Source: Polynucleobacter sp. MWH-UH24A
Lineage (GTDB): Bacteria; Pseudomonadota; Gammaproteobacteria; Burkholderiales; Burkholderiaceae
Assembly (NCBI RefSeq): GCF_018687475.1
Contig: NZ_CP061292.1
Span: forward strand, 1,178,001 to 1,242,000
Direction of reading: 5' to 3'
Length of the DNA: 64,000 nucleotides
In this document: positions 1-64,000 of the stretch, piece by piece
Layout: every line of letters begins with the position of its first letter
Position numbering within the stretch: position 1 is the first letter of the stretch
Program-made: the position numbers and the translations under genes
The notes under the pieces: generated by a model
Databases searched by the model: none
What the model was told of the DNA's origin: nothing
What the model saw: only the letters and a program-made list of their open reading frames with translations

Positions 1-777
1 CGTACCTGCTGCAGCGGCGGCAAATGTCTCGTCATCTGGTTGAACGAACTGACCAGAAGCATTGCGCAATTGAATGTGAGTCATGTTGTTCTTCTTAGCA
101 TAGGCATACTCAACATAGCCAATCGAGTTCTTCACACGTGATACGTTCGCAGCAACACCTTCGTTACCCTTACCACCAACCGATGAAGCAGCAGGCCACT
201 TCACAGCAGCGCCAGCACCAACGGCGGATTTCCAATCTGCACTCACTTTAGCCAAGTAGTCAGTAAAAATTGCAGTTGTACCAGATCCGTCTGCACGGTG
301 AACCACGGTAATCTCACCTGCAGGAATCTTCACACCAGGATTCAAATCAGCAATCCGCTTGTCATTGAAGTTGGTGATTTTTCCTTGGAAAATATCAGCC
401 AAGGTTTGGCCATCTAAACGAATTTGACCAGGCTTGATACCGTCTAAGTTAATGATCGGTACAACACCACCGATAATTGCGGGGAACTGAACCAATCCAT
501 CGGCCTGTAGATCCTCAAACTTCACTGGGTTATCAGTTGCACCAAAGTCTACAGTCTTGGCTTTAATTTGTTTGATACCGCCTGAGGAACCAATTGATTG
601 GTAGTTCAAACCAGTGCCAGTACGAGCTTTATAAGCTTCAGCCCACTTGGCATAAATTGGGAAAGGGAATGTTGCGCCAGCACCAGTAATGTCCGCAGCA
701 AAAGCGGCTGGAGCAAAACTTGCCGTTGTTATGGAAAGAGCCGCTACTGCTAGGGCTTTTTTCAAAGTAATCGTCAT
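1..777 (-). CDS. pstS: Phosphate ABC transporter periplasmic binding protein PstS (partial, C-terminus off window)
   Basis: Binds inorganic phosphate in the periplasm and delivers it to the PstCAB importer. The 259 visible codons start at ATG 777 with an AAAGGAAG ribosome site just upstream. They encode a Sec signal peptide (about residues 1-27, ending AAFA) followed by GAGATFPFPIYAKW, the SSGG phosphate-binding loop and RADGSGTT, all typical of PstS. About a quarter of the protein, and probably pstC/A/B, lie beyond the left edge. A Pho box sits 55 bp upstream, so induction by PhoB under phosphate limitation is expected. The product identity is clear; the operon beyond the edge is inferred. 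Confidence 0.95.
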   Translation of the reverse strand, partial: MTITLKKALAVAALSITTASFAPAAFAADITGAGATFPFPIYAKWAEAYKARTGTGLNYQSIGSSGGIKQIKAKTVDFGATDNPVKFEDLQADGLVQFPAIIGGVVPIINLDGIKPGQIRLDGQTLADIFQGKITNFNDKRIADLNPGVKIPAGEITVVHRADGSGTTAIFTDYLAKVSADWKSAVGAGAAVKWPAASSVGGKGNEGVAANVSRVKNSIGYVEYAYAKKNNMTHIQLRNASGQFVQPDDETFAAAAAGT

Positions 778-831
778 TGATCTTCCTTTAAATGATTTCG
801 CACATTGCGATAATCAAACAATAGAGATTAA

Positions 832-853
832 ATATGACGATTTAATGACAATT
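832..853 (-). promoter_or_regulatory. Pho box upstream of pstS
   Basis: On the minus strand two GTCAT cores sit exactly 11 bp apart in an AT-rich 22-bp block, the layout of a PhoB-binding direct repeat (CTGTCAT-like half-sites). It lies 55 bp before the pstS start, leaving room for a -10 element. Binding by PhoB is inferred from the family consensus. Confidence 0.75.
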
Positions 854-870
854 TAAAGTGTAGGGAATCT

Positions 871-901
871 AAAAATTCCTTACAAATCAATTATTAAGGA
901 A
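871..901 (-). terminator. Probable intrinsic terminator of the phasin-like gene
   Basis: On the minus strand a 7-bp stem (TTCCTTA/TAAGGAA, 12-nt loop) is followed by TTTTT. It lies about 58 bp past the stop of the gene ending at 959 and just before the pstS Pho box. The stem is AU-rich, so strength is uncertain. Confidence 0.4.
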
Positions 902-958
902 ACGTTCTCTACCGCTTGATCGTAGCGATTACCTGGAAAAAGCCCCAAAAATCTCAGG

Positions 959-1639
959 TTAATTGCTGATGGGATTGCCTGCCGCTGGTGTAGTGACTGG
1001 GGCAGCTGGAACGGCCGCAACCTTCTCAACAGGGGCTTTCTTGGCGGGAGCCTTTTTCTTGGCTGCTGGGGATTTTCTTGGAACTAATTTCTTAGTAGGC
1101 GCCCTTTTCTTGCTAGCCACCTTGGATTGAATGGTTTTGCTAGCCTTCTTTGCCGCACTTTCGATGTTCTTTTCAGCAAGTTCGACCGCATCGGCAACAG
1201 CTTTACGTCCTTCCTTGAATACTTTGGCACCGGCGTCTGACACCTCACGAACGACCTTGGCCAACTTCTCGCCACCCATCGGGATCTTCTTATCGGCCTC
1301 TTTAATCCAGTCACTAATCGCATCACGCGCACGATCAAAGTGCTTCTCGGCACCATCGGCTGCCTCATTACCAATGTCCTTGAGGATTGCTTTTACCTTC
1401 CTCTGATAAACACTCATTCGCTTAGCTGCATCGTCAGCCGCTTTTTTCTGCATGGCCTGTAACTTCGTCACATCCTTTTGCGCTGCCGTTTTGGCTGCCT
1501 CCATGGCCTGTTGCATGTTGTAGCGCAACTCCGCAGCATGATGCTCACTTAACTGCTTCGCAGCATCGAGTAACTTATGAGAAAGGGTAAAGAGTTCTTT
1601 CGCTTTGGCTTTCTTTGCAGCTTCAGACGGCTTTTTCAT
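959..1639 (-). CDS. Phasin-like protein with Lys/Ala-rich histone-like tail
   Basis: 226 residues. Residues about 1-165 are charged and helical, with Ala/Lys/Glu-rich amphipathic stretches like phasins, the proteins coating polyhydroxyalkanoate granules. Residues about 168-210 are a basic Lys-Ala-Pro tail (PAAKKKAPAKKAP) like the C-termini of PhaF/AlgP and bacterial histone H1-like proteins. A PhaF-type role, linking granules to the nucleoid, is inferred; a general nucleoid-associated protein is the alternative. GAGGTATGGA precedes the ATG. It stands alone between pstS and a candidate Pho-controlled RNA, which fits the known link between PHA storage and phosphate limitation, but no clear Pho box faces it. 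Confidence 0.6.
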   Translation of the reverse strand: MKKPSEAAKKAKAKELFTLSHKLLDAAKQLSEHHAAELRYNMQQAMEAAKTAAQKDVTKLQAMQKKAADDAAKRMSVYQRKVKAILKDIGNEAADGAEKHFDRARDAISDWIKEADKKIPMGGEKLAKVVREVSDAGAKVFKEGRKAVADAVELAEKNIESAAKKASKTIQSKVASKKRAPTKKLVPRKSPAAKKKAPAKKAPVEKVAAVPAAPVTTPAAGNPISN

Positions 1640-1719
1640 TCCATACCTCGAGACGATTTAAGGAAAATCAGTCTAGCAAAGCAATATGACAATAAATTGC
1701 TGCGATGCACAATGATTAG

Positions 1720-1752
1720 ATTGTCATGAATACGACACTAAATAGTCACACA
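1720..1752 (+). promoter_or_regulatory. Three phased Pho half-sites in front of sRNA candidate 1
   Basis: GTCAT (1723), GACAC (1734) and GTCAC (1745) follow each other at exactly 11-bp steps, the spacing of PhoB half-sites. No coding gene starts just downstream on this strand; instead an orphan terminator follows at 1792. It is weaker than the 6860 array because the middle core is GACAC. Confidence 0.5.
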
Positions 1753-1771
1753 CTCAGTGGAAAATGTAAAA

Positions 1772-1818
1772 AACTCCCTAAAGTTGTCGTTACCGCCCCG
1801 TATTGGCGGTCTTTTTTT
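1772..1818 (+). ncRNA. Candidate small RNA 1 (Pho-controlled, terminator-ended)
   Basis: This gene-less unit lies between phased Pho half-sites and an intrinsic terminator. The probable 5' end is set by the usual 10-nt gap from the last half-site to the -10 element and may be wrong by several bases. It contains CTCCCT (1774-1779), GTTGT (1783-1787), then the terminator stem ACCGCC/GGCGGT and a U tract. The same blocks recur in the same order at 6911-6957. CTCCCU is complementary to Shine-Dalgarno sequences, which suggests a regulatory RNA that blocks translation. At about 47 nt it is short; an attenuated leader is the alternative. Confidence 0.42.
1792..1818 (+). terminator. Orphan intrinsic terminator
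   Basis: The 6-bp GC-rich stem ACCGCC/GGCGGT with a 7-nt loop is followed by CTTTTTTT. It points along the plus strand although no plus-strand gene ends here; the nearest upstream genes all read the other way. Confidence 0.8.
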
Positions 1819-2020
1819 AAGAGGCGAGGTTTTGATCAACTTGACTGCACAGCACATCCCCATAACTACACAAGATGCAGCAATCATTTTTACTAACGCC
1901 ATAGGGGCGATGGCAGTGCATACATTGATGGAATTGCTTACTATCACTGGCATCAACCGAAATGATTTCAGTTGCCTGGCAGTGGGGGCATGTTAGTGTT
2001 GCTTGCGTAAGTTGATTCAT
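1817..2020 (-). CDS. Small Cys-rich GDCCVxC-type protein
   Basis: 67 residues. An N-terminal CPHCQA pair and CMHC form a likely zinc or metal knuckle. They are followed by NDCCILCSYGDVLC, close to the GDCCVFCSYGSVPCPP signature of the small GDCCVxC-domain family often annotated near metal-transport genes. The start Gly of that motif is Asn here and the usual CPP ending is CSQ, so this copy is divergent. Function is unknown. It runs convergently into the orphan terminator at 1792-1818, overlapping its last bases, and diverges from the phosphoesterase-like gene starting at 2060. Confidence 0.6.
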   Translation of the reverse strand: MNQLTQATLTCPHCQATEIISVDASDSKQFHQCMHCHRPYGVSKNDCCILCSYGDVLCSQVDQNLAS

Positions 2021-2059
2021 TATTACCCTGCGATTTTCCTGAAGAATTATTTCAATCTG

Positions 2060-3010
2060 ATGAAATCAATAAAAAATAATCTGCGTTACATTCTGACCGC
2101 CCTTCTCTTAAGCGTTGGCTGCCTAGCTCTAGCACCAGTCAACGCCAACCCAATTCGATTTGTGACGCTTGGTGATATGCCCTATCGTTCAGCCGATGAA
2201 GCTCTATTTGCAAATCTCATTACCGAAATTAATCGAACCAATCCCGCGTTCACGATCTTTGTCGGCGATACCAAAAGTGGTGGTTCGCCATGCACCAATA
2301 CCTATCTTGAATCCATCTGGAAATCCTTCAATCGGTTTGAGAGCCCATTAATTTATACGCCTGGTGATAACGAATGGACCGATTGCCATCGGCCATCGGC
2401 CGGGTCATTTGATCCAGAGGAGCGCTTGCGATTTATTCGCCAGTTGTATTTTCAAAATAGCGACAGCTTGGGTAAAAAACCGCTGCGCCTGATTCGGCAA
2501 GCCGATATTGATCCAGAACACAAAATCTTTGTTGAGAATGCTTACTGGATTAGTGGCACCACTCTCTTTGCCACAGTGCACGTGGTTGGCTCGAACAATA
2601 ATTTTGAGAATGCAAATGAATATGCCATGCGCAATCGCGCCAATCTCGCTTGGCTTGATTATGTTGTTAAAGTTGCACAAGACAGAGCGCTCGATCATCT
2701 AGTAATTGCGATGCAAGCGGATTTATTTTATTCACCTGAGCAAGCAAGCTCACCAAAAAGTGGTTTACGTGAAACGATTGCGCGCCTTAATCAACTTTTA
2801 TCGCAATGGAATAAACCCGCATTGGTAATCCATGGCGATAGCCATCAACTCATCATTGATCAGCCCTTCAAGCACCCGGGTACGAAAAGCGCTATTGAGC
2901 GTGCCTATCGAATACAAGTGATGGGTGATCATCAAGTTGAAGCACTTGAAATCACCATCGATTCAGAAAAGCGCAGCCCCTTTAGTTTTCGTCCATTGGT
3001 GATTCGTTAG
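2060..3010 (+). CDS. Secreted metallophosphoesterase-like protein
   Basis: 316 residues from ATG 2060, chosen because it opens directly into a signal peptide (residues about 1-29, ending VNA). A start further upstream would overlap the divergent small gene. The body follows the calcineurin-like order of motifs in degenerate form: LGDMPY (for D-x-H), VGDTKSG (for GDxxD), PGDNEW (for GNHD/E) and a late HGDSH (for GHxH). A periplasmic phosphatase or nucleotidase role is possible, but several canonical metal ligands are replaced, so the substrate and even the activity are open. It ends 3 bp from the convergent phoX stop. Confidence 0.6.
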   Translation: MKSIKNNLRYILTALLLSVGCLALAPVNANPIRFVTLGDMPYRSADEALFANLITEINRTNPAFTIFVGDTKSGGSPCTNTYLESIWKSFNRFESPLIYTPGDNEWTDCHRPSAGSFDPEERLRFIRQLYFQNSDSLGKKPLRLIRQADIDPEHKIFVENAYWISGTTLFATVHVVGSNNNFENANEYAMRNRANLAWLDYVVKVAQDRALDHLVIAMQADLFYSPEQASSPKSGLRETIARLNQLLSQWNKPALVIHGDSHQLIIDQPFKHPGTKSAIERAYRIQVMGDHQVEALEITIDSEKRSPFSFRPLVIR

Positions 3011-3013
3011 CGA

Positions 3014-4912
3014 CTATGCTCCGACGGGCTTGCCGTCCTCGCGCCAAATCACAATCGTTGCGGAACGTGGTCGTGAGAACAGTTTACGATCCGGCCAATC
3101 GCTAACTGCTTTTGGCTTATCGGGATTACTGCGCTCACTTGGACTCTCCCCTGGATGTTGAATATTGACAAACATCGTTTTGTAATCGGGTGTTAGATCA
3201 ACGCCAGTCACCTCAGAGCCATTTGGACCAATCAGAAAACGCCTAAACTCACGCGTTACCGGGTCTGCAGCAAACATCATATTGTTGGTAATCCGTGCAT
3301 AGGCACCCTTCCCAAGAGCTCCAGAAGAGATATCGGTCTGAGTCCATAAGATGCCGCGTTGATCAAACCACAAACCATCGGGTGAGCCAAACACATCCCC
3401 CCGAATATTGCCTTTTAGGTTAGGGTCGGTGTTATCAGGATCACCTGCTAAGACAAAGATCTCCCAATCGAATCGATCATTTGCTGCGTCCTGTTGGCGT
3501 GGCCGCCAGCGAATAATATGCCCCATCTGATTGTTCTCCCGCGGACTAGCAGCATTGATGGGAAACTCTTTACCACGCTGATTGTTGTTGGTCAGTGCTA
3601 CATAAACATCCTTCGAAGTTGGGTGTACTGCTACCCACTCCGGGCGATCTAAAGGAGTTGCCTTCACCTGATCAGCCGCCAAGCGTGTTTCAACCAAGAT
3701 GTATGCTTGATCGGCAAAACCGTTCTCTGGAGTTAAACCATTTTGTCCAAATACCAAGGGAATCCATCGACCTTCCCCATTATCAGAAAACTGTGCAACC
3801 GATAAGGTGCCCTCATCAAGAAGTGTACGATTGAGTTCGGGTTGATTGGGTTGATACTTATTCTTGCTGACATAGCGATACACATACTCACCGCGCTGAT
3901 CATCGCCCATATACACCACCACCCGTCCATCCTTCGCCAAGGTCACTTCAGCACCCTCGTGCTTGAAGCGCCCTAATGCGGTGCGCTTAATCGGTGCCTG
4001 ATCGGGATTGCGCGGATCAATTTCAACAACCCAACCAAAGCGATTGGGTTCATTGGGATTGAGATCCACATTAAAACGATCATCAAATTCTTCCCAGCGG
4101 TAACCAAAGCCTTTGGCATTAATACCAATACGCTGCTCTTCCTTGGATACCTTCCCCTTCTTCACAAAGTATCCGTTAATGTTCTCTTCGCAGGTCAGGT
4201 AAGTACCCCATGGCGTTACACCATTTGCGCAATTGTTAATCGTGCCTAAAGCCAAACGACCTTTGGGATCGGATGCGGTTTGCAGATACTTGCTGCCAGC
4301 GGCAGGGCCTGAAATAGCGCACGGAGTATAGCCAGTAATGCGACGAGTATAGGGTCCTGATACCACTTGCCAGCTTCCCTTCTCATCCTTTTGAATATGC
4401 GCAACAGTAACGCCGTGTGCTGCTTGGCTCTTTCTGACCTTCTCCAAGGACCAATTCTTCATGCCATCTGGATGCAAGAGTCCATCATCGGTGTATTCGT
4501 GGTTCACAACCCATAAGCCTTTACTGGATGAACCTTGATCGGGAAAGAATGCGCAACCATCATGGTGCATACCAAATTGTTTGGCTTGCTGCTCAGGTGT
4601 ATTAATTACATCGTAGGAAATCACCGGAAACTTACCGTTAATCGGATCTCCCCAGGCTGCCAATACCGCCCAGCGGTATCCTTTGGGAACCACAATACCA
4701 TCCGTTGCCATGCTAAGTGGGACGGATTCAAAGGTAAAGGGTTTGGCTGCGCCCCAAACGGATTTTGCAGTTTGTGCAAATCCAAGATTAGAACCAAAGA
4801 GCGCAACAACTGCAGCACTTGATTTCAGAAATAAGCGGCGCTGCGATTGCTCCGTAATAGCTTGGGCAGGATCAAATCGCTGATTAACAATCGGGTTATC
4901 GAATTCATTCAT
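3014..4912 (-). CDS. phoX: PhoX-family alkaline phosphatase (DUF839)
   Basis: 632 residues. The N-terminus carries a twin-arginine export signal (QRRLFLKSSAAVVALFG, about residues 24-40), as expected for PhoX, which is folded with its iron/calcium cofactor before export. The body matches the DUF839 beta-propeller phosphatase family: VVNHEYTDDG, CANGVTPWGTYLTCEEN, RFKHEGAEV and the C-terminal NIQHPGE. The role is release of phosphate from organic phosphoesters in the periplasm. A Pho box lies about 44 bp upstream, so it should be induced under phosphate starvation together with pstS and ppk2. Family assignment is strong; substrate range is inferred. Confidence 0.9.
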   Translation of the reverse strand: MNEFDNPIVNQRFDPAQAITEQSQRRLFLKSSAAVVALFGSNLGFAQTAKSVWGAAKPFTFESVPLSMATDGIVVPKGYRWAVLAAWGDPINGKFPVISYDVINTPEQQAKQFGMHHDGCAFFPDQGSSSKGLWVVNHEYTDDGLLHPDGMKNWSLEKVRKSQAAHGVTVAHIQKDEKGSWQVVSGPYTRRITGYTPCAISGPAAGSKYLQTASDPKGRLALGTINNCANGVTPWGTYLTCEENINGYFVKKGKVSKEEQRIGINAKGFGYRWEEFDDRFNVDLNPNEPNRFGWVVEIDPRNPDQAPIKRTALGRFKHEGAEVTLAKDGRVVVYMGDDQRGEYVYRYVSKNKYQPNQPELNRTLLDEGTLSVAQFSDNGEGRWIPLVFGQNGLTPENGFADQAYILVETRLAADQVKATPLDRPEWVAVHPTSKDVYVALTNNNQRGKEFPINAASPRENNQMGHIIRWRPRQQDAANDRFDWEIFVLAGDPDNTDPNLKGNIRGDVFGSPDGLWFDQRGILWTQTDISSGALGKGAYARITNNMMFAADPVTREFRRFLIGPNGSEVTGVDLTPDYKTMFVNIQHPGESPSERSNPDKPKAVSDWPDRKLFSRPRSATIVIWREDGKPVGA

Positions 4913-4955
4913 GGGTTACCTAACAGGCTATTGAAAGAAAATATCTTCTAATAGC

Positions 4956-4977
4956 TTAATGACAGTTTAATGAATAC
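4956..4977 (-). promoter_or_regulatory. Pho box upstream of phoX
   Basis: On the minus strand TTCAT and GTCAT cores are spaced exactly 11 bp apart (TTCATTAAACTGTCATTAA). TATTAG a few bases downstream could be the -10 element. It lies 44 bp before the phoX start. Confidence 0.7.
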
Positions 4978-5022
4978 CATTGCAGTCACTGAAATACCAA
5001 TGTTCTCATTTAAGATGGAGTA

Positions 5023-5673
5023 ATGGGTACTTGGCTTAATCCAGTTGATATCTACTGCGAGCGCTTGGATGCTAGCTTTTGGTCTGAGCCCATCAATGCA
5101 ATCACCAATCTAGCGTTCATCATCGCCGGATGGTTGATTTGGCGTATACGATCACCTCGATCTGGCTTGATGGCTATTTTGCTCATTCTAATTGGCCTTG
5201 GCAGCTTTAGTTTTCATACCTTTGCTAATCGACTAACGGGTCTCTTAGATGTTCTTGCGATCGCACTTTACTTGGTTAGCTTTGCCTACCTAATTCCAAA
5301 ACAATGGTCATGGGGCTCGCACTGGACTCAAATCGGATCTGTGATTACGCTCTTTATTCTGATTGTGCTTTGTCAATTGGCAATTAATTACATGAAACCT
5401 GCATTACCTTGGATGCCCTCAGGTATGTATGTTGGAGCCTGGTCAGCATTACTTCTCTATGCGGTGCTAACCCAGAACTCCAATCCTATCGCTGCCCGCT
5501 ACTTATGGTTCGCAGTGCTTGTGTTTCCTTTCTCGCTCCTCAGTCGCCAACTGGATATGCCCTTATGCGAATCAGGCTTTAGTACCCACTGGTTATGGCA
5601 TGTACTGAATGGAGTAACTCTCTATTTGACGAGTTATGGTCTTTGTCAGAGAACCGACCAAACTAGGAACTAA
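5023..5673 (+). CDS. Ceramidase-like membrane hydrolase (CREST superfamily)
   Basis: 216 residues with about seven hydrophobic segments. It carries the scattered CREST/alkaline-ceramidase signature: WSEPINAITNLAF near the N-terminus, SFSFHTFANR (Ser/His, about residues 65-75), LLDVLAI (Asp) and a C-terminal THWLWHVLNG with two His. These residues coordinate zinc in the family, which cleaves amide or related lipid bonds. The bacterial substrate is not known. It diverges from phoX, so a role in lipid turnover during phosphate stress is a guess from position only; I see no clear Pho box facing it. GGAG sits close to the ATG. Confidence 0.7.
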   Translation: MGTWLNPVDIYCERLDASFWSEPINAITNLAFIIAGWLIWRIRSPRSGLMAILLILIGLGSFSFHTFANRLTGLLDVLAIALYLVSFAYLIPKQWSWGSHWTQIGSVITLFILIVLCQLAINYMKPALPWMPSGMYVGAWSALLLYAVLTQNSNPIAARYLWFAVLVFPFSLLSRQLDMPLCESGFSTHWLWHVLNGVTLYLTSYGLCQRTDQTRN

Positions 5674-5687
5674 ATCAACCTCTGCAA

Positions 5688-5870
5688 TTAATTTGGAATC
5701 TTGCCAGCCGCAAATGAGGCAGGATCATCCTTCTCATAAAGGCACCAGTACTGGATCTCATTAAACAAGAACTCCCGTTCTTTGTAGGTTACTTCACGAA
5801 AATCCTCTAGTGAAATTCCCTCACCCGCTCGCAATTGTGTCATTAAAGCAATCATTTGATCCCGCATCAC
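5688..5870 (-). CDS. Small conserved-looking hypothetical protein downstream of ppk2
   Basis: 60 residues, acidic, no recognised domain. It starts GTG-ATG with AGAGGGG a few bases upstream and follows ppk2 by 20 bp on the same strand, so it is probably its operon partner. Residues about 20-45 (FREVTYKEREFLFNEIQYW) are a likely amphipathic helix. There is no signal peptide. Function is unknown; co-transcription with ppk2 hints at polyphosphate metabolism, by position alone. Confidence 0.55.
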   Translation of the reverse strand: MMRDQMIALMTQLRAGEGISLEDFREVTYKEREFLFNEIQYWCLYEKDDPASFAAGKIPN

Positions 5871-5890
5871 AAGCCCCTCTTGAATTGAAA

Positions 5891-6796
5891 TTAGTAAATA
5901 TCTGGCACGTACATTTCTTTTGGTACTGGCCCGCGGATGTAGTCCGGGTTATGGACTCGCTCAGGCAAGACGATATGAGGATGGTCAATCTCCTGATGTG
6001 GAATTTGAGATAGCAGGTGATGAATGCAATTGAGACGGGCACGTTTTTTATCATTCGCGGCCACCACCCACCAAGGCGCTTCGGGTCGATGAGTAGCCTC
6101 TAGCATTGCTTCTTTCGCTTTGGTGTAATCCTCCCAGCGTCGTCTTGACTCTAGATCCATAGGACTCAACTTCCACTGCTTTAAGGGATCGTGGATACGT
6201 TGAGTAAAACGGTTGTATTGCTCCTCATCAGAAATCGAGAACCAATACTTGATCAAGATAATTCCGGAGCCGATGATCATTTTTTCAAACTCAGGTACGG
6301 TCTCAAGAAACTCCCGATACTCTTTATCGGTACAAAAGCCCATCACCTTTTCAACGCCAGCGCGGTTATACCAACTACGATCAAACAACACAATTTCACC
6401 CGCTGCCGGCAAGTGTGCGATGTAGCGCTGAAAGTACCACTGAGTCTTCTCTCGCTCCGATGGTGCCGATAGGGCAACCACTCGGCAAACGCGTGGATTT
6501 AGACGTTGAGTAATTCGTTTAATGGCTCCGCCCTTACCTGCTGAATCACGGCCTTCAAACAGGACAACGACTTTGAGCTTTTGATGAACCACCCAGTCTT
6601 GTAATCTGATGAGCTCTTTTTGAAGACGAAAGAGTTCCCGAAAATAGAATTGGCGATTAATTGAAATGAGGCCATCGCCATCGTCACCCAGTCTCTGGTC
6701 GTCGAGCTCAAGCTCAAGCTCCTCATCCAAATCATCAAGAATTTCATCTTGGGCTTTTTTGTACCACTCGGAGAGTTCTTCCTGGTTTAATTTCAC
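5891..6796 (-). CDS. ppk2: Polyphosphate kinase 2
   Basis: Transfers phosphate between polyphosphate and nucleotides, in the cytoplasm. Walker A FEGRDSAGKGG (about residues 80-90), Walker B IVLFDRSWYNR (about 135-145) and the lid SPMDLESRRRWEDY are diagnostic of PPK2. The acidic N-terminal stretch DDLDEELELELDD is typical of long single-domain members. I chose GTG 6796 as start because AGGAG lies 7 nt before it. An ATG at 6817 has only AAGG one base away and is unlikely. That gives 301 residues. A Pho box lies 36 bp upstream. The direction of the reaction (nucleotide synthesis or polyP synthesis) cannot be decided from sequence. Confidence 0.93.
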   Translation of the reverse strand: MKLNQEELSEWYKKAQDEILDDLDEELELELDDQRLGDDGDGLISINRQFYFRELFRLQKELIRLQDWVVHQKLKVVVLFEGRDSAGKGGAIKRITQRLNPRVCRVVALSAPSEREKTQWYFQRYIAHLPAAGEIVLFDRSWYNRAGVEKVMGFCTDKEYREFLETVPEFEKMIIGSGIILIKYWFSISDEEQYNRFTQRIHDPLKQWKLSPMDLESRRRWEDYTKAKEAMLEATHRPEAPWWVVAANDKKRARLNCIHHLLSQIPHQEIDHPHIVLPERVHNPDYIRGPVPKEMYVPDIY

Positions 6797-6831
6797 GATT
6801 GGGCTCCTTTTGTGCATACCTTACAAAAGCC

Positions 6832-6853
6832 CCATGACTGAAATGTGACAACT
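6832..6853 (-). promoter_or_regulatory. Pho box upstream of ppk2
   Basis: On the minus strand GTCAC and GTCAT cores lie 11 bp apart (AGTTGTCACATTTCAGTCAT). It is 36 bp before the GTG start of ppk2 and back to back with the plus-strand Pho array at 6860-6892. Confidence 0.6.
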
Positions 6854-6859
6854 CCATCC

Positions 6860-6892
6860 CTGACATAAAACTGACATCATGGTGTCATGAAT
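6860..6892 (+). promoter_or_regulatory. Three phased Pho half-sites in front of sRNA candidate 2
   Basis: CTGACATAAAA, CTGACATCATG and GTGTCATGAAT follow without gaps as three 11-bp repeats (cores at 6862, 6873 and 6884). This is the strongest Pho-like array in the window. It faces a gene-less stretch that ends in an intrinsic terminator at 6933. Confidence 0.65.
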
Positions 6893-6910
6893 CAGGATCA
6901 TCATTTTAAT

Positions 6911-6957
6911 CTCCCTTCATGTTGTTTTTGATCCGCCCCTTGTGGGCGGTTTTTTTG
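6911..6957 (+). ncRNA. Candidate small RNA 2 (Pho-controlled, terminator-ended)
   Basis: A gene-less unit between a triple Pho array and an intrinsic terminator. It begins with CTCCCT (6911-6916), then ATGTTGTTTTTG (U-rich, an Hfq-like site before the terminator), then CCGCCC/GGGCGG and seven T. The order and spacing match candidate 1 at 1772-1818. The 5' end is estimated from the usual gap between a Pho box, a -10 element (CATTTT or TTTAAT nearby) and the start, and is uncertain by several bases. It could instead be an attenuated leader of the small gene at 7003. Confidence 0.5.
6933..6956 (+). terminator. Orphan intrinsic terminator
   Basis: The 6-bp stem CCGCCC/GGGCGG has a 5-nt loop and is followed by seven T. 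All genes immediately upstream read the other way, so it must end a non-coding transcript, or attenuate a leader running into 7003. Confidence 0.85.
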
Positions 6958-7002
6958 GGAGTCTGGATCAAGTTCGACCTAAGATCGATACGGAGACACG
7001 CC

Positions 7003-7173
7003 ATGGATAACAAGGACAAAATTACACTCGCTGAACTTGAAAATCAGTTCAGGCATTACGATATTGACCATCAAGTGAAAGATCGCTTGATCTGGCAATA
7101 CCTCATAAATCGAAAGATGAAACGCGAGAGAGACATCCAACAGAATGAAGTGGATACCGATTGGGAAAACTAA
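7003..7173 (+). CDS. Small hypothetical protein
   Basis: 56 residues from ATG 7003, chosen because CGGAGA lies 6 nt upstream; an ATG at 6919 sits inside the terminator-bearing unit. The product is highly charged and helical ([19 protein letters not shown], then a basic KMKRERD stretch and an acidic end). There is no signal peptide or known domain. It lies after the orphan terminator and overlaps the convergent glmM stop by 4 bp. Function is unknown. Confidence 0.5.
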
Positions 7174-8510
7174 ACGCTGACTTCCCTTGCGATTGCCTCG
7201 GCACTCGCTTGTGCCAGGCTTTGCTGATTGGCTTCGACCATGATGCGCAGGACCGGCTCGGTTCCTGAGGGTCGGATTAGAACTCTACCCTTACCGATTA
7301 AGCTTTCCTCGACCTTGCTGACCATCGCATTGAGCTTGTGATCGGCTTGCCATTCATAGTTTGCATTGGTCTTCACATTGATGAGCACTTGTGGATAAAT
7401 GGTGATGCCATCTAATAGTTCGTTGAGGGATTGTTGCTTTTGTTGCATCGCTGCGAGTACTTGCAGAGCTGCAATCGTGCCATCGCCGGTGCTGTGTTGA
7501 TCAAGGCATAAGAGATGCCCTGAGCCCTCTCCGCCAATGACCCACTGCTTGGCTTGCAAGAGTTCAAGTACGTAGCGGTCTCCAACCTTCGCTCGCTCAA
7601 ATCCAAGACCGAGGTTCTTGATGGCAACTTCAATTGCTAAGTTCGTCATTAGGGTGCCAACCACTCCACCCATCGCCTTGCCTTGCTCTGAGCGATCTTT
7701 AGCCAAGATGTAGAGGAGCTCATCGCCATTAAATAGGCGCCCGCTTTGATCAACCATTTGCAATCGATCGGCATCACCATCGAGTGCTATACCAATATCA
7801 GCATTGACTTCCTTCACTTTGGCAATCAGCGCAGCGGGTGCGGTTGCACCACAATGATCATTAATGTTTTTGCCATTCGGCTCCACCCCAATCGCAATCA
7901 CCTCAGCACCGAGCTCATGAAATACTGGTGGTGCGGTGTGATAGGCAGCGCCATTGGCGCAATCGACCACAATCTTCAATCCTTTGAGATTAAGGTCTTG
8001 TGGAAAAGTGGATTTGCAAAACTCAATGTAGCGCCCTGCGGCATCATCCAATCGAAATGCCTTACCAATTTTGTCGGAGCTCACGCAGCCCATCGGTTTC
8101 TCGAGCTCCGCCTCAATCTCAAGCTCCGTAGCATCGGTGAACTTGTCGCCCTTGCCATTAAAAAACTTGATGCCGTTATCGTGATAGGGGTTATGCGACG
8201 CAGAGATCACCACTCCAGCAGATAGGCGCAGTGCTTTGGTGAGATAAGCGACCCCAGGTGTTGGCATCGGTCCACAGAGAGTCACATCAACACCTGCGGC
8301 CGAGAACCCAGACTCCAAAGCTGCTTCAAGGAGATAACCTGAGACCCGTGTGTCTTTACCAATTAGGATACGTTGACGCTCATTCGCTTTGCCATGGCGC
8401 TTAAGTACCATGCCAGTGGCGTAACCGAGGCGCAACATAAACTCCGGGACAATCGGTGGCACACCAACTTCCCCCCGAATGCCATCGGTCCCAAAATATT
8501 TTTTAGTCAT
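7170..8510 (-). CDS. glmM: Phosphoglucosamine mutase
   Basis: Converts glucosamine-6-phosphate to glucosamine-1-phosphate for peptidoglycan and LPS precursors. 446 residues, the usual length. It has the N-terminal [12 protein letters not shown], the phosphoserine loop [13 protein letters not shown] (Ser about 105), the metal loop DGDADR (about 240) and the sugar-phosphate motif [12 protein letters not shown] near the C-terminus. It is the last gene of ftsH-folP-glmM, a conserved proteobacterial order, 15 bp after folP. Confidence 0.97.
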
Positions 8511-8525
8511 GATTCATTATAAAAC

Positions 8526-9392
8526 TTAGGTACTTTGCTCTTTCGTGGCTTGCCAAACCTGCAGTGCACTTACGGTCTCAGGCACATCATGAGTGCGAAC
8601 AATCATGGCGCCGCGCTCCACGGCTAAGATGGCTGCAGCAATACTCGGGAGCAGACGCTCGCCGACCTCAAGATTGGTGACCTTGCCCAGCATGGACTTG
8701 CGTGATAAACCTGCTAAGACCGGGTAGCCATGTTCAACAAACGCGTCCATATGCGCCAATAACTGATAGTTGTGCTCAAGGCTTTTACCAAACCCAAAAC
8801 CGGGATCGATGGCAATACGTTGTGGATCAACGCCCGCCTCTTCAATGATCGCGGCGCGCTCCAATAAAAATGCTTGCACTTCTTGAACAACGTGTTCGTA
8901 ATTGGGATCAAATTGCATGGTTTGGGGATCACGTTGCATATGCATCAATACGATGCCACATTGGGTTGACTTCACAACATCCACTGCCCCTGCTTGTCGC
9001 AAGGCCCAAATGTCATTGACGCAATCAACGCCCATGGCAAGGGCTGCTTGCATGGTTTGTGGCTTGTAGGTATCAATCGATAACGCAACACCGCAATCTT
9101 TAAGGGCTTCGATAACAGGTAGAACTCGATCGAGCTCCTCTTGCAAGCCAACAGGTTGTGCTCCTGGTCGGGTGGACTCTCCACCAATATCAATGATGTC
9201 AACGCCAGCAGCGAGCATTTTCTCGGCCTGCGCAAGCCCTGCATCCCGTTGATAAAAACGTCCGCCATCCGAGAATGAATCCGGCGTGGCATTGAGGATG
9301 CCCATCACCAATGGACGTTTGTGTTGATCGGAGGGGAACTCAAAAAGAAAACGCCCGCAGCGCCATGCCACGGGCGAGGATGAATACAGCAT
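8526..9392 (-). CDS. folP: Dihydropteroate synthase
   Basis: Condenses p-aminobenzoate with hydroxymethyl-dihydropterin pyrophosphate in folate synthesis; target of sulfonamides. 288 residues forming a TIM barrel with MGILNATPDSFSDGG (about 30-44), DIGGESTRPGA (about 70-80), the FDPGFGFGKS-like IDPGFGFGKS and the substrate loop GLSRKSMLG. It starts 2 bp after the ftsH stop, so translation is probably coupled. The N-terminus before the first barrel strand is about 28 residues, ordinary for the group. Confidence 0.97.
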   Translation of the reverse strand: MLYSSSPVAWRCGRFLFEFPSDQHKRPLVMGILNATPDSFSDGGRFYQRDAGLAQAEKMLAAGVDIIDIGGESTRPGAQPVGLQEELDRVLPVIEALKDCGVALSIDTYKPQTMQAALAMGVDCVNDIWALRQAGAVDVVKSTQCGIVLMHMQRDPQTMQFDPNYEHVVQEVQAFLLERAAIIEEAGVDPQRIAIDPGFGFGKSLEHNYQLLAHMDAFVEHGYPVLAGLSRKSMLGKVTNLEVGERLLPSIAAAILAVERGAMIVRTHDVPETVSALQVWQATKEQST

Positions 9393-9394
9393 AC

Positions 9395-11278
9395 TTACGC
9401 GGTTGCGGGTGCGCTACCTGCTGCAGGACCCTGCGTACCGCCGCCCGCGGAATTACCAAACGCAGTCGCGGTGACTGGCTTTGGAGGTTTGGGTGGGCGC
9501 CCCGCCATGATGTCATTGATCTGCTCAGAATCAATCGTCTCCCACTCTAAGAGTGCGGTGACCATGGCTTCTACCTTGTCACGGTTCTGTTCAAGGATCT
9601 TCTTCGCCAGCGCGTATTGACTATCAATTAAGGTCCGGATCTCAGCATCCACCTTTTGTTGGGTGAGCTCGGATACGGTCTTACTGTTCATGCGACCAAA
9701 CATGCTGTCTTGTTCGGTATCCACATACACCATCGTGCCTAAGCTATCGCTCATGCCATAACGGGTCACCATATCACGGGCCATTTTGGTAGCGCGCTCA
9801 AAGTCATTCGATGCACCGGTGCTCATCGAACCCAAGAACACCTCTTCAGCCGCACGGCCACCAAACAAGATGGCCAACTCCTCAAGCATACGATCTTTAT
9901 ACAAGTTCACCCGATCAAACTCCGGCAACTGCCAGGTCACACCGAGGGCCATACCGCGAGGCATGATCGTGACCTTATGCACCGGGTCAGCCTTAGGCAG
10001 CATCTTTGCAACCACCGCATGCCCAGACTCGTGATAAGCCGTATTGCGACGCTCTTCTTCGCGCATCACCGCCGACTTGCGCTCAGGACCCATGTAGATC
10101 TTGTCCTTAGCATCTTCAAAGTCTTGCATATCGACTGCACGCTTACTGCGACGTGCTGCAAACAGAGCAGCCTCATTAACCAAGTTAGCCAAGTCCGCGC
10201 CCGAGAACCCTGGGGTTCCACGCGCTAAGACAGCTGGATCCACATCGGAGTTGATGGGGACCTTGCGCATATGCACGCGCAGAATTTGTTCACGACCCCG
10301 AATGTCAGGTAAGCCCACATGCACTTGGCGATCAAAACGGCCGGGGCGCAGTAAAGCACGATCCAGCACATCCGAACGGTTGGTTGCAGCAATGACGATT
10401 ACACCGCTATTGGTCTCAAAGCCATCCATCTCGACGAGCATTTGGTTTAAGGTTTGCTCGCGCTCATCATTACCACCACCCATGCCGGCACCGCGATGAC
10501 GACCGACCGCATCAATCTCGTCAATGAAGATGATGCAAGGTGCATGCTTTTTAGCGTTCTCGAACATATCGCGCACGCGTGCAGCACCAACACCCACAAA
10601 CATCTCGACGAAGTCAGAGCCCGAGATGGAGAAAAATGGTACTTTGGCTTCGCCTGCAATCGCACGGGCCAATAAGGTCTTACCGGTTCCAGGGGGGCCG
10701 ACTAAGAGTACACCGTGTGGAATGCGGCCACCAAGCTTCTGAAACTTTTGCGGATCTTTGAGGAAGTCAACAATCTCAAACACTTCTTCTTTAGCCTCAT
10801 CGCAACCCGCAACATCCGCAAAGGTCACTGAATTGCTGTTCTCATCGATGAGACGCGCCTTGGATTTACCAAAGGAGAACGCACCACCCTTACCGCCACC
10901 TTGCATCTGGCGCATCATGAAGAACCAAAAACCGATGATTAATAAAGTGGGTCCTAAGTAATACAGTGCAGAGACCAACAGGTTCGGTTCATCTTCGGTC
11001 TTACCGGTAACCTGAACTCCGTATTTCATGAGATCGCCTACCATCCAGATATCGCCTGGGGAGATGATCGAGTATTTGTTGCCATCGACTGGGGTAATCT
11101 GCAAGGTACGGCCTTGCACATCGACGCGCTTAATCTTGCCAGCCTTGGCGTCATCCATAAATTGGGAATACGTGACCTGATCTTGCGTGCGAGGTTTATC
11201 AAACTGCTTAAATACAGTGAATAGAACCAGGCCAACGATGAGCCATACACCCACTTTTTGGAACATATTGTTATTCAA
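9395..11278 (-). CDS. ftsH: ATP-dependent zinc metalloprotease FtsH
   Basis: Membrane-anchored AAA+ protease that degrades regulators and unassembled membrane proteins. Two N-terminal membrane segments (about 8-24 and 105-123) flank a periplasmic domain. Then come Walker A GPPGTGKT, Walker [13 protein letters not shown], the arginine-finger region RPGRFDRQV and the zinc motif HESGH. The C-terminus is Pro/Ala/Gly-rich. I chose a TTG start at 11278 (giving MNNNMFQKV, the usual FtsH beginning) because AAAGG lies 6 nt upstream. The ATG at 11266 is too far from it, and the longer frame from 11320 has no family support. 627 residues. Confidence 0.95.
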
Positions 11279-11440
11279 AATATACCTTTGCCGGATCAAT
11301 CCGGGAGTTATCGGGGCCAAGAACCAAACCTCACCCTATATATTTGATTCTACTCCCGTTGAAATTCAAGGGTTGGAGGTCTAATTTATCCTAAAAAAGC
11401 TGGGTTTTCTATGTTTTAGGGTCAATCTGTGCGATTTGAC

Positions 11441-12115
11441 CTACTTTAAATAGCGCCCTAGCAGAAAGGTTTCAGATGATTTATCCCGAGAGGCCTTGGG
11501 TTTACGGGGAGAAACGGTCTTAAATACCCCCTTAAAGGCCTCAACTATTTGGCTGTAGCCACTGCCATGAAAGCACTTAATCAACAACGCTCCATCGGGT
11601 TTGAGATGCTCTTTGGCAAACTCCAAGGCAAGCTCAGCAAGATTGGTCATCCGTGCCGCATCAGCAACACCCACTCCAGAAAGATTGGGCGCCATATCAG
11701 ACAGCACCAAATCCACCTTGCCGTTTGCTTCTGGTGGCAATGCCGCTTCAAGTGCTCGCAAGCCCTCCTCCTCCCGAAAATCACCCAAAATGAAGGTGAC
11801 ATCGGCTACAGGTTCCATCGGCAAGAGATCAATGGCGATGATGCAACCATCGGGCTTACCAGCGGTTTCGGGTGTGGGGTGTTTGCGAAGCTGCACTAAA
11901 CGATTACGAATGTATTGACTCCAGCTACCTGGGGTGCTGCCTAAATCGACCACGGTCATGCCCGCCCGAATCAAATGATCCTGCTCATCGATCTCGGAGA
12001 GTTTGTAGGCTGCGCGCGCACGATAGCCCTCTTTCTGCGCGAGCTTAACGTACGGATCATTGACATGATCGTGCAACCAATTTTTATTGAACTTGTTCTT
12101 TGCCACAAACAGCAT
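11441..12115 (-). CDS. rlmE: 23S rRNA 2'-O-methyltransferase (U2552)
   Basis: Methylates U2552 of 23S rRNA; RrmJ/FtsJ family. 224 residues with the SAM loop [13 protein letters not shown] and the catalytic K-D-K-E set visible as [25 protein letters not shown] and SSETFLLG. The first glycine pair of the SAM loop reads STPGS instead of AAPGG, a variant of the classical motif. It lies upstream of ftsH as in many proteobacteria. A GTG at 12106 (giving [10 protein letters not shown]) is an alternative start. Confidence 0.95.
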
Positions 12116-12161
12116 TGTCCTTGTTTTCGATCACAACCCAGAAATCCTCTATGATGCAGGC

Positions 12162-12617
12162 ATGACTGCTCTCTCACTAACTCCAGCGCAACGTAAGGCC
12201 CAGCGTGCTAAAGCCCATGCCCTTAATCCCGTTGTCATGATCGGTAACGAAGGTCTCACCGCAGCAGTTCGTAAGGAAATTGATCGCGCCCTATCGAGCC
12301 ATGGTCTCATTAAGATCCGCGTACTCGGTGATGATCGCGATGCCCGCATTGCGATGTACGAATCCATTTGCGATGACCTGAGCGCTGCTCCGATTCAGCA
12401 TATCGGCAAACTCCTCGTGATGTGGCGACCGATGGAATCAAAACCTGAGAAATCAGTTCCCTCCAAGAAGGTGGCGCGCGCCTATCAAACTGCACGCACT
12501 AATCAACGCAGCAATGGTTCGCGAGTTGGCTTTAAAAAAGCAGCCGTGGCCAGCAACAGCAAACCAAAGCGCCGCAAGACTCGCTTAGCGAGCCCCAAAA
12601 AAGCGGCTTTGGGTTAA
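12162..12617 (+). CDS. yhbY: YhbY/CRS1-type ribosome assembly RNA-binding protein
   Basis: Binds pre-50S ribosomal RNA. The CRM domain occupies residues about 6-95 with the conserved ALNPVVMIGNEGL and a GxxG-like segment. A basic Lys/Arg/Ser tail (about 100-151) makes it half again as long as the E. coli protein. ATG 12162 is used because the family begins MTALSLTPAQRKA-like; upstream codons would run into the divergent rlmE. Its last 33 bp overlap the convergent membrane-protein gene. Confidence 0.9.
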   Translation: MTALSLTPAQRKAQRAKAHALNPVVMIGNEGLTAAVRKEIDRALSSHGLIKIRVLGDDRDARIAMYESICDDLSAAPIQHIGKLLVMWRPMESKPEKSVPSKKVARAYQTARTNQRSNGSRVGFKKAAVASNSKPKRRKTRLASPKKAALG

Positions 12618-13085
12618 TCGCCAAACCAAATAAATACCCAAGAGACTTTGCACTAAGAAAACACTGCTCGCAATGCCATGCAAAGTGGCAAATAAACTGG
12701 CTGAAGCGGAATACATCACCGGCATGCCTTGCAACAAGGCATCCTCGCGCAATTTGTCCATCCAGGGCATCAGTACGAAGCTACCAAGCGCCGCACACAC
12801 AAGCATCGCAAGCAAAATCCAGCGAATCGCACGATAGGCTTGTAACCCACGACTTACCAAGAGGTTTGCTAAGACCAGCAGCGCCACACAGAGCACCAAA
12901 CTCACATAGGCTTCCACCTGAAAGATTGCGCCAGCCACCATACCGGCCACTTGACGATCGGTGAGGGTTGCAAACAAAGTAGGCGCAACCAAATAGCCGA
13001 CGGTAATTAGGCTACCAACCCAAAGGCTACTGACAAAGAGGAACAGGCGTTGCGCAATTTGGTGCGAAGTGGAATCGTGTTGCAT
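12585..13085 (-). CDS. DUF4149 membrane protein
   Basis: 166 residues with four membrane segments (about 12-34, 58-78, 85-105 and 132-153). The family features FVSSLWVGSLITVGYLVAP at the N-terminus and the ASLFATLHGIAS block before the last helix point to DUF4149 (TMEM205-like). Function is unknown. It is often found beside yhbY/greA in Burkholderiales, which I recall but did not check. Its 3' end overlaps yhbY by 33 bp on the opposite strand. Confidence 0.8.
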   Translation of the reverse strand: MQHDSTSHQIAQRLFLFVSSLWVGSLITVGYLVAPTLFATLTDRQVAGMVAGAIFQVEAYVSLVLCVALLVLANLLVSRGLQAYRAIRWILLAMLVCAALGSFVLMPWMDKLREDALLQGMPVMYSASASLFATLHGIASSVFLVQSLLGIYLVWRLTQSRFFGAR

Positions 13086-13093
13086 CGTGCAAA

Positions 13094-13420
13094 CTAAGTG
13101 ACTAAGGTTGCCAGTTTAGCTAAGACATCATCAATCACAGCCGCCGACACGGTCTCAACGCGTTTTGCTTTACGCGCCACGAGGTCTAGGGTGCGAGGTT
13201 GATCGCAGCGAACAATCCCTGTGGTTTTAGTTCCAACCAGCTCGACTGCAAACCCTGCAACCCGGGCAAACTGACCGCCAGTTGAAATCGGCACAACAAT
13301 TGGGGTCTTGGTTAGTTGATTAAACGGTGCTGGTGACACGACCAATACAGGTCGATACCCTTTTTGCTCATGGCCAGCTGTTGGATCAAGAGATACCAAA
13401 TAAATATCGCCTCGCTTCAT
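13094..13420 (-). CDS. MazF/PemK-family mRNA interferase toxin
   Basis: 108 residues. The RNase toxin fold is recognisable from MKRGDIYLVSLDPTAGHEQKGYRPVLVVS, split around the conserved G-H-E-Q-x-G-x-R-P, then PIVVPISTGG and the IVRCDQPRTLDL strand. Closest by pattern to ChpB/PemK. Its ATG overlaps the antitoxin stop by one base (TAATG), so the toxin is made after the antitoxin. It would cleave mRNA when the antitoxin is lost. Confidence 0.92.
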   Translation of the reverse strand: MKRGDIYLVSLDPTAGHEQKGYRPVLVVSPAPFNQLTKTPIVVPISTGGQFARVAGFAVELVGTKTTGIVRCDQPRTLDLVARKAKRVETVSAAVIDDVLAKLATLVT

Positions 13421-13674
13421 TACAGAATCTCATTACCGACAGGGGAGCTATCCAGCCACTGCCGATCTTCGCTTGGCATTTTTGCTTTGGGATCGCACTG
13501 CGCCAATAAATCAGCGAGTGCATATTGAGGCTTGGTAATGGGTCGCACGACCAATTGCCCTTCCACCAGGGCGACATCAACGGTTGATCCGCAAGCAATC
13601 TGAAGTTCTTTGAGGAAAACCGGGGACACTGCCAGCATCACTGAACCTCCAACCTTTCTTAAATTAGTATGCAT
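13420..13674 (-). CDS. MazE/PemI (ChpS)-type antitoxin
   Basis: 84 residues. An AbrB/SpoVT swapped-hairpin DNA-binding domain covers residues about 3-48 (NLRKVGGSVMLAVSP, VALVEGQLVVRP). An acidic flexible tail (LADLLAQCDP...) would wrap the toxin. It is first in the operon and has a strong GGAGGGCGT ribosome site. A large inverted repeat directly upstream is the expected autoregulatory operator. Confidence 0.9.
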   Translation of the reverse strand: MHTNLRKVGGSVMLAVSPVFLKELQIACGSTVDVALVEGQLVVRPITKPQYALADLLAQCDPKAKMPSEDRQWLDSSPVGNEIL

Positions 13675-13681
13675 ACGCCCT

Positions 13682-13715
13682 CCGAATAAGTTATACCAAA
13701 GTATAACAAATTCGG
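13682..13715. promoter_or_regulatory. Operator dyad of the toxin-antitoxin operon
   Basis: A 34-bp inverted repeat: CCGAAT, 2 bp, GTTATAC, 4-bp centre, GTATAAC, 2 bp, ATTCGG. Both pairs of arms are perfect. It ends 8 bp before the antitoxin ATG and touches its Shine-Dalgarno sequence. Binding by the AbrB-type antitoxin, alone or with the toxin, is inferred. Confidence 0.8.
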
Positions 13716-13738
13716 GGAGAGATTATATTTTTATATAA

Positions 13739-14221
13739 CTAGATGTAACGAACCGAGAGGATCTCGACTTCTCGGGCGCCCGCAGGGGCTTGAACGGTGA
13801 CCACATCGCCCTCTTCTTTACCAATTAAGGCGCGGGCAATGGGGGAGCTGATCGAGATCTTATTAGCAGCAATGTCGGCCTCATCATCACCCACAATTTG
13901 ATAGCTCATTTTTTTGCCGTCATCAAGATCTTCGAGTTCAACCGTGGCTCCAAAAACGACACGACCTTCTGCCTCAAGTAATGCAGGGTCAATAATTTGT
14001 GCGGCAGATAATTTGGTCTCGAGCTCTTTAATGCGACCTTCAATAAACGCCTGCTTCTCTTTGGCGGCATCGTACTCTGCGTTCTCCGAAAGATCGCCTT
14101 GGGCGCGCGCTTCAGCAATCGCATTGATTACTGCTGGGCGTTCCACATGCTTTAAGCGCGTGAGCTCTTCTTTCAAGAGCTCAGCACCATGCTTGGTAAT
14201 CGGAATCGTGTTTGTACTCAT
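13739..14221 (-). CDS. greA: Transcription elongation factor GreA
   Basis: Rescues backtracked RNA polymerase by stimulating transcript cleavage. 160 residues from ATG 14221 (AAGG 9 nt upstream; a TTG three codons earlier lies on the ribosome site itself). The coiled coil spans about 10-75 with the tip acidic motif [14 protein letters not shown]. The C-terminal FKBP-like domain ends [16 protein letters not shown]. It lies downstream of carB, as in related genomes. Confidence 0.97.
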
Positions 14222-14259
14222 ACTGCTCAACCTTAAAATCGATCAGGCTCGATTTTAGA

Positions 14260-17200
14260 CTAGCTAAGCGAAATATGTAAATTCTGTAAGGAATAAACCT
14301 CGAGCAAGTCCTTCGCACGCATCCCTTCCATCACCGCACGCGCTGCACTAATCGTGGTGTAGTAGGTCACACCGTTAGCCTGTGCCGTGGTTCGAATCGA
14401 GCGAGAGTCCGCAATCGCATTACGGGTTTCATCAACGGTTGTAAAGACCAAAGTAATCTCACCATTTTTAATCATATCGACAATATGCGGACGGCCCTCT
14501 TTGACTTTGTTCACCACCGATACCGGAATATTCGCTGCGGCAATGGCTGCAGCAGTGCCTTTGGTGGCAACCATCGGAAAGCCCATCTCGTGCAGGAGCT
14601 TGGCCACCACAACGGCGAGTGGCTTATCACTATCTTTCACTGTTAGCACCACATTACCGCTCTTGGGCAATTTAATCCCCGCTGCTAATTGCGATTTGAA
14701 TAAGGCTTCCCCGAAGGTTTTACCAACACCCATCACCTCACCGGTGGAGCGCATCTCCGGACCTAAGATTGGATCAATGCCTGGGAACTTATTAAATGGG
14801 AACACCGCCTCTTTAACCGAGTAGTACGGAGGAATCACCTCCTCCATAATGCCCTGCTGATCAAGACTTTGACCGACCATGCAGCGCGCGGCAATCTTTG
14901 CTAACTGTAAGCCAGTTGCTTTTGATACATAGGGCACGGTGCGTGATGCACGAGGATTGACCTCGAGAACAAAGATGGTGTCTTTACCGTCGCTTTGCTG
15001 AATAGCAAATTGCACGTTCATTAGACCAATCACATTAAGACCCTTCGCCATCGCCGCAGTCTGGCGCTTGAGCTCGGCAACGGTCTCTTTGGATAAAGAG
15101 TATGGCGGTAATGAGCACGCCGAGTCGCCTGAATGCACACCCGCTTGTTCAATATGTTCCATCACGCCACCAATAAACACGCGCTTTCCATCAGAAATGC
15201 AATCCACATCGCACTCAATTGCATCGTTTAAGAAACGATCTAACAGAACGGGTGAGTCATTGGAAACCTTCACGGCCTCGCGCATATAACGCTCGAGGTC
15301 ACGGCCATCGTGCACGATCTCCATCGCCCGACCACCTAATACATAGGAAGGACGAACCACTAAGGGATAGCCAATTTCTTGCGCAAGCTTAAGAGCCTCA
15401 TCCTCAGCACGCGCGGTGCGATTGGGCGGTTGACGCAATTGAAGGTCATGCAAGAGCTTTTGGAAGCGCTCCCGATCCTCAGCAGCATCAATCATGTCGG
15501 GCGAGGTGCCAATAATCGGTACGCCATTGGCCTCAAGATCCAAAGCAAGCTTCAGTGGGGTCTGACCGCCGTATTGCACAATCACACCCTTGGGTTTCTC
15601 CTTAGCCACAATCTCGAGCACATCCTCTAAGGTGAGGGGCTCAAAATACAAGCGATCGGATGTGTCGTAGTCGGTCGATACGGTCTCTGGATTGCAGTTC
15701 ACCATGATGGTTTCGTAACCATCGTCGCGCATCGCAAGCGCTGCATGCACGCAGCAGTAATCAAACTCGATGCCCTGGCCAATCCGGTTGGGTCCACCAC
15801 CGAGTACCATGATCTTCTCGCGCTGCGTGGGCTGTGACTCGCACTCACCATGCTCGGCTTCGTAGGTGGAGTACATATAAGCCGTATTGGTCGCAAACTC
15901 GGCTGCGCAGGTATCGACTCGCTTATACACGGGGAATACGCCATGACGATGCCGAGTTTGACGCACTGCCGTCGCATCGGTCTTTAATAATTTTGCTAAG
16001 CGTCGGTCAGCAAATCCTTTTTGCTTTAAGAATCGGATCTCTGCCGCACTGAGGCTTGTTAAGGTATGCTCTTTCACCGCATTCTCAATTTCCACCAGTT
16101 CTTCAATTTGCTCCAAGAACCATGGATCAATTTTGGTCTCTTCGTAAACCTCATCAATTCCCATGCCCATACGGAAGGCATCAGCCACATACCAAATCCG
16201 ATCTGGACCTGGCTCACCGATCTCGGCAATGATGTCTTCGAGGTCGGTCGATTTCTCATCAAGACCATCGACGCCCACTTCAAGACCGCGCAAAGCTTTT
16301 TGGAATGACTCTTGGAAGGTCCGGCCAATCGCCATGACCTCACCAACCGATTTCATTTGAGTGGTTAAGCGTGGATCGGCTTCACGGAACTTCTCAAAGG
16401 CAAAGCGTGGGATCTTAGTCACCACATAATCGATACTGGGCTCAAACGATGCCGGCGTGGCACCACCCGTAATATCGTTTTGCAACTCATCTAAGGTGTA
16501 GCCCACGGCTAATTTGGCAGCGACCTTGGCAATTGGGAATCCTGTGGCCTTCGATGCAAGCGCGGATGAACGCGACACCCGTGGGTTCATCTCAATCACG
16601 ATCATGCGCCCATCAACCGGATTAATCGAGAACTGCACGTTCGATCCACCAGTATCCACCCCAATCTCGCGCAAGACTGCGATTGAGGCATTACGCATGA
16701 TTTGATACTCTTTATCGGTCAGCGTTTGTGCGGGAGCCACCGTGATCGAATCCCCGGTGTGCACACCCATCGGGTCTAAGTTCTCAATCGAGCAAACAAT
16801 GATGCAGTTATCGGCACGATCACGCACCACTTCCATCTCAAACTCTTTCCAGCCCAAGAGGGACTCTTCAATCAAAAGCTCTCGAGTTGGCGACAGATCC
16901 AGACCGCGTTTGCAAATCTCTTCGAACTCTTCACGGTTGTACGCAATGCCACCGCCCGATCCACCCATCGTGAAGGAGGGCCGAATCACCACCGGGAATC
17001 CTGAGCTACCGGTCTCCGCTTGAATGCGTTGCTGTACGGCAATCGCTTCTTCCATCGAGTGCGCAATCCCAGACTTGGCCGACCCCAAACCAATTTTGGT
17101 CATTGCGTCTTTGAACTTCTGACGATCTTCAGCTTTATCAATCGCTTCGGGAGAGGCGCCGATGAGTTCACAGTTGTATTTTTTAAGAACGCCATGGCGA

Positions 17201-17508
17201 TGTAAATCCAGAGCGCAGTTCAGTGCCGTCTGGCCGCCCATGGTGGGCAATATGGCATCGGGCTTCTCGGTGGCAATAATGCGCTCAACGACTTCCCAGG
17301 TAATCGGCTCGATGTAGGTCACATCGGCCATCTCCGGATCGGTCATGATGGTCGCTGGATTACTGTTTACCAGAATGACACGGTAGCCCTCTTCGCGTAA
17401 GGCTTTACAGGCTTGTGCACCCGAGTAATCAAACTCGCAAGCTTGCCCAATCACAATCGGACCGGCGCCGATGATCAAAATGCTCTGAATGTCAGTCCGC
17501 TTTGGCAT
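14260..17508 (-). CDS. carB: Carbamoyl-phosphate synthase large subunit
   Basis: Makes carbamoyl phosphate from ammonia, bicarbonate and two ATP, for arginine and pyrimidines. 1082 residues: two homologous ATP-grasp halves ([17 protein letters not shown] and [16 protein letters not shown] open them), an oligomerisation linker and a C-terminal MGS-like allosteric domain from about 940. ATG 17508 shares one base with the carA stop (TGATG), so the two are translationally coupled. Confidence 0.98.
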
Positions 17509-18695
17509 CAACGCGCTCCTTGACCAGCAGCATTCATGAGGAGCATGAAGCGATCAAACAAATAGGCAATGTCATGAGGACCTGGCGAGGCTTCTGGATG
17601 CCCCTGAAAACAAAACGCTGGTTTATCTTTCCAAGCTAAGCCTTGCAAGGATCCATCAAACAAGGAGATGTGTGTGACCCGTAAATCAGCCGGCAAGGTC
17701 TTTGCGTCGACTGCAAAGCCATGGTTTTGTGACGTGATCGCGACACGACCGCTATCTAAGTCTTTCACGGGATGGTTAGCGCCGTGGTGCCCAAACTTCA
17801 TCTTCAAGGTCTTCGCACCGGCAGCCAAGCCCATGATCTGATGACCTAAACAAATACCAAAGGTTGGGATGTTTTTGCTAATGACGGTTTGTGCAGCACT
17901 GATCGCGTAATCACACGGTTCGGGGTCACCAGGGCCATTGGATAAAAATACGCCATCGGGTTTTAAAGCCAAGACTTCAGCCACGGGGGTCTTGGCAGGC
18001 ACGACCGTGAGTGCACATCCACGCTCAGCCAACATGCGCAGAATATTACGCTTGACACCAAAGTCATAAGCGACAACTCGCTTACTTGGGTTCTTCATCA
18101 CTCTAAATGCTGGTTTGCCATGCTCACCGTGCAACTGCCACTCCCCTTCTTGCCACTCATAGGGTGTTGGGGTGGTAACCACTTGCGCAAGATCAAGGCC
18201 TGCCATTCCTGAGAATGCTTTGGCTAAAGTTAAAGCGCGCTGTGCGAGGGCATCCACATCATCACCGATCTTGCCGGCCACGATTGCGCCCGATTGCGCT
18301 CCTCGATCACGCAACAGACGAGTTAGCTTACGGGTATCAATGCCAGCAATACCAGGAACTTTGGCAGCACGTAAATAATGATCAAGACTATCTTCAGCTC
18401 GGAAATTTGAGACACGCGCCGATAGGTCTTTAATAATGAGGCCCGCTGCATAGATTTTTGCTGACTCCGCATCTTGGGCATTGACACCTACATTACCGAT
18501 GTGCGGATAGGTTAAGGTCACTAACTGACGCGCATAACTCGGATCAGTGATGATTTCTTGATAACCAGTTAGCGCAGTATTAAATACCACCTCACCACTC
18601 GTTTCGCCAGGGGCGCCAATACTTTGACCAGAAAAAATGGAGCCATCAGCAAGAGCTAAAACAGCGGGGGGAAAGGAAGGAAGCAAGGGCGACAA
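17508..18695 (-). CDS. carA: Carbamoyl-phosphate synthase small (glutaminase) subunit
   Basis: Hydrolyses glutamine and channels ammonia to CarB. The N-terminal domain is followed by a class I glutamine amidotransferase with [11 protein letters not shown] (catalytic Cys), the oxyanion-region LSNGPGDP and the His/Glu pair in [14 protein letters not shown] 18695 is my start because GGAG lies 7 nt before it, giving 395 residues, a little longer than the usual 380-390. A further TTG at 18746 is possible but gives an unsupported N-terminal extension. Confidence 0.94.
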
Positions 18696-18877
18696 ACAAT
18701 CTCCAATACCCTGTTGCCGTCCAACACTTTTTGCCCCAAAAGACAAACCCGAGGCGAAATTGCGGGGAGGTAAGTGTCTTTAAGCGCTAGGGCAAATTAT
18801 TAGTTACTGATAGTCGTAATGATACCAGTTCTCTGCCCCTCACCCTGCCTTCACGCAAAACCGTTTACTTTGCCCGG

Positions 18878-20755
18878 CTACTTTCCAATCGCCTGTTTGA
18901 TCTGCGCTAGAACGGATTGATCTTCCATCGTGCTGATATCACCAGGATCACGTCCTTCCGCAACTGCTTGCAATGCGCGTCGCACAATTTTGCCCGAACG
19001 TGTCTTTGGTAATGCACTCACCAAATACACACGCGCGGGTCTTGCAACCGCACCCAATTGCGAATCAACGGTCTTCATGACCTCCGCTTCCATATTGGTG
19101 GTTTTGCTTGGATCTTTTGCAATCACAAAGCCGATGGCTACTTGCCCCTTGAGTTGATCTTCCACGCCAACGACTGCGACTTCAGCCACATTCGTATGAC
19201 TTGAAATACTCTCTTCGATCTCACGGGTACCCAATCGGTGTCCAGCAACGTTAATCACATCATCCGTTCGACCCAAGATAAAGAAGTAACCATCCTTGTC
19301 TTTAATTGCCCAATCAAAGGTGGAATACACCATCTTGCCAGGCACGGTCTCCCAGTAGGTTTTGATAAAGCGCTGATCATCACCCCATACGGTTTGCATG
19401 CATCCGGGTGGCAATGGGCCTTCAATCGCAACCACGCCCTTTTGATCTGGACCCAACTCGGCACCCGTTGCTTCATCAAGGAGCTTCATGTTGTAACCAT
19501 AGACCGGCACACCGGGTGAGCCAAATTTATGCGGCATGACCTCAACGCCTCGTTGAATCGCCAAAATCGGCCATCCGGTCTCGGTCTGCCAATAGTTATC
19601 TACGACGGGTTTCTTCAGTGCATCATGAATCCATGAAGCCGTTGGCTCATCAAGTGGTTCGCCAGCCAAGAACAGGGTACGAAGAGTCGATAGGTTGTAT
19701 TTGCTCAAAAACGCTGGGTCTTGTTTCTTGAGAACTCGTACCGCCGTCGGGGCTGAGAACATCACTGATACCTTGTACTTTTCAACCAAACTCCACCAGA
19801 TACCCGCATCAGGTCGCAGCGGCGTGCCCTCGTACATGATGGTCGCCATGCCATTAATGAGTGGTCCGTAAATAATGTAGCTATGCCCGACCACCCAGCC
19901 AATATCCGAGGTGGTAAACATGGTCTCACCTGGATTACCACCAAAGATGAGACGCATCGAGCTTGCCAGTGCCACCGCATAACCTCCCGTATCGCGCTGC
20001 ACACCCTTGGGTTTGCCAGTGGTGCCCGAGGTATACAAAATATACGAGGGATGAGTTGCATCAACCCACTCAACGGGCACTTTGGTATTGAGGTGCTTCT
20101 CACGCTCTGTGGCGTAATCCAAATCGCGATTGGCTACTGTGGTGTATTCAGAGAGACCTCGGTTCACAATCAACACTTTTTCAGGTTTGGCAGTTGATAG
20201 CGTGATCGCTTCATCGAGTAGCGGCTTATAAGGGACTGCCTTACCACCGCGCATTCCAGCTTCTGCAGTAATGATCATCTTCGGCTTCGCATCATCAATG
20301 CGTGAGGCCAAACTATGCGATGCAAATCCACCAAATACTACTGAATGAATGGCGCCGATGCGGGTGCATGCGAGCATCGCAAAACAGGCTTGCGCAATCA
20401 TCGGCATGTAAATCAGGACACGATCCCCTTTTTTCACGCCGTTGGCTTGCAAGATCGCAGCCATCCGATTGACTTCATCATGCAACTCAAGAAATGTATA
20501 GGCGTGCTCTTGATTGGTTTCAGTGGAGACCGCAACCAATGCGATTTGCGATGCACGATCCTTTAAATGCCGATCAACCGCGTTATGGCAAAGATTGGTT
20601 TGTCCACCAACAAACCACTTGGCAAAAGGTGGTTTGGAGTAATCGAGGACTTGTGAAAACGGCTGATGCCAATCAACTAATTTAGCCTGCTCGGACCAAA
20701 ATGCTTTTGGATCCCGAATCGAGTTCTCATGAAATGATTTGTAACCAATACTCAT
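18878..20755 (-). CDS. prpE: Propionyl-CoA synthetase (acyl-CoA synthetase)
   Basis: Activates propionate, or acetate less well, to the CoA ester through an acyl-AMP. 625 residues. The N-terminus FWSEQAKLVDWHQPF...TNLCHNAVDRHL and the P-loop-like YTSGTTGKPKGVQRDTGGYA fit PrpE better than Acs. The C-terminal KTRSGKIVRR holds the acetylatable catalytic Lys. No prpB/C or acnD genes are nearby, so it is free-standing. Acs is the alternative name; the shorter length and QRDTGGY favour PrpE. Confidence 0.88.
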   Translation of the reverse strand: MSIGYKSFHENSIRDPKAFWSEQAKLVDWHQPFSQVLDYSKPPFAKWFVGGQTNLCHNAVDRHLKDRASQIALVAVSTETNQEHAYTFLELHDEVNRMAAILQANGVKKGDRVLIYMPMIAQACFAMLACTRIGAIHSVVFGGFASHSLASRIDDAKPKMIITAEAGMRGGKAVPYKPLLDEAITLSTAKPEKVLIVNRGLSEYTTVANRDLDYATEREKHLNTKVPVEWVDATHPSYILYTSGTTGKPKGVQRDTGGYAVALASSMRLIFGGNPGETMFTTSDIGWVVGHSYIIYGPLINGMATIMYEGTPLRPDAGIWWSLVEKYKVSVMFSAPTAVRVLKKQDPAFLSKYNLSTLRTLFLAGEPLDEPTASWIHDALKKPVVDNYWQTETGWPILAIQRGVEVMPHKFGSPGVPVYGYNMKLLDEATGAELGPDQKGVVAIEGPLPPGCMQTVWGDDQRFIKTYWETVPGKMVYSTFDWAIKDKDGYFFILGRTDDVINVAGHRLGTREIEESISSHTNVAEVAVVGVEDQLKGQVAIGFVIAKDPSKTTNMEAEVMKTVDSQLGAVARPARVYLVSALPKTRSGKIVRRALQAVAEGRDPGDISTMEDQSVLAQIKQAIGK

Positions 20756-20795
20756 CCTGCATTCCCTTCACAACAAAATAATCAATGGCTTCGAA

Positions 20796-22193
20796 TTAAG
20801 GAGCCGTTTTTACACTGGCGTTCACTCCAGAGCCAGAATTACTTCCTGTTTTCGCTGATTTTGTGGTGTTTGTCGATGGGGATTTTTGCTGAGTGCTGGC
20901 AGTCTTGGAATTGGTGGCCTTCTTCGGGGTGGTTTTAGCGTTGGCGCTCGCCTGAGATGGCTTACTGGCCTTCGGTTTGGCGGGAGCTGTCCGATCAAGC
21001 TTTAACTGACCATGGTCAGCCAGATATTGCGGAATATCCGACTCTTTTCCTGGGGGTTTCGGGATTAAAACGGTTGATCCTGCCCGAATCCGCATACCAC
21101 GGGGAATGTTATTCACGTCGCGAATGGTCTCAGGATTTAAAGCCAGTCGGGTTGCCAATTGTTCAGGGGTCTCGCTTTTGGTGACCTTCAATGCAGTCCA
21201 CGATGACAAGGGCTTCGTATAGCTTGCTAAGTTCATCTGAAAAAGTTCAGCACGTGCGAATGGCAAAAGCATTTGCTGATCGGCTGCCGCCAAGATCACA
21301 GGTTTATTAAATGCAGGGTTGAGATTACGAAAGTCCTCTAGGGACATCTCGGCCAATTGGGCAGCAACATCCACATCAATATCACGGGTCACATCAATCG
21401 CCACAAAATACGGATGGTTCTCAAGCTCGGGCAATACGATGTTGTACGCCCCCGGATTTTGCACAATATTTTTGTATGCCATTAACTTCGGCACATACTC
21501 ACGGGTCTCGCGCGGCATCGTGAGGCTTTCGTAATCAGTGGGCTTGCGCAGCGCTTGATTGCGTTTAATCGCCCGAGCAACATTCCCCTCGCCCCAGTTG
21601 TATGCAGCCAGAGCCAATTGCCAATCCCCAAATTGTTTATAGAGTCGCTGTAGATAATCCAGTGCCGCATTCGTTGATTGCAATACATCGCGGCGCTCAT
21701 CCCGAAATACATTCTGCGTTAACTTAAAATCTTGACCGGTTCTCGGCATGAACTGCCAAATCCCCATCGCCTTGGCTGTTGACTTAGCCTCTGGATTGAA
21801 AGCGCTCTCAACAAACGGCAAGAGTGCGATCTCCGTGGGCATGTTGCGGCGGTTGACCTCTTCAACAATATAAAAGAGGTAGCGCGAAGAACGCGCCATT
21901 GAGCGATTCACATAGTCTGGACGATTAACAAGCCATTGGGTTTGTTTCTCAACCAAAGGGCTATCGAGCTCAGGCAACTGAAAGCCCTGACGAATCTGGA
22001 CCCACAGATCATTTGAGGGCGCCATGAGATTGCTCACCGACTGTTTACTGAGATCTACACGTGGGGCTTTAGCAGCACGTGGATCACGCCGAGTATCAGC
22101 ACTCGAGGAGGACCACTCAGGTGAGGTACTAGCACAACCACTCAAGACCAGAATGGCTGCACTTCCGATAAGAAGAAGCAAACGACGCATCAT
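20796..22193 (-). CDS. mltD: Membrane-bound lytic murein transglycosylase D (lipoprotein)
   Basis: Cleaves peptidoglycan glycan strands. Starting at ATG 22193, one base after the gloB stop, gives 465 residues with a lipoprotein signal (LVLSGC, Cys about 19). The SLT domain has the catalytic ESAFNP Glu and GIWQFMPRTG (about 125-150). It is followed by ALAAYNWGEGNV. A degenerate LysM segment near residue 340 (RLALNPETIRDVNNIP) precedes a Lys/Ser/Thr-rich low-complexity tail (about 400-465) that may bind cell wall. It is likely co-transcribed with gloB. Confidence 0.93.
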   Translation of the reverse strand: MMRRLLLLIGSAAILVLSGCASTSPEWSSSSADTRRDPRAAKAPRVDLSKQSVSNLMAPSNDLWVQIRQGFQLPELDSPLVEKQTQWLVNRPDYVNRSMARSSRYLFYIVEEVNRRNMPTEIALLPFVESAFNPEAKSTAKAMGIWQFMPRTGQDFKLTQNVFRDERRDVLQSTNAALDYLQRLYKQFGDWQLALAAYNWGEGNVARAIKRNQALRKPTDYESLTMPRETREYVPKLMAYKNIVQNPGAYNIVLPELENHPYFVAIDVTRDIDVDVAAQLAEMSLEDFRNLNPAFNKPVILAAADQQMLLPFARAELFQMNLASYTKPLSSWTALKVTKSETPEQLATRLALNPETIRDVNNIPRGMRIRAGSTVLIPKPPGKESDIPQYLADHGQLKLDRTAPAKPKASKPSQASANAKTTPKKATNSKTASTQQKSPSTNTTKSAKTGSNSGSGVNASVKTAP

Positions 22194-22194
22194 C

Positions 22195-23013
22195 TTAGAA
22201 CCGATCCTTCCATGCCCGCACGACTGCCAAAACCTCAGCGGGGCTTTTAAGATCTTGCCCAATTTGAGCGCGTGCGGCGGCAATCACCGGGGTTTGATCA
22301 CATCGCATAAATGGATTGACCCGCTTCTCATGCGCAATCGTGGTGGGGAGCGTGGGTTGATTACGTTTGCGCATGGCATCGGCCGCTTGGGACCACTCAA
22401 TTAAAGCTGAATTATCTGGCTCGACTGCAAGTGCGAAACGAATATTCGATAAGGTGTACTCGTGGGTGCAGTACACCAAGGTATCGGGAGGCAAGGCCAA
22501 GAATTTTGCCAACGAACTCGACATTTGGGTAGGCGTTCCTTCAAAGAGACGTCCGCATCCTGAGGCAAAGAGCGTATCGCCACAAAATAACTTTGGGGTT
22601 TGTCCAGCGTTCGCTTCGCTTCGCGCTACATAGGCAATATGGCCTAAGGTATGGCCTGGAACCTCTAGAACCTGAAGCTGGATCTTCGGCGCATCAAATG
22701 CCACGGTATCCCCCTCAAAGAGCGCGTGACTGCGTAAGGCAATATCCTCGCCAGCAGGGCCATACACCGGTACCGAGAATCCATGTTGAGTTGCCCACGC
22801 GAGGATCTCTGGTAATCCGCCGATATGGTCAGCGTGGTAATGAGTGATTAGAATTCCGGTAAGGCGCAGATTCTGTTGAGTAAGGTAGTCAATCGCCGGC
22901 TTTGCTTCACCAGGGTCAACCAAAATAGCCGACTGTTGATCGTGAATGCACCAAATGTAGTTGTCGGTAAACGCAGGTATGGGCCACACTTGCAATAAGG
23001 AATTTGAAACCAT
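22195..23013 (-). CDS. gloB: Hydroxyacylglutathione hydrolase (glyoxalase II)
   Basis: Hydrolyses S-lactoylglutathione to lactate and glutathione in methylglyoxal detoxification. 272 residues with the metallo-beta-lactamase signature THYHADHIGG (about 50-60), PGHTLGHI and the CGDTLFASGCGR loop, plus the C-terminal HAGH domain. ATG 23013 is used because TTAGG lies 7 nt before it; a TTG 18 bp earlier has no ribosome site. It diverges from the methyltransferase gene at 23046. Confidence 0.96.
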   Translation of the reverse strand: MVSNSLLQVWPIPAFTDNYIWCIHDQQSAILVDPGEAKPAIDYLTQQNLRLTGILITHYHADHIGGLPEILAWATQHGFSVPVYGPAGEDIALRSHALFEGDTVAFDAPKIQLQVLEVPGHTLGHIAYVARSEANAGQTPKLFCGDTLFASGCGRLFEGTPTQMSSSLAKFLALPPDTLVYCTHEYTLSNIRFALAVEPDNSALIEWSQAADAMRKRNQPTLPTTIAHEKRVNPFMRCDQTPVIAAARAQIGQDLKSPAEVLAVVRAWKDRF

Positions 23014-23045
23014 GGCAACACCTAAGGACACAAGATAATCCGTCT

Positions 23046-23846
23046 ATGATATCAACGATCCCACCGAACGTGCAGACCGATACTCCGCCTGAGAGTTCGT
23101 GGGAGACGTGGCTGCAATCGCCTCCGGGACAATACATTCTCCAATCGGAGCAAGAGCTCTTCAATCAAGCGGTTGTCGATGTATTTGGCTATTACGCCTT
23201 GCAAATTGGTTTACCGCAAATCAACACCCTCGCAGAAAATCGGATTTCTTTGAAACTGATGTTGCTTCCGCATGGGATTGCGAAAGCCGATGGCGATCTG
23301 CCCTATCAACCGATTGAAGGGATTCCGGAAGAATTACCATTTGCCGATCAATCCATTGATTTAGTGGTTCTGCCCCATGTCTTGGAATTTGCCCAAGACC
23401 CGCACCAGATTCTGCGCGAGGTTGATCGCGTCTTAATGCCTGAAGGCCGCGTTGTGATCTCGGGCTTTAATCCAGCGAGCCTTTGGGGCTTGCGGCAATA
23501 TGCCGGTCGCTTGATTGGTAAAAATTATTTGCCGCGTGAGGGTCAGTTCCTAAGTTTGTTACGTGTAAAGGATTGGTTGAAGTTACTAGACTACTCCCTC
23601 GACCGTGGTCACTTTGCGTGCTATCGCCTACCATTGCGAAAAGAGAAAAATATGACCCGCATGGCATTCCTCGAAAAAATGGGGAATCGCTGGTGGCCAA
23701 TCTTTGGCTCCGTATTTTTAATCTCTGCCATTAAGCGCCATCCGGGTACGCGTTTAGTGGGGCGAGTTCCTAAACAAGCTCTGGCGCTTCCGCAACTCAA
23801 CCCAGCCGCTCAGCAAACTTCCCACAAAGTTACCGAAGAGGTATAA
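23046..23846 (+). CDS. Class I SAM-dependent methyltransferase-like protein
   Basis: 266 residues from ATG 23046. The C-terminal half of a Methyltransf_11 fold is clear: [20 protein letters not shown] (motif II/III region, about 100-118), the [20 protein letters not shown] strand (about 127-146) and SLWGLRQY. The N-terminal SAM-binding glycine motif (D-x-G-x-G) is not visible where it should be; that stretch reads [15 protein letters not shown]. The family commonly sits between gloB and rnhA. Substrate unknown, and SAM binding uncertain. Confidence 0.75.
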
Positions 23847-23853
23847 AGAGCGT

Positions 23854-24303
23854 ATGAGTAAACCCCACATCACGATCTATACCGATGGTGCCTGCAAAGG
23901 CAATCCTGGTCCAGGTGGCTGGGGGGTGGTATTGCGATCTGGTGAACATGAAAAACACTTGCATGGCGGCGCACCCGATACCACCAACAATCGGATGGAA
24001 ATCAGTGCGGTGATCCATGCCCTCAAGGCGCTCAAGCAGCCGAGCGTCGTCGATCTCTATACCGACTCCCAATACGTCCAAAAAGGGGTCAGCGAGTGGC
24101 TCTCTGGCTGGAAAGCACGCGGCTGGAAAACCGCTGATAAATCCCCAGTCAAGAATGTCGATCTTTGGCAAGAGCTCGATGCCCTATTACCCCAGCATGA
24201 GATTGCGTGGCATTGGGTCCGCGGGCACAACGGCCACCCCGGAAATGAATTAGCAGATCAGCTAGCCAATCAAGGTGTGGAGGCCTTTTTATCCAATAAC
24301 TGA
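23854..24303 (+). CDS. rnhA: Ribonuclease HI
   Basis: Degrades the RNA strand of RNA-DNA hybrids. 149 residues with the full D-E-D-D set: [17 protein letters not shown] (Asp 10), NNRMEI (Glu 48), YTDSQYV (Asp 70) and NELAD (late Asp), plus [12 protein letters not shown]. It starts 7 bp after the methyltransferase gene and is probably co-transcribed. Confidence 0.97.
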
Positions 24304-24374
24304 TGGGCGCCCCGCTTGGGCATATGAGAGAATGCTTTAACTCGATCAATCGCAAAGCAATTTAGACTAGTGCC

Positions 24375-25643
24375 GTGACCAAACCTCCATCCTTTATTGC
24401 CCGCATCAAGCAGACCATTACGGCGTGGGGTCGCCAATTGATCAACCGGCTCCAGAAAATCGATCTCAAGCAATTTGTGGCGTTTCTAATGAAGCGCAAA
24501 TGGTGGCTCCTTGCAATTGTGGTCTTGGTTTATGCAGGCAATAAAGCCTACGATCATTTTTTCCCAGCGGAGAGCAAGCGTGGTGGAATCCAAACAGTTA
24601 CCACTGCCCTTCTCGAGAAACAAGATATTCCCATCATCATTGAATCGACCGGTACCGTTGTGGCAGCCAATATCGTGGATGTCCGTCCACAAGTCAGTAA
24701 TGTGGTGAAAGAAATTCATATTAAAGAAGGCCAAGAGGTAAAGAAAGGGCAACTGCTCTTCACCTTAGATGATCGCAATGACCGCGCCAATTACGATAAA
24801 GCCAAAGCCGTAGCCGACGATGCACAACGGCAGTTGCAACGTGCCAAAGAGCTGGTGGCTCAAAACTTTATTTCTAAAGCGGGCTTAGATACGGCCGAGG
24901 CGAATGCCAAATCGGCGGTGGCTACAGCACGGGCTGCCGAGGTGCAACTCTCCTTTGATTACATTCGCGCACCGATTGATGGTCGCGCAGGCATTATTAA
25001 TGTATTCCCTGGCTCCTTGGTAGCCCCTGGTAATGTGGTAACTACAACCTCAAGCTCGACTGCAACGACCGCATTGGGTGCGATGGTCACCATTACGCAA
25101 TTAGATCCGATCAATGTGCAATTTATTGTGGGTGAAGACAGCATTCCACTATTGATGCAAAGCGATCCCAACAGTCTAAAAGTAGCCGTCAGTGTTGGCG
25201 ATCAGCAAACCCAAATCTTCGAAGGCAAGGTCTTGGTGATTGATAATCAGGTGGATCCAGCGATTGGGGCAGTTCGTGTCAAGGCACAGATTGCCAATGA
25301 CAAGCGCCTCTTATTACCAGGGCAGTTTGCCCGGGTTAAGCTCGAAGCCAACACCTTAAAAGATGCCATTCTGGTTCCGTCTCAAGCGGTGGTGATTAAT
25401 CCCCGCGGTCGATTTATTTATGTGGTGGGTGCAGAGGACAAGGTGAGCCTCAAACCCATCAAGGTCAGCTATGAGTATCAAGGCAAGGCTGCGATCACCG
25501 GCGTTGAGGTTGGTGAACGCGTGGTGATTGAGGGTAAACAAAATCTACGCCCTGGCACCAAAATACGAGAGAGTAAGTCCGCTGCTGCTCAGAAGCCTGC
25601 TGAAGCCCCCAAGCCTGAATCCAAACCTGCTGACAAAAAATGA
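24375..25643 (+). CDS. RND efflux periplasmic adaptor (membrane fusion protein)
   Basis: Links the RND pump to an outer-membrane channel. 422 residues from GTG 24375. One membrane anchor (about 42-58, WWLLAIVVLVYAG) is followed by a lipoyl/barrel-sandwich domain (GTVVAANIVDVRPQVSN, KEGQEVKKGQLLFTLD), a short coiled coil (about 135-185) and beta-barrel repeats. The tail is Ala/Pro/Lys-rich. Closest by pattern to MdtA/AcrA types. It overlaps the pump gene by 4 bp (ATGA). The start is uncertain because the ribosome site is weak. No outer-membrane partner or regulator lies nearby. Confidence 0.9.
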   Translation: MTKPPSFIARIKQTITAWGRQLINRLQKIDLKQFVAFLMKRKWWLLAIVVLVYAGNKAYDHFFPAESKRGGIQTVTTALLEKQDIPIIIESTGTVVAANIVDVRPQVSNVVKEIHIKEGQEVKKGQLLFTLDDRNDRANYDKAKAVADDAQRQLQRAKELVAQNFISKAGLDTAEANAKSAVATARAAEVQLSFDYIRAPIDGRAGIINVFPGSLVAPGNVVTTTSSSTATTALGAMVTITQLDPINVQFIVGEDSIPLLMQSDPNSLKVAVSVGDQQTQIFEGKVLVIDNQVDPAIGAVRVKAQIANDKRLLLPGQFARVKLEANTLKDAILVPSQAVVINPRGRFIYVVGAEDKVSLKPIKVSYEYQGKAAITGVEVGERVVIEGKQNLRPGTKIRESKSAAAQKPAEAPKPESKPADKK

Positions 25644-28600
25644 CGCTCTCTGAGCTTTGTATCCGACGGCCTGTCATGACCGTTTTGCTCTCGGTAGTGA
25701 CGGTCTTTGCCGGTGCTATCGCATACACCCGCATTCCCGTTGCAGCATTACCCAGCTTTAATACTCCGGTAATTTCCGTATCGGCATCCTTACCAGGAGC
25801 CTCTCCCGAAAATATGGCGTCCTCGGTTGCCCTACCGCTTGAGAAAGAGTTCTCCACCATTGATGGCATTACGGTGATTAGCTCCACCAATTTTTTAGGT
25901 ACAACCAATATCACCCTCGAATTTAATAACGATCGCGATATTGATAAAGCCGCGGTCGATGTTCAGGCCGCACTATTGCGCGCTCAGCGTCGTCTGCCAA
26001 TCGAGATGACCGTACCGCCCTCCTATCGCAAGGTCAACCCTGCCGATGCACCGGTTCTTATCATCGGTATGACCTCGCCATCGATGGATTTATCCGAGCT
26101 CAATGATTACGCTGAGAACTTAATCTCTCCAACGCTCTCCACAATTGATGGAGTGGCTCAAATTATTGTGTATGGCATTAAACGTTATGCCATCCGCGTG
26201 CAAGCCAGACCCGACTCTTTGGCTACGCACAACCTCACGATGGAAGATCTCTCGATCGCCATCAATAAAGCGAACTCCAATACCCCCGTGGGTGTTTTAG
26301 AGGGCCCACGGCAACTACTTACCATCTATGCCAATAAACAATTAGTGAGTGCAGCGGATTTTGCCAACCTCGTGGTTGCTCAAAAGAATGGTTTACCCAT
26401 CTATCTGCGCGATGTGGCCGAGGTGGTTGAGAGTTATGAGAACGTTCGCACTCTATCTACGACCAACGGTGAGCGTTCGATTGCACTTGCGATTCAGCGC
26501 CAGCCCAATGCCAATACGGTTAAAGTAGTGGATGCCGTCAAGGTGATGATTCCGGAATTTGAGAAGCAATTACCCGCCTCGATTAAGCTCACACTGATCA
26601 ATGATCGCTCCTTATCGATTCGTGAGGCGATTCATGATGTCAATTTGACGTTAGGACTCACCGTTGCCTTAGTGGTCTTAGTGATCTTTCTATTTCTGAA
26701 GCATATTTCTGCAACGGTAATCCCCTCGCTGAGTTTGCCAATTTCTCTGATTGGCGCCTTCTTCTTGCTCTATTTCATGGGCTACAGCTTAGATAACGTG
26801 TCGCTCTTGGGGATTACCTTGGCAGTGGGCTTAGTGGTTGATGATTCTATTGTGGTCTTAGAGAACATCGTACGCTATGTCGATCAGGGCATGAGTCCGT
26901 TAAAAGCCGCTCTCAAAGGTAGTCGCGAGGTTGGGTTCACCATTCTCTCCATTTCACTTTCCTTAGTGGCTGTTTTTATTCCCATCTTCTTCATGGAAGG
27001 TCCAATCGGTCTTTTATTCCGTGAGTTTGCGGTGGTCGTCTCCTTGGCGATCGTAGTGTCGGCGGTGGTCTCACTCACCTTGGTACCTATGCTCTGCAGT
27101 CGCTACCTTCCCAAACCTGGACAGCATGCTCGCGAGTTTGCAATCAATCGTCACTTTGATCGTTGGTTTGAGTGGACGCAAAAGACCTATGTGCATTATT
27201 TGGATATTGCCTTACAAAAGCGCAAACAAGTCTTGTGGCTAGCGGTGGCTACCTTCGTGATCACAATTGCCATGTTTATCTATACGCCAAAGGGATTCTT
27301 TCCCGAGGAAGATATTGGCCAGATCACTGCAACGACCGAGGCGGATCAAGATATTTCTTTCAAGGCCATGCTGGAGTTACAAGACCGTGCTGCACAGATC
27401 GTGGCAAACGATCCAAATGTCGCAAATTTTGTTTCCATATTGGGTGGTGGCCTCAGTGCAGGCAGTAATACAGGTCGCTTTTTTATTGTTCTCAAGCCAC
27501 GCGATGAACGCGAATCCATGACCAAAGTTCTTGAGGGTCTGCGTGCGAAGTTCAGGGATGTTCCAGGTTTGCAAGTGTTTATGCGCCCCATCCAAAATTT
27601 ACAACTCGGTGGACGATCCAGTAAAAGCCGCTATCAATTTACTCTGCAAAGCGTTGGTTTTGAGGGAGTGAATGAGTGGTCAGAGAAATTGCTCGAGAAA
27701 TTACGAGTTGATCCAATCTTTAGGGACGTCACCTCTGACTCGCAAATGAAAGGTCTAAACGTACAAATTGATATTAATCGTGATAAAGCCGCACAGGCAG
27801 GGGTTACGATCGCGGATATTCGTCAAGCTTTGTATAACGCCTTTGGACAGCGCCAGGTCTCCACCATTTATACAAGCGTCAATACCTATTACGTCATTTT
27901 AGAAACAGCAGAGGATCAACGCCAGTTTGAGACCGATCTCAACAAAGTGTTCTTGCGGGGCCGCGCGACCAATCAGTTAATTCCGTTATCGAGTCTCGCA
28001 AGTTTCAAGCGCACGATTGGCCCGACTGCGGTTAACCATCAGGGCCAAATCCCAGCCGTGACTCTGTCATTTAACTTGGCGCCTGATGTGGCCTTGGGTG
28101 AAGCGACTGACAAGATTGAAAAGTATGTAAAAGAAATTAACTTACCGCCCTCCATCATTACTAGCTACGGAGGCGACGCCAAAGTCTTTAAAGGCAATCA
28201 AACTGGGCAATTTGTCCTGATTATTGCTGCGCTAGCAGTAATTTATATTCTGCTTGGGGTGCTCTATGAGAGCTACATTCACCCCATTACCATTTTGGCT
28301 GGCTTACCGTCCGCGGCCATTGGTGCCCTGCTCTCTTTATGGATGTTTGGAATGGAGCTCACCATCATTGCCACGATTGGTATTTTGATGCTGATTGGCA
28401 TCGTCAAGAAAAATGCCATCTTGATGATTGACTTCGCCCTTGATGCGCAACGTAAACAAAAAATGAGCCCTACGGAGGCTATTCGGACCGCATGCATCTT
28501 GCGCTTTCGCCCCATCATGATGACCACCCTCGCTGCAATTATGGGCGCCTTGCCGATTGCGCTCGGCCTTGGTGCTGGCGCTGAACTACGCCAACCCCTT

Positions 28601-28738
28601 GGTATTAGCGTCGTCGGCGGTTTGATCTTGTCACAATTTGTGACCTTGTTCATCACCCCTGTCATATATCTGTATTTAGATCGATATGCTGGGCGCGGAC
28701 CCCTTGAGATACCCCCAGAAGATCTCCAAGATACCTAA
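25640..28738 (+). CDS. RND multidrug efflux permease (AcrB/MdtB-C family)
   Basis: 1032 residues, the normal length, with twelve membrane helices in two halves and two large periplasmic loops. Features seen: the N-terminal FIRRPVMT-like CIRRPVMTVL, the proton-relay helix LAVGLVVDDSIVVLENI (double Asp), GPIGLLFREF and the second-half GIVKKNAILMIDFA. It drives substrates out using the proton gradient. Substrate is not predictable; the family exports antibiotics, detergents or metabolites. It is coupled to the adaptor gene by an ATGA overlap. Confidence 0.94.
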   Translation: MTLSELCIRRPVMTVLLSVVTVFAGAIAYTRIPVAALPSFNTPVISVSASLPGASPENMASSVALPLEKEFSTIDGITVISSTNFLGTTNITLEFNNDRDIDKAAVDVQAALLRAQRRLPIEMTVPPSYRKVNPADAPVLIIGMTSPSMDLSELNDYAENLISPTLSTIDGVAQIIVYGIKRYAIRVQARPDSLATHNLTMEDLSIAINKANSNTPVGVLEGPRQLLTIYANKQLVSAADFANLVVAQKNGLPIYLRDVAEVVESYENVRTLSTTNGERSIALAIQRQPNANTVKVVDAVKVMIPEFEKQLPASIKLTLINDRSLSIREAIHDVNLTLGLTVALVVLVIFLFLKHISATVIPSLSLPISLIGAFFLLYFMGYSLDNVSLLGITLAVGLVVDDSIVVLENIVRYVDQGMSPLKAALKGSREVGFTILSISLSLVAVFIPIFFMEGPIGLLFREFAVVVSLAIVVSAVVSLTLVPMLCSRYLPKPGQHAREFAINRHFDRWFEWTQKTYVHYLDIALQKRKQVLWLAVATFVITIAMFIYTPKGFFPEEDIGQITATTEADQDISFKAMLELQDRAAQIVANDPNVANFVSILGGGLSAGSNTGRFFIVLKPRDERESMTKVLEGLRAKFRDVPGLQVFMRPIQNLQLGGRSSKSRYQFTLQSVGFEGVNEWSEKLLEKLRVDPIFRDVTSDSQMKGLNVQIDINRDKAAQAGVTIADIRQALYNAFGQRQVSTIYTSVNTYYVILETAEDQRQFETDLNKVFLRGRATNQLIPLSSLASFKRTIGPTAVNHQGQIPAVTLSFNLAPDVALGEATDKIEKYVKEINLPPSIITSYGGDAKVFKGNQTGQFVLIIAALAVIYILLGVLYESYIHPITILAGLPSAAIGALLSLWMFGMELTIIATIGILMLIGIVKKNAILMIDFALDAQRKQKMSPTEAIRTACILRFRPIMMTTLAAIMGALPIALGLGAGAELRQPLGISVVGGLILSQFVTLFITPVIYLYLDRYAGRGPLEIPPEDLQDT

Positions 28739-28755
28739 GCGTTTTACAATTAGGT

Positions 28756-29451
28756 ATGCGTCAAATCATCTTAGATACCGAAACCACTGGACTGAACCCA
28801 GCCACCGGTGATCGCATCATCGAGATCGGTTGTATTGAGCTCATCAATCGTCGCCAAACCGGTAAGACCCTCCATCACTACATTAATCCTGAGCGCGATA
28901 TTGCCGAGGGTGCATTTGCAGTGCATGGTCTATCGCGAGAGTTTTTATCCGATAAACCCGTCTTCGGAGTGATTGTTGATGAACTCACTGAGTTCATTGC
29001 TGGGGCTGAGGTAATTATTCATAATGCGCCCTTTGATTTATCGTTTCTCAACAATGAGTACGCCTTACTCAAGCGCCCTAATTTCTCAGAGCTTGCTGCC
29101 AAGATTACCGATACGCTGGTAGACGCACGCCGCATGTTTCCAGGTAAACGCAATTCGCTTGATGCCTTATGTGAACGTTTTGCAGTCAGCAACGAACACC
29201 GCACCCTCCACGGCGCCTTACTTGATGCACAGCTCTTAGCCGAGGTTTATCTAGCCATGACCCGAGGTCAGGATGATCTCACCATTGATTTAATTGATTA
29301 CAGCGCGACTGGCAAAGATGGTCTAGCAAAAGCGCCGCTGCCAACTGACTTGATCTACTTCAAAGCAAGTGAGCTCGATTGCGCCGAGCATGAAAAGGTT
29401 TTACAGGCGATTGAGAAAGCCAGTAAAAAGACCCCAATTTGGGGTCTCTAA
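28756..29451 (+). CDS. dnaQ: DNA polymerase III epsilon subunit (3'-5' proofreading exonuclease)
   Basis: Proofreads replication errors. 231 residues with ExoI ILDTETTGL (about 5-13), ExoII AEVIIHNAPFDLSFLN (about 82-97) and ExoIII HGALLDAQLLAEVY (about 152-165, the His-x4-Asp DEDDh form). The C-terminal segment carries a basic patch as in epsilon subunits that bind the polymerase. Its last codons form one arm of the terminator used by the convergent dehydrogenase gene. Confidence 0.95.
   Translation: MRQIILDTETTGLNPATGDRIIEIGCIELINRRQTGKTLHHYINPERDIAEGAFAVHGLSREFLSDKPVFGVIVDELTEFIAGAEVIIHNAPFDLSFLNNEYALLKRPNFSELAAKITDTLVDARRMFPGKRNSLDALCERFAVSNEHRTLHGALLDAQLLAEVYLAMTRGQDDLTIDLIDYSATGKDGLAKAPLPTDLIYFKASELDCAEHEKVLQAIEKASKKTPIWGL
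29429..29447 (-). terminator. Intrinsic terminator inside the 3' end of dnaQ
   Basis: The stem AGACCCC/GGGGTCT with a 5-nt loop is followed on the minus strand by TTTTTA, downstream of the dehydrogenase gene ending at 29458. The stem lies within the last dnaQ codons, so one sequence serves as coding DNA and as terminator; it has no U tract in the plus direction. Confidence 0.7.
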
Positions 29452-29457
29452 TCTTAT

Positions 29458-30549
29458 CTAGATCGCAGCTGCGATTGCCTTACCTAAATCCTGAGTACTC
29501 GCTTTGCCGCCAATGTCTGGTGTGAGGGGGGCATGCGCAGGACCAGCGGATAGCACAGACTCAATGGCTTCAAATACGCGTGCACCGGCTTCTGGATAAC
29601 CTAAGTGATCGAGCATGAGTGCACCACTCCAGATTTGACCGATTGGATTAGCAATCTTCTTGCCATAAATATCTGGGGCTGAACCATGCACAGGCTCAAA
29701 CAGTGACGGGAACTTCCCTTCTGGATTAATACTGGCTGACGGTGCGACGGCAATCGTGCCGGTGCATGCGGGGCCCAAATCGGACAGAATGTCGCCAAAC
29801 AAATTGGATGCCACCACCACGTCGAAGCGATCAGGGTTCATCACAAACTGAGCGGTCAAGATATCGATATGGTATTTGTCTGTCCTGACGTCGGCATAGT
29901 TCTTCGCCATTGCCTCGACCCGCTCATCCCAATACGGCATCGTGATCGCAATGCCATTGGATTTGGTTGCGGAGGTTAGATGCTTCTTCGGGCGACTCTG
30001 CGCCAGCTCATAGGCAAACTTCAGAATGCGATCGACGCCATGGCGTGAGAAGACTGATTCCTGAACCACAATCTCACGATCAGTATCCGCAAACATCTTG
30101 CCACCAACGGCTGAGTACTCCCCTTCCGTATTCTCACGCACCACAAAGAAATCGATATCACCGGGTTTACGGTTCGCTAGTGGGCACGGTACCCCTGGCA
30201 ATAAACGGACTGGGCGCAGATTGACGTACTGATCAAAGCCACGACGGAACTGAATCAAGCTACCCCACAACGATAAATGATCAGGCAAGATGTTGGGCAT
30301 TCCCACAGCCCCAAAGAAGATGGCGTCGTACTTCATGAGGGTATCAAACCAGTTATCCGGCATCATCTTGCCATGCTGTTGGTAGTAATCGCAGCTAGCG
30401 AAATCAAAATGATCAAACTGAAATTGAATACCAAACTTTTTGGCAGCCGCTTCTAAAGCACGCACGCCCTCCGGCATCACCTCTTTACCGATTCCGTCAC
30501 CTGGAATCACAGCAATTTTAGGATTGGTTATTTTCTTTCTTGTGTTCAT
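29458..30549 (-). CDS. Tartrate dehydrogenase / D-malate dehydrogenase family
   Basis: 363 residues of the isocitrate/isopropylmalate dehydrogenase fold. Seen: VIPGDGIGKEVMPEG at the N-terminus, the substrate Arg segment NLRPVRLLPG, VVRENTEGEYSAVGG, ATKSNG and DVVVASNLFGDILSD with EPVHGSAPDI. The WGSLIQFRRGFDQY and RENTEGEYS patterns match the TTC/D-malate group rather than LeuB, and no leuC/D flank it. It would oxidise D-malate or tartrate with NAD. Closely related LeuB activity cannot be excluded. Confidence 0.82.
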   Translation of the reverse strand: MNTRKKITNPKIAVIPGDGIGKEVMPEGVRALEAAAKKFGIQFQFDHFDFASCDYYQQHGKMMPDNWFDTLMKYDAIFFGAVGMPNILPDHLSLWGSLIQFRRGFDQYVNLRPVRLLPGVPCPLANRKPGDIDFFVVRENTEGEYSAVGGKMFADTDREIVVQESVFSRHGVDRILKFAYELAQSRPKKHLTSATKSNGIAITMPYWDERVEAMAKNYADVRTDKYHIDILTAQFVMNPDRFDVVVASNLFGDILSDLGPACTGTIAVAPSASINPEGKFPSLFEPVHGSAPDIYGKKIANPIGQIWSGALMLDHLGYPEAGARVFEAIESVLSAGPAHAPLTPDIGGKASTQDLGKAIAAAI

Positions 30550-30583
30550 GAATCATGTCTCATTGATTAAAAAATCGATTTTA

Positions 30584-31249
30584 CTAGCTGATGGCTCGGC
30601 GGATTTCGCGCTCTACCTGGCGCTCCTTTTCTTTGGCTTCCTCGTCAGTATCGGCCGCCGGAATTGATAATGCGAGCTCTTCCATACGAAGGTTATCTTT
30701 GGGGCAAATGGGTGCACCATAACTTGCCCAGCGCTTTAAGAGCGTCACCTCATAGCCGCATTGTGGGCACTTAGCCTTATTGCGACTGAGATTACTGGCT
30801 CGCGGTGGAGGAAACACAATCGCTTGATGAGGGTAAGGGCCTAACTTTTGACCAATGGTCATGAGGCGCACTTGCAAGGCCTCCGATGCATGCGCCATGC
30901 GTGCAGGCCCTTCAAGACCAACCGCTTGGCAAATTCCCTTGAAATCCTCACCATGACCGCTATGGCAATCATCCACTGCATGGCACAGCTCATGCACAAG
31001 CGTATCGAGGAGCGTAACGGGATCATCCAACTTCGGAGAGATAAAGATCTCATTAACACCACCACCCGAGCGCTCCCGCGGCCAGCATTGGCCTAAGGTC
31101 GTTCGCGGGCTACTCGATGCCGGAAAACCACACGAGACCCTGACCGGCGGAATAACATAACCCGCCTTTGCAAAAATAGGCTCCAAATGGCGAACACCAT
31201 CTTGTAGCCAAGCTTCGCGAGTGGTGTGAGAGGAATTACTTTGACTCAT
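30584..31249 (-). CDS. SprT-like zinc-dependent protein
   Basis: 221 residues. The metal motif HELCHAVDDCHSGHGEDFK (H-E-x-x-H plus a third His, about 93-111) defines the SprT domain; a late CPQCGY and CPKD pair forms a zinc ribbon. An N-terminal extension of about 30 residues and an acidic/basic tail complete it. SprT homologues act in DNA-protein crosslink repair or protein degradation; here the role is unproved. It lies 34 bp upstream of the dehydrogenase on the same strand and may share its transcript. Confidence 0.8.
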   Translation of the reverse strand: MSQSNSSHTTREAWLQDGVRHLEPIFAKAGYVIPPVRVSCGFPASSSPRTTLGQCWPRERSGGGVNEIFISPKLDDPVTLLDTLVHELCHAVDDCHSGHGEDFKGICQAVGLEGPARMAHASEALQVRLMTIGQKLGPYPHQAIVFPPPRASNLSRNKAKCPQCGYEVTLLKRWASYGAPICPKDNLRMEELALSIPAADTDEEAKEKERQVEREIRRAIS

Positions 31250-31338
31250 GCAATAAGTGGGGGATGAAAAGGTAAATGGGGTATTCTAAAAGGATCAGGC
31301 AACAAAACCACGAGCATAAACGCATTTGAGTCTAAGCG

Positions 31339-32685
31339 ATGACCTCCTTAAAAAACCTAGCTAATCTGAGCGCAACACAAGCCGCAAAAGCACTCGCCCA
31401 ACGCGAAATCAAGGCTGAGGATTTACTCAATGATTGCTTAAATCAAATTGGGATACGTGAGCCTGAGGTGCATGCCTGGGTAAGCTTTGCCAAGATACAT
31501 GCGCAAACCCAAGCCCGTGAACTCGATCGTGGACCGATTCAGGGGATATTGCATGGCTTACCCATTGGGGTAAAGGATCTTTTTGATACGCACGACCTGC
31601 CCACCAATTACGGCTCCCCCATCTATGGCAATAATCATCCGATCTGCGATGCGGTCTCGGTGTCGCTGATGCGCGAGGCAGGAGCGATTGTGCTGGGTAA
31701 AACAGTGACGACTGAGTTTGCAAGTTTTAAGCCTGGGCCAACACGTAACCCACGCAATCTGGATCACACGCCCGGTGGCTCCTCGAGCGGCTCTGCTGCG
31801 GCGGTTGCTGATTACATGGTTCCTCTTGCTACAGGAAGCCAAACGGCTGCTTCGATTATTCGACCGGCGAGTTATTGCGGTGTGGTTGGTTATAAACCCA
31901 GTTACGGAAAGATCAGTATTGGTGGAGTTAAAAGCCTCTCGGTGACGCTAGATACCCTGGGTGTTTTTGGTCGCACCGTATCGGATGTGGCTTTAGGCGT
32001 TGCCGCAATGTCGGCTGATCATGATCTGATGAACATTGCTCCTTTAGAGTCAAAGATCCGTATTGGGATTTGCAAGACCGATGATTTTGCTCATGCTCAG
32101 GCTGAAACTGCTGCTGCCCTCTCACTCGCCGGCTTTGCGGCAAAAGCATTTGCAAACGGTGGTGTTGGTGAAATTGCCCTGCCGATGGATTGCGCTAAGC
32201 TGAGTGAAACCCAAACCACCATCATGCTTTTTGAGATGGCCAAAAGTTTTACCTTTGAAAAGCTTAATCACTTTGATCAAATTAGCCCAACCCTCAAAGC
32301 GATTATTGAGCGTGGTGATGCGATTACGTATGACCACTATCATGCTGCGCTCCTCAAGGCCAAACTAGCCCGCGCTGCCATCAAGCAACTCTTTGCCGAT
32401 CAGGTCGATATTTTGATAGCGCCAAGCGCAACCGGAGAGGCTCCAAAGACCTTAGAGCAAACCGGCGACCCCATTTTTAGTCGCGGCTGGACCTTGCTTG
32501 GTTTACCCTGCATCAATCTGACTGTTACTACCGGGCCCAATGGTCTGCCAGTTGGGGTCACGCTGGTTGCGGGACCCGGACAAGATCGCTTGTTACTGAG
32601 TGCCGCAAGCGCTCTCGCCCAACAACTCTCGGATCCGGTTTCAATCAATCTTAATGTTTGCTGCTTTAATCGCTTTTTGAGTTAA
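31339..32685 (+). CDS. Amidase (amidase-signature family)
   Basis: 448 residues. The Ser-cis-Ser-Lys centre is visible: Lys in GLPIGVKDLFDT (about 79), GGSSSGSAAA (about 146-155) and the nucleophile Ser in ATGSQTAASIIRPAS (about 172). The usual GSDTGGS is changed to GSQTAAS, a variant seen in some aryl/urea-type members. Substrate unknown. The last 45 bp overlap the convergent Bug-protein gene, so the final 14 residues may be non-essential. The N-terminal ribosome site is weak. Confidence 0.85.
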   Translation: MTSLKNLANLSATQAAKALAQREIKAEDLLNDCLNQIGIREPEVHAWVSFAKIHAQTQARELDRGPIQGILHGLPIGVKDLFDTHDLPTNYGSPIYGNNHPICDAVSVSLMREAGAIVLGKTVTTEFASFKPGPTRNPRNLDHTPGGSSSGSAAAVADYMVPLATGSQTAASIIRPASYCGVVGYKPSYGKISIGGVKSLSVTLDTLGVFGRTVSDVALGVAAMSADHDLMNIAPLESKIRIGICKTDDFAHAQAETAAALSLAGFAAKAFANGGVGEIALPMDCAKLSETQTTIMLFEMAKSFTFEKLNHFDQISPTLKAIIERGDAITYDHYHAALLKAKLARAAIKQLFADQVDILIAPSATGEAPKTLEQTGDPIFSRGWTLLGLPCINLTVTTGPNGLPVGVTLVAGPGQDRLLLSAASALAQQLSDPVSINLNVCCFNRFLS

Positions 32686-33627
32686 CGCAATTTCTCTTTT
32701 TAGCAAGGCATCGGTTGCCTGCGGATTTAGATAACGTAGCTCAATTCCTGCGGCATCTGCCCGTTGTTTAGCTTCTGGTTGTTCTAAGGCTTTTTTTACA
32801 TCCTGCGTTAATTTGTTCACAATCGACGCTGGAGTTCCTCCGGGAGCATATAGCGCAACCCATGACTCCAGCTCAAATCCTGGCAAACCCGCCTCAGCAA
32901 CCGTTGGCACATTGGGCATCATTGGATGTCGAGCTTTACCAGTCACTGCTAGCGCCTTCAATCTACCGCCTTGAATGTGGCCCATGACCGAGGGCGGGGT
33001 TGTAATAAAGACCTGCACTTGTCCAGCCAATACATCCTGAATTGCTTGCCCAGACCCCTTATAGGGAACGTGAGTTAATTTGATGTCGGTCGCTTGCTCA
33101 AAAATCTCGGTTCCAATGTGTGAGACCGAGCCATTTCCTTGAGAGGCGTAGTTCAACTTCCCAGGGTTTGCTTTGGCATACGCAATAAATTCTTTTAGGT
33201 TGCTCACAGGAACCGAGGGATGAATCGCAATGACGTTCATGGCGACCGTTAATAAAGCAATTGGCGTAAAGTCTTTGAAGGGATCCCAATTTAACTTATC
33301 CATGAGAAGAGGATTGGCTGCGTGGTACCCGGAGTAAGAGGCTAGCAAGGTGTAGCCGTCCGGTTTGCTGCGGGCAACGTATTGATAGGCAATATTGCCA
33401 CTCGCTCCCTGGCGATTATCAATCACAATCGATTGGCCAATCACACGTGCTAATGGCTCGCTCAATAAACGTGCTGATGCATCAACTAAACCACCCGGAG
33501 GGACTGGGACAACGATCGTGATTGGTCGATCCGGAAAATTTTGAGCAATCACTTTAGGACCAATAAAACCCAGAACAATACCGAATGTGGTAACGACGAG
33601 CGTCTTAAGAACTCTTTTTGTGGTCAT
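32641..33627 (-). CDS. Bug-type tripartite tricarboxylate transport substrate-binding protein
   Basis: 328 residues. A Sec signal peptide (about 1-28, ending AQNFP) and the family body: PDRPITIVVPVPPGGLVDASARL, DNRQGASGNIAY, NYASQGNGSVSH and AGLPGFELESW. It captures a carboxylate or similar small acid in the periplasm. No TctA/TctB membrane genes are near, as is common for orphan Bug proteins in Burkholderiales. GAGGAG lies 7 nt before the ATG. Confidence 0.92.
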   Translation of the reverse strand: MTTKRVLKTLVVTTFGIVLGFIGPKVIAQNFPDRPITIVVPVPPGGLVDASARLLSEPLARVIGQSIVIDNRQGASGNIAYQYVARSKPDGYTLLASYSGYHAANPLLMDKLNWDPFKDFTPIALLTVAMNVIAIHPSVPVSNLKEFIAYAKANPGKLNYASQGNGSVSHIGTEIFEQATDIKLTHVPYKGSGQAIQDVLAGQVQVFITTPPSVMGHIQGGRLKALAVTGKARHPMMPNVPTVAEAGLPGFELESWVALYAPGGTPASIVNKLTQDVKKALEQPEAKQRADAAGIELRYLNPQATDALLKREIALTQKAIKAANIKID

Positions 33628-33661
33628 CGTAGTCTCCTCTTGTAGTTATGATGATTTCATT

Positions 33662-34783
33662 CTAACGCTGACCCATCTTCGCTTCCACGAAAACGCTTTG
33701 TGCTTCCCTCGGTAAGCAGCGCCAGTATTGCGGACTGGCACTCACTTGCCCTCCTAAGGCTGCTGCTGCCTCCCACGCCCAACGGGGCTTGTATAAGAAT
33801 GCACGAGCCAGTGCAATCAAATCAGCCTCTTGGTTTTCGAGGATGGTCTCTGCTTGCTTTGGATCAGTGATGAGACCAACGGTCATGGTTGGCATCCCAG
33901 TTGCTGCTTTAATCGCTTTCGCAAATGGTACTTGGTAATTTGGTCCTAACTTGATTTGCTGCTTTGGAGAGATTCCCCCCGAAGAGACATGGATGTAATC
34001 GCATCCCAATGCTTGGAGTTGTTTGGTCAGTTCAATCGATTGATCAAGCGACCAGCCGTCGTCAATCCAATCACTGGCTGAGAGACGCACTCCCAGCACG
34101 CCCTGCCACTCAGCACGGACTGCTGCAAATAACTCCAAGACAAAACGCATCCGGTTCTCAAGCGATCCACCGTATTGGTCTTGGCGCTGATTGGCAATCG
34201 GCGATAGAAATTGATGAAGTAGATATCCGTGAGCAGCATGAAGTTCGATCCCATCGATACCAATTTCTTTTGAACGCTTGGCTGCAATGACAAAGTCATC
34301 GATGATCTTGTTCATCTCCTCCACCTTCAAGGCATGCGGTGGTCGCTCACCCTCCAATTGCGGAATATCGGAAGGCCCTTGTGTTTCCCAGCCACCTTGA
34401 GTCATTGGTAATAACTGACCGCCTTGCCATGGGGCTGCACTCGATGCTTTACGACCAGCATGCGCCAGTTGGATGAACACCGGGGTCTTAGGTGCCAATT
34501 GTTTGGCTCGCTCTAAGGTGGTATGCAATGCATTTTGGGTCGCTTGATCCCAGAGCCCCAAGCAATAGGGAGTGATTCTGCCCTCGGGGCTCACTGCGGT
34601 GGCCTCGATGATAAAAAGTCCAGCGCCACTATTGAGTAAATTACCCCAATGCATCAAATGCCAGTCGGACGCCTGACCATGATTTGCAGAGTATTGGCAC
34701 ATCGGCGCCACCACCACCCGATTAGCTAATGTGAGAGATCCTTGGGGGGCTGAAAGTGGGTAGGAAGAAAAGAGGAGGCTCAT
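33662..34783 (-). CDS. NADH:flavin oxidoreductase / Old Yellow Enzyme (YqjM-like)
   Basis: 373 residues; FMN-dependent ene-reductase. It has VVAPMCQYSANHG (Cys about 29 as in YqjM), ATAVSPEGRI, AHAGRKAS, HAAHGYLLHQFLSP with the substrate His pair, QYGGSLENRMRF and the C-terminal ARAFLYKPRW. It would reduce activated alkenes or oxidise thiols. It is separate from its neighbours on both sides. Confidence 0.92.
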   Translation of the reverse strand: MSLLFSSYPLSAPQGSLTLANRVVVAPMCQYSANHGQASDWHLMHWGNLLNSGAGLFIIEATAVSPEGRITPYCLGLWDQATQNALHTTLERAKQLAPKTPVFIQLAHAGRKASSAAPWQGGQLLPMTQGGWETQGPSDIPQLEGERPPHALKVEEMNKIIDDFVIAAKRSKEIGIDGIELHAAHGYLLHQFLSPIANQRQDQYGGSLENRMRFVLELFAAVRAEWQGVLGVRLSASDWIDDGWSLDQSIELTKQLQALGCDYIHVSSGGISPKQQIKLGPNYQVPFAKAIKAATGMPTMTVGLITDPKQAETILENQEADLIALARAFLYKPRWAWEAAAALGGQVSASPQYWRCLPREAQSVFVEAKMGQR

Positions 34784-34927
34784 GGGCAGTGTGTTGGATT
34801 AGGGTGAGGGAGTGACCCGCTTACGGGTTTATCTGAAACGATTAAAATGATACCAATAGCTTTGATAACCAATGCGTTGGTAAGCCACTTAATTGCCAAC
34901 CGCCTATTTTCACGAGACACCCAGACC

Positions 34928-36448
34928 ATGAACGCTCCTCAAGCCTTTGAAATTAAAGAAGATATTGCTCATTACATCGGCGGCCAAATTGTCCTGCCCC
35001 AAGGTAGCCGCTTTGCCGATGTCTACAACCCTGCCAAAGGGAGCATCTCGCGCCGCGTAGCGCTAGCTAGCAAGGCTGATGTCAATCAAGCGGTGGCAAC
35101 TGCACACGCTGCGTTCCCAGCGTGGGCCAATACCTCCCCACTGCGTCGTGCGCGCATTCTATTCAAATACTTAGAGCTCTTAAATCGTCACCGCGATGAA
35201 CTGGCCGCTATCATTACCGCTGAGCACGGCAAAGTATTTACCGACGCACAAGGCGAGGTCACTCGTGGAATTGAAATTCTGGAATTTGCCACTGCCATTC
35301 CTGAACTCCTCAAAGGCGATTACACCGAACAGGTCTCCACCGACATTGATAACTGGGTGATGCGCCAACCTCTCGGTGTGGTTGCTGGCATTACGCCCTT
35401 TAATTTTCCGGTCATGGTACCGATGTGGATGTTCCCCGTCGCAATTGCTTGCGGTAACACCTTCATCCTCAAGCCCAGCCCAACCGATCCATCAGCTTCT
35501 TTACTATTAGCACGCCTCCTAAAAGAAGCGGGTCTTCCCGATGGCGTATTTAATGTGGTGCAAGGGGATAAAGAGGCGGTTGATGCGCTCCTAGAAAATC
35601 CCGAGGTCCGCGCAGTGAGTTTTGTGGGCTCGACACCAATCGCCAATTACATTTACGAACGTGGTGCCCATTATGGCAAACGCGTTCAAGCCTTAGGTGG
35701 TGCCAAAAATCATATGGTGGTGATGCCCGATGCCGATATTGATAAGGCGGTTGATGCCTTGGTTGGCGCCGCATACGGATCCGCAGGCGAGCGTTGTATG
35801 GCCATCTCGGTTGCCGTGCTCGTTGGCGATGCTGCTGAGAAAGTGATGCCTAAACTCATTGAACGCACCAAGACTCTTAAAGTCAAAAATGGGCTTGAGC
35901 TTGATGCTGAAATGGGTCCGATTGTGACCAAGGCGGCGCTTGAGCGCATTACTGGCTATATCAATCAAGGTGTAAGTGGTGGTGCCAAGTTATTGGTCGA
36001 TGGCCGTGGGCTCAAGGTTCCAGGTTTGGAGAATGGATTCTGGCTCGGGGGCACCCTCTTTGATCAGGTGACCCCGGAGATGACCATCTATAAAGAAGAA
36101 ATCTTTGGCCCTGTTCTGTCCTGCGTGCGCGTTGCGAACTTCAGTGAAGCACTCGATCTAGTTAATGCGCATGAGTATGGCAATGGCGTAGCCTGCTTTA
36201 CCAGCGATGGCAATATCGCCCGAGAATTTGCACGGCGTGTTCAGGTTGGCATGGTGGGTATTAATGTGCCCATTCCAGTGCCAATGGCTTGGCATGGTTT
36301 TGGCGGTTGGAAGCGTTCTCTATTCGGCGATACCCATGCGTATGGCAAAGAAGGTGTGCGTTTTTATACCAAGCAAAAGAGTGTCATGCAACGCTGGCCG
36401 GAGAGTATCTCCAAAGGGGCTGAGTTTGTCATGCCCACTTCCAAATAA
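34928..36448 (+). CDS. mmsA: Methylmalonate-semialdehyde dehydrogenase (CoA-acylating)
   Basis: Oxidises methylmalonate or malonate semialdehyde to propionyl- or acetyl-CoA in valine, thymine and inositol breakdown. 506 residues from ATG 34928. An ATG at 34847 would add 27 residues with no family match. Seen: the NAD-binding [32 protein letters not shown], the nucleophile in [13 protein letters not shown] and [13 protein letters not shown]. The EEIFGP and GERCMA forms are typical of the MmsA branch. It has no valine-pathway neighbours here. Confidence 0.95.
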
Positions 36449-36458
36449 AGCGAGTCCT

Positions 36459-37088
36459 TTACTTTTTACGTGAGATGAACATCACTGGAACCTTGAGGTT
36501 CCAGTAAATCGCGGCTGACCGAAAGGCAAAGATCAGCACGATGCATGCAATCGATCCGACGATCGCATGCTCTGGAAAGTAGTTGAGAAGCAAGACATAG
36601 AGCATGCAACCGAGTGATACCGGAATTGCATAGAGCTCATAGGACATCAATAAGGTTTTGCGTCCTGCCAACACATCCCGAATCAATCCCCCACCAATCG
36701 CGGTGACCACACCCAAGATGATGGCTGCGGCCGAGCCACCAAAGTCATAATGCCAGGCTTTATCGGCGCCCTGGATCCCAAATAGAGCTGCACCTAAGCC
36801 ATCGATGTAAAGAATGGCCTTGTATAGCTGAGGCTGGGATAAGGTGGACTCCGCATAGAACGTAATGATGCTAGCGATTGCTGCCACCAGAATATAAATG
36901 GGCGCATCGGCCCAAAACACAGGCACCCCCAAAATCACATCCCGAATCGTACCGCCACCGATCGCCGTGATGATACCGAGAACTAGAACACCAAAGAGAT
37001 CAACGCCTCGATCGGAGATTGCAAGAACCCCAGTAATCGCAAACGCTGCAGAAGCAATAATGCCAACCCAAAAACTCAGCTCTTCCAT
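36459..37088 (-). CDS. TRIC/UPF0126 membrane channel protein (YicG-like)
   Basis: 209 residues with seven predicted membrane helices. The repeated GGGTIRDVILG (about 44-54) and GGGLIRDVLAG (about 132-142) are the pore signatures of the TRIC family. It may conduct potassium or transport glycine; YicG members have been linked to glycine. AAGGG lies 6 nt before the ATG. It is convergent with mmsA, 10 bp apart. Confidence 0.9.
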   Translation of the reverse strand: MEELSFWVGIIASAAFAITGVLAISDRGVDLFGVLVLGIITAIGGGTIRDVILGVPVFWADAPIYILVAAIASIITFYAESTLSQPQLYKAILYIDGLGAALFGIQGADKAWHYDFGGSAAAIILGVVTAIGGGLIRDVLAGRKTLLMSYELYAIPVSLGCMLYVLLLNYFPEHAIVGSIACIVLIFAFRSAAIYWNLKVPVMFISRKK

Positions 37089-37124
37089 GGAGCCCTTTAC
37101 AAAACAATCGTCAAGAAGCTGACA

Positions 37125-37595
37125 TTATTGCAAAGTATTTTTAAGAACCGGCATTTCTGGAAGTGCAAGGACATCAATGCCCTCTTCGCGTAATGCCATC
37201 ACCTCATCAGCACTGGTCTGCCCCCGAATACTGCGCTCGGGCGACTCTTTGTAATGAATCTTCCTTGCCTCCTCGGCAAATGAAGCACCAACATCCTCTG
37301 ATTTACCTACCAAGTCCCGCATGGCTTTCATGAACGTTGCTTGGATTTGGCGCTCGAGCTGACCATGATCCGCATTGGATAAGGCAATACTTTGACTTGG
37401 TTCAGCGGACACTGGCTCATCACTGCTTACTTTGCCACCAATATGAGGGGCGGATGGTAGGCGGCTGACATGGGCGCTATCGCAGACCGGGCAGCATAAA
37501 GTACCACCAGCTTGTTGCGACAAAAAGTCATTCTCAGAGGCAAACCACCCCTCAAAATGATGTTCGAGATCGCACGCTAGGTTATAGACTTTCAT
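37125..37595 (-). CDS. DUF1178 family protein
   Basis: 156 residues. N-terminal MKVYNLACDLEHHFEGWF and the zinc-like CCPVC (about residue 35), with the conserved C-terminal AEEARKIHYKESPERSIRG (about 107-126), identify DUF1178. Function unknown. It lies downstream of the Nudix gene and nuo operon as in related genomes. The ATG has no clear ribosome site. Confidence 0.85.
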   Translation of the reverse strand: MKVYNLACDLEHHFEGWFASENDFLSQQAGGTLCCPVCDSAHVSRLPSAPHIGGKVSSDEPVSAEPSQSIALSNADHGQLERQIQATFMKAMRDLVGKSEDVGASFAEEARKIHYKESPERSIRGQTSADEVMALREEGIDVLALPEMPVLKNTLQ

Positions 37596-37670
37596 GGAAA
37601 GCAGATGGGGATGAAGGTTGAATATTCAATAGCAACATGACATATTTGTCGATATTGCCATTTTAAGCCC

Positions 37671-38249
37671 TTAACGCAGTCGCCGTTGCCGATCGAGCCA
37701 GTACAGCGAAATAATGGTCTTGACATCCGTAATCGTGCCGTTTTCAACCCACTCGATGAGTTCCTCAAGGGGTGCAGCAAAGACATCCAAAAACTCCTCC
37801 GCATCGAGTCGTGCCGGGCCAGCAGTTAAGCCTTCTGCCAGATAAATATCGATAAACTCGGTGGAGTAGGAAATCACCGGATGAATCCGCCGAATCTTGC
37901 TCCATCGTTTTGCGATGTAGCCAGTTTCTTCTTGCAACTCCCGTTGTGCACAGAGTAAGGGGTCCTCCCCCACGTTAAGCTTCCCAGCCGGAATCTCAAT
38001 CACAGCTTGCTCGATGGGATAGCGGTATTGACGCTCCACTAAAACGCGCCCGTCCTCCAGGATTGGCAAAATGGCAACAGCGCCCGGATGCTCAAGATAC
38101 TCACGCAGTGCGTGTTGCCCATCGGGCAACAATACGGTGTCACGCTTCATCTTTAAAAAGATGCCGGAGTAGACATCCTCACCCGATACACGCTTCTCGA
38201 CTAGATGATCATCGGTATGCGCGAGGTCCTGAAACGATTTCTCGCTCAT
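37671..38249 (-). CDS. nudF: Nudix ADP-ribose/ADP-sugar pyrophosphatase
   Basis: 192 residues from ATG 38249, chosen because AAAGG lies 7 nt before it; a TTG two codons earlier is unlikely. The Nudix box reads GKLNVGEDPLLCAQRELQEETGY (G-x5-E-x7-R-E-x2-E-E-x-G, about 88-110, given with its key residues). It hydrolyses ADP-ribose and related nucleotide sugars. It follows nuoN by 10 bp and may be the last gene of the nuo transcript. Confidence 0.9.
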   Translation of the reverse strand: MSEKSFQDLAHTDDHLVEKRVSGEDVYSGIFLKMKRDTVLLPDGQHALREYLEHPGAVAILPILEDGRVLVERQYRYPIEQAVIEIPAGKLNVGEDPLLCAQRELQEETGYIAKRWSKIRRIHPVISYSTEFIDIYLAEGLTAGPARLDAEEFLDVFAAPLEELIEWVENGTITDVKTIISLYWLDRQRRLR

Positions 38250-38259
38250 ACCCAAACCT

Positions 38260-39750
38260 TTATGAACCGATGAGGGTATTGCGCATGATATTGAGGCACA
38301 GGGCCATGAGGCCCGCTGGGAATATACCCAAAAGTAGAACCATTAAACCGTTCAAACCCAACACCCCTTTTGTAATTCCTGAGCCAGTTACTGAATGCTC
38401 GTGGCTTGGCTCATCAAAGTACATCACCTTCACTACGCGCAAGTAGTAGAAAGCGCCAATCAGCGATGCGATCACCGCAATGACCGCCAAGGCAATGTAA
38501 TCGGCATCAACCAATGCTTCCAAAACAGAGAGTTTGGCGGCAAAGCCTAAGGTCGGAGGTACCCCAGCCAAGGAGAACATCATGATGAGACCAATGAAGG
38601 CATACCATGGGTGCTTACGATTTAAACCTTTTAAACCTTCTAGGGTATCGCAATCGTAGCCCTTACGTGACAAGACCATCAACAAACCGAAGGTACCCAA
38701 GGTAGTGATCACATAGGCAATTACATAGAACATCGAGGCACTAAAGGCGTGATCATCAAAAATCGAGAGCATGCCAAGCAGCACAAAGCCCATCTGTGCA
38801 ATGGCTGAGTACGCCAACATCCGCTTAATATTCGTTTGGGCGATCGCAGTGATATTGCCAATCACTAAGGACAGAACCGCAAGAATCATCAACATCGGTT
38901 GCCAATCGGAAATTAAAGGCAATAAAGTATTAATCAGTAGGCGGAATAACAGAGCAAAGGCAGCGAGCTTTGGAGCTGCTGCAATCAACAAAGTGACCGC
39001 GGTCGGAGCGCCTTGATACACATCAGGCACCCACATATGAAATGGCACTACGCCAAACTTAAAGGCAACGCCAGCCACAATAAAGACGAGACCAAAGGCC
39101 ATAATGAGGTGATTAATCCGAGGATCGAGGAGTGAACGCAAGATCTCCAAGAGATCCAATGATCCGGTCACGCCGTAGATCATTGACATGCCATAGAGCA
39201 AGAATCCAGATGCCAAGGCACCCAATACAAAGTACTTAATCGCGGCTTCCGAGGATAAACCACTAGAGTGACGCATCGCCACTAAACCATAAGTTGAAAG
39301 AGCCATCAACTCAAGACCCAGATACAAGGTAATGAGGTTCGATGCGGAGATCAAAACCAATTGGCCTAATAAAGCAAATAAAGTGAGGACCAAGAAATCA
39401 GGTCTGAAGAGACCTCGATCAATTAAATACTGCTTGGAGTAAATCAGGCTAATTAGTAGCGCAAAGCAGCACCCTGACTTCAAAAGATTAGCAATCGGAT
39501 CGGACTGAAACAGGCCAGCCATCGCAAAATAAGGTAAATCAACGGTTCTGCTCAAAAATGCAATACCCAAACCAATTAAAAGCAGGCAGGAACAGAAATA
39601 CACAAAGGATGCAGCCCGTGGCGCATGAAATACATCATTTGCTTCATGACTGCTCTTTTCTTTAATGAAGGCGCTGGTCAACAGCAAATCACTGGCAACA
39701 AAAGCCAGGATCAGTTCAGGTGCAATGGCAATCAGGTCAAAAGTATCCAT
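38260..39750 (-). CDS. nuoN: NADH-quinone oxidoreductase subunit N
   Basis: Antiporter-like membrane subunit of complex I that helps translocate protons. 496 residues, about 14 membrane helices. The conserved Lys/Glu helices are visible ([49 protein letters not shown]). Last nuo gene, 13 bp after nuoM. Confidence 0.97.
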
Positions 39751-39763
39751 GCAATAACCTTAC

Positions 39764-41230
39764 TCAGAGTTTGCTAATCGCGACATGTTCGAGCAACTGC
39801 ATCACAGCAGGATGAATAATGTCGGTAAAGGGTTTGGGATACACGCCCATGCCAATCACGCAGAGCGACAGAACAATAAACATAAAAAACTCACGGCCGT
39901 TGAGATCTTCAAGCTTAGCAACCTCTGGATTGGTGATTGCGCCAAAGATGACGCGCTTGACCATCCATAAGGAATACGCAGCGCCGAGGATTAAGGCGGT
40001 TGCCGATAACAGACCAATCATGAAGTCGTAATCAACAGCCGCCAAGATCACCATAAACTCACCGACAAAGCCTGAGGTCGCTGGTAAACCGCAATTGGCC
40101 ATTGCCATTAACACCATGAATGCCGAGAACTTTGGCATACGATGCACCACACCGCCGTAATCGGCGATCTTACGGGTATGCATGCGATCGTATAAAACGC
40201 CGATGGCCAAGAACATCGCACCCGATACAAATCCGTGCGAGATCATTTGAATAATGCCGCCCTCAATGCCTAGAGGACTAAAAATAAAGAAGCCAAGGGT
40301 AACAAAACCCATATGCGCAATCGACGAGTACGCCACCAACTTCTTCATGTCTTGCTGAACCAGTGCCACCAAGCCAACGTAGATCACCGCTACTAGCGAT
40401 AAGAAAATGATGATTGGTCCTAAAAGGATGCTGGCATCCGGAGCTATCGGCAAGGAGAAGCGCAAGAATCCATAAGCACCAAGCTTTAGCATAATGGCCG
40501 CTAGCACCACCGAGCCACCGGTTGGCGCCTCAACGTGAACATCGGGCAACCAAGTATGCAGAGGCCACATCGGCACCTTCACGGCAAAGGCCATGAAGAA
40601 GGCAATAAAGATCAGCACCTGTTCCACAATATCCAACTTCGCCCGATGCCAGGTGAGTAAGTCAAAGGTATTGGTCAGGTTATAGAGATACAAAATGGCA
40701 ACTAGCGCCAGGAGCGATCCCAACAAGGTGTAGAGGAAGAACTTAAATGCGGCATAGATGCGATTTTGTCCACCCCATACCCCGATGATGATGTACATTG
40801 GGATTAGGGTCGCCTCAAAGAAGATGTAAAAGAGCAAACCATCAAGCGCTGAGAACACGCCAATCATAAGACCCGACAAAATCATGAAGGCTGCGTAGTA
40901 TTGCGAGGCTTTTTCAGTAATGACCTCCCAAGCAGCAATGACCACAAAGATATTGATAAACGCGGTCAACACCACAAACCATACCGAGATACCATCAACA
41001 CCAAGGTAATAGTTAATGTCGTAGCGTGGAATCCAACTGTGCTTCTCCACAAACTGCATCCCGGCGTTGGCTACATCAAAATTAGCGATCAAGGGCAAGG
41101 TGGCAATAAAGCCCAAAATGGCGCCAACTAATGCCAAATACTTCACGCCAGTGGACGGACGCTCAGAGCCATAGATCAAAATCAGCAGGCCAAAAACAAT
41201 CGGAATCCAAATCGCGTAAGAAAGAATCAT
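39764..41230 (-). CDS. nuoM: NADH-quinone oxidoreductase subunit M
   Basis: Antiporter-like proton-pumping subunit. 488 residues, about 14 membrane helices. Seen: FIFFEATLIPMYIIIGVWG, VKVPMWPLHTWLPDVHVEAP and QDMKKLVAYSSIAHMGFV, which carry the conserved Glu/Lys residues. Starts 12 bp after nuoL. Confidence 0.97.
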   Translation of the reverse strand: MILSYAIWIPIVFGLLILIYGSERPSTGVKYLALVGAILGFIATLPLIANFDVANAGMQFVEKHSWIPRYDINYYLGVDGISVWFVVLTAFINIFVVIAAWEVITEKASQYYAAFMILSGLMIGVFSALDGLLFYIFFEATLIPMYIIIGVWGGQNRIYAAFKFFLYTLLGSLLALVAILYLYNLTNTFDLLTWHRAKLDIVEQVLIFIAFFMAFAVKVPMWPLHTWLPDVHVEAPTGGSVVLAAIMLKLGAYGFLRFSLPIAPDASILLGPIIIFLSLVAVIYVGLVALVQQDMKKLVAYSSIAHMGFVTLGFFIFSPLGIEGGIIQMISHGFVSGAMFLAIGVLYDRMHTRKIADYGGVVHRMPKFSAFMVLMAMANCGLPATSGFVGEFMVILAAVDYDFMIGLLSATALILGAAYSLWMVKRVIFGAITNPEVAKLEDLNGREFFMFIVLSLCVIGMGVYPKPFTDIIHPAVMQLLEHVAISKL

Positions 41231-41242
41231 GACCAGGTGTAC

Positions 41243-43285
41243 TTAGTAAGCAATATAAATGTGGGTATACAAAATCCAGGCCATTAAGCCAATTAGGCCG
41301 ACGATCATGGCAAAGGCATAGTGATAGAGGTAGCCTGACTGCAAATGACGAATCACCCCAGAGAACTTACCAACCAAGTGGGCACTACCATTGACCATCA
41401 AGCCATCAATGACCCGTTGATCGCCTTGCTTCCATAAACCACCGCCAAGGAGCAACGCGCCTTTAGCAAAAATCCATTGGTTTAGATCATCAAGGTAGTA
41501 CTTGTTATCTAAGAGCGTCTTAATTGGCGCAAAGATCTTGGCAATTCTCTCGGGCAAGGATGTAGCCCATAGATAACAAATAGCAGCAACGAGTACGCCA
41601 AGGGCTAGCAAAATAAACACAGGGGTCGTAAAGCCATGCAAAGCCATGGCCACTGGCCCATGGAAGTGGGATGCCAAAGTCGCCATTGCAGGATGCTTGG
41701 TATCGTCCACAAAAATAGCATCCCCAAAGAAACTGCCAAAGAGCATCGGGTCAATGGTGTAGTAACCAATAATCACTGAGGGGATTGCCAAGGCAATTAA
41801 AGGCAAGGTGATCACCCAGGGTGACTCGTGTGGCTTCTCGCCTGGTGCAAGACCATGATGATGCTCATCGTGCGCATCATGCGAATGCTGATGGCTATGA
41901 TCATGACCAAAGCGCTCTTTGCCATGGAAGACATAAAAATAAAGGCGGAATGAATACAACGCGGTCACAAAGACACTCGCCATCACCGCAAAGTATGCAA
42001 ATCCCGATCCAGGAATCGTGCTTGCAGCTACCGCTTCAATAATCGAGTCCTTGGAATAGAAGCCCGAGAAAAATGGTGTGCCGATCAATGCTAAGGAACC
42101 AATTAATATCATCAGACATGTAATGGGCATGTATTTCCAGAGGCCGCCCATCTTGCGCATGTCTTGCTCGTGATGCATTCCAATAATTACACTGCCCGCA
42201 CCCAAGAACAACAAAGCCTTAAAGAAAGCGTGGGTCATTAAATGAAAGATTGCGATCGGATAGGCAGAGACCCCAAGTGCAACGGTCATATAACCCAATT
42301 GCGAGAGGGTTGAATACGCCACCACGCGCTTGATATCGGTTTGTACGATTCCCAAAAATCCCATGAACAGCGCGGTGATTGAGCCCATGACCAAAATAAA
42401 GCTCAAGGCCACATCCGAGAGCTCAAACAATGGAGACATACGGGTCACCATGAAAATACCTGCGGTCACCATGGTGGCCGCATGGATCAACGCAGATATT
42501 GGGGTTGGGCCTTCCATCGAATCCGGCAACCAAACATGCAATGGGAACTGCGCTGACTTACCCATTGCCCCAATAAATAGACAGATACATGCAGCGGTGA
42601 TCAGATTCCAGTTTGTTCCTGGGACAGTCTGAGCGGCTAAGACAGTATTTTGAGCAAAGATATCGGCGTAGTTCATCGAGCCAGTGGCAGCAAGCAATAA
42701 GCCAATGCCCAAGATAAAACCGAAGTCACCCACCCGATTGACTAAGAAGGCCTTCATATTGGCAAAAATCGCGGTGGGACGATCGTAATAAAAGCCAATC
42801 AATAAATACGACACGACACCAACTGCTTCCCAACCAAAGAAGAGTTGCAGCATGTTGTTGCTCATCACCAGCATCAACATCGCAAAGGTAAAGAGAGAAA
42901 TATATGCAAAGAAGCGGTTATAGCCTTCTTCACCTGCCATATATCCAATGGTGTAGATATGGACCATCAACGAGACAAAGGTCACCACCACCATCATCAC
43001 TGCGGTCAATGGATCAATCAGAAAGCCAATGTCTAGACTCAACTCCCCAATCTTCATCCAGGTATAGACACTGCCATCAAAGTAATAGCCGTTCATCACC
43101 TCATACAAAACCCAAGAAGACAGCATGAGGGAGATTGCAACCCCTAGAATCGTGATCGATTGCGATGCCACTTGGCCAATTCGATTACCAAAGAACTTGG
43201 TACCCAATAGACCTGCGAAGGCCGCACCCACCAAGGGGGCTAGTGGAATCGCACAGAGATGGGCAGTTGTTAAAGCAGTGGTCAT
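41243..43285 (-). CDS. nuoL: NADH-quinone oxidoreductase subunit L
   Basis: Largest antiporter-like subunit, with the C-terminal amphipathic helix that spans the membrane arm. 680 residues. Seen: FFGWEAVGVVSYLLIGFYY, GKSAQFPLHVWLPDSMEGP and DIKRVVAYSTLSQLGYMT. A His-rich loop, with about ten His between residues 445 and 475, sits between helices and is a common feature of beta-proteobacterial NuoL. Confidence 0.97.
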   Translation of the reverse strand: MTTALTTAHLCAIPLAPLVGAAFAGLLGTKFFGNRIGQVASQSITILGVAISLMLSSWVLYEVMNGYYFDGSVYTWMKIGELSLDIGFLIDPLTAVMMVVVTFVSLMVHIYTIGYMAGEEGYNRFFAYISLFTFAMLMLVMSNNMLQLFFGWEAVGVVSYLLIGFYYDRPTAIFANMKAFLVNRVGDFGFILGIGLLLAATGSMNYADIFAQNTVLAAQTVPGTNWNLITAACICLFIGAMGKSAQFPLHVWLPDSMEGPTPISALIHAATMVTAGIFMVTRMSPLFELSDVALSFILVMGSITALFMGFLGIVQTDIKRVVAYSTLSQLGYMTVALGVSAYPIAIFHLMTHAFFKALLFLGAGSVIIGMHHEQDMRKMGGLWKYMPITCLMILIGSLALIGTPFFSGFYSKDSIIEAVAASTIPGSGFAYFAVMASVFVTALYSFRLYFYVFHGKERFGHDHSHQHSHDAHDEHHHGLAPGEKPHESPWVITLPLIALAIPSVIIGYYTIDPMLFGSFFGDAIFVDDTKHPAMATLASHFHGPVAMALHGFTTPVFILLALGVLVAAICYLWATSLPERIAKIFAPIKTLLDNKYYLDDLNQWIFAKGALLLGGGLWKQGDQRVIDGLMVNGSAHLVGKFSGVIRHLQSGYLYHYAFAMIVGLIGLMAWILYTHIYIAY

Positions 43286-43290
43286 GTCAA

Positions 43291-43599
43291 CTAGCCTTTG
43301 AGATGATCGAGATCTTCGGTATTAATCGTGTCAACCTTGCGAAATAGAACCACCAAGATTGCCAAACCAATTGCAGCCTCCGCTGCGGCCACCGTCAGAA
43401 TGAAAAATACAAATACCTGACCGGCCATATCACCTAAGTAATGAGAAAACGCGACAAAGTTCATATTGACAGCGAGCAACATTAGTTCGATCGCCATCAA
43501 GAGAATGATCACGTTACGCCGATTTAGGAAAATACCGACGACGCTAATTGCAAACAAAATAGCGCCGAGTACTAAATAATGAGCAAGTGTGATGGTCAT
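43291..43599 (-). CDS. nuoK: NADH-quinone oxidoreductase subunit K
   Basis: Small membrane subunit, 102 residues, three helices. The buried Glu residues lie in [17 protein letters not shown] and [12 protein letters not shown]. The first codons overlap the nuoJ stop by 4 bp. Confidence 0.97.
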
Positions 43600-44258
43600 G
43601 CTTGATCACCTGGGTTAGATCGGGACTTGAGATCTTGCTTAGCCTCACGCTCAGCATCCATCGAGACAATTCGCATCCGATCTTTAGCGGAAACTGCAAC
43701 CTGCTCTGCAATATTTTGACCCTTAACATCCTTGCGTTTGCGCAAGGTAAGGGCTACAGCTGCGATGATGGCAACCAATAAGACAATGCCGGCAACCTCA
43801 AAGGCATAGATGTACTCAGTAAACATTAAGTAGCCCAGCGCTTGCGTATTATTTGCGGCCACCACATCTGGCAAGGTATTGACTGGTGCAGTAGTACCAA
43901 TGAAGCCACGGATCAAGACAATGGAAAGTTGCAAAATAATCACGACCCCTATCAACATGGCGAGGGGCAGATATTTTTTGAAGTCACGTCGCAAATGTGC
44001 CAAATCAAGATCCAACATCATCACCACAAACAGGAACAGCACCATCACAGCACCGACATAGACCAAGATCAGAATCAAACTTAAGAACTCAGCCTTAAGG
44101 AGCATCCAAATTCCCGAGGCACTAAAGAAAGCCAAAACCAAGAACAGGGCTGCGTGCACAGGATTAGGAACTGTTATGACCCGCAACGCAGAAATCACTA
44201 AGAGCGCTGCGAAGGCAAAGAAAAAGAGGGAGAAAATGAAATCAGGATCGAGGGTCAT
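43596..44258 (-). CDS. nuoJ: NADH-quinone oxidoreductase subunit J
   Basis: Membrane subunit of complex I, 220 residues with five helices. Seen: [20 protein letters not shown] and [18 protein letters not shown], the helix that rearranges during catalysis. A charged cytoplasmic tail follows residue 170. Start 7 bp after nuoI. Confidence 0.96.
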
Positions 44259-44265
44259 AAATCAA

Positions 44266-44757
44266 TTAACGGTATGGGGCATCTGCCTCTCGGTTGGCTG
44301 CAATTTGTTTTTCGTATTCATCACCGACTGCCAATAACATCTCTTTCGTAAAGTAGAGATCGCCGCGCTTATCGCCGAAGTACTCAAAAATATTGGTTTC
44401 AACAATCGCATCCACTGGGCAGGCTTCCTCGCAATAGCCACAGAAAATGCATTTGGTGAGGTCAATGTCATAGCGTGTTGTTCGACGAGTGCCATCTTCG
44501 CGTTGATCAGACTCAATCGAGATCGCAAGTGCTGGGCAAACCGCTTCACATAATTTGCACGCAATGCAACGCTCTTCCCCATTTGGATAACGACGCAAGG
44601 CATGCAAGCCCCGAAAACGTGGTGATAACGGGGTCTTCTCTTCCGGATACTGAATCGTAATCTTGCGTTTAAATAAATAGCGCCCCGTAATCGACATTCC
44701 TTTCAGAACGTCTTTGAGCATTAAGCTATTCAGAAACTGGGAGGCGCGCTTGAACAT
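44266..44757 (-). CDS. nuoI: NADH-quinone oxidoreductase subunit I (two 4Fe-4S clusters)
   Basis: Ferredoxin-like subunit carrying clusters N6a and N6b. 163 residues from ATG 44757, which has GGAG 9 nt upstream; a longer frame into nuoH is not needed. The two motifs [16 protein letters not shown] (about 60-75) and [16 protein letters not shown] (about 101-116) are intact. Confidence 0.97.
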
Positions 44758-44762
44758 GGTGA

Positions 44763-45836
44763 TTAGCTCCAAATGTTCCAGGGGGACAAAATCCAAGCCC
44801 CAATCAACAATACCCAAACTACGGTCAGCGGAATAAAGACCTTCCAGCCCAAACGCATAATTTGGTCATAGCGGTAGCGAGGTAATGAAGCCCGCAACCA
44901 AATAAAGCATGAGAGGACAAAGAAGATCTTGGCAAATAGCCAGAAAAATCCTGGGATATCGCGCAAGATGGGTAAATCGAGAATTGGTAACCAACCACCC
45001 AAGAACATAATCGAGGTTAAGGCGGCAATCAGAATCATATTGGCGTATTCGGCCAAGAAAAATAAGGCAAAGGCCATCCCGGAGTACTCGACCATATGGC
45101 CCGCAACAATCTCAGACTCCCCTTCGACGACGTCAAATGGGTGACGATTGGTCTCTGCAACCCCAGAGATGAAATAGATCACAAACATTGGCAACAAAGG
45201 CAGCCAATTCCACGACAAGAAATTCAAGCCCATGTCGGCGAAGATGCCAACTTCCTGGGAGCGCACGATGTTACTTAGATTTAATGAGCCGGCGACCATT
45301 AATACGGTGACCAAAGCTAAACCCATGGCAATTTCGTAAGAAATCATTTGAGCAGAAGCACGCATGGCGCCTAAGAATGGGTACTTCGAGTTTGAAGCCC
45401 ATCCTGCCAAGATCACGCCATACACACCCACCGAGGTAATAGCCATGACGTATAAAAGACCAGCATTTACATCCGCCAGTACCAAATCTGCTTGAAATGG
45501 CACAACTGCCCATGCAGCTAACGCAGGAGTTAGCACCATCAATGGAGCAATAATGTAAAGCGTATGGCTAGCTCGTGTTGGAGAGATGATCTCCTTCATG
45601 AGCAGCTTTAATGCATCAGCAATGGGTTGAAATAATCCAAGGGGGCCAACTCGATTGGGGCCTAAGCGAATATGCATCCAGCCAATCAGCTTGCGCTCCC
45701 ACAGCGTGAGGTAAGCAACTGCGCCAAAGATGGGTAATACGATGATCAGGATCTTCGCTAAGCTCCAAACCAAGGGCCAGAAGGAGCCAAATAGGTCTTC
45801 ACCGTGACTGGTAATGAGATCGATCCAATTACCCAT
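44763..45836 (-). CDS. nuoH: NADH-quinone oxidoreductase subunit H
   Basis: Membrane subunit at the quinone site. 357 residues from ATG 45836 (AAGG 5 nt upstream; a GTG five codons earlier is less likely). Eight helices; [36 protein letters not shown] and the C-terminal [18 protein letters not shown] are diagnostic. Confidence 0.97.
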
Positions 45837-45843
45837 ACAAACC

Positions 45844-48216
45844 TTAAGCACTCACCGTTGATTTAGAAAGGCTCACTTCACCAAACATCGATGCCAACTG
45901 CCCACTTAACTCTGTGGCAGTTGCGATGCGAACCACACCGTCTGCTAAGTCCGGTTGCAATAAAACGCTTGCCTCCACCGTATGGCCATTTTGGGCCAGT
46001 ACCACGCGATCGCCGGCTTGCAAACTAAGTTGAGCCCAAAGGGTCTGCCCCACCCCAACCATGGTCGCATCTTTTGCATCACGGGTGCGTTGCAACGCAG
46101 GCGCCCGACGCACAATCGCGTCACTTGAGTAAATGGGTTGATCAGCAAGACGCTCGAGCACTGCGGCAAGCGGAACACGCTGCTGGACTTCAGGGGTGGC
46201 TGTAAAACCATTGTTTAGTAGGTCCTGCACAGGCTTAGCGAAGGCATCGGCATAAACCTCCTCGGGCAGGTTATATAAAAAGCCTTCGAGGTTTAGAAGA
46301 CTTCCAAGTGCTCGGAGTACCTTCCATGCTGGTCTTGCATCGGCCAGTGGACGGACAGAAGGCTGGATCGTTTGCACCTGCCCTGCCATGTTCACATAAC
46401 TTCCAATGGTCTCGGTATAAGGTGTGATCGGCAAAATCACATCGGCCAACTCAAGTAAATCGGGGCTCGTATAGGCGCTCATCGCAATCACGGTGTCAGC
46501 AGCTTGCAAAGCAGAGCGTGTGTGCTGTGGGTTGGGAAGATCATTAAGCGGCTCGACATGCAACATTACGTAGGCGCGCGCCTTACTTTGTAATACGGTA
46601 TCAATACTGCCTTGATTGCCTTGAGTAGCACCGACAAGTTGCGCACCCACTGAATTGCCACCTTCGCACAAGAATCCAAAGGTGCATCCCGTATGCTTAG
46701 CAATAAACTCGGCGAGAACATGTAAATCGGAGGCATTGGGATGAGCAATCGCTAATGATCCCAATAAGATGGCCTGCGGTTCCGGGCTCTCGAGTTTGGT
46801 ATTGCTGAGCAACTGATCTGCAATTGTTTGCGCTTCACGAGATACGCTCTTCACAGCAAGGCCGGATGGCGATGAAATGGATTTTGCTTGCGCAATCGCT
46901 TGGGCAATTTGACCCAATTGATCTATCCACTGACTGGGCTTCGATTTCAGATGGGCAGCAATCGGCATGAGCCAATCGTTTCCACCTGCATCGAGTCGAT
47001 AAACCTTGAGGCCCTGCTTGGTTGACGTTCGTACCCGAGCGGCGATCAACGGTAGATCTTTACGCAAATGGCTACCGATCACTAGAACACGTTTGAGTTC
47101 ACCGAGCTTGGCAATTGGCATGCCTAACCAAGGAAGTGCTGCAGATCCACGGGTATCGGTTTGGCGAAGGCGACTTTCAATCTGTTGACTTCCCAATCCG
47201 CGCATCACCTTTTGTAAGAGGTAAAGCTCTTCGGCACTTGCGATGGGATGAGCCAGTGCGGCTAATGCTTGGCTGCCGTGCTGCTTCTGAATATCACCTA
47301 AGGAGTGAACTACATAATCCAGAGCGGATTGCCAATCGGTCTCCAACCACTGCCCATTTTGTTTCACCATGGGCGTGGTTAAACGATCAGGGCTATTTAA
47401 ACCTTCGTATGCAAAGCGGTCGCGGTCACTGATCCAGCACTCATTAATGGCCTCGTTCTCAAGTGCCACTACCCGCATCACGTGATTAGCCTTGGTTTGA
47501 ACCGTGGTATTGGCACCGACGGCATCGTGCGGGCTAATTGAGCGCTTGCGGACTAACTCCCAAGTGCGTGCGGCATACCGAAATGGCTTACTAGTCAAGG
47601 CGCCAACAGGACAGATATCAATCATGTTGCCCGAGAGCTCAGAGTCAACCGTTTGCCCTACAAAGGTCGTGATCTCTGAATGCTCACCGCGGTTAATCAT
47701 ACCAAGCTCCATCACACCGGCAACCTCTTGCCCAAAGCGAACGCAGCGGGTGCAGTGAATGCAACGCGACATCTCTTCCATGGAAATAAGTGGTCCGACA
47801 TTTTTATGAAAGACCACGCGTTTCTCTTCTTTGTAACGAGAACTGGATTTGCCATAGCCAACGGCTAAATCTTGCAATTGGCATTCGCCACCTTGGTCGC
47901 AGATCGGGCAATCCAAGGGATGATTAATTAACAAAAACTCCATCACGGATTTTTGAGCCTCAACTGCCTTGGCCGAATGGGTAAACACCTTCATGCCGGC
48001 CATCACTGGGGTAGCGCATGCCGGCAATGGCTTGGGGGCCTTCTCCACTTCAACCAAACACATCCGGCAGTTCGCTGCGATGCTCAGTTTCTTGTGATAG
48101 CAAAAATGAGGAACATAGGTCCCCAACTTATTGGTGGCATGCATCACCATCGAGCCTTGCGGCACCTCAACGGGCTTACCGTCGACATGGATCTCAATCA
48201 TGTTCACCGTACTCAT
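45844..48216 (-). CDS. nuoG: NADH-quinone oxidoreductase subunit G
   Basis: Large peripheral subunit of complex I that carries several Fe-S clusters. 790 residues from ATG 48216, just after the nuoF stop; a longer start at 48252 lies inside nuoF. Seen: the 2Fe-2S set [16 protein letters not shown], the 4Fe-4[17 protein letters not shown] and [13 protein letters not shown], then a molybdopterin-like body that lacks the cofactor in this family. Confidence 0.96.
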
Positions 48217-48218
48217 GA

Positions 48219-49523
48219 TTAGGCGGCCTTGGCAAATGAAGAGACCATGCAATGCTTATGCTCGATGTGGTAAGCAAACTCATCCATATAGTGTTTGAGC
48301 ATTCCTTGGACCGGCATCGCAGCAGCATCACCTAAAGCGCAGATCGTCCGTCCCTGAATATTTCCGGCAACGTCTTTGAGGAGATCCAAATCCTCTGGAC
48401 GACCTTGGCCATGTTCAATGCGGTTAACGATGCGCCAGAGCCAACCCGTGCCTTCGCGGCAAGGCGTACATTGACCACACGACTCTTCGTGATAGAAATA
48501 CGAGAGGCGCAACAGAGAGCGCACCATGCAACGGGTCTCATCCATGACGATCACCGCTCCAGAGCCAAGCATGGAGCCAGCCTTGGAGATCGCGTCGTAA
48601 TCCATGGTGATATCCATCATGATCTTGCCAGGCAAAACTGGAGCAGATGATCCTCCGGGAATCACGGCTTTGAGCTGCTTGCCATTGCGCATTCCACCGG
48701 CAAGCTTTAGCATCTCTGCAAAGGGCGTGCCCAGTGGAACTTCATAATTGCCTGGGTAAGTGACGTCTCCCGATACGGAGAATATTTTGGTACCGCCGTT
48801 ATTGGGTTTACCCAATTTAAGATAGGCCTCAGCGCCAATCGCAAGAATAAATGGTACGGCCGCAAAGGTCTCGGTGTTGTTAATGGTGGTTGGTTTGCCA
48901 TATAAACCAAAGTTGGCTGGGAATGGTGGCTTAAATCGGGGCTGCCCTTTTTTGCCCTCAAGCGACTCCAAGAGCGCAGTTTCTTCACCACAAATATAGG
49001 CACCAAAACCAGGGGCAGCATGCAACTGGAAGTTAAACTCGGTTCCTAAAATCTTCTCGCCAAGATAGCCCGCAGCACGCGCTTCCTCAAGCGCTTCTTC
49101 AAAGCGATCGTAAACCTCCCAGATCTCACCGTGAATGTAGTTGTATCCAGTTGAGATTCCCATCGCATAGGCACCAATGATCATGCCTTCAATCAGTGCA
49201 TGGGGGTTGTAGCGCATGATGTCGCGGTCTTTGAATGTTCCAGGCTCTCCTTCGTCGCTATTGCATACCAAGTATTTATTGCCGTTGTAGTTCTTGGGCA
49301 TGAAGCTCCACTTCAAGCCAGTTGGAAATCCAGCGCCACCGCGACCACGCAGTGATGATGCCTTGACTTCAGCAATCACAGCATCCGGGGTGATCTTCTC
49401 AGTCAGAATCCGTCGTAACTGCTGATAACCACCGCGCGCCTCGTAATCCTTTAGGTGCCAGTTCTTACCATCGAGGCCAGCCAAAATTAAGGGTTTAATG
49501 TGACGACTATGCAAACTGGTCAT
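48219..49523 (-). CDS. nuoF: NADH-quinone oxidoreductase subunit F (FMN, NADH site)
   Basis: Binds NADH, FMN and cluster N3. 434 residues. Seen: [17 protein letters not shown] (NADH loop, about 57-73), [26 protein letters not shown] and the cluster motif [12 protein letters not shown] near residue 350. It overlaps the nuoE stop by 4 bp. Confidence 0.97.
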
Positions 49524-50035
49524 ACGCTCCCTCGCTTTGCTTGCGCACTCAATTCATCCAATAAGGCATCAATCTTTTCTTGGCTCATAAAACTACACAT
49601 GCGGTGGTTGTTCACCAACATCACAGGTGAGTCGCCACAAGCGCCCATGCACTCACCCTCTTTTAACGTGAAGGTTCCACATGGCGTAGTCTCATTGAAA
49701 TTAATTCCAAGTTTTTTCTTAAGATAGTCGGCAGCCTCTTCGCCGTGTGTAAGTTGACAAGGTAAATTGGTGCAGATCACAAGTTTGAACTTACCAATCG
49801 GCTTGGTCTCATACATGTTGTAGAAGGTCGCAACCTCCTCAACCGCAATCGTGGGCATCTCAAGAATCTGAGCAACTTCCGCAATAATCTCCGGCGATAC
49901 CCAGCCATGCTCCGATTGCGCTGCAATCAAGCATGCCATCACCGCCGATTGTTTTTGCTCTGGCGGATACTTCGCAATATTGCGATCCATCTCAGCGCGG
50001 GTCTTAGCAGAAAAAAGTGATTGGGCTGTCATCAT
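49520..50035 (-). CDS. nuoE: NADH-quinone oxidoreductase subunit E (2Fe-2S)
   Basis: Thioredoxin-like subunit with cluster N1a. 171 residues. The four Cys are in [16 protein letters not shown] [12 protein letters not shown] and [12 protein letters not shown]. The ATG-ATG start has no strong ribosome site, so coupling to nuoD, which ends 3 bp before, is likely. Confidence 0.96.
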
Positions 50036-50038
50036 GAT

Positions 50039-51292
50039 TTATCGATCGATCTCACCAAACACAATATCTTGCGTACCAATGATGGTGACCGCATCGGCAA
50101 TCATATGCCCTCGTGACATCTCATCCATCGCGGCTAGATGCGCAAAGCCAGGTGCTCGGATCTTTAAACGATAGGGTTTGTTGGCACCATCTGAAATGGC
50201 GTAGATACCAAACTCGCCCTTGGGATGCTCAACCGCTGCATAGGCTTCACCCGCAGGTACATGAATGCCCTCTGTAAAGAGCTTGAAATGATGGATCAAC
50301 TCTTCCATATTGGTTTTCATATCAACGCGCTTTGGTGGGGCTACTTTGTGGTTATCACTCATCACTGGGCCTGGATTAGCACGTAACCACTTCACACACT
50401 GTTGAATAATGCGATTGGATTGGCGCATCTCTTCCATGCGCACTAGATAGCGGTCGTAGCTATCGCCATTGACTCCCACTGGAATATCAAAATCCAATTG
50501 GTCATAGACTTCATACGGTTGTTTCTTACGTAAGTCCCAAGCAAAACCAGAGCCGCGCAACATTGGTCCAGTAAAGCCCATCTGCAGTGCTCGCTCGGGT
50601 GAGACCACACCAATACCAACCAAACGTTGCTTCCAGATTCGGTTATCGGTCAATAAATTGTTGTACTCATCCACATTCGCAGGGAAGCGATTACTAAAGT
50701 CTTCAATGAAATCCAATAACGACCCGCTGCGCGTCTCATTTAGGCGCTTTACAGCCTGATCACTCCGAATCGCTGATTTAGCGTATTGCGGCATCTTCTC
50801 AGGCAAATCGCGATAGACGCCGCCGGGACGATAGTAGGCTGCATGCATACGCGCACCGGATACTGCCTCATACATATCAAAAATATCTTCGCGATCACGG
50901 AAGGCATATAAGAAGATTGCCATGGCACCAACGTCAAGACCATGGCAGCCAACCCAGAGTAAGTGATTGAGTAGACGGGTGAGCTCATCAAACATCACGC
51001 GGATGTACTGAGCGCGCACTGGTACATCAACATCAAGAAGTTTCTCAATGGCCATGACATAGGCATGCTCGTTGACCATCATCGATACGTAATCCAGACG
51101 ATCCATATACGGTACGCTCTGAATCCAAGTGCGGGTCTCGGCGAGTTTCTCGGTCGCACGATGCAATAAGCCAATATGCGGATCAGCGCGTTGGATCACC
51201 TCGCCATCAAGCTCCAGCACTAAACGTAATACACCGTGAGCCGCAGGATGCTGCGGACCAAAGTTCAGGGTGTAGTTCTTAATCTCAGCCAT
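50039..51292 (-). CDS. nuoD: NADH-quinone oxidoreductase subunit D
   Basis: Quinone-site subunit of the hydrogenase-like module. 417 residues. Seen: [19 protein letters not shown] at the N-terminus, [33 protein letters not shown] and the C-terminal [11 protein letters not shown] and DIVFGEIDR. It overlaps the nuoC stop by 8 bp. Confidence 0.97.
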
Positions 51293-51890
51293 TTGCTAAG
51301 CCGCCGTATTGTTCTTCACGAATCACGCGTGGGGTTACTTCACGCGGATCAATCGTGACTGGCTGATACACCACCCGCTTTAACTCTGGGTCATAGCGCA
51401 TCTCAACATGACCCGAGATTGGGAAATCTTTACGGAATGGATGACCAATAAAGCCATAATCGGTCAGGATGCGGCGCAGGTCCTCATGACCATCAAACAA
51501 GATACCAAAGAGATCAAAAGCCTCGCGTTCAAACCAATTGGCCGAGTTCCAAATCGGAACCATCGATGCCACCAATGGGTAATCGTCGTCTGGAGCAAAT
51601 ACCCGAATCCGTAGACGCAAATTATGTTTAATCGACAGCAAGTGACTAACGACTGCAAAACGTGGTCCACTCCAAGTGCCATCGGCATAGTCTTTGTAAT
51701 CAACCCCGCATAGGTCAATGAGTTGCTCAAAGGCTAAACTCGGATCATCTCGCAAAAGTTTTGCTGACTCGGCATAGCTTGCGTGATGCAAAACAATCGT
51801 TAACTCACGATGATCGATTGTGGCACTCTGGATACGGTTTCCTAAAACACGATCGAGTTGCTGACGGAGTTGCAAAAGACGCTCGCTCAT
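51285..51890 (-). CDS. nuoC: NADH-quinone oxidoreductase subunit C
   Basis: Peripheral subunit of complex I, separate from NuoD here (the two are fused in E. coli). 201 residues from ATG 51890 with AAGGG 5 nt upstream. Seen: ERE(A)FDLFGI-like [17 protein letters not shown] and [19 protein letters not shown]. Starts 1 bp after the nuoB stop. Confidence 0.96.
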
Positions 51891-51891
51891 C

Positions 51892-52374
51892 TCAACCCTT
51901 CCTTGCAATCGTACTCGTGCGGCCAATCTTAGCCTGCAGCTGAATAATGCCGTAGATCAGAGCTTCTGCGGTTGGCGGACAGCCAGGCACATAGACATCC
52001 ACTGGGACGATGCGATCGCAACCACGCACCACCGAGTAAGAGTAGTGATAGTAACCACCGCCATTAGCGCATGAACCCATCGATATCACCCAGCGCGGTT
52101 CTGGCATCTGGTCATAGACTTTGCGTAGGGCTGGAGCCATCTTGTTGCATAAAGTACCCGCCACAATCATCAGATCGGATTGACGTGGCGATGGACGAAA
52201 CACGACCCCGAATCGATCAAGGTCGTAGCGCGATGCGCCAGCATGCATCATCTCGACCGCGCAACAGGCTAAGCCAAAGGTCATCGGCCAAAGCGAACCG
52301 GTCCTGGTCCAATTAATTAACTGGTCAGCCGAGGTAGTAACAAAACCTTGTTTTAGAACACCTTCAAGTGCCAT
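51892..52374 (-). CDS. nuoB: NADH-quinone oxidoreductase subunit B (cluster N2)
   Basis: Carries cluster N2, the electron donor to quinone. 160 residues. Cys residues lie in [21 protein letters not shown] [21 protein letters not shown] and [11 protein letters not shown], the full set. Confidence 0.97.
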
Positions 52375-52380
52375 CGACGT

Positions 52381-52740
52381 TCACTCCCAATCCAGGGCGC
52401 CCTTTTTCCAGATATATGCAAAACCAACAATAAATTCGAGCAGGAAGATTGCCATGGCAATGTATCCCTCCCAACCAATATCCCTCAAGGCAATGCCCCA
52501 AGGAAATAAAAATGCAGTTTCTAAATCAAATAGGATAAAGAGGATGGCGATCAAGTAGTAACGCACATCGAATTTCATACGAGCGTCTTCAAAGGCTTCA
52601 AAGCCGCACTCGTAAGGAGAATCTTTTTCTGAATAGGATTTGGAGGGGGCTAAAACTTTACCCAACACAATAGGGGCAAGACCGACGCCGAGACCAACGA
52701 GAATAAACAACAGTACTGGGAAGTAATTTGAAAGGTTCAA
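52381..52740 (-). CDS. nuoA: NADH-quinone oxidoreductase subunit A
   Basis: First gene of the 14-gene complex I operon. 119 residues, three membrane helices; [25 protein letters not shown] is the family core, here noted by its ends and the YECG motif. The start is TTG 52740, since an in-frame TAG lies three codons upstream and the next usable codon would cut the first helix. AGGA lies about 9 nt before it. Confidence 0.95.
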
Positions 52741-52852
52741 CTTCTTCTATCCTGTGTCAGATTTCCAAACGTTCGAATTATCAACGACTTTCATTTTGGG
52801 ACTCTTGATTTACAACAATAAGACAAGAATTCCCGACCAAACTAATCCACTT

Positions 52853-52937
52853 TGGTGCCGACGGCGAGACTCGAACTCGCACAGCCTAAGCCACTACCCC
52901 CTCAAGATAGCGTGTCTACCAATTTCACCACGTCGGC
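52853..52937 (-). tRNA. tRNA-Leu (anticodon GAG)
   Basis: 85 nt including an encoded CCA end. The acceptor stem GCCGACG pairs with CGTCGGC. The D arm (GTGGTGAAATTGGTAGAC), anticodon stem-loop CTATC-TTGAGGG-GGTAG, a long variable arm and TTCGAGTC T arm give the class II tRNA-Leu shape. It lies between secG and nuoA. Confidence 0.95.
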
Positions 52938-53001
52938 ATCTTGGAAAAGCCCTACAACAACCCTCAATTCTACCGCATTGCACCTTCCAAAAAGGTGCAA
53001 A

Positions 53002-53364
53002 TTAGCGAGGTACAACCGGTTTACTCGGTTCTGAACTTGCCCCATTTGCTGGCGTAGCACCACCTTGCTGGGAAGGGGCAACCGTCGGTAAGGTTGAATT
53101 AGACATAACCCCTGACTCAACAGGCTTTTTAGTGCCCAACCACGTAATCCCTAGGGTGCTCACGAAAAAGATCACCGCAAAAATAGCGGTAGTCCGCGAT
53201 AGGAAGTTTGAAGATCCAGTTGCTCCAAAGAGGCTTCCTGAGGAACCAGAGCCAAATGCGGCACCCATATCGGCGCCCTTACCTTGTTGAATCAAGACCA
53301 AGCCAATAATGGCTAATGCAGAAATTACTTGCAGGACCACGAATAAAGTTTTAAGCCATTCCAT
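53002..53364 (-). CDS. secG: Preprotein translocase subunit SecG
   Basis: Small partner of SecYE. 120 residues: two membrane helices (about 5-24 and 55-75) with the family LIQQGKGADMGAAFGSG and SLFGATGSSNFLSRTTA. A Pro/Ser/Ala-rich tail follows residue 90. GGAGAA lies 7 nt upstream of the ATG. It sits downstream of tpiA as in many bacteria. Confidence 0.96.
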   Translation of the reverse strand: MEWLKTLFVVLQVISALAIIGLVLIQQGKGADMGAAFGSGSSGSLFGATGSSNFLSRTTAIFAVIFFVSTLGITWLGTKKPVESGVMSNSTLPTVAPSQQGGATPANGASSEPSKPVVPR

Positions 53365-53400
53365 ATCTGTTCTCCATATCTCCGTTCATCATGCAATCCG

Positions 53401-54150
53401 TCAAGCCCGACAAATTGCTAAAAACTCCTTGGCATCTAACGATGCGCCGCCTACCAACGCCCCATCGATATCGGGCATCGCAAAAAGCTCCGTAGCGTTA
53501 TCGGCCCGGACACTGCCTCCGTAAACAATCCCAATATGAGACGCTACGTCATCATCAAACTCGGCTAACTGCAAACGAATCGCTCGGTGCATGTCTTGGG
53601 CCATTTGCGCACTCGCAACCTTACCGGTACCAATCGCCCAAATTGGTTCGTATGCAATCAAGCAATCCACCAAGCGGTCCTGCAAGGTGCTGACTTGACT
53701 AGCAACCTGTCGCCTAACCACCTCCACTGCGCGCCCTGAATTTCGTTCATCGGCGGTCTCACCAACGCAAATAATCGGGGTCAACTCATGGTCTAAAGCC
53801 TGCTCTGCTTTGAGGGCAATGCTCTCATTAGCCTCGCCGTATTGCATGCGACGCTCCGAGTGACCGACGATCACAAAGCGAACGCCCATCTCCTGCAACA
53901 TACTTGCACTCACCTCGCCCGTGTATGGCCCCGATGCATAAGCTGACACGTCCTGCGCCCCTAGCTGAAGCTGAGAACTTCCTAAATAATGACTGCATTC
54001 TTGCAAATACGGAAAAGGCACGCACACACCAAAACGCCGTCCAGCCGGCATACCCTGTTGCATTTCCTCAATAACCGTTTGCATCCAATCCCGATTACTG
54101 CGAACACTGCCATTCATCTTCCAATTACCGATGACCGTCAATGCGCGCAT
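53401..54150 (-). CDS. tpiA: Triosephosphate isomerase
   Basis: Interconverts dihydroxyacetone phosphate and glyceraldehyde-3-phosphate. 249 residues: NWKMNGS (Lys about 11), FVIVGHSERR (His about 97), the catalytic AYEPIWAIGTGK (Glu about 168) and YGGSVRADNA. AGAGG lies 7 nt before the ATG. Confidence 0.98.
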   Translation of the reverse strand: MRALTVIGNWKMNGSVRSNRDWMQTVIEEMQQGMPAGRRFGVCVPFPYLQECSHYLGSSQLQLGAQDVSAYASGPYTGEVSASMLQEMGVRFVIVGHSERRMQYGEANESIALKAEQALDHELTPIICVGETADERNSGRAVEVVRRQVASQVSTLQDRLVDCLIAYEPIWAIGTGKVASAQMAQDMHRAIRLQLAEFDDDVASHIGIVYGGSVRADNATELFAMPDIDGALVGGASLDAKEFLAICRA

Positions 54151-54160
54151 ACTAAACCTC

Positions 54161-55159
54161 TTACACCGTTAAAACAATTTTTCCAACATGCTCGCTCGAT
54201 TCCATCAGTCGATGTGCATCGGCAGCTTGCTCTAAGGAAAATGTTTTATAAATCACTGGTTTTAATTGGCCAGAATTTAGTAGAGGCCAAACCGATTGAT
54301 ACAACTCTTTCGCAATTTGATGCTTAAAGGCAACGGGTCTCGGACGCAAGGTGGATCCCGTAATTGATAAGCGGCGACGTAATATCTGTGCAGTATTCAC
54401 TTCGGCCTTTGAACCACCCATAATAGCGATTACCACAATGCGACCATCATCGGCCAAGCAATCAATCTCGCGCTGCAAATACGTGCCAGTAACCATGTCC
54501 AAAATCACATCGACACCCTTACCATTCGTGGCTTTCTTAACCTCCTCCACAAAATCTTGGGTTTTGTAGTTGATCGCTAGATCGGCACCTAATTGTGTAC
54601 ACGCTGCGCACTTTTCATCGCTTCCAGCAGTAACAAACACCCGGTGACCGAATGCTTTGCCAATGAGAATCGCGGTCACTCCAATGCCACTTGAGCCTCC
54701 TTGCACCAACAAGGTCTCACCTTTACTCAAATGGCCCCGTTGAAAGACGTTGCTCCACACAGTAAAGAAGGTTTCGGGTAAGGAAGCTGCCTCGATATCA
54801 GTAAAGCCTTTTGGATAGGGCAAGCATTGCGCAATTGGGGCGGTGCATAAATCGGCATACCCACCACCTTGCACCAGGGCACAAACTTTATCGCCCAGCT
54901 TTAAACCGAAGGTGTTATCGGGGTGAGCTAGGTCACCCCCAATAATCTCTCCAGCCACTTCAAGGCCAGGGATATCGGATGCGCCTGGAGGAACGGGGTA
55001 ATGGCCTTTTCGCTGCAAGACATCTGGACGATTAATACCAGCCGCCTTCACCCGAATTAAGACCTCACCGGAGCCCGAACCAGGCACAGATGGATCTGGA
55101 CGCTCAGCTTTGACCAACATTTCTGGAGCGCCATACTCCCGAATCTCCATCACACGCAT
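54161..55159 (-). CDS. qor: NAD(P)H quinone oxidoreductase (zinc-free MDR/PIG3 family)
   Basis: 332 residues of the medium-chain reductase fold without the structural zinc. Seen: INRPDVLQRKGHYPVPPG, SLPETFFTVWSNVFQRG, the nucleotide loop VQGGSSGIGVTAILIG and GSTLRPRPVAFK. The PIG3-type SLPETFFTVW favours quinone oxidoreductase. It lies between pnp and tpiA as in other Burkholderiales. Confidence 0.9.
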   Translation of the reverse strand: MRVMEIREYGAPEMLVKAERPDPSVPGSGSGEVLIRVKAAGINRPDVLQRKGHYPVPPGASDIPGLEVAGEIIGGDLAHPDNTFGLKLGDKVCALVQGGGYADLCTAPIAQCLPYPKGFTDIEAASLPETFFTVWSNVFQRGHLSKGETLLVQGGSSGIGVTAILIGKAFGHRVFVTAGSDEKCAACTQLGADLAINYKTQDFVEEVKKATNGKGVDVILDMVTGTYLQREIDCLADDGRIVVIAIMGGSKAEVNTAQILRRRLSITGSTLRPRPVAFKHQIAKELYQSVWPLLNSGQLKPVIYKTFSLEQAADAHRLMESSEHVGKIVLTV

Positions 55160-55173
55160 CGCAATACTCCCGC

Positions 55174-57315
55174 TTAAACAGTCTCGTTTGGACTATCGCT
55201 TGCCTGAGCATCTGCTGCACCAGACTCTTGGGACAACAGGGCTTTCATGGACAAACGTAAGCGGCCGCGCTCATCGGCTGCGAGTAATTTCACACGCACA
55301 ACCTGACCCTCTTGCAAGAAGTCTTTGACATCTTTCACGCGCTCAGTCGAGATCTCGGAGATATGTAAGAGTCCATCTTTGCCGGGCAGGATGTTCACAA
55401 GGGCTCCGAACTCAAGTAACTTCACTACAGGGCCCTCATAGACCTTCCCAACTTCGGCTTCAGCGGTAATGCCTTCAATCTTGGCTTTTGCTTGCGCCAT
55501 ACCTTCCGCGCTTGTCGAAGCAATGGTAACCGTACCATCATCTTTGATATCGATGCTGCAACCGGTCTCTTTAGTGAGCGCCTGAATCGTTGCACCGCCC
55601 TTACCAATGACTTCACGAATCTTGTCTGGATGAATCTTGAAAGTCACCATGCGTGGTGCGTGCTCAGAAAGTTCGGTGCGTACAGAGCTCATGGCTTCTT
55701 GCATCTTGCTCAGAATATGCAAGCGACCCTCTTGGGCCTGAGCCAAAGCAACCTGCATAATTTCTTTGGTAATTCCCTGAACTTTAATGTCCATCTGCAA
55801 AGCCGTAATCCCGTTGGCGGTACCGGCTACTTTGAAGTCCATATCACCCAGGTGATCTTCATCACCCAAGATATCGGTTAATACCGCAAAGCGATTGCCA
55901 TCCAAAATCAGGCCCATAGCCACTCCGGCCACATGCGCCTTCACCGGAACACCGGCATCCATCAGAGCCAAGCAACCACCGCATACCGAGGCCATTGATG
56001 ACGAACCATTGGATTCCGTAATCTCAGAAACCAAACGAATGCTGTAAGCAAACTCTTCCATACTTGGCAACACGGGTACTAAAGCACGCTTTGCTAAACG
56101 GCCGTGACCAATCTCGCGACGCTTAGGGGTACCAACACGACCTGTCTCACCAGTTGCAAATGGAGGCATGTTGTAGTGGAACATAAAGCGATCGCGGTAC
56201 TCACCTTCGAGCGCATCAATGATTTGTTCATCGCGCGCAGTTCCAAGGGTTGCAACGACTAAGGCTTGCGTCTCTCCGCGGGTAAATAGAGCAGAACCGT
56301 GGGTACGAGGCAATACGCCATTACGAATTTCAATGGGGCGTACGGTTCGGGTATCGCGACCATCAATACGTGGCTCGCCATTAAGAATTTGGCTACGCAC
56401 GATCTTTGCTTCAATCTCAAACAAGAGATTACCAACTTCGACTTCATTCACTTCGCCCTCAGCGGCTAACTGAGTCATGACATTGGCAACCACTTCTTTA
56501 ATCTTGGTGGAGCGGGCTTGCTTTTGACGAATTTGATACGCATCGCGCAATGGGCCTTCGGCCAAGCTTTGTAACTTCGCAATCAAGGCATCATTCTTTG
56601 CGGCAGGCTTCCAATCCCACTCGGGCTTGCCCGCATCGCGCACGAGTTCCTGGATTGCATTAATCGCAATTTGCGACTGTTCGTGACCATAAACTACAGC
56701 ACCCAACATCACGGACTCAGATAACTGCTGCGCTTCAGACTCCACCATTAATACTGCTGCCTGAGTACCCGCCACGATCAAATCGAGTTCACTCGTTGTT
56801 TGCTCGCTGCGATTCGGATTAAGCAAATACTGACCATCACGATAACCAACGCGCGCTGCGCCCATCGGACCATTAAATGGAATACCCGAAATCGCCAAGG
56901 CTGCAGACGATGCGATCAAAGCAGGAATATCGGCAGGCACATCAGGATTAATTGACATCACATGCACGACTACCTGAACTTCGTTATAGAACCCTTCAGG
57001 AAATAATGGGCGAATCGGACGATCAATTAAACGTGAGATTAAAGTCTCGCCTTCAGACGGACGTCCCTCACGACGAAAGAATCCACCAGGGATCTTGCCA
57101 GCTGAATAGGTCTTCTCAATATAGTCAACCGTTAAGGGGAAAAAGTCCTGACCCTCTTTGGCGGTTTTAGCACCGACTACCGTAGCAAGCACCACGGTGT
57201 CGTCCATATTAAGAAGTACCGCACCACTCGATTGGCGAGCAATCTCGCCGGTTTCCATCGTGACCGTGTGTTGGCCCCATTGAAACGTTTTTACAACTTT
57301 ATGAAACATTGACAT
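55174..57315 (-). CDS. pnp: Polynucleotide phosphorylase
   Basis: 3'-5' phosphorolytic RNase and degradosome component. 713 residues from ATG 57315, which has GGAG 8 nt upstream; further starts at 57366 lie in the untranslated leader. Two RNase PH domains ([25 protein letters not shown] region, then MPPFATGE and SSMASVCGG), a KH domain with [11 protein letters not shown] (about 565) and an S1 domain with [12 protein letters not shown]. The leader contains a long hairpin that may be an RNase III site. Confidence 0.97.
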
Positions 57316-57400
57316 CTTTTTTTCTCCAAACATACACACCGCGGATCCACAGCGCCGCGGTATCACTGGAGTGATTGATTGATGAACCCAATTGGGATGC

Positions 57401-57440
57401 CATTCCAGTGCACCTCTTTAAAAAGAAGTGCATTGGAATG
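57401..57440 (-). promoter_or_regulatory. Long hairpin between rpsO and pnp (RNase III-type site)
   Basis: CATTCCAGTGCACCTCTTT pairs with the arm 57422-57440 over 19 bp with two G-U wobbles and a 2-nt loop. It lies in the pnp leader, 86 nt before the pnp start. In E. coli RNase III cuts a hairpin at this place and PNPase then controls its own mRNA. The same use here is inferred from position and shape. Confidence 0.6.
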
Positions 57441-57476
57441 ACACGATCCCTAGAAGCCGGTCATCTTGAACCACTC

Positions 57477-57512
57477 AAAGTAGAGCCTTGCCCGTTTGGC
57501 AACACCCTACTT
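57477..57512 (-). terminator. Stem-loop downstream of rpsO (weak terminator or processing element)
   Basis: AAGTAG at the base and TTGCC/GGCAA inside form a broken stem of about 36 nt, 27 bp after the rpsO stop. No U tract follows, so read-through into pnp is likely. Confidence 0.35.
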
Positions 57513-57539
57513 CATTGCAATGCTGACAAAAACAAGAAA

Positions 57540-57809
57540 TTACTTACGTAAACCTAGTTTGTCGATCAGCGCGCGATAACGGTCCAGATCCTTGCTCTTG
57601 AGGTAATCCAAGAGACGGCGACGGCGCGAGACCATTTTCAGCAAGCCACGACGGCTGTGATGATCTTTTGCATTTGCCTTGAAATGGGGGGTAAGTTCAT
57701 TGATACGAGCAGTTAATAATGCCACCTGAACTTCGGGGCTACCCGTATCGTTTGCGCCACGCGCGTTTTGTTTGACGATTTCCGCCTTATTAATGTCTGC
57801 AACTGCCAT
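57540..57809 (-). CDS. rpsO: 30S ribosomal protein S15
   Basis: Binds 16S rRNA early in 30S assembly. 89 residues, the usual length, from ATG 57809 (GGAG 7 nt upstream; an ATG two codons earlier is too close). Seen: [18 protein letters not shown] and [21 protein letters not shown]. It precedes pnp as in E. coli. Confidence 0.98.
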
Positions 57810-57867
57810 TTTCATACTCCATACGTGCGGTCACTCAAGCTTGCACCTGATATGCCGTGTTAATAAA

Positions 57868-57888
57868 AAGCTTTATAAATCAAAGCTT
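57868..57888 (-). other. AU-rich dyad in the rpsO leader / leuA downstream region
   Basis: AAGCTTT and AAAGCTT form a 7-bp dyad with a 7-nt loop, followed on the minus strand by TTTATT. It could be a weak terminator for leuA or part of the rpsO leader. A TAGAAT at about 57892 might be the rpsO -10 element. The 158-bp gap holds no ORF. Confidence 0.3.
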
Positions 57889-57973
57889 CAGCATTCTAAC
57901 AGACCGCCGTCTGCCAATGCATACCAAGCGGCCTACTAGTAAATAAGTTTATATAAATCAATAACTTATGATT

Positions 57974-59524
57974 TTAAGGTGCCATTTGGGCATTCAGTTT
58001 CATGGCGCTTGGATCGTGTAATTTATTCAATGCCGCCAAATAAGCCTTGGCAGAGGCAGCAATAATGTCTGGATCCATCCCCACGCCGTTCACAATCCGC
58101 CCTCCCTTAGAGAGACGAACCGTGACCTCCCCCTGCGACTCAGTGCCCGACGTGATGGCATTGACCGAGTAGAGCAATAACTCAGCACCACTTTGTACCT
58201 TACTCTCAATGGCGTGCAAAGTAGCATCAACCGGACCATTGCCTTGGGCTTCAGAGTGCACGTCGTGACCGCCCATCTTAAATACCACCTTCGCCATTGG
58301 CTTTTCACCGGTCTCGGAGTGCTGGTTCAATGAAATAAAGCTAAAGTGCTCACTTTGATCAGCCACCGAAGAATCCGACATCAAGGAAATAATGTCTTCA
58401 TCAAAAATCTCGGCTTTTTGATCGGCTAAAGCTTTAAAGCGAGCAAATGCATCATTGAGTTCACTCTCCGACTCCAATACCACACCTAACTCAGAAATAC
58501 GTTGTTTGAAGGCATTCCGACCGGATAACTTACCAAGCACGATGCGATTGGTCGCCCAGCCCACATCTTCAGCCCGCATAATCTCGTAAGTATCACGAGC
58601 CTTCAATACACCATCTTGATGGATACCCGATGCATGAGCAAAGGCATTTGCACCAACCACGGCTTTATTGGGCTGCACCACAAAGCCTGTGATTTGCGAA
58701 ACCAATTTAGAAGCCGGTACGATTTGTTTGGTATCGATCCCCACTTCCAACCTAAAGAAATCCTTGCGAGTACGAACTGCCATCACAATTTCTTCTAAGG
58801 AAGTATTACCTGCCCGCTCGCCCAGACCATTAATCGTGCACTCTACTTGGCGAGCACCGCCAATGTGAACGCCGGCTAATGAGTTGGCCACACCCATCCC
58901 TAAATCGTTATGGCAATGCACGGACCAAATCGCTTTATCCGAGTTCGGAATCCGAGTACGTAAAGTTTTAATGAACTCGCCATAGAGTTCGGGGACAGCA
59001 TATCCAACCGTATCAGGAACGTTTATCGTGGTTGCGCCTTCAGCAATAACAGCCTCTAAGACTCGGCACAAGAAGTCCATATCCGAACGGTAGCCATCCT
59101 CTGGAGAGAACTCAATATCCCCCGCCAAATTTCTGGCAAAGCGGATGGACTTTTTTGCTTGCTCATACACCTGCTCCGGGGTCATGCGCAATTTCTTTTC
59201 CATATGCAAAGCGCTAGTGGCCAAGAACACATGAATGCGTTTTGCGTTAGCTGCCTTTAGGGCATCAGAGGCCCGAGTAATATCGGTCTCATTGGCACGT
59301 GCGAGGGAGCATACGACTGAATCCTTCACCGCGGCAGCAACCGCAGAGATTGCTGCAAAGTCACCCTCTGAGCTAGCCGCAAAGCCGGCCTCGATCACAT
59401 CAACTCGTAAGCGTTCAAGTTGACGTGCAATCCGCACCTTCTCATCTCGAGTCATGGATGCACCAGGCGACTGCTCACCGTCACGCAAGGTGGTATCAAA
59501 AATAATTAATCGATCACTCATCAT
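57974..59524 (-). CDS. leuA: 2-Isopropylmalate synthase
   Basis: First committed step of leucine synthesis, joining acetyl-CoA and ketoisovalerate. 516 residues: [17 protein letters not shown] (about 8-24), [16 protein letters not shown] with the metal His pair, [14 protein letters not shown] and the C-terminal LeuA allosteric domain from about 390 (leucine feedback). AAGGA lies 6 nt before the ATG-ATG start. An attenuator controls read-through from pssA. Confidence 0.98.
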
Positions 59525-59560
59525 TGATTCCTTCTTTAATAATCCAATGCTCCGTTTTCT

Positions 59561-59590
59561 AAAACAAAAACCCCAGCAATTTAGCTGGGG
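59561..59590 (-). terminator. Leucine attenuator terminator upstream of leuA
   Basis: The 7-bp stem CCCCAGC/GCTGGGG with a 6-nt loop is followed on the minus strand by TTTTTGTTTT. It lies 35 bp past the leader stop and 36 bp before the leuA ATG. Its 5' arm can instead pair with GCUcGGGGC in the leader (59638-59646), an antiterminator. Confidence 0.88.
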
Positions 59591-59624
59591 CTGGTTTGCG
59601 AACTTAGTGCCTTACTTCATGTGT

Positions 59625-59714
59625 CTAAGCGCGACCCGCCCCGAGCCTAAGGCCCAGTGCTAGAAGAAGTAGAAGTGCGCTTAATTGGTTCATCATGGAA
59701 ATAATATACCGCAT
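59625..59714 (-). CDS. leuL: leuA leader peptide (leucine attenuator)
   Basis: 29 codons from ATG 59714, which directly follows the pssA stop (TAA-ATG), to TAG 59625. Codons 14-18 are five Leu in a row (CTT CTA CTT CTT CTA), with further Leu at 20, 22 and 24. There is no strong ribosome site, so translation probably restarts from pssA; ATG codons 7 and 8 are alternatives. The ORF overlaps the antiterminator arm. A ribosome stalled at the Leu run would leave that arm free; one reaching the stop would cover it and let the terminator form. Confidence 0.8.
   Translation of the reverse strand: MRYIISMMNQLSALLLLLALGLRLGAGRA
59638..59646 (-). promoter_or_regulatory. Antiterminator arm of the leuA attenuator
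   Basis: GCUcGGGGC in the leader can pair with GCCCCAGC, the 5' side of the terminator stem (59584-59591), as eight pairs with one bulged C. It lies 15 nt or more past the Leu codon run, which suits release by a stalled ribosome. Confidence 0.65.
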
Positions 59715-60590
59715 TTACTCGGACTTAGCTGAGACTGTGGTTTCTCCACCAATCCGACGACCCATCGCCCGCTCCCACATCCACAATACATAGCCAGACA
59801 GGGAATACACCACAAAGAGGCCAAACAGAGTTAGTGGTGGATTTGAAGAAATCAAGACAAAACCCAAGATCAAAAGAACCATAACCCAGAAAGGCACACG
59901 GTAACGAATATCCAAGGCCTTACCGCTGTAGAAACGGGCATTCGAAACCATGGTTAGTCCTGCATAAATCGTAATGAAAAAGGTGACTAATGGAATTGCC
60001 GAATCCTTCACGGGTATCTTGTTATCGTCTGCCAACCAAATGAAACCAGCCAAGAGCGCTGCGGCCGCAGGGCTTGGCAAACCCTGGAAAAACTTTTTAT
60101 CAACCACGCCAATATTGGCATTAAAGCGGGCTAGACGAAGTGCGGCGCCAGCACAGTAGGTAAATGCTGCTAACCAGCCCCACTTGCCCAGATCTTTTAA
60201 AACCCACTCATAGGCCACCAACGCTGGGGCCACCCCAAATGAGACCATGTCTGCCAAAGAATCGTATTGCTCACCAAACGCACTTTGCGTATTGGTCATT
60301 CGCGCAATTCGGCCATCCATGCCATCAAGAACCAGTGAAGCAAAGACCGCAATCGCTGCGATCTCAAAACGATGGTTCATGGCGTTCACAATGGCAAAGA
60401 ACCCACAAAATAATGCCGCCGTGGTGAATAAATTCGGTAATAAGTAAATCCCTTTGTTCCGAGGCCTTGGTGGATCTTCGATCAGATCATCCTCGTGCGA
60501 CTCATCGGCCGAGCTCCAGTCCTCACGCCGTGTATTTTTACTCCGCAGAAAGCGGGGGCGGCCCATTCGGAACTTACGACGCGAAGTCAT
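59715..60590 (-). CDS. pssA: CDP-diacylglycerol-serine O-phosphatidyltransferase
   Basis: Makes phosphatidylserine in the membrane. 291 residues. The CDP-alcohol transferase motif D-G-x2-A-R-x8-G-x3-D-x3-D is visible in MDGRIARMTNTQSAFGEQYD plus SLAD. About eight hydrophobic segments follow a basic N-terminal cytoplasmic stretch of about 45 residues (RRKFRMGRPRFLRSK). It pairs with psd, 4 bp upstream. Confidence 0.96.
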   Translation of the reverse strand: MTSRRKFRMGRPRFLRSKNTRREDWSSADESHEDDLIEDPPRPRNKGIYLLPNLFTTAALFCGFFAIVNAMNHRFEIAAIAVFASLVLDGMDGRIARMTNTQSAFGEQYDSLADMVSFGVAPALVAYEWVLKDLGKWGWLAAFTYCAGAALRLARFNANIGVVDKKFFQGLPSPAAAALLAGFIWLADDNKIPVKDSAIPLVTFFITIYAGLTMVSNARFYSGKALDIRYRVPFWVMVLLILGFVLISSNPPLTLFGLFVVYSLSGYVLWMWERAMGRRIGGETTVSAKSE

Positions 60591-60594
60591 GTTG

Positions 60595-61242
60595 CTAATC
60601 TAATCCTGGTAAGCGAGCTAACGCAGTATTGGTAGCAAAAACTTTTTCACCGACGCTAACCAAGGGCTCAGCATCTAAAGGCAAATACACATCGACCCGG
60701 GAACCAAAGCGAATAAAGCCATAACGCTCCCCGCGCTTCACACGATCATTAATGTGGATGTAGCACAAAATACGACGAGCAATTAAACCGGCGATTTGCA
60801 CAAGGGTGATGGTCTTGCCATTGGCATCGATCACGACCGCATTGCGCTCATTTTCGGTAGAGGCTTTATCAATACTGGCGTTAAAGAACTTGCCTGGAAA
60901 ATAGGTAACTTGCTTAATCAGTCCATTCACCGCAGACCGATTGGAGTGCACATTAAAGACATTCATGAACACGCTAATCTTTAAGGCTTCCCGATTGGCA
61001 TAGGGATCATGGGCTTTCTCAACCACCACAATGCGCCCATCCGCTGGCGATAAAACAAGATCCTTACCAAGGGGCGCGATTCGTTGTGGATCACGAAAGA
61101 ATTGCAGCGTGAAGGTGAAGAATAGCCAGAGCGGCCAAGACCAGAAAAAACCGGCATAGCGATGGACCACAAAAGCCAGAACCCCAATCACAACTAAATA
61201 GAGCCAGCCCTCTTTGGCAATGATGGGGTGTGGATACATCAT
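60595..61242 (-). CDS. psd: Phosphatidylserine decarboxylase (short form)
   Basis: Converts phosphatidylserine to phosphatidylethanolamine. 215 residues, the short soluble-type Psd with an N-terminal membrane segment (about 13-45). Seen: [28 protein letters not shown] and the self-cleavage Gly-Ser in [14 protein letters not shown], which gives the pyruvoyl group. It lies in the ilv-leu operon, 20 bp after ilvC. Confidence 0.95.
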
Positions 61243-61262
61243 CGGATGATTACCTTCTGAGC

Positions 61263-62288
<1,026 letters not shown>

Positions 62289-62314
62289 TTAAATTAAATA
62301 AAGAGTGATTAAAA

Positions 62315-62806
62315 CTAAACTTTCAGAATACGTTCACCGCGCCCAATTCCCGAACCGCCAGAACGGACTGTTTCAAGAATGGATGCGCGATCAATTGCGC
62401 TAATGAATGCATCTAACTTACTACTCACACCAGTGAGCTCAATCGTGTAACTTTTATCAGTCACATCGATAATGCGTCCGCGGAATATATCCGTGGTGCG
62501 CTTTAATTCCTCGCGCTCCTTACCAACCGCCCGCACTTTGATCATCATCAGTTCGCGCTCGATGTGTGGGCCTTCCGTTAAATCAAATACTTTCACCACC
62601 TCAACCAAGCGATTGAGGTGCTTGGTAATTTGTTCAATCACATCATCTGAGCCAATCGTGACCAAGGTCATGCGGGATAGGGATGGGTCTTCAGTCGGTG
62701 CGACGCTAAGAGTCTCAATGTTGTAACCGCGAGCCGAGAATAAGCCAACGACTCGCGAGAGCGCTCCCGGCTCGTTCTCGAGCAAAACAGAAATAATGTG
62801 ACGCAT
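62315..62806 (-). CDS. ilvH: Acetolactate synthase small (regulatory) subunit
   Basis: Confers valine feedback on IlvB. 163 residues: an ACT domain (about 3-75, LLENEPGALSRVVGLFSARGYN given by its ends LLENEPGAL and FSARGYNIETL) and a C-terminal regulatory domain. It shares one base with the ilvB stop (TAATG). Confidence 0.97.
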   Translation of the reverse strand: MRHIISVLLENEPGALSRVVGLFSARGYNIETLSVAPTEDPSLSRMTLVTIGSDDVIEQITKHLNRLVEVVKVFDLTEGPHIERELMMIKVRAVGKEREELKRTTDIFRGRIIDVTDKSYTIELTGVSSKLDAFISAIDRASILETVRSGGSGIGRGERILKV

Positions 62807-64000
62807 TAGAGATCCTCACTTCCAAGCAGCATCTCACTAATGCCCTTACCTGCTTGTACCATGGGCCAGACGTTTTCCTGCGGATCAATCTGGAAATCCA
62901 TAAACACAGTGCGATCCTTTAATTTGAGAGCCTCTTTGAGTGCGGGCTCAACATCTGCTTTGGTCTCAATGCGCATCCCCACATGACCATAGGCTTCAGC
63001 CAACTTCACAAAATCGGGCAATGAATCCATGTAGGAACTGGAATAGCGCTTACTGTAGGTTAATTCTTGCCATTGACGCACCATGCCTAAATATCGATTG
63101 TTTAAGGAAACAATCTTGATCGGCGTGTTGTACTGAGTCAGCGTTGAAAGTTCTTGAATACACATTTGGATCGAACCCTCTCCGGTGATGGTAACGACCT
63201 CCTGATCTGGGAATGCTTTTTTAATGCCCATGGCATAAGGCAAACCAACGCCCATGGTGCCTAAGCCACCCGAGTTAATCCAGCGCCGTGGTTCATTGAA
63301 CTTGTAGAACTGGGCTGCCCACATCTGATGTTGGCCAACGTCTGAGCACACAAAGGCATCGCCCTTGGTCAGCTCCCACAGTTTTTCAACGACGTATTGA
63401 GGCTTGACGATTTGGGAATCACGATCGTACTTCAAGCAATCGCGCTTCTTCCATTCATTAATCTGATCCCACCAGGCTTTCACCTTCGCTTGATTCTTAC
63501 GCGCCGGTGCCGCTCTTAATTGAGCACTCATATCAACCAAAATCTCTTTGAGATCACCCACAATCGGAACGTCTACCTTGACGCGCTTTGAAATCACCGA
63601 TGGGTCAATATCAATATGAACAATTTTGCGAGGATGACTTGCGAAGTGTGCAGGGTTACCGATCACGCGGTCATCAAAACGGGCACCAATTGCAATCAAT
63701 ACATCGCAGTGCTGCATCGCCATATTGGCTTCATAGGTGCCGTGCATTCCAAGCATGCCCACAAACTGCTGATGCGTCCCCGGGAATCCACCCAAGCCCA
63801 TCAGAGTATTGGTCACTGGATAACCTAAAAGCTCAGCAAACTCTTTGAGTTCCTTGGCGGCTTCGGCCATGATGATGCCGCCACCGGTATAAATATAGGG
63901 GCGCTCAGCCTCTTGTAATAGGGATACTGCTTTACGAATCTGTCCACTATGCCCCTTGATCACCGGGTTGTATGAACGCATGCTCAGACTATCGGGATAG
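62806..64000 (-). CDS. ilvB: Acetolactate synthase large (catalytic) subunit (partial, N-terminus off window)
   Basis: Thiamine diphosphate enzyme that joins two pyruvates, or pyruvate and ketobutyrate. About 398 C-terminal residues are visible; the frame runs open to the right edge (YPDSLSMRSYNP before the internal Met at 63981), so the true start is outside. Seen: GARFDDRVIGNP, the ThDP motif TGEGSIQMCIQELSTL region with NNRYLGMVRQWQ, and the C-terminal ENVWPMVQAGKGISEM. It may also be named ilvI. Confidence 0.97.
   Translation of the reverse strand, partial: YPDSLSMRSYNPVIKGHSGQIRKAVSLLQEAERPYIYTGGGIIMAEAAKELKEFAELLGYPVTNTLMGLGGFPGTHQQFVGMLGMHGTYEANMAMQHCDVLIAIGARFDDRVIGNPAHFASHPRKIVHIDIDPSVISKRVKVDVPIVGDLKEILVDMSAQLRAAPARKNQAKVKAWWDQINEWKKRDCLKYDRDSQIVKPQYVVEKLWELTKGDAFVCSDVGQHQMWAAQFYKFNEPRRWINSGGLGTMGVGLPYAMGIKKAFPDQEVVTITGEGSIQMCIQELSTLTQYNTPIKIVSLNNRYLGMVRQWQELTYSKRYSSSYMDSLPDFVKLAEAYGHVGMRIETKADVEPALKEALKLKDRTVFMDFQIDPQENVWPMVQAGKGISEMLLGSEDL

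Follow-up and report, generated by a model that had tools for sequence, protein, structure and literature searches.

What lies between pssA and leuA in Polynucleobacter sp. MWH-UH24A, and could it let leucine control leuA? In the window (the whole stretch of 64,000 nucleotides that was analysed) the genes ilvB (cut by the window), ilvH, ilvC, psd, pssA and then leuA are collinear on the minus strand, and the pssA-leuA gap holds an ORF rich in Leu codons, an intrinsic terminator and, just 5′ of leuA, the ribosome site AAGGA of that gene. An initial annotation saw here a leucine attenuator of classical type, with a leader starting on the pssA stop codon. The core of that proposal held: conserved Leu codons and competing stems give a classical-looking ribosome-mediated leucine attenuator before leuA. 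Judging from sequence comparison, we consider it likely that leuA is preceded here by a leucine attenuator of the ribosome-mediated type, transcribed from a promoter of its own.

The locus and its relatives

The next large identified gene 3′ of leuA codes for polynucleotide phosphorylase; it is not leuBCD. The position beside a phospholipid gene had been called unusual; however, a tblastn search placed a pssA homologue 5′ of leuA in 212 of 239 regions, and the placement is therefore ordinary for the group. No Leu leader was seen by eye 5′ of ilvB. Just past the window end, on the minus strand of L241 (about 790-845), a TACAAT hexamer 5′ of ilvB is followed, before the gene, by an 11-bp inverted repeat, CCGCAAAGAAA / TTTCTTTGCGG, which has no T tract (by eye). 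Elsewhere in the window, the minus strand at 18687-18876 matches RF04192, the carA RNA motif described from Polynucleobacter (PMC8632094), with 106.8 bits against a threshold of 100.

Table 1. Features of the pssA-leuA interval (window positions)
Feature	Position	Strand	Basis
pssA, CDP-diacylglycerol-serine O-phosphatidyltransferase	59715..60590	-	NCBIfam TIGR00473
-10 hexamer TATATT, predicted leu promoter, 6 nt before leader ATG	59703..59708	-	genus comparison
Leader ORF MMNQLSALLLLLALGLRLGAGRA, 23 codons + stop	59625..59696	-	genus comparison
Leader ATG = predicted transcription start (leaderless)	59694..59696	-	-10 spacing, scarce Shine-Dalgarno-like motif
Putative regulatory Leu run CTT CTA CTT CTT CTA	59661..59675	-	Leu codon counts
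Region 1, 5′ arm of protector hairpin holding part of region 2	59651..59657	-	alignment + fold
Region 2, antiterminator 5′ arm GCTCGGGGCGGGT within ORF end	59634..59646	-	pairing + fold
Region 3 ACCAGCCCCAGC, antiterminator 3′ arm + terminator 5′ arm	59584..59595	-	pairing + fold
Intrinsic terminator hairpin (regions 3:4), 9 pairs	59569..59592	-	scan + genus alignment
T tract TTTTTGTTTT after hairpin, first bases overlap stem end	59561..59570	-	sequence
leuA, 2-isopropylmalate synthase, predicted regulated gene	57974..59524	-	NCBIfam equivalog 883.9 bits

Three sets of upstream regions were compared. In the genus, 172 of 186 genomes had a LeuA match, and the genus set consists of 72 regions, all of them distinct (L001, L083-L113, L201-L240). 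The named set (71 regions, L012-L082) came from a scan giving the best 80 of at least 589 LeuA matches, and is called the best-80 named set below; the matches include several Polynucleobacter records with 81-82% identity, and L003-L011, which include several loci named Polynucleobacter, were inspected and left out of the named counts. For the order set, LeuA was found in 170 of 200 genomes, and 87 regions were used, 27 taken automatically and 60 hand-picked for spread over families.

A leader was defined by a strict rule: an ATG, 12-50 codons, at least 4 Leu and at least 18% Leu, and a TAnAnT hexamer 5-8 nt 5′; this spacing is built into the selection, the control being the share of other ATGs of these regions that carry such a hexamer, 0.5-1%. 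Such a leader was found in 72 of 72 genus, 52 of 71 best-80 named and 38 of 87 order regions, the full pattern appearing in 9/1200, 2/1040 and 0/760 dinucleotide shuffles, respectively. A looser rule gave some clear chance matches, several within pssA, and these were left out of the counts.

The strict rule failed in 19 of the 71 best-80 named and 49 of the 87 order loci; some of these are real absences. Nine of the 19 are tandem leuA loci (L042, L048, L054, L055, L058, L060, L073, L077, L082), where a ∼560-codon ORF, LeuA-like by eye, lies between pssA and the leuA found. A script located a candidate -10/ATG/short ORF after pssA and before the first leuA-like gene in eight of them (in L055 with 3 Leu only); in the ninth, L042, a candidate with a hexamer spacing of 9 was seen by eye. 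As for the other misses, the leader begins with GTG in L013, has 3 Leu in L070 and 2 in L075 (by eye), and in L027 has a Leu share below the rule; L039, L059 and L062 have degenerate-looking leaders (by eye), the region of L046 is cut at a contig end, and in L045 and L081 a leader was looked for and none seen.

Start of the leader and its probable promoter

The leader had been annotated as 29 codons long. Its frame is indeed open from 59714 to 59625, but the conserved start codon is ATG 59696, 18 nt past the pssA stop. Among 70 distinct genus leaders compared, only L001, L083, L084, L085 and L087 have an open in-frame ATG directly on the stop codon of pssA; the sister loci L088 and L089 have an ATG there, and the frame stops after four codons (by eye). 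Between the pssA stop and the leader ATG lie 13-50 nt in the 72 genus loci, 19-814 nt in the 52 best-80 named loci (with another gene in between in the 814-nt case) and 7-329 nt in 27 order loci, 11 further ones being without a pssA match. The start at 59714 was rejected, as its ATG is not conserved across the genus, the pssA-leader distance is variable and the -10 hexamer marks 59696; most likely, by sequence comparison, the leader starts at 59696. In another genus locus, L202 (leader 111-266, minus strand), a one-base alignment gap shifts the frame and alters the peptide end; the RNA arms are intact.

All 72 genus loci have a -10 hexamer (TAnAnT) 6-7 nt before the leader ATG (spacing 6 in 59, 7 in 13), as compared with 7/1411 other ATGs with a same-spaced hexamer in the genus set, 30/3224 in the best-80 named set and 12/1163 in the order set. 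A hexamer 6-7 nt 5′ puts the expected transcription start on the ATG. Shine-Dalgarno-like motifs precede the leader ATG in 4/71 genus, 0/52 best-80 named and 0/38 order loci, and the leuA start in 68/71, 49/52 and 37/38; genus row L226, in which the rule selects an additional ATG further upstream, was left out of this count. The window leader itself has no ribosome-binding site, in line with the initial remark that it lacks a strong one of its own.

No convincing -35 element was seen in the window, where at the usual distance it would overlie the last pssA codons. The -35 is weak in the genus (2-4 of 6 matches in 27 of 34 representatives), and in the best-80 named set, where an extended -10 is seen, it does not exceed control windows. 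In the order set TTGC is separated from the hexamer by a spacer of 17 nt. Since the -10 stays close to the ATG despite pssA distances of 7-814 nt, a dedicated promoter and a leaderless mRNA are favoured. The leader mRNA would probably be leaderless, transcribed from its own promoter; the initial proposal, in which leucine acts on read-through from an ilv-phospholipid transcript and not on a leu promoter, does not agree with this geometry. Read-through transcripts may also meet the same terminator.

Leucine codons, competing stems and rival explanations

The five consecutive Leu codons of the initial annotation are located at 59675-59661, and conservation of Leu codons, proposed there as a check, was found in the relatives: the leader is Leu-rich in all 72 genus regions, with an average of 8.6 Leu per 24.6 codons. 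The rare codon CTA makes up 196/622 leader Leu codons in the genus (31.5%) versus 19/1190 in the leuA parts (1.6%); the figures are 120/260 (46.2%) versus 5/1910 (0.3%) for the best-80 named loci and 28/291 versus 1/376 for the order loci.

Of 200 dinucleotide shuffles of the interval 59560-59714, 196 fold less well than the real sequence. The antiterminator arm annotated at 59646-59638 is present and reaches on to 59634, and the predicted terminator with its U tract was likewise recovered, as a hairpin at 59592-59569 followed by the T tract. The structure alignment comprised 69 of the 72 genus leaders; two with identical leaders were dropped together with L238, whose terminator the text pattern had missed. 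In these 69 rows 100% of 621 terminator cells are paired, and 6 cells have both sides changed, a number reached by 0/500 shuffles. A scan allowing longer loops finds the terminator in 72/72 genus loci and in 1/216 shuffles.

The protector hairpin has 83.2% of cells paired and 16 both-side-change cells (0/500 shuffles as high for each), including an exchange of AU to GC at one pair in 14 rows; the number of pairs with both-side changes is not above that of shuffles (440/500), and the seventh pair fails in 55/69 rows. The antiterminator has 91.0% of cells paired, most of the unpaired ones coming from an 11-row subgroup that is one column out of register; in L097, of this subgroup, CTGGGGTCGGT faces ACCAACCCCAG with a C-G to U-A exchange (by eye). 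Of the compensatory changes in both stems that the initial annotation had proposed as a check, those of the terminator were found in the genus, but those of the antiterminator did not go beyond shuffles (1 both-side cell, reached by 100/500).

Pairing between the leader end and the terminator arm gives -19.9 kcal/mol for own partners versus -10.0 kcal/mol for mononucleotide-shuffled leaders in the 72 genus loci. In 28 best-80 named loci, mostly Comamonadaceae-like, the leader end carries ACGGGC in 25/28, facing GCCCGT, and own pairing is -12.9 versus -9.2 kcal/mol for shuffled leaders. Swapping partners between the genus and these 28 loci gives -11.6 and -11.0 kcal/mol, the gain of own over swapped partners being modest in the named set. 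The three order loci that have a hairpin show no such gain over shuffled leaders: own partners give -7.6 and shuffled leaders -8.6 kcal/mol.

Antiterminator and terminator are mutually exclusive through their shared region 3. In 72/72 genus loci the antiterminator is the fold of the RNA that runs from region 2 through region 3. With region 4 added, the minimum-energy fold of the window leader is the terminator, even for the RNA 3′ of a stalled ribosome; antitermination would therefore have to be kinetic, with the choice made during transcription. For the ribosome-free window RNA up to region 3 the antiterminator is preferred over the protector hairpin, and the outcome for the untranslated state is therefore uncertain.

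The promoter/ATG geometry, the missing ribosome site, the Leu codon bias and the alternative stems can be read from the sequences; we infer the exact start site, the ribosome positions, the timing and the leucine response. RNA polymerase would begin on the A of the leader ATG or beside it. When Leu-tRNA is scarce, a ribosome would slow on the CUU/CUA run; when halted at the final Leu codon there (59663-59661), it would cover the RNA to about 59650, that is region 1, and leave region 2 (59646-59634) free to pair with the emerging region 3, so that the terminator would be forestalled and leuA transcribed. When Leu-tRNA is plentiful, the ribosome would reach the stop codon (59627-59625) and cover most of region 2; region 3 would then pair with region 4 and transcription would end in the T tract.

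Other explanations of the locus have to be weighed against this one. Translation of the leader could start at TAA-ATG on the pssA stop, within a long ilv-psd-pssA transcript and with no leu promoter. In the window the ATG at 59714 begins an uninterrupted frame in register with the leader, ribosomes finishing pssA could restart 18 nt further 3′, and ilvB-ilvH-ilvC-psd-pssA are collinear; however, outside the closest relatives such an open ATG is not found (an early stop follows in L088 and L089), the pssA-leader distance varies as given above, and the -10 hexamer beside the leader ATG is far above its frequency at control ATGs. We regard this explanation as improbable.

Still less probable is control of leuA translation by pairing of the Leu run with the ribosome site, with the hairpin serving as pssA terminator only. 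By eye, CTTCTT of the window's Leu run is complementary to AAGAAG at the ribosome site of leuA, but pairing between leader and leuA start is for own partners no better than for shuffled or swapped ones in any of the three groups (own, shuffled and swapped comparison in the 72 genus loci: -13.3, -14.4 and -15.1 kcal/mol), and the leader end has its partner in the terminator arm. As it exceeded neither control, pairing between Leu run and ribosome site was rejected. We give the least credence to a plain terminator after pssA combined with a chance Leu-rich ORF and no regulation: terminators after genes are common and a single genome could not exclude chance, yet the 72/72 conservation, the codon bias, the promoter geometry and the arm changes between groups speak against it, as does the rarity of the full pattern in genus shuffles (9/1200). 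The leucine attenuator with its own promoter is thus the reading we retain.

Occurrence beyond the genus and comparison with known leaders

The window leader had no Rfam match at gathering score (best weaker match NsiR1, E 0.38), and leaders of ten relatives had none at curated score. No convincing second copy appeared in the 1.9-Mb genome itself, the next covariance-model match having E 0.42 (150/585 candidates scored). Under stricter filters the leader sequence had no match in 56 genomes of other genera; therefore, only the layout is kept there. The terminator scan was positive for 43/52 best-80 named leaders (shuffles 14/156) and for 3/38 order leaders (shuffles 2/114). From the last Leu-Leu pair to the stop there are, in the median, 11 codons in the genus, 7 in best-80 named loci with a terminator, 10 in the nine without, and 4 in the 35 terminator-less order loci; order loci such as L147, L158, L160 and L170 have putatively leaderless Leu leaders ending in LLLR plus a few residues, with no intrinsic terminator by scan. 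The spacer has a small excess of C in the terminator-less order loci (35% C, 24% G), and 31% C and 25% G in best-80 named loci with a terminator. In two named relatives (L038 228-295, L052 116-183) the ilvH RNA motif RF02993 occurs ∼2.6 kb 5′ of the leader; the window has no match to it.

One could speculate that the Burkholderiales ancestrally had a leaderless Leu leader before the first leu gene behind pssA, and that the output module of this device has been exchanged, a possibility that we put forward tentatively and consider somewhat doubtful. Polynucleobacter and Comamonadaceae-type genomes would have the intrinsic terminator, most other carrier loci would lack it and have a spacer slightly richer in C than in G, and order loci would have their Leu codons right at the ORF end. 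A C-richer spacer and late Leu codons would suit Rho-dependent attenuation.

The classical enterobacterial leu operon attenuator is that of leuL-leuABCD. In contrast to it, the leader described here has a probably leaderless start, no ribosome site, another sequence and no Rfam match at curated score, and its leuA follows pssA, with no leuBCD as next large identified gene.

Leaderless attenuators are already known elsewhere, and the Polynucleobacter leader, as predicted, adds to them. In the trpL attenuator (rnTrpL) of Sinorhizobium meliloti the ATG of the leader ORF forms the 5′ end of the leader transcript (PMC7298713); this too is ribosome-mediated attenuation in a proteobacterium, but for tryptophan, in an alphaproteobacterium and with another gene and structure. 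Leaderless leader peptides are described for Streptomyces lividans, LeuL1 and LeuL2, one LeuL being followed by a hairpin and a U stretch (PMC8079986), and a leaderless ilvB leader for Corynebacterium diphtheriae (PMC5784534). By these descriptions the actinobacterial systems resemble the predicted Polynucleobacter leader in having a leaderless Leu-rich leader peptide 5′ of leuA or leuS; the actinobacterial leuA leader, unlike ours, is described without a typical intrinsic terminator. The Leu run of the actinobacterial LEU element was proposed to pair with the leuA ribosome site (PMC1262725), for which simple pairing against shuffled and swapped partners gave no support here. LeuL of Campylobacter jejuni and other Epsilonproteobacteria, a Leu leader 5′ of leuABCD (PMC3847290), is similar in leader size and rare Leu codons; unlike our leader, it was found via an ORF with a ribosome-binding site.

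Two Betaproteobacteria start-site papers report leaderless mRNAs; attenuation, isopropylmalate or leuA are not mentioned in the main text of one (PMC4603805), nor attenuation, isopropylmalate or leucine in that of the other (PMC7563307). The text available of a 26-genome RNA survey that includes Polynucleobacter does not contain the word 'leucine' (PMC8632094). Among the literature matches listed, by titles and abstract openings, no paper describes a leuA attenuator in Burkholderiales; an earlier description is possible.

The attenuator gives a testable leucine switch for a large group of freshwater and soil bacteria. It suggests that leaderless leaders, as in Actinobacteria and S. meliloti trpL, are also widespread in Betaproteobacteria, where searches requiring a ribosome site would easily miss them. 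The order-wide set permits a direct comparison of the versions of one device with an intrinsic terminator and without it.
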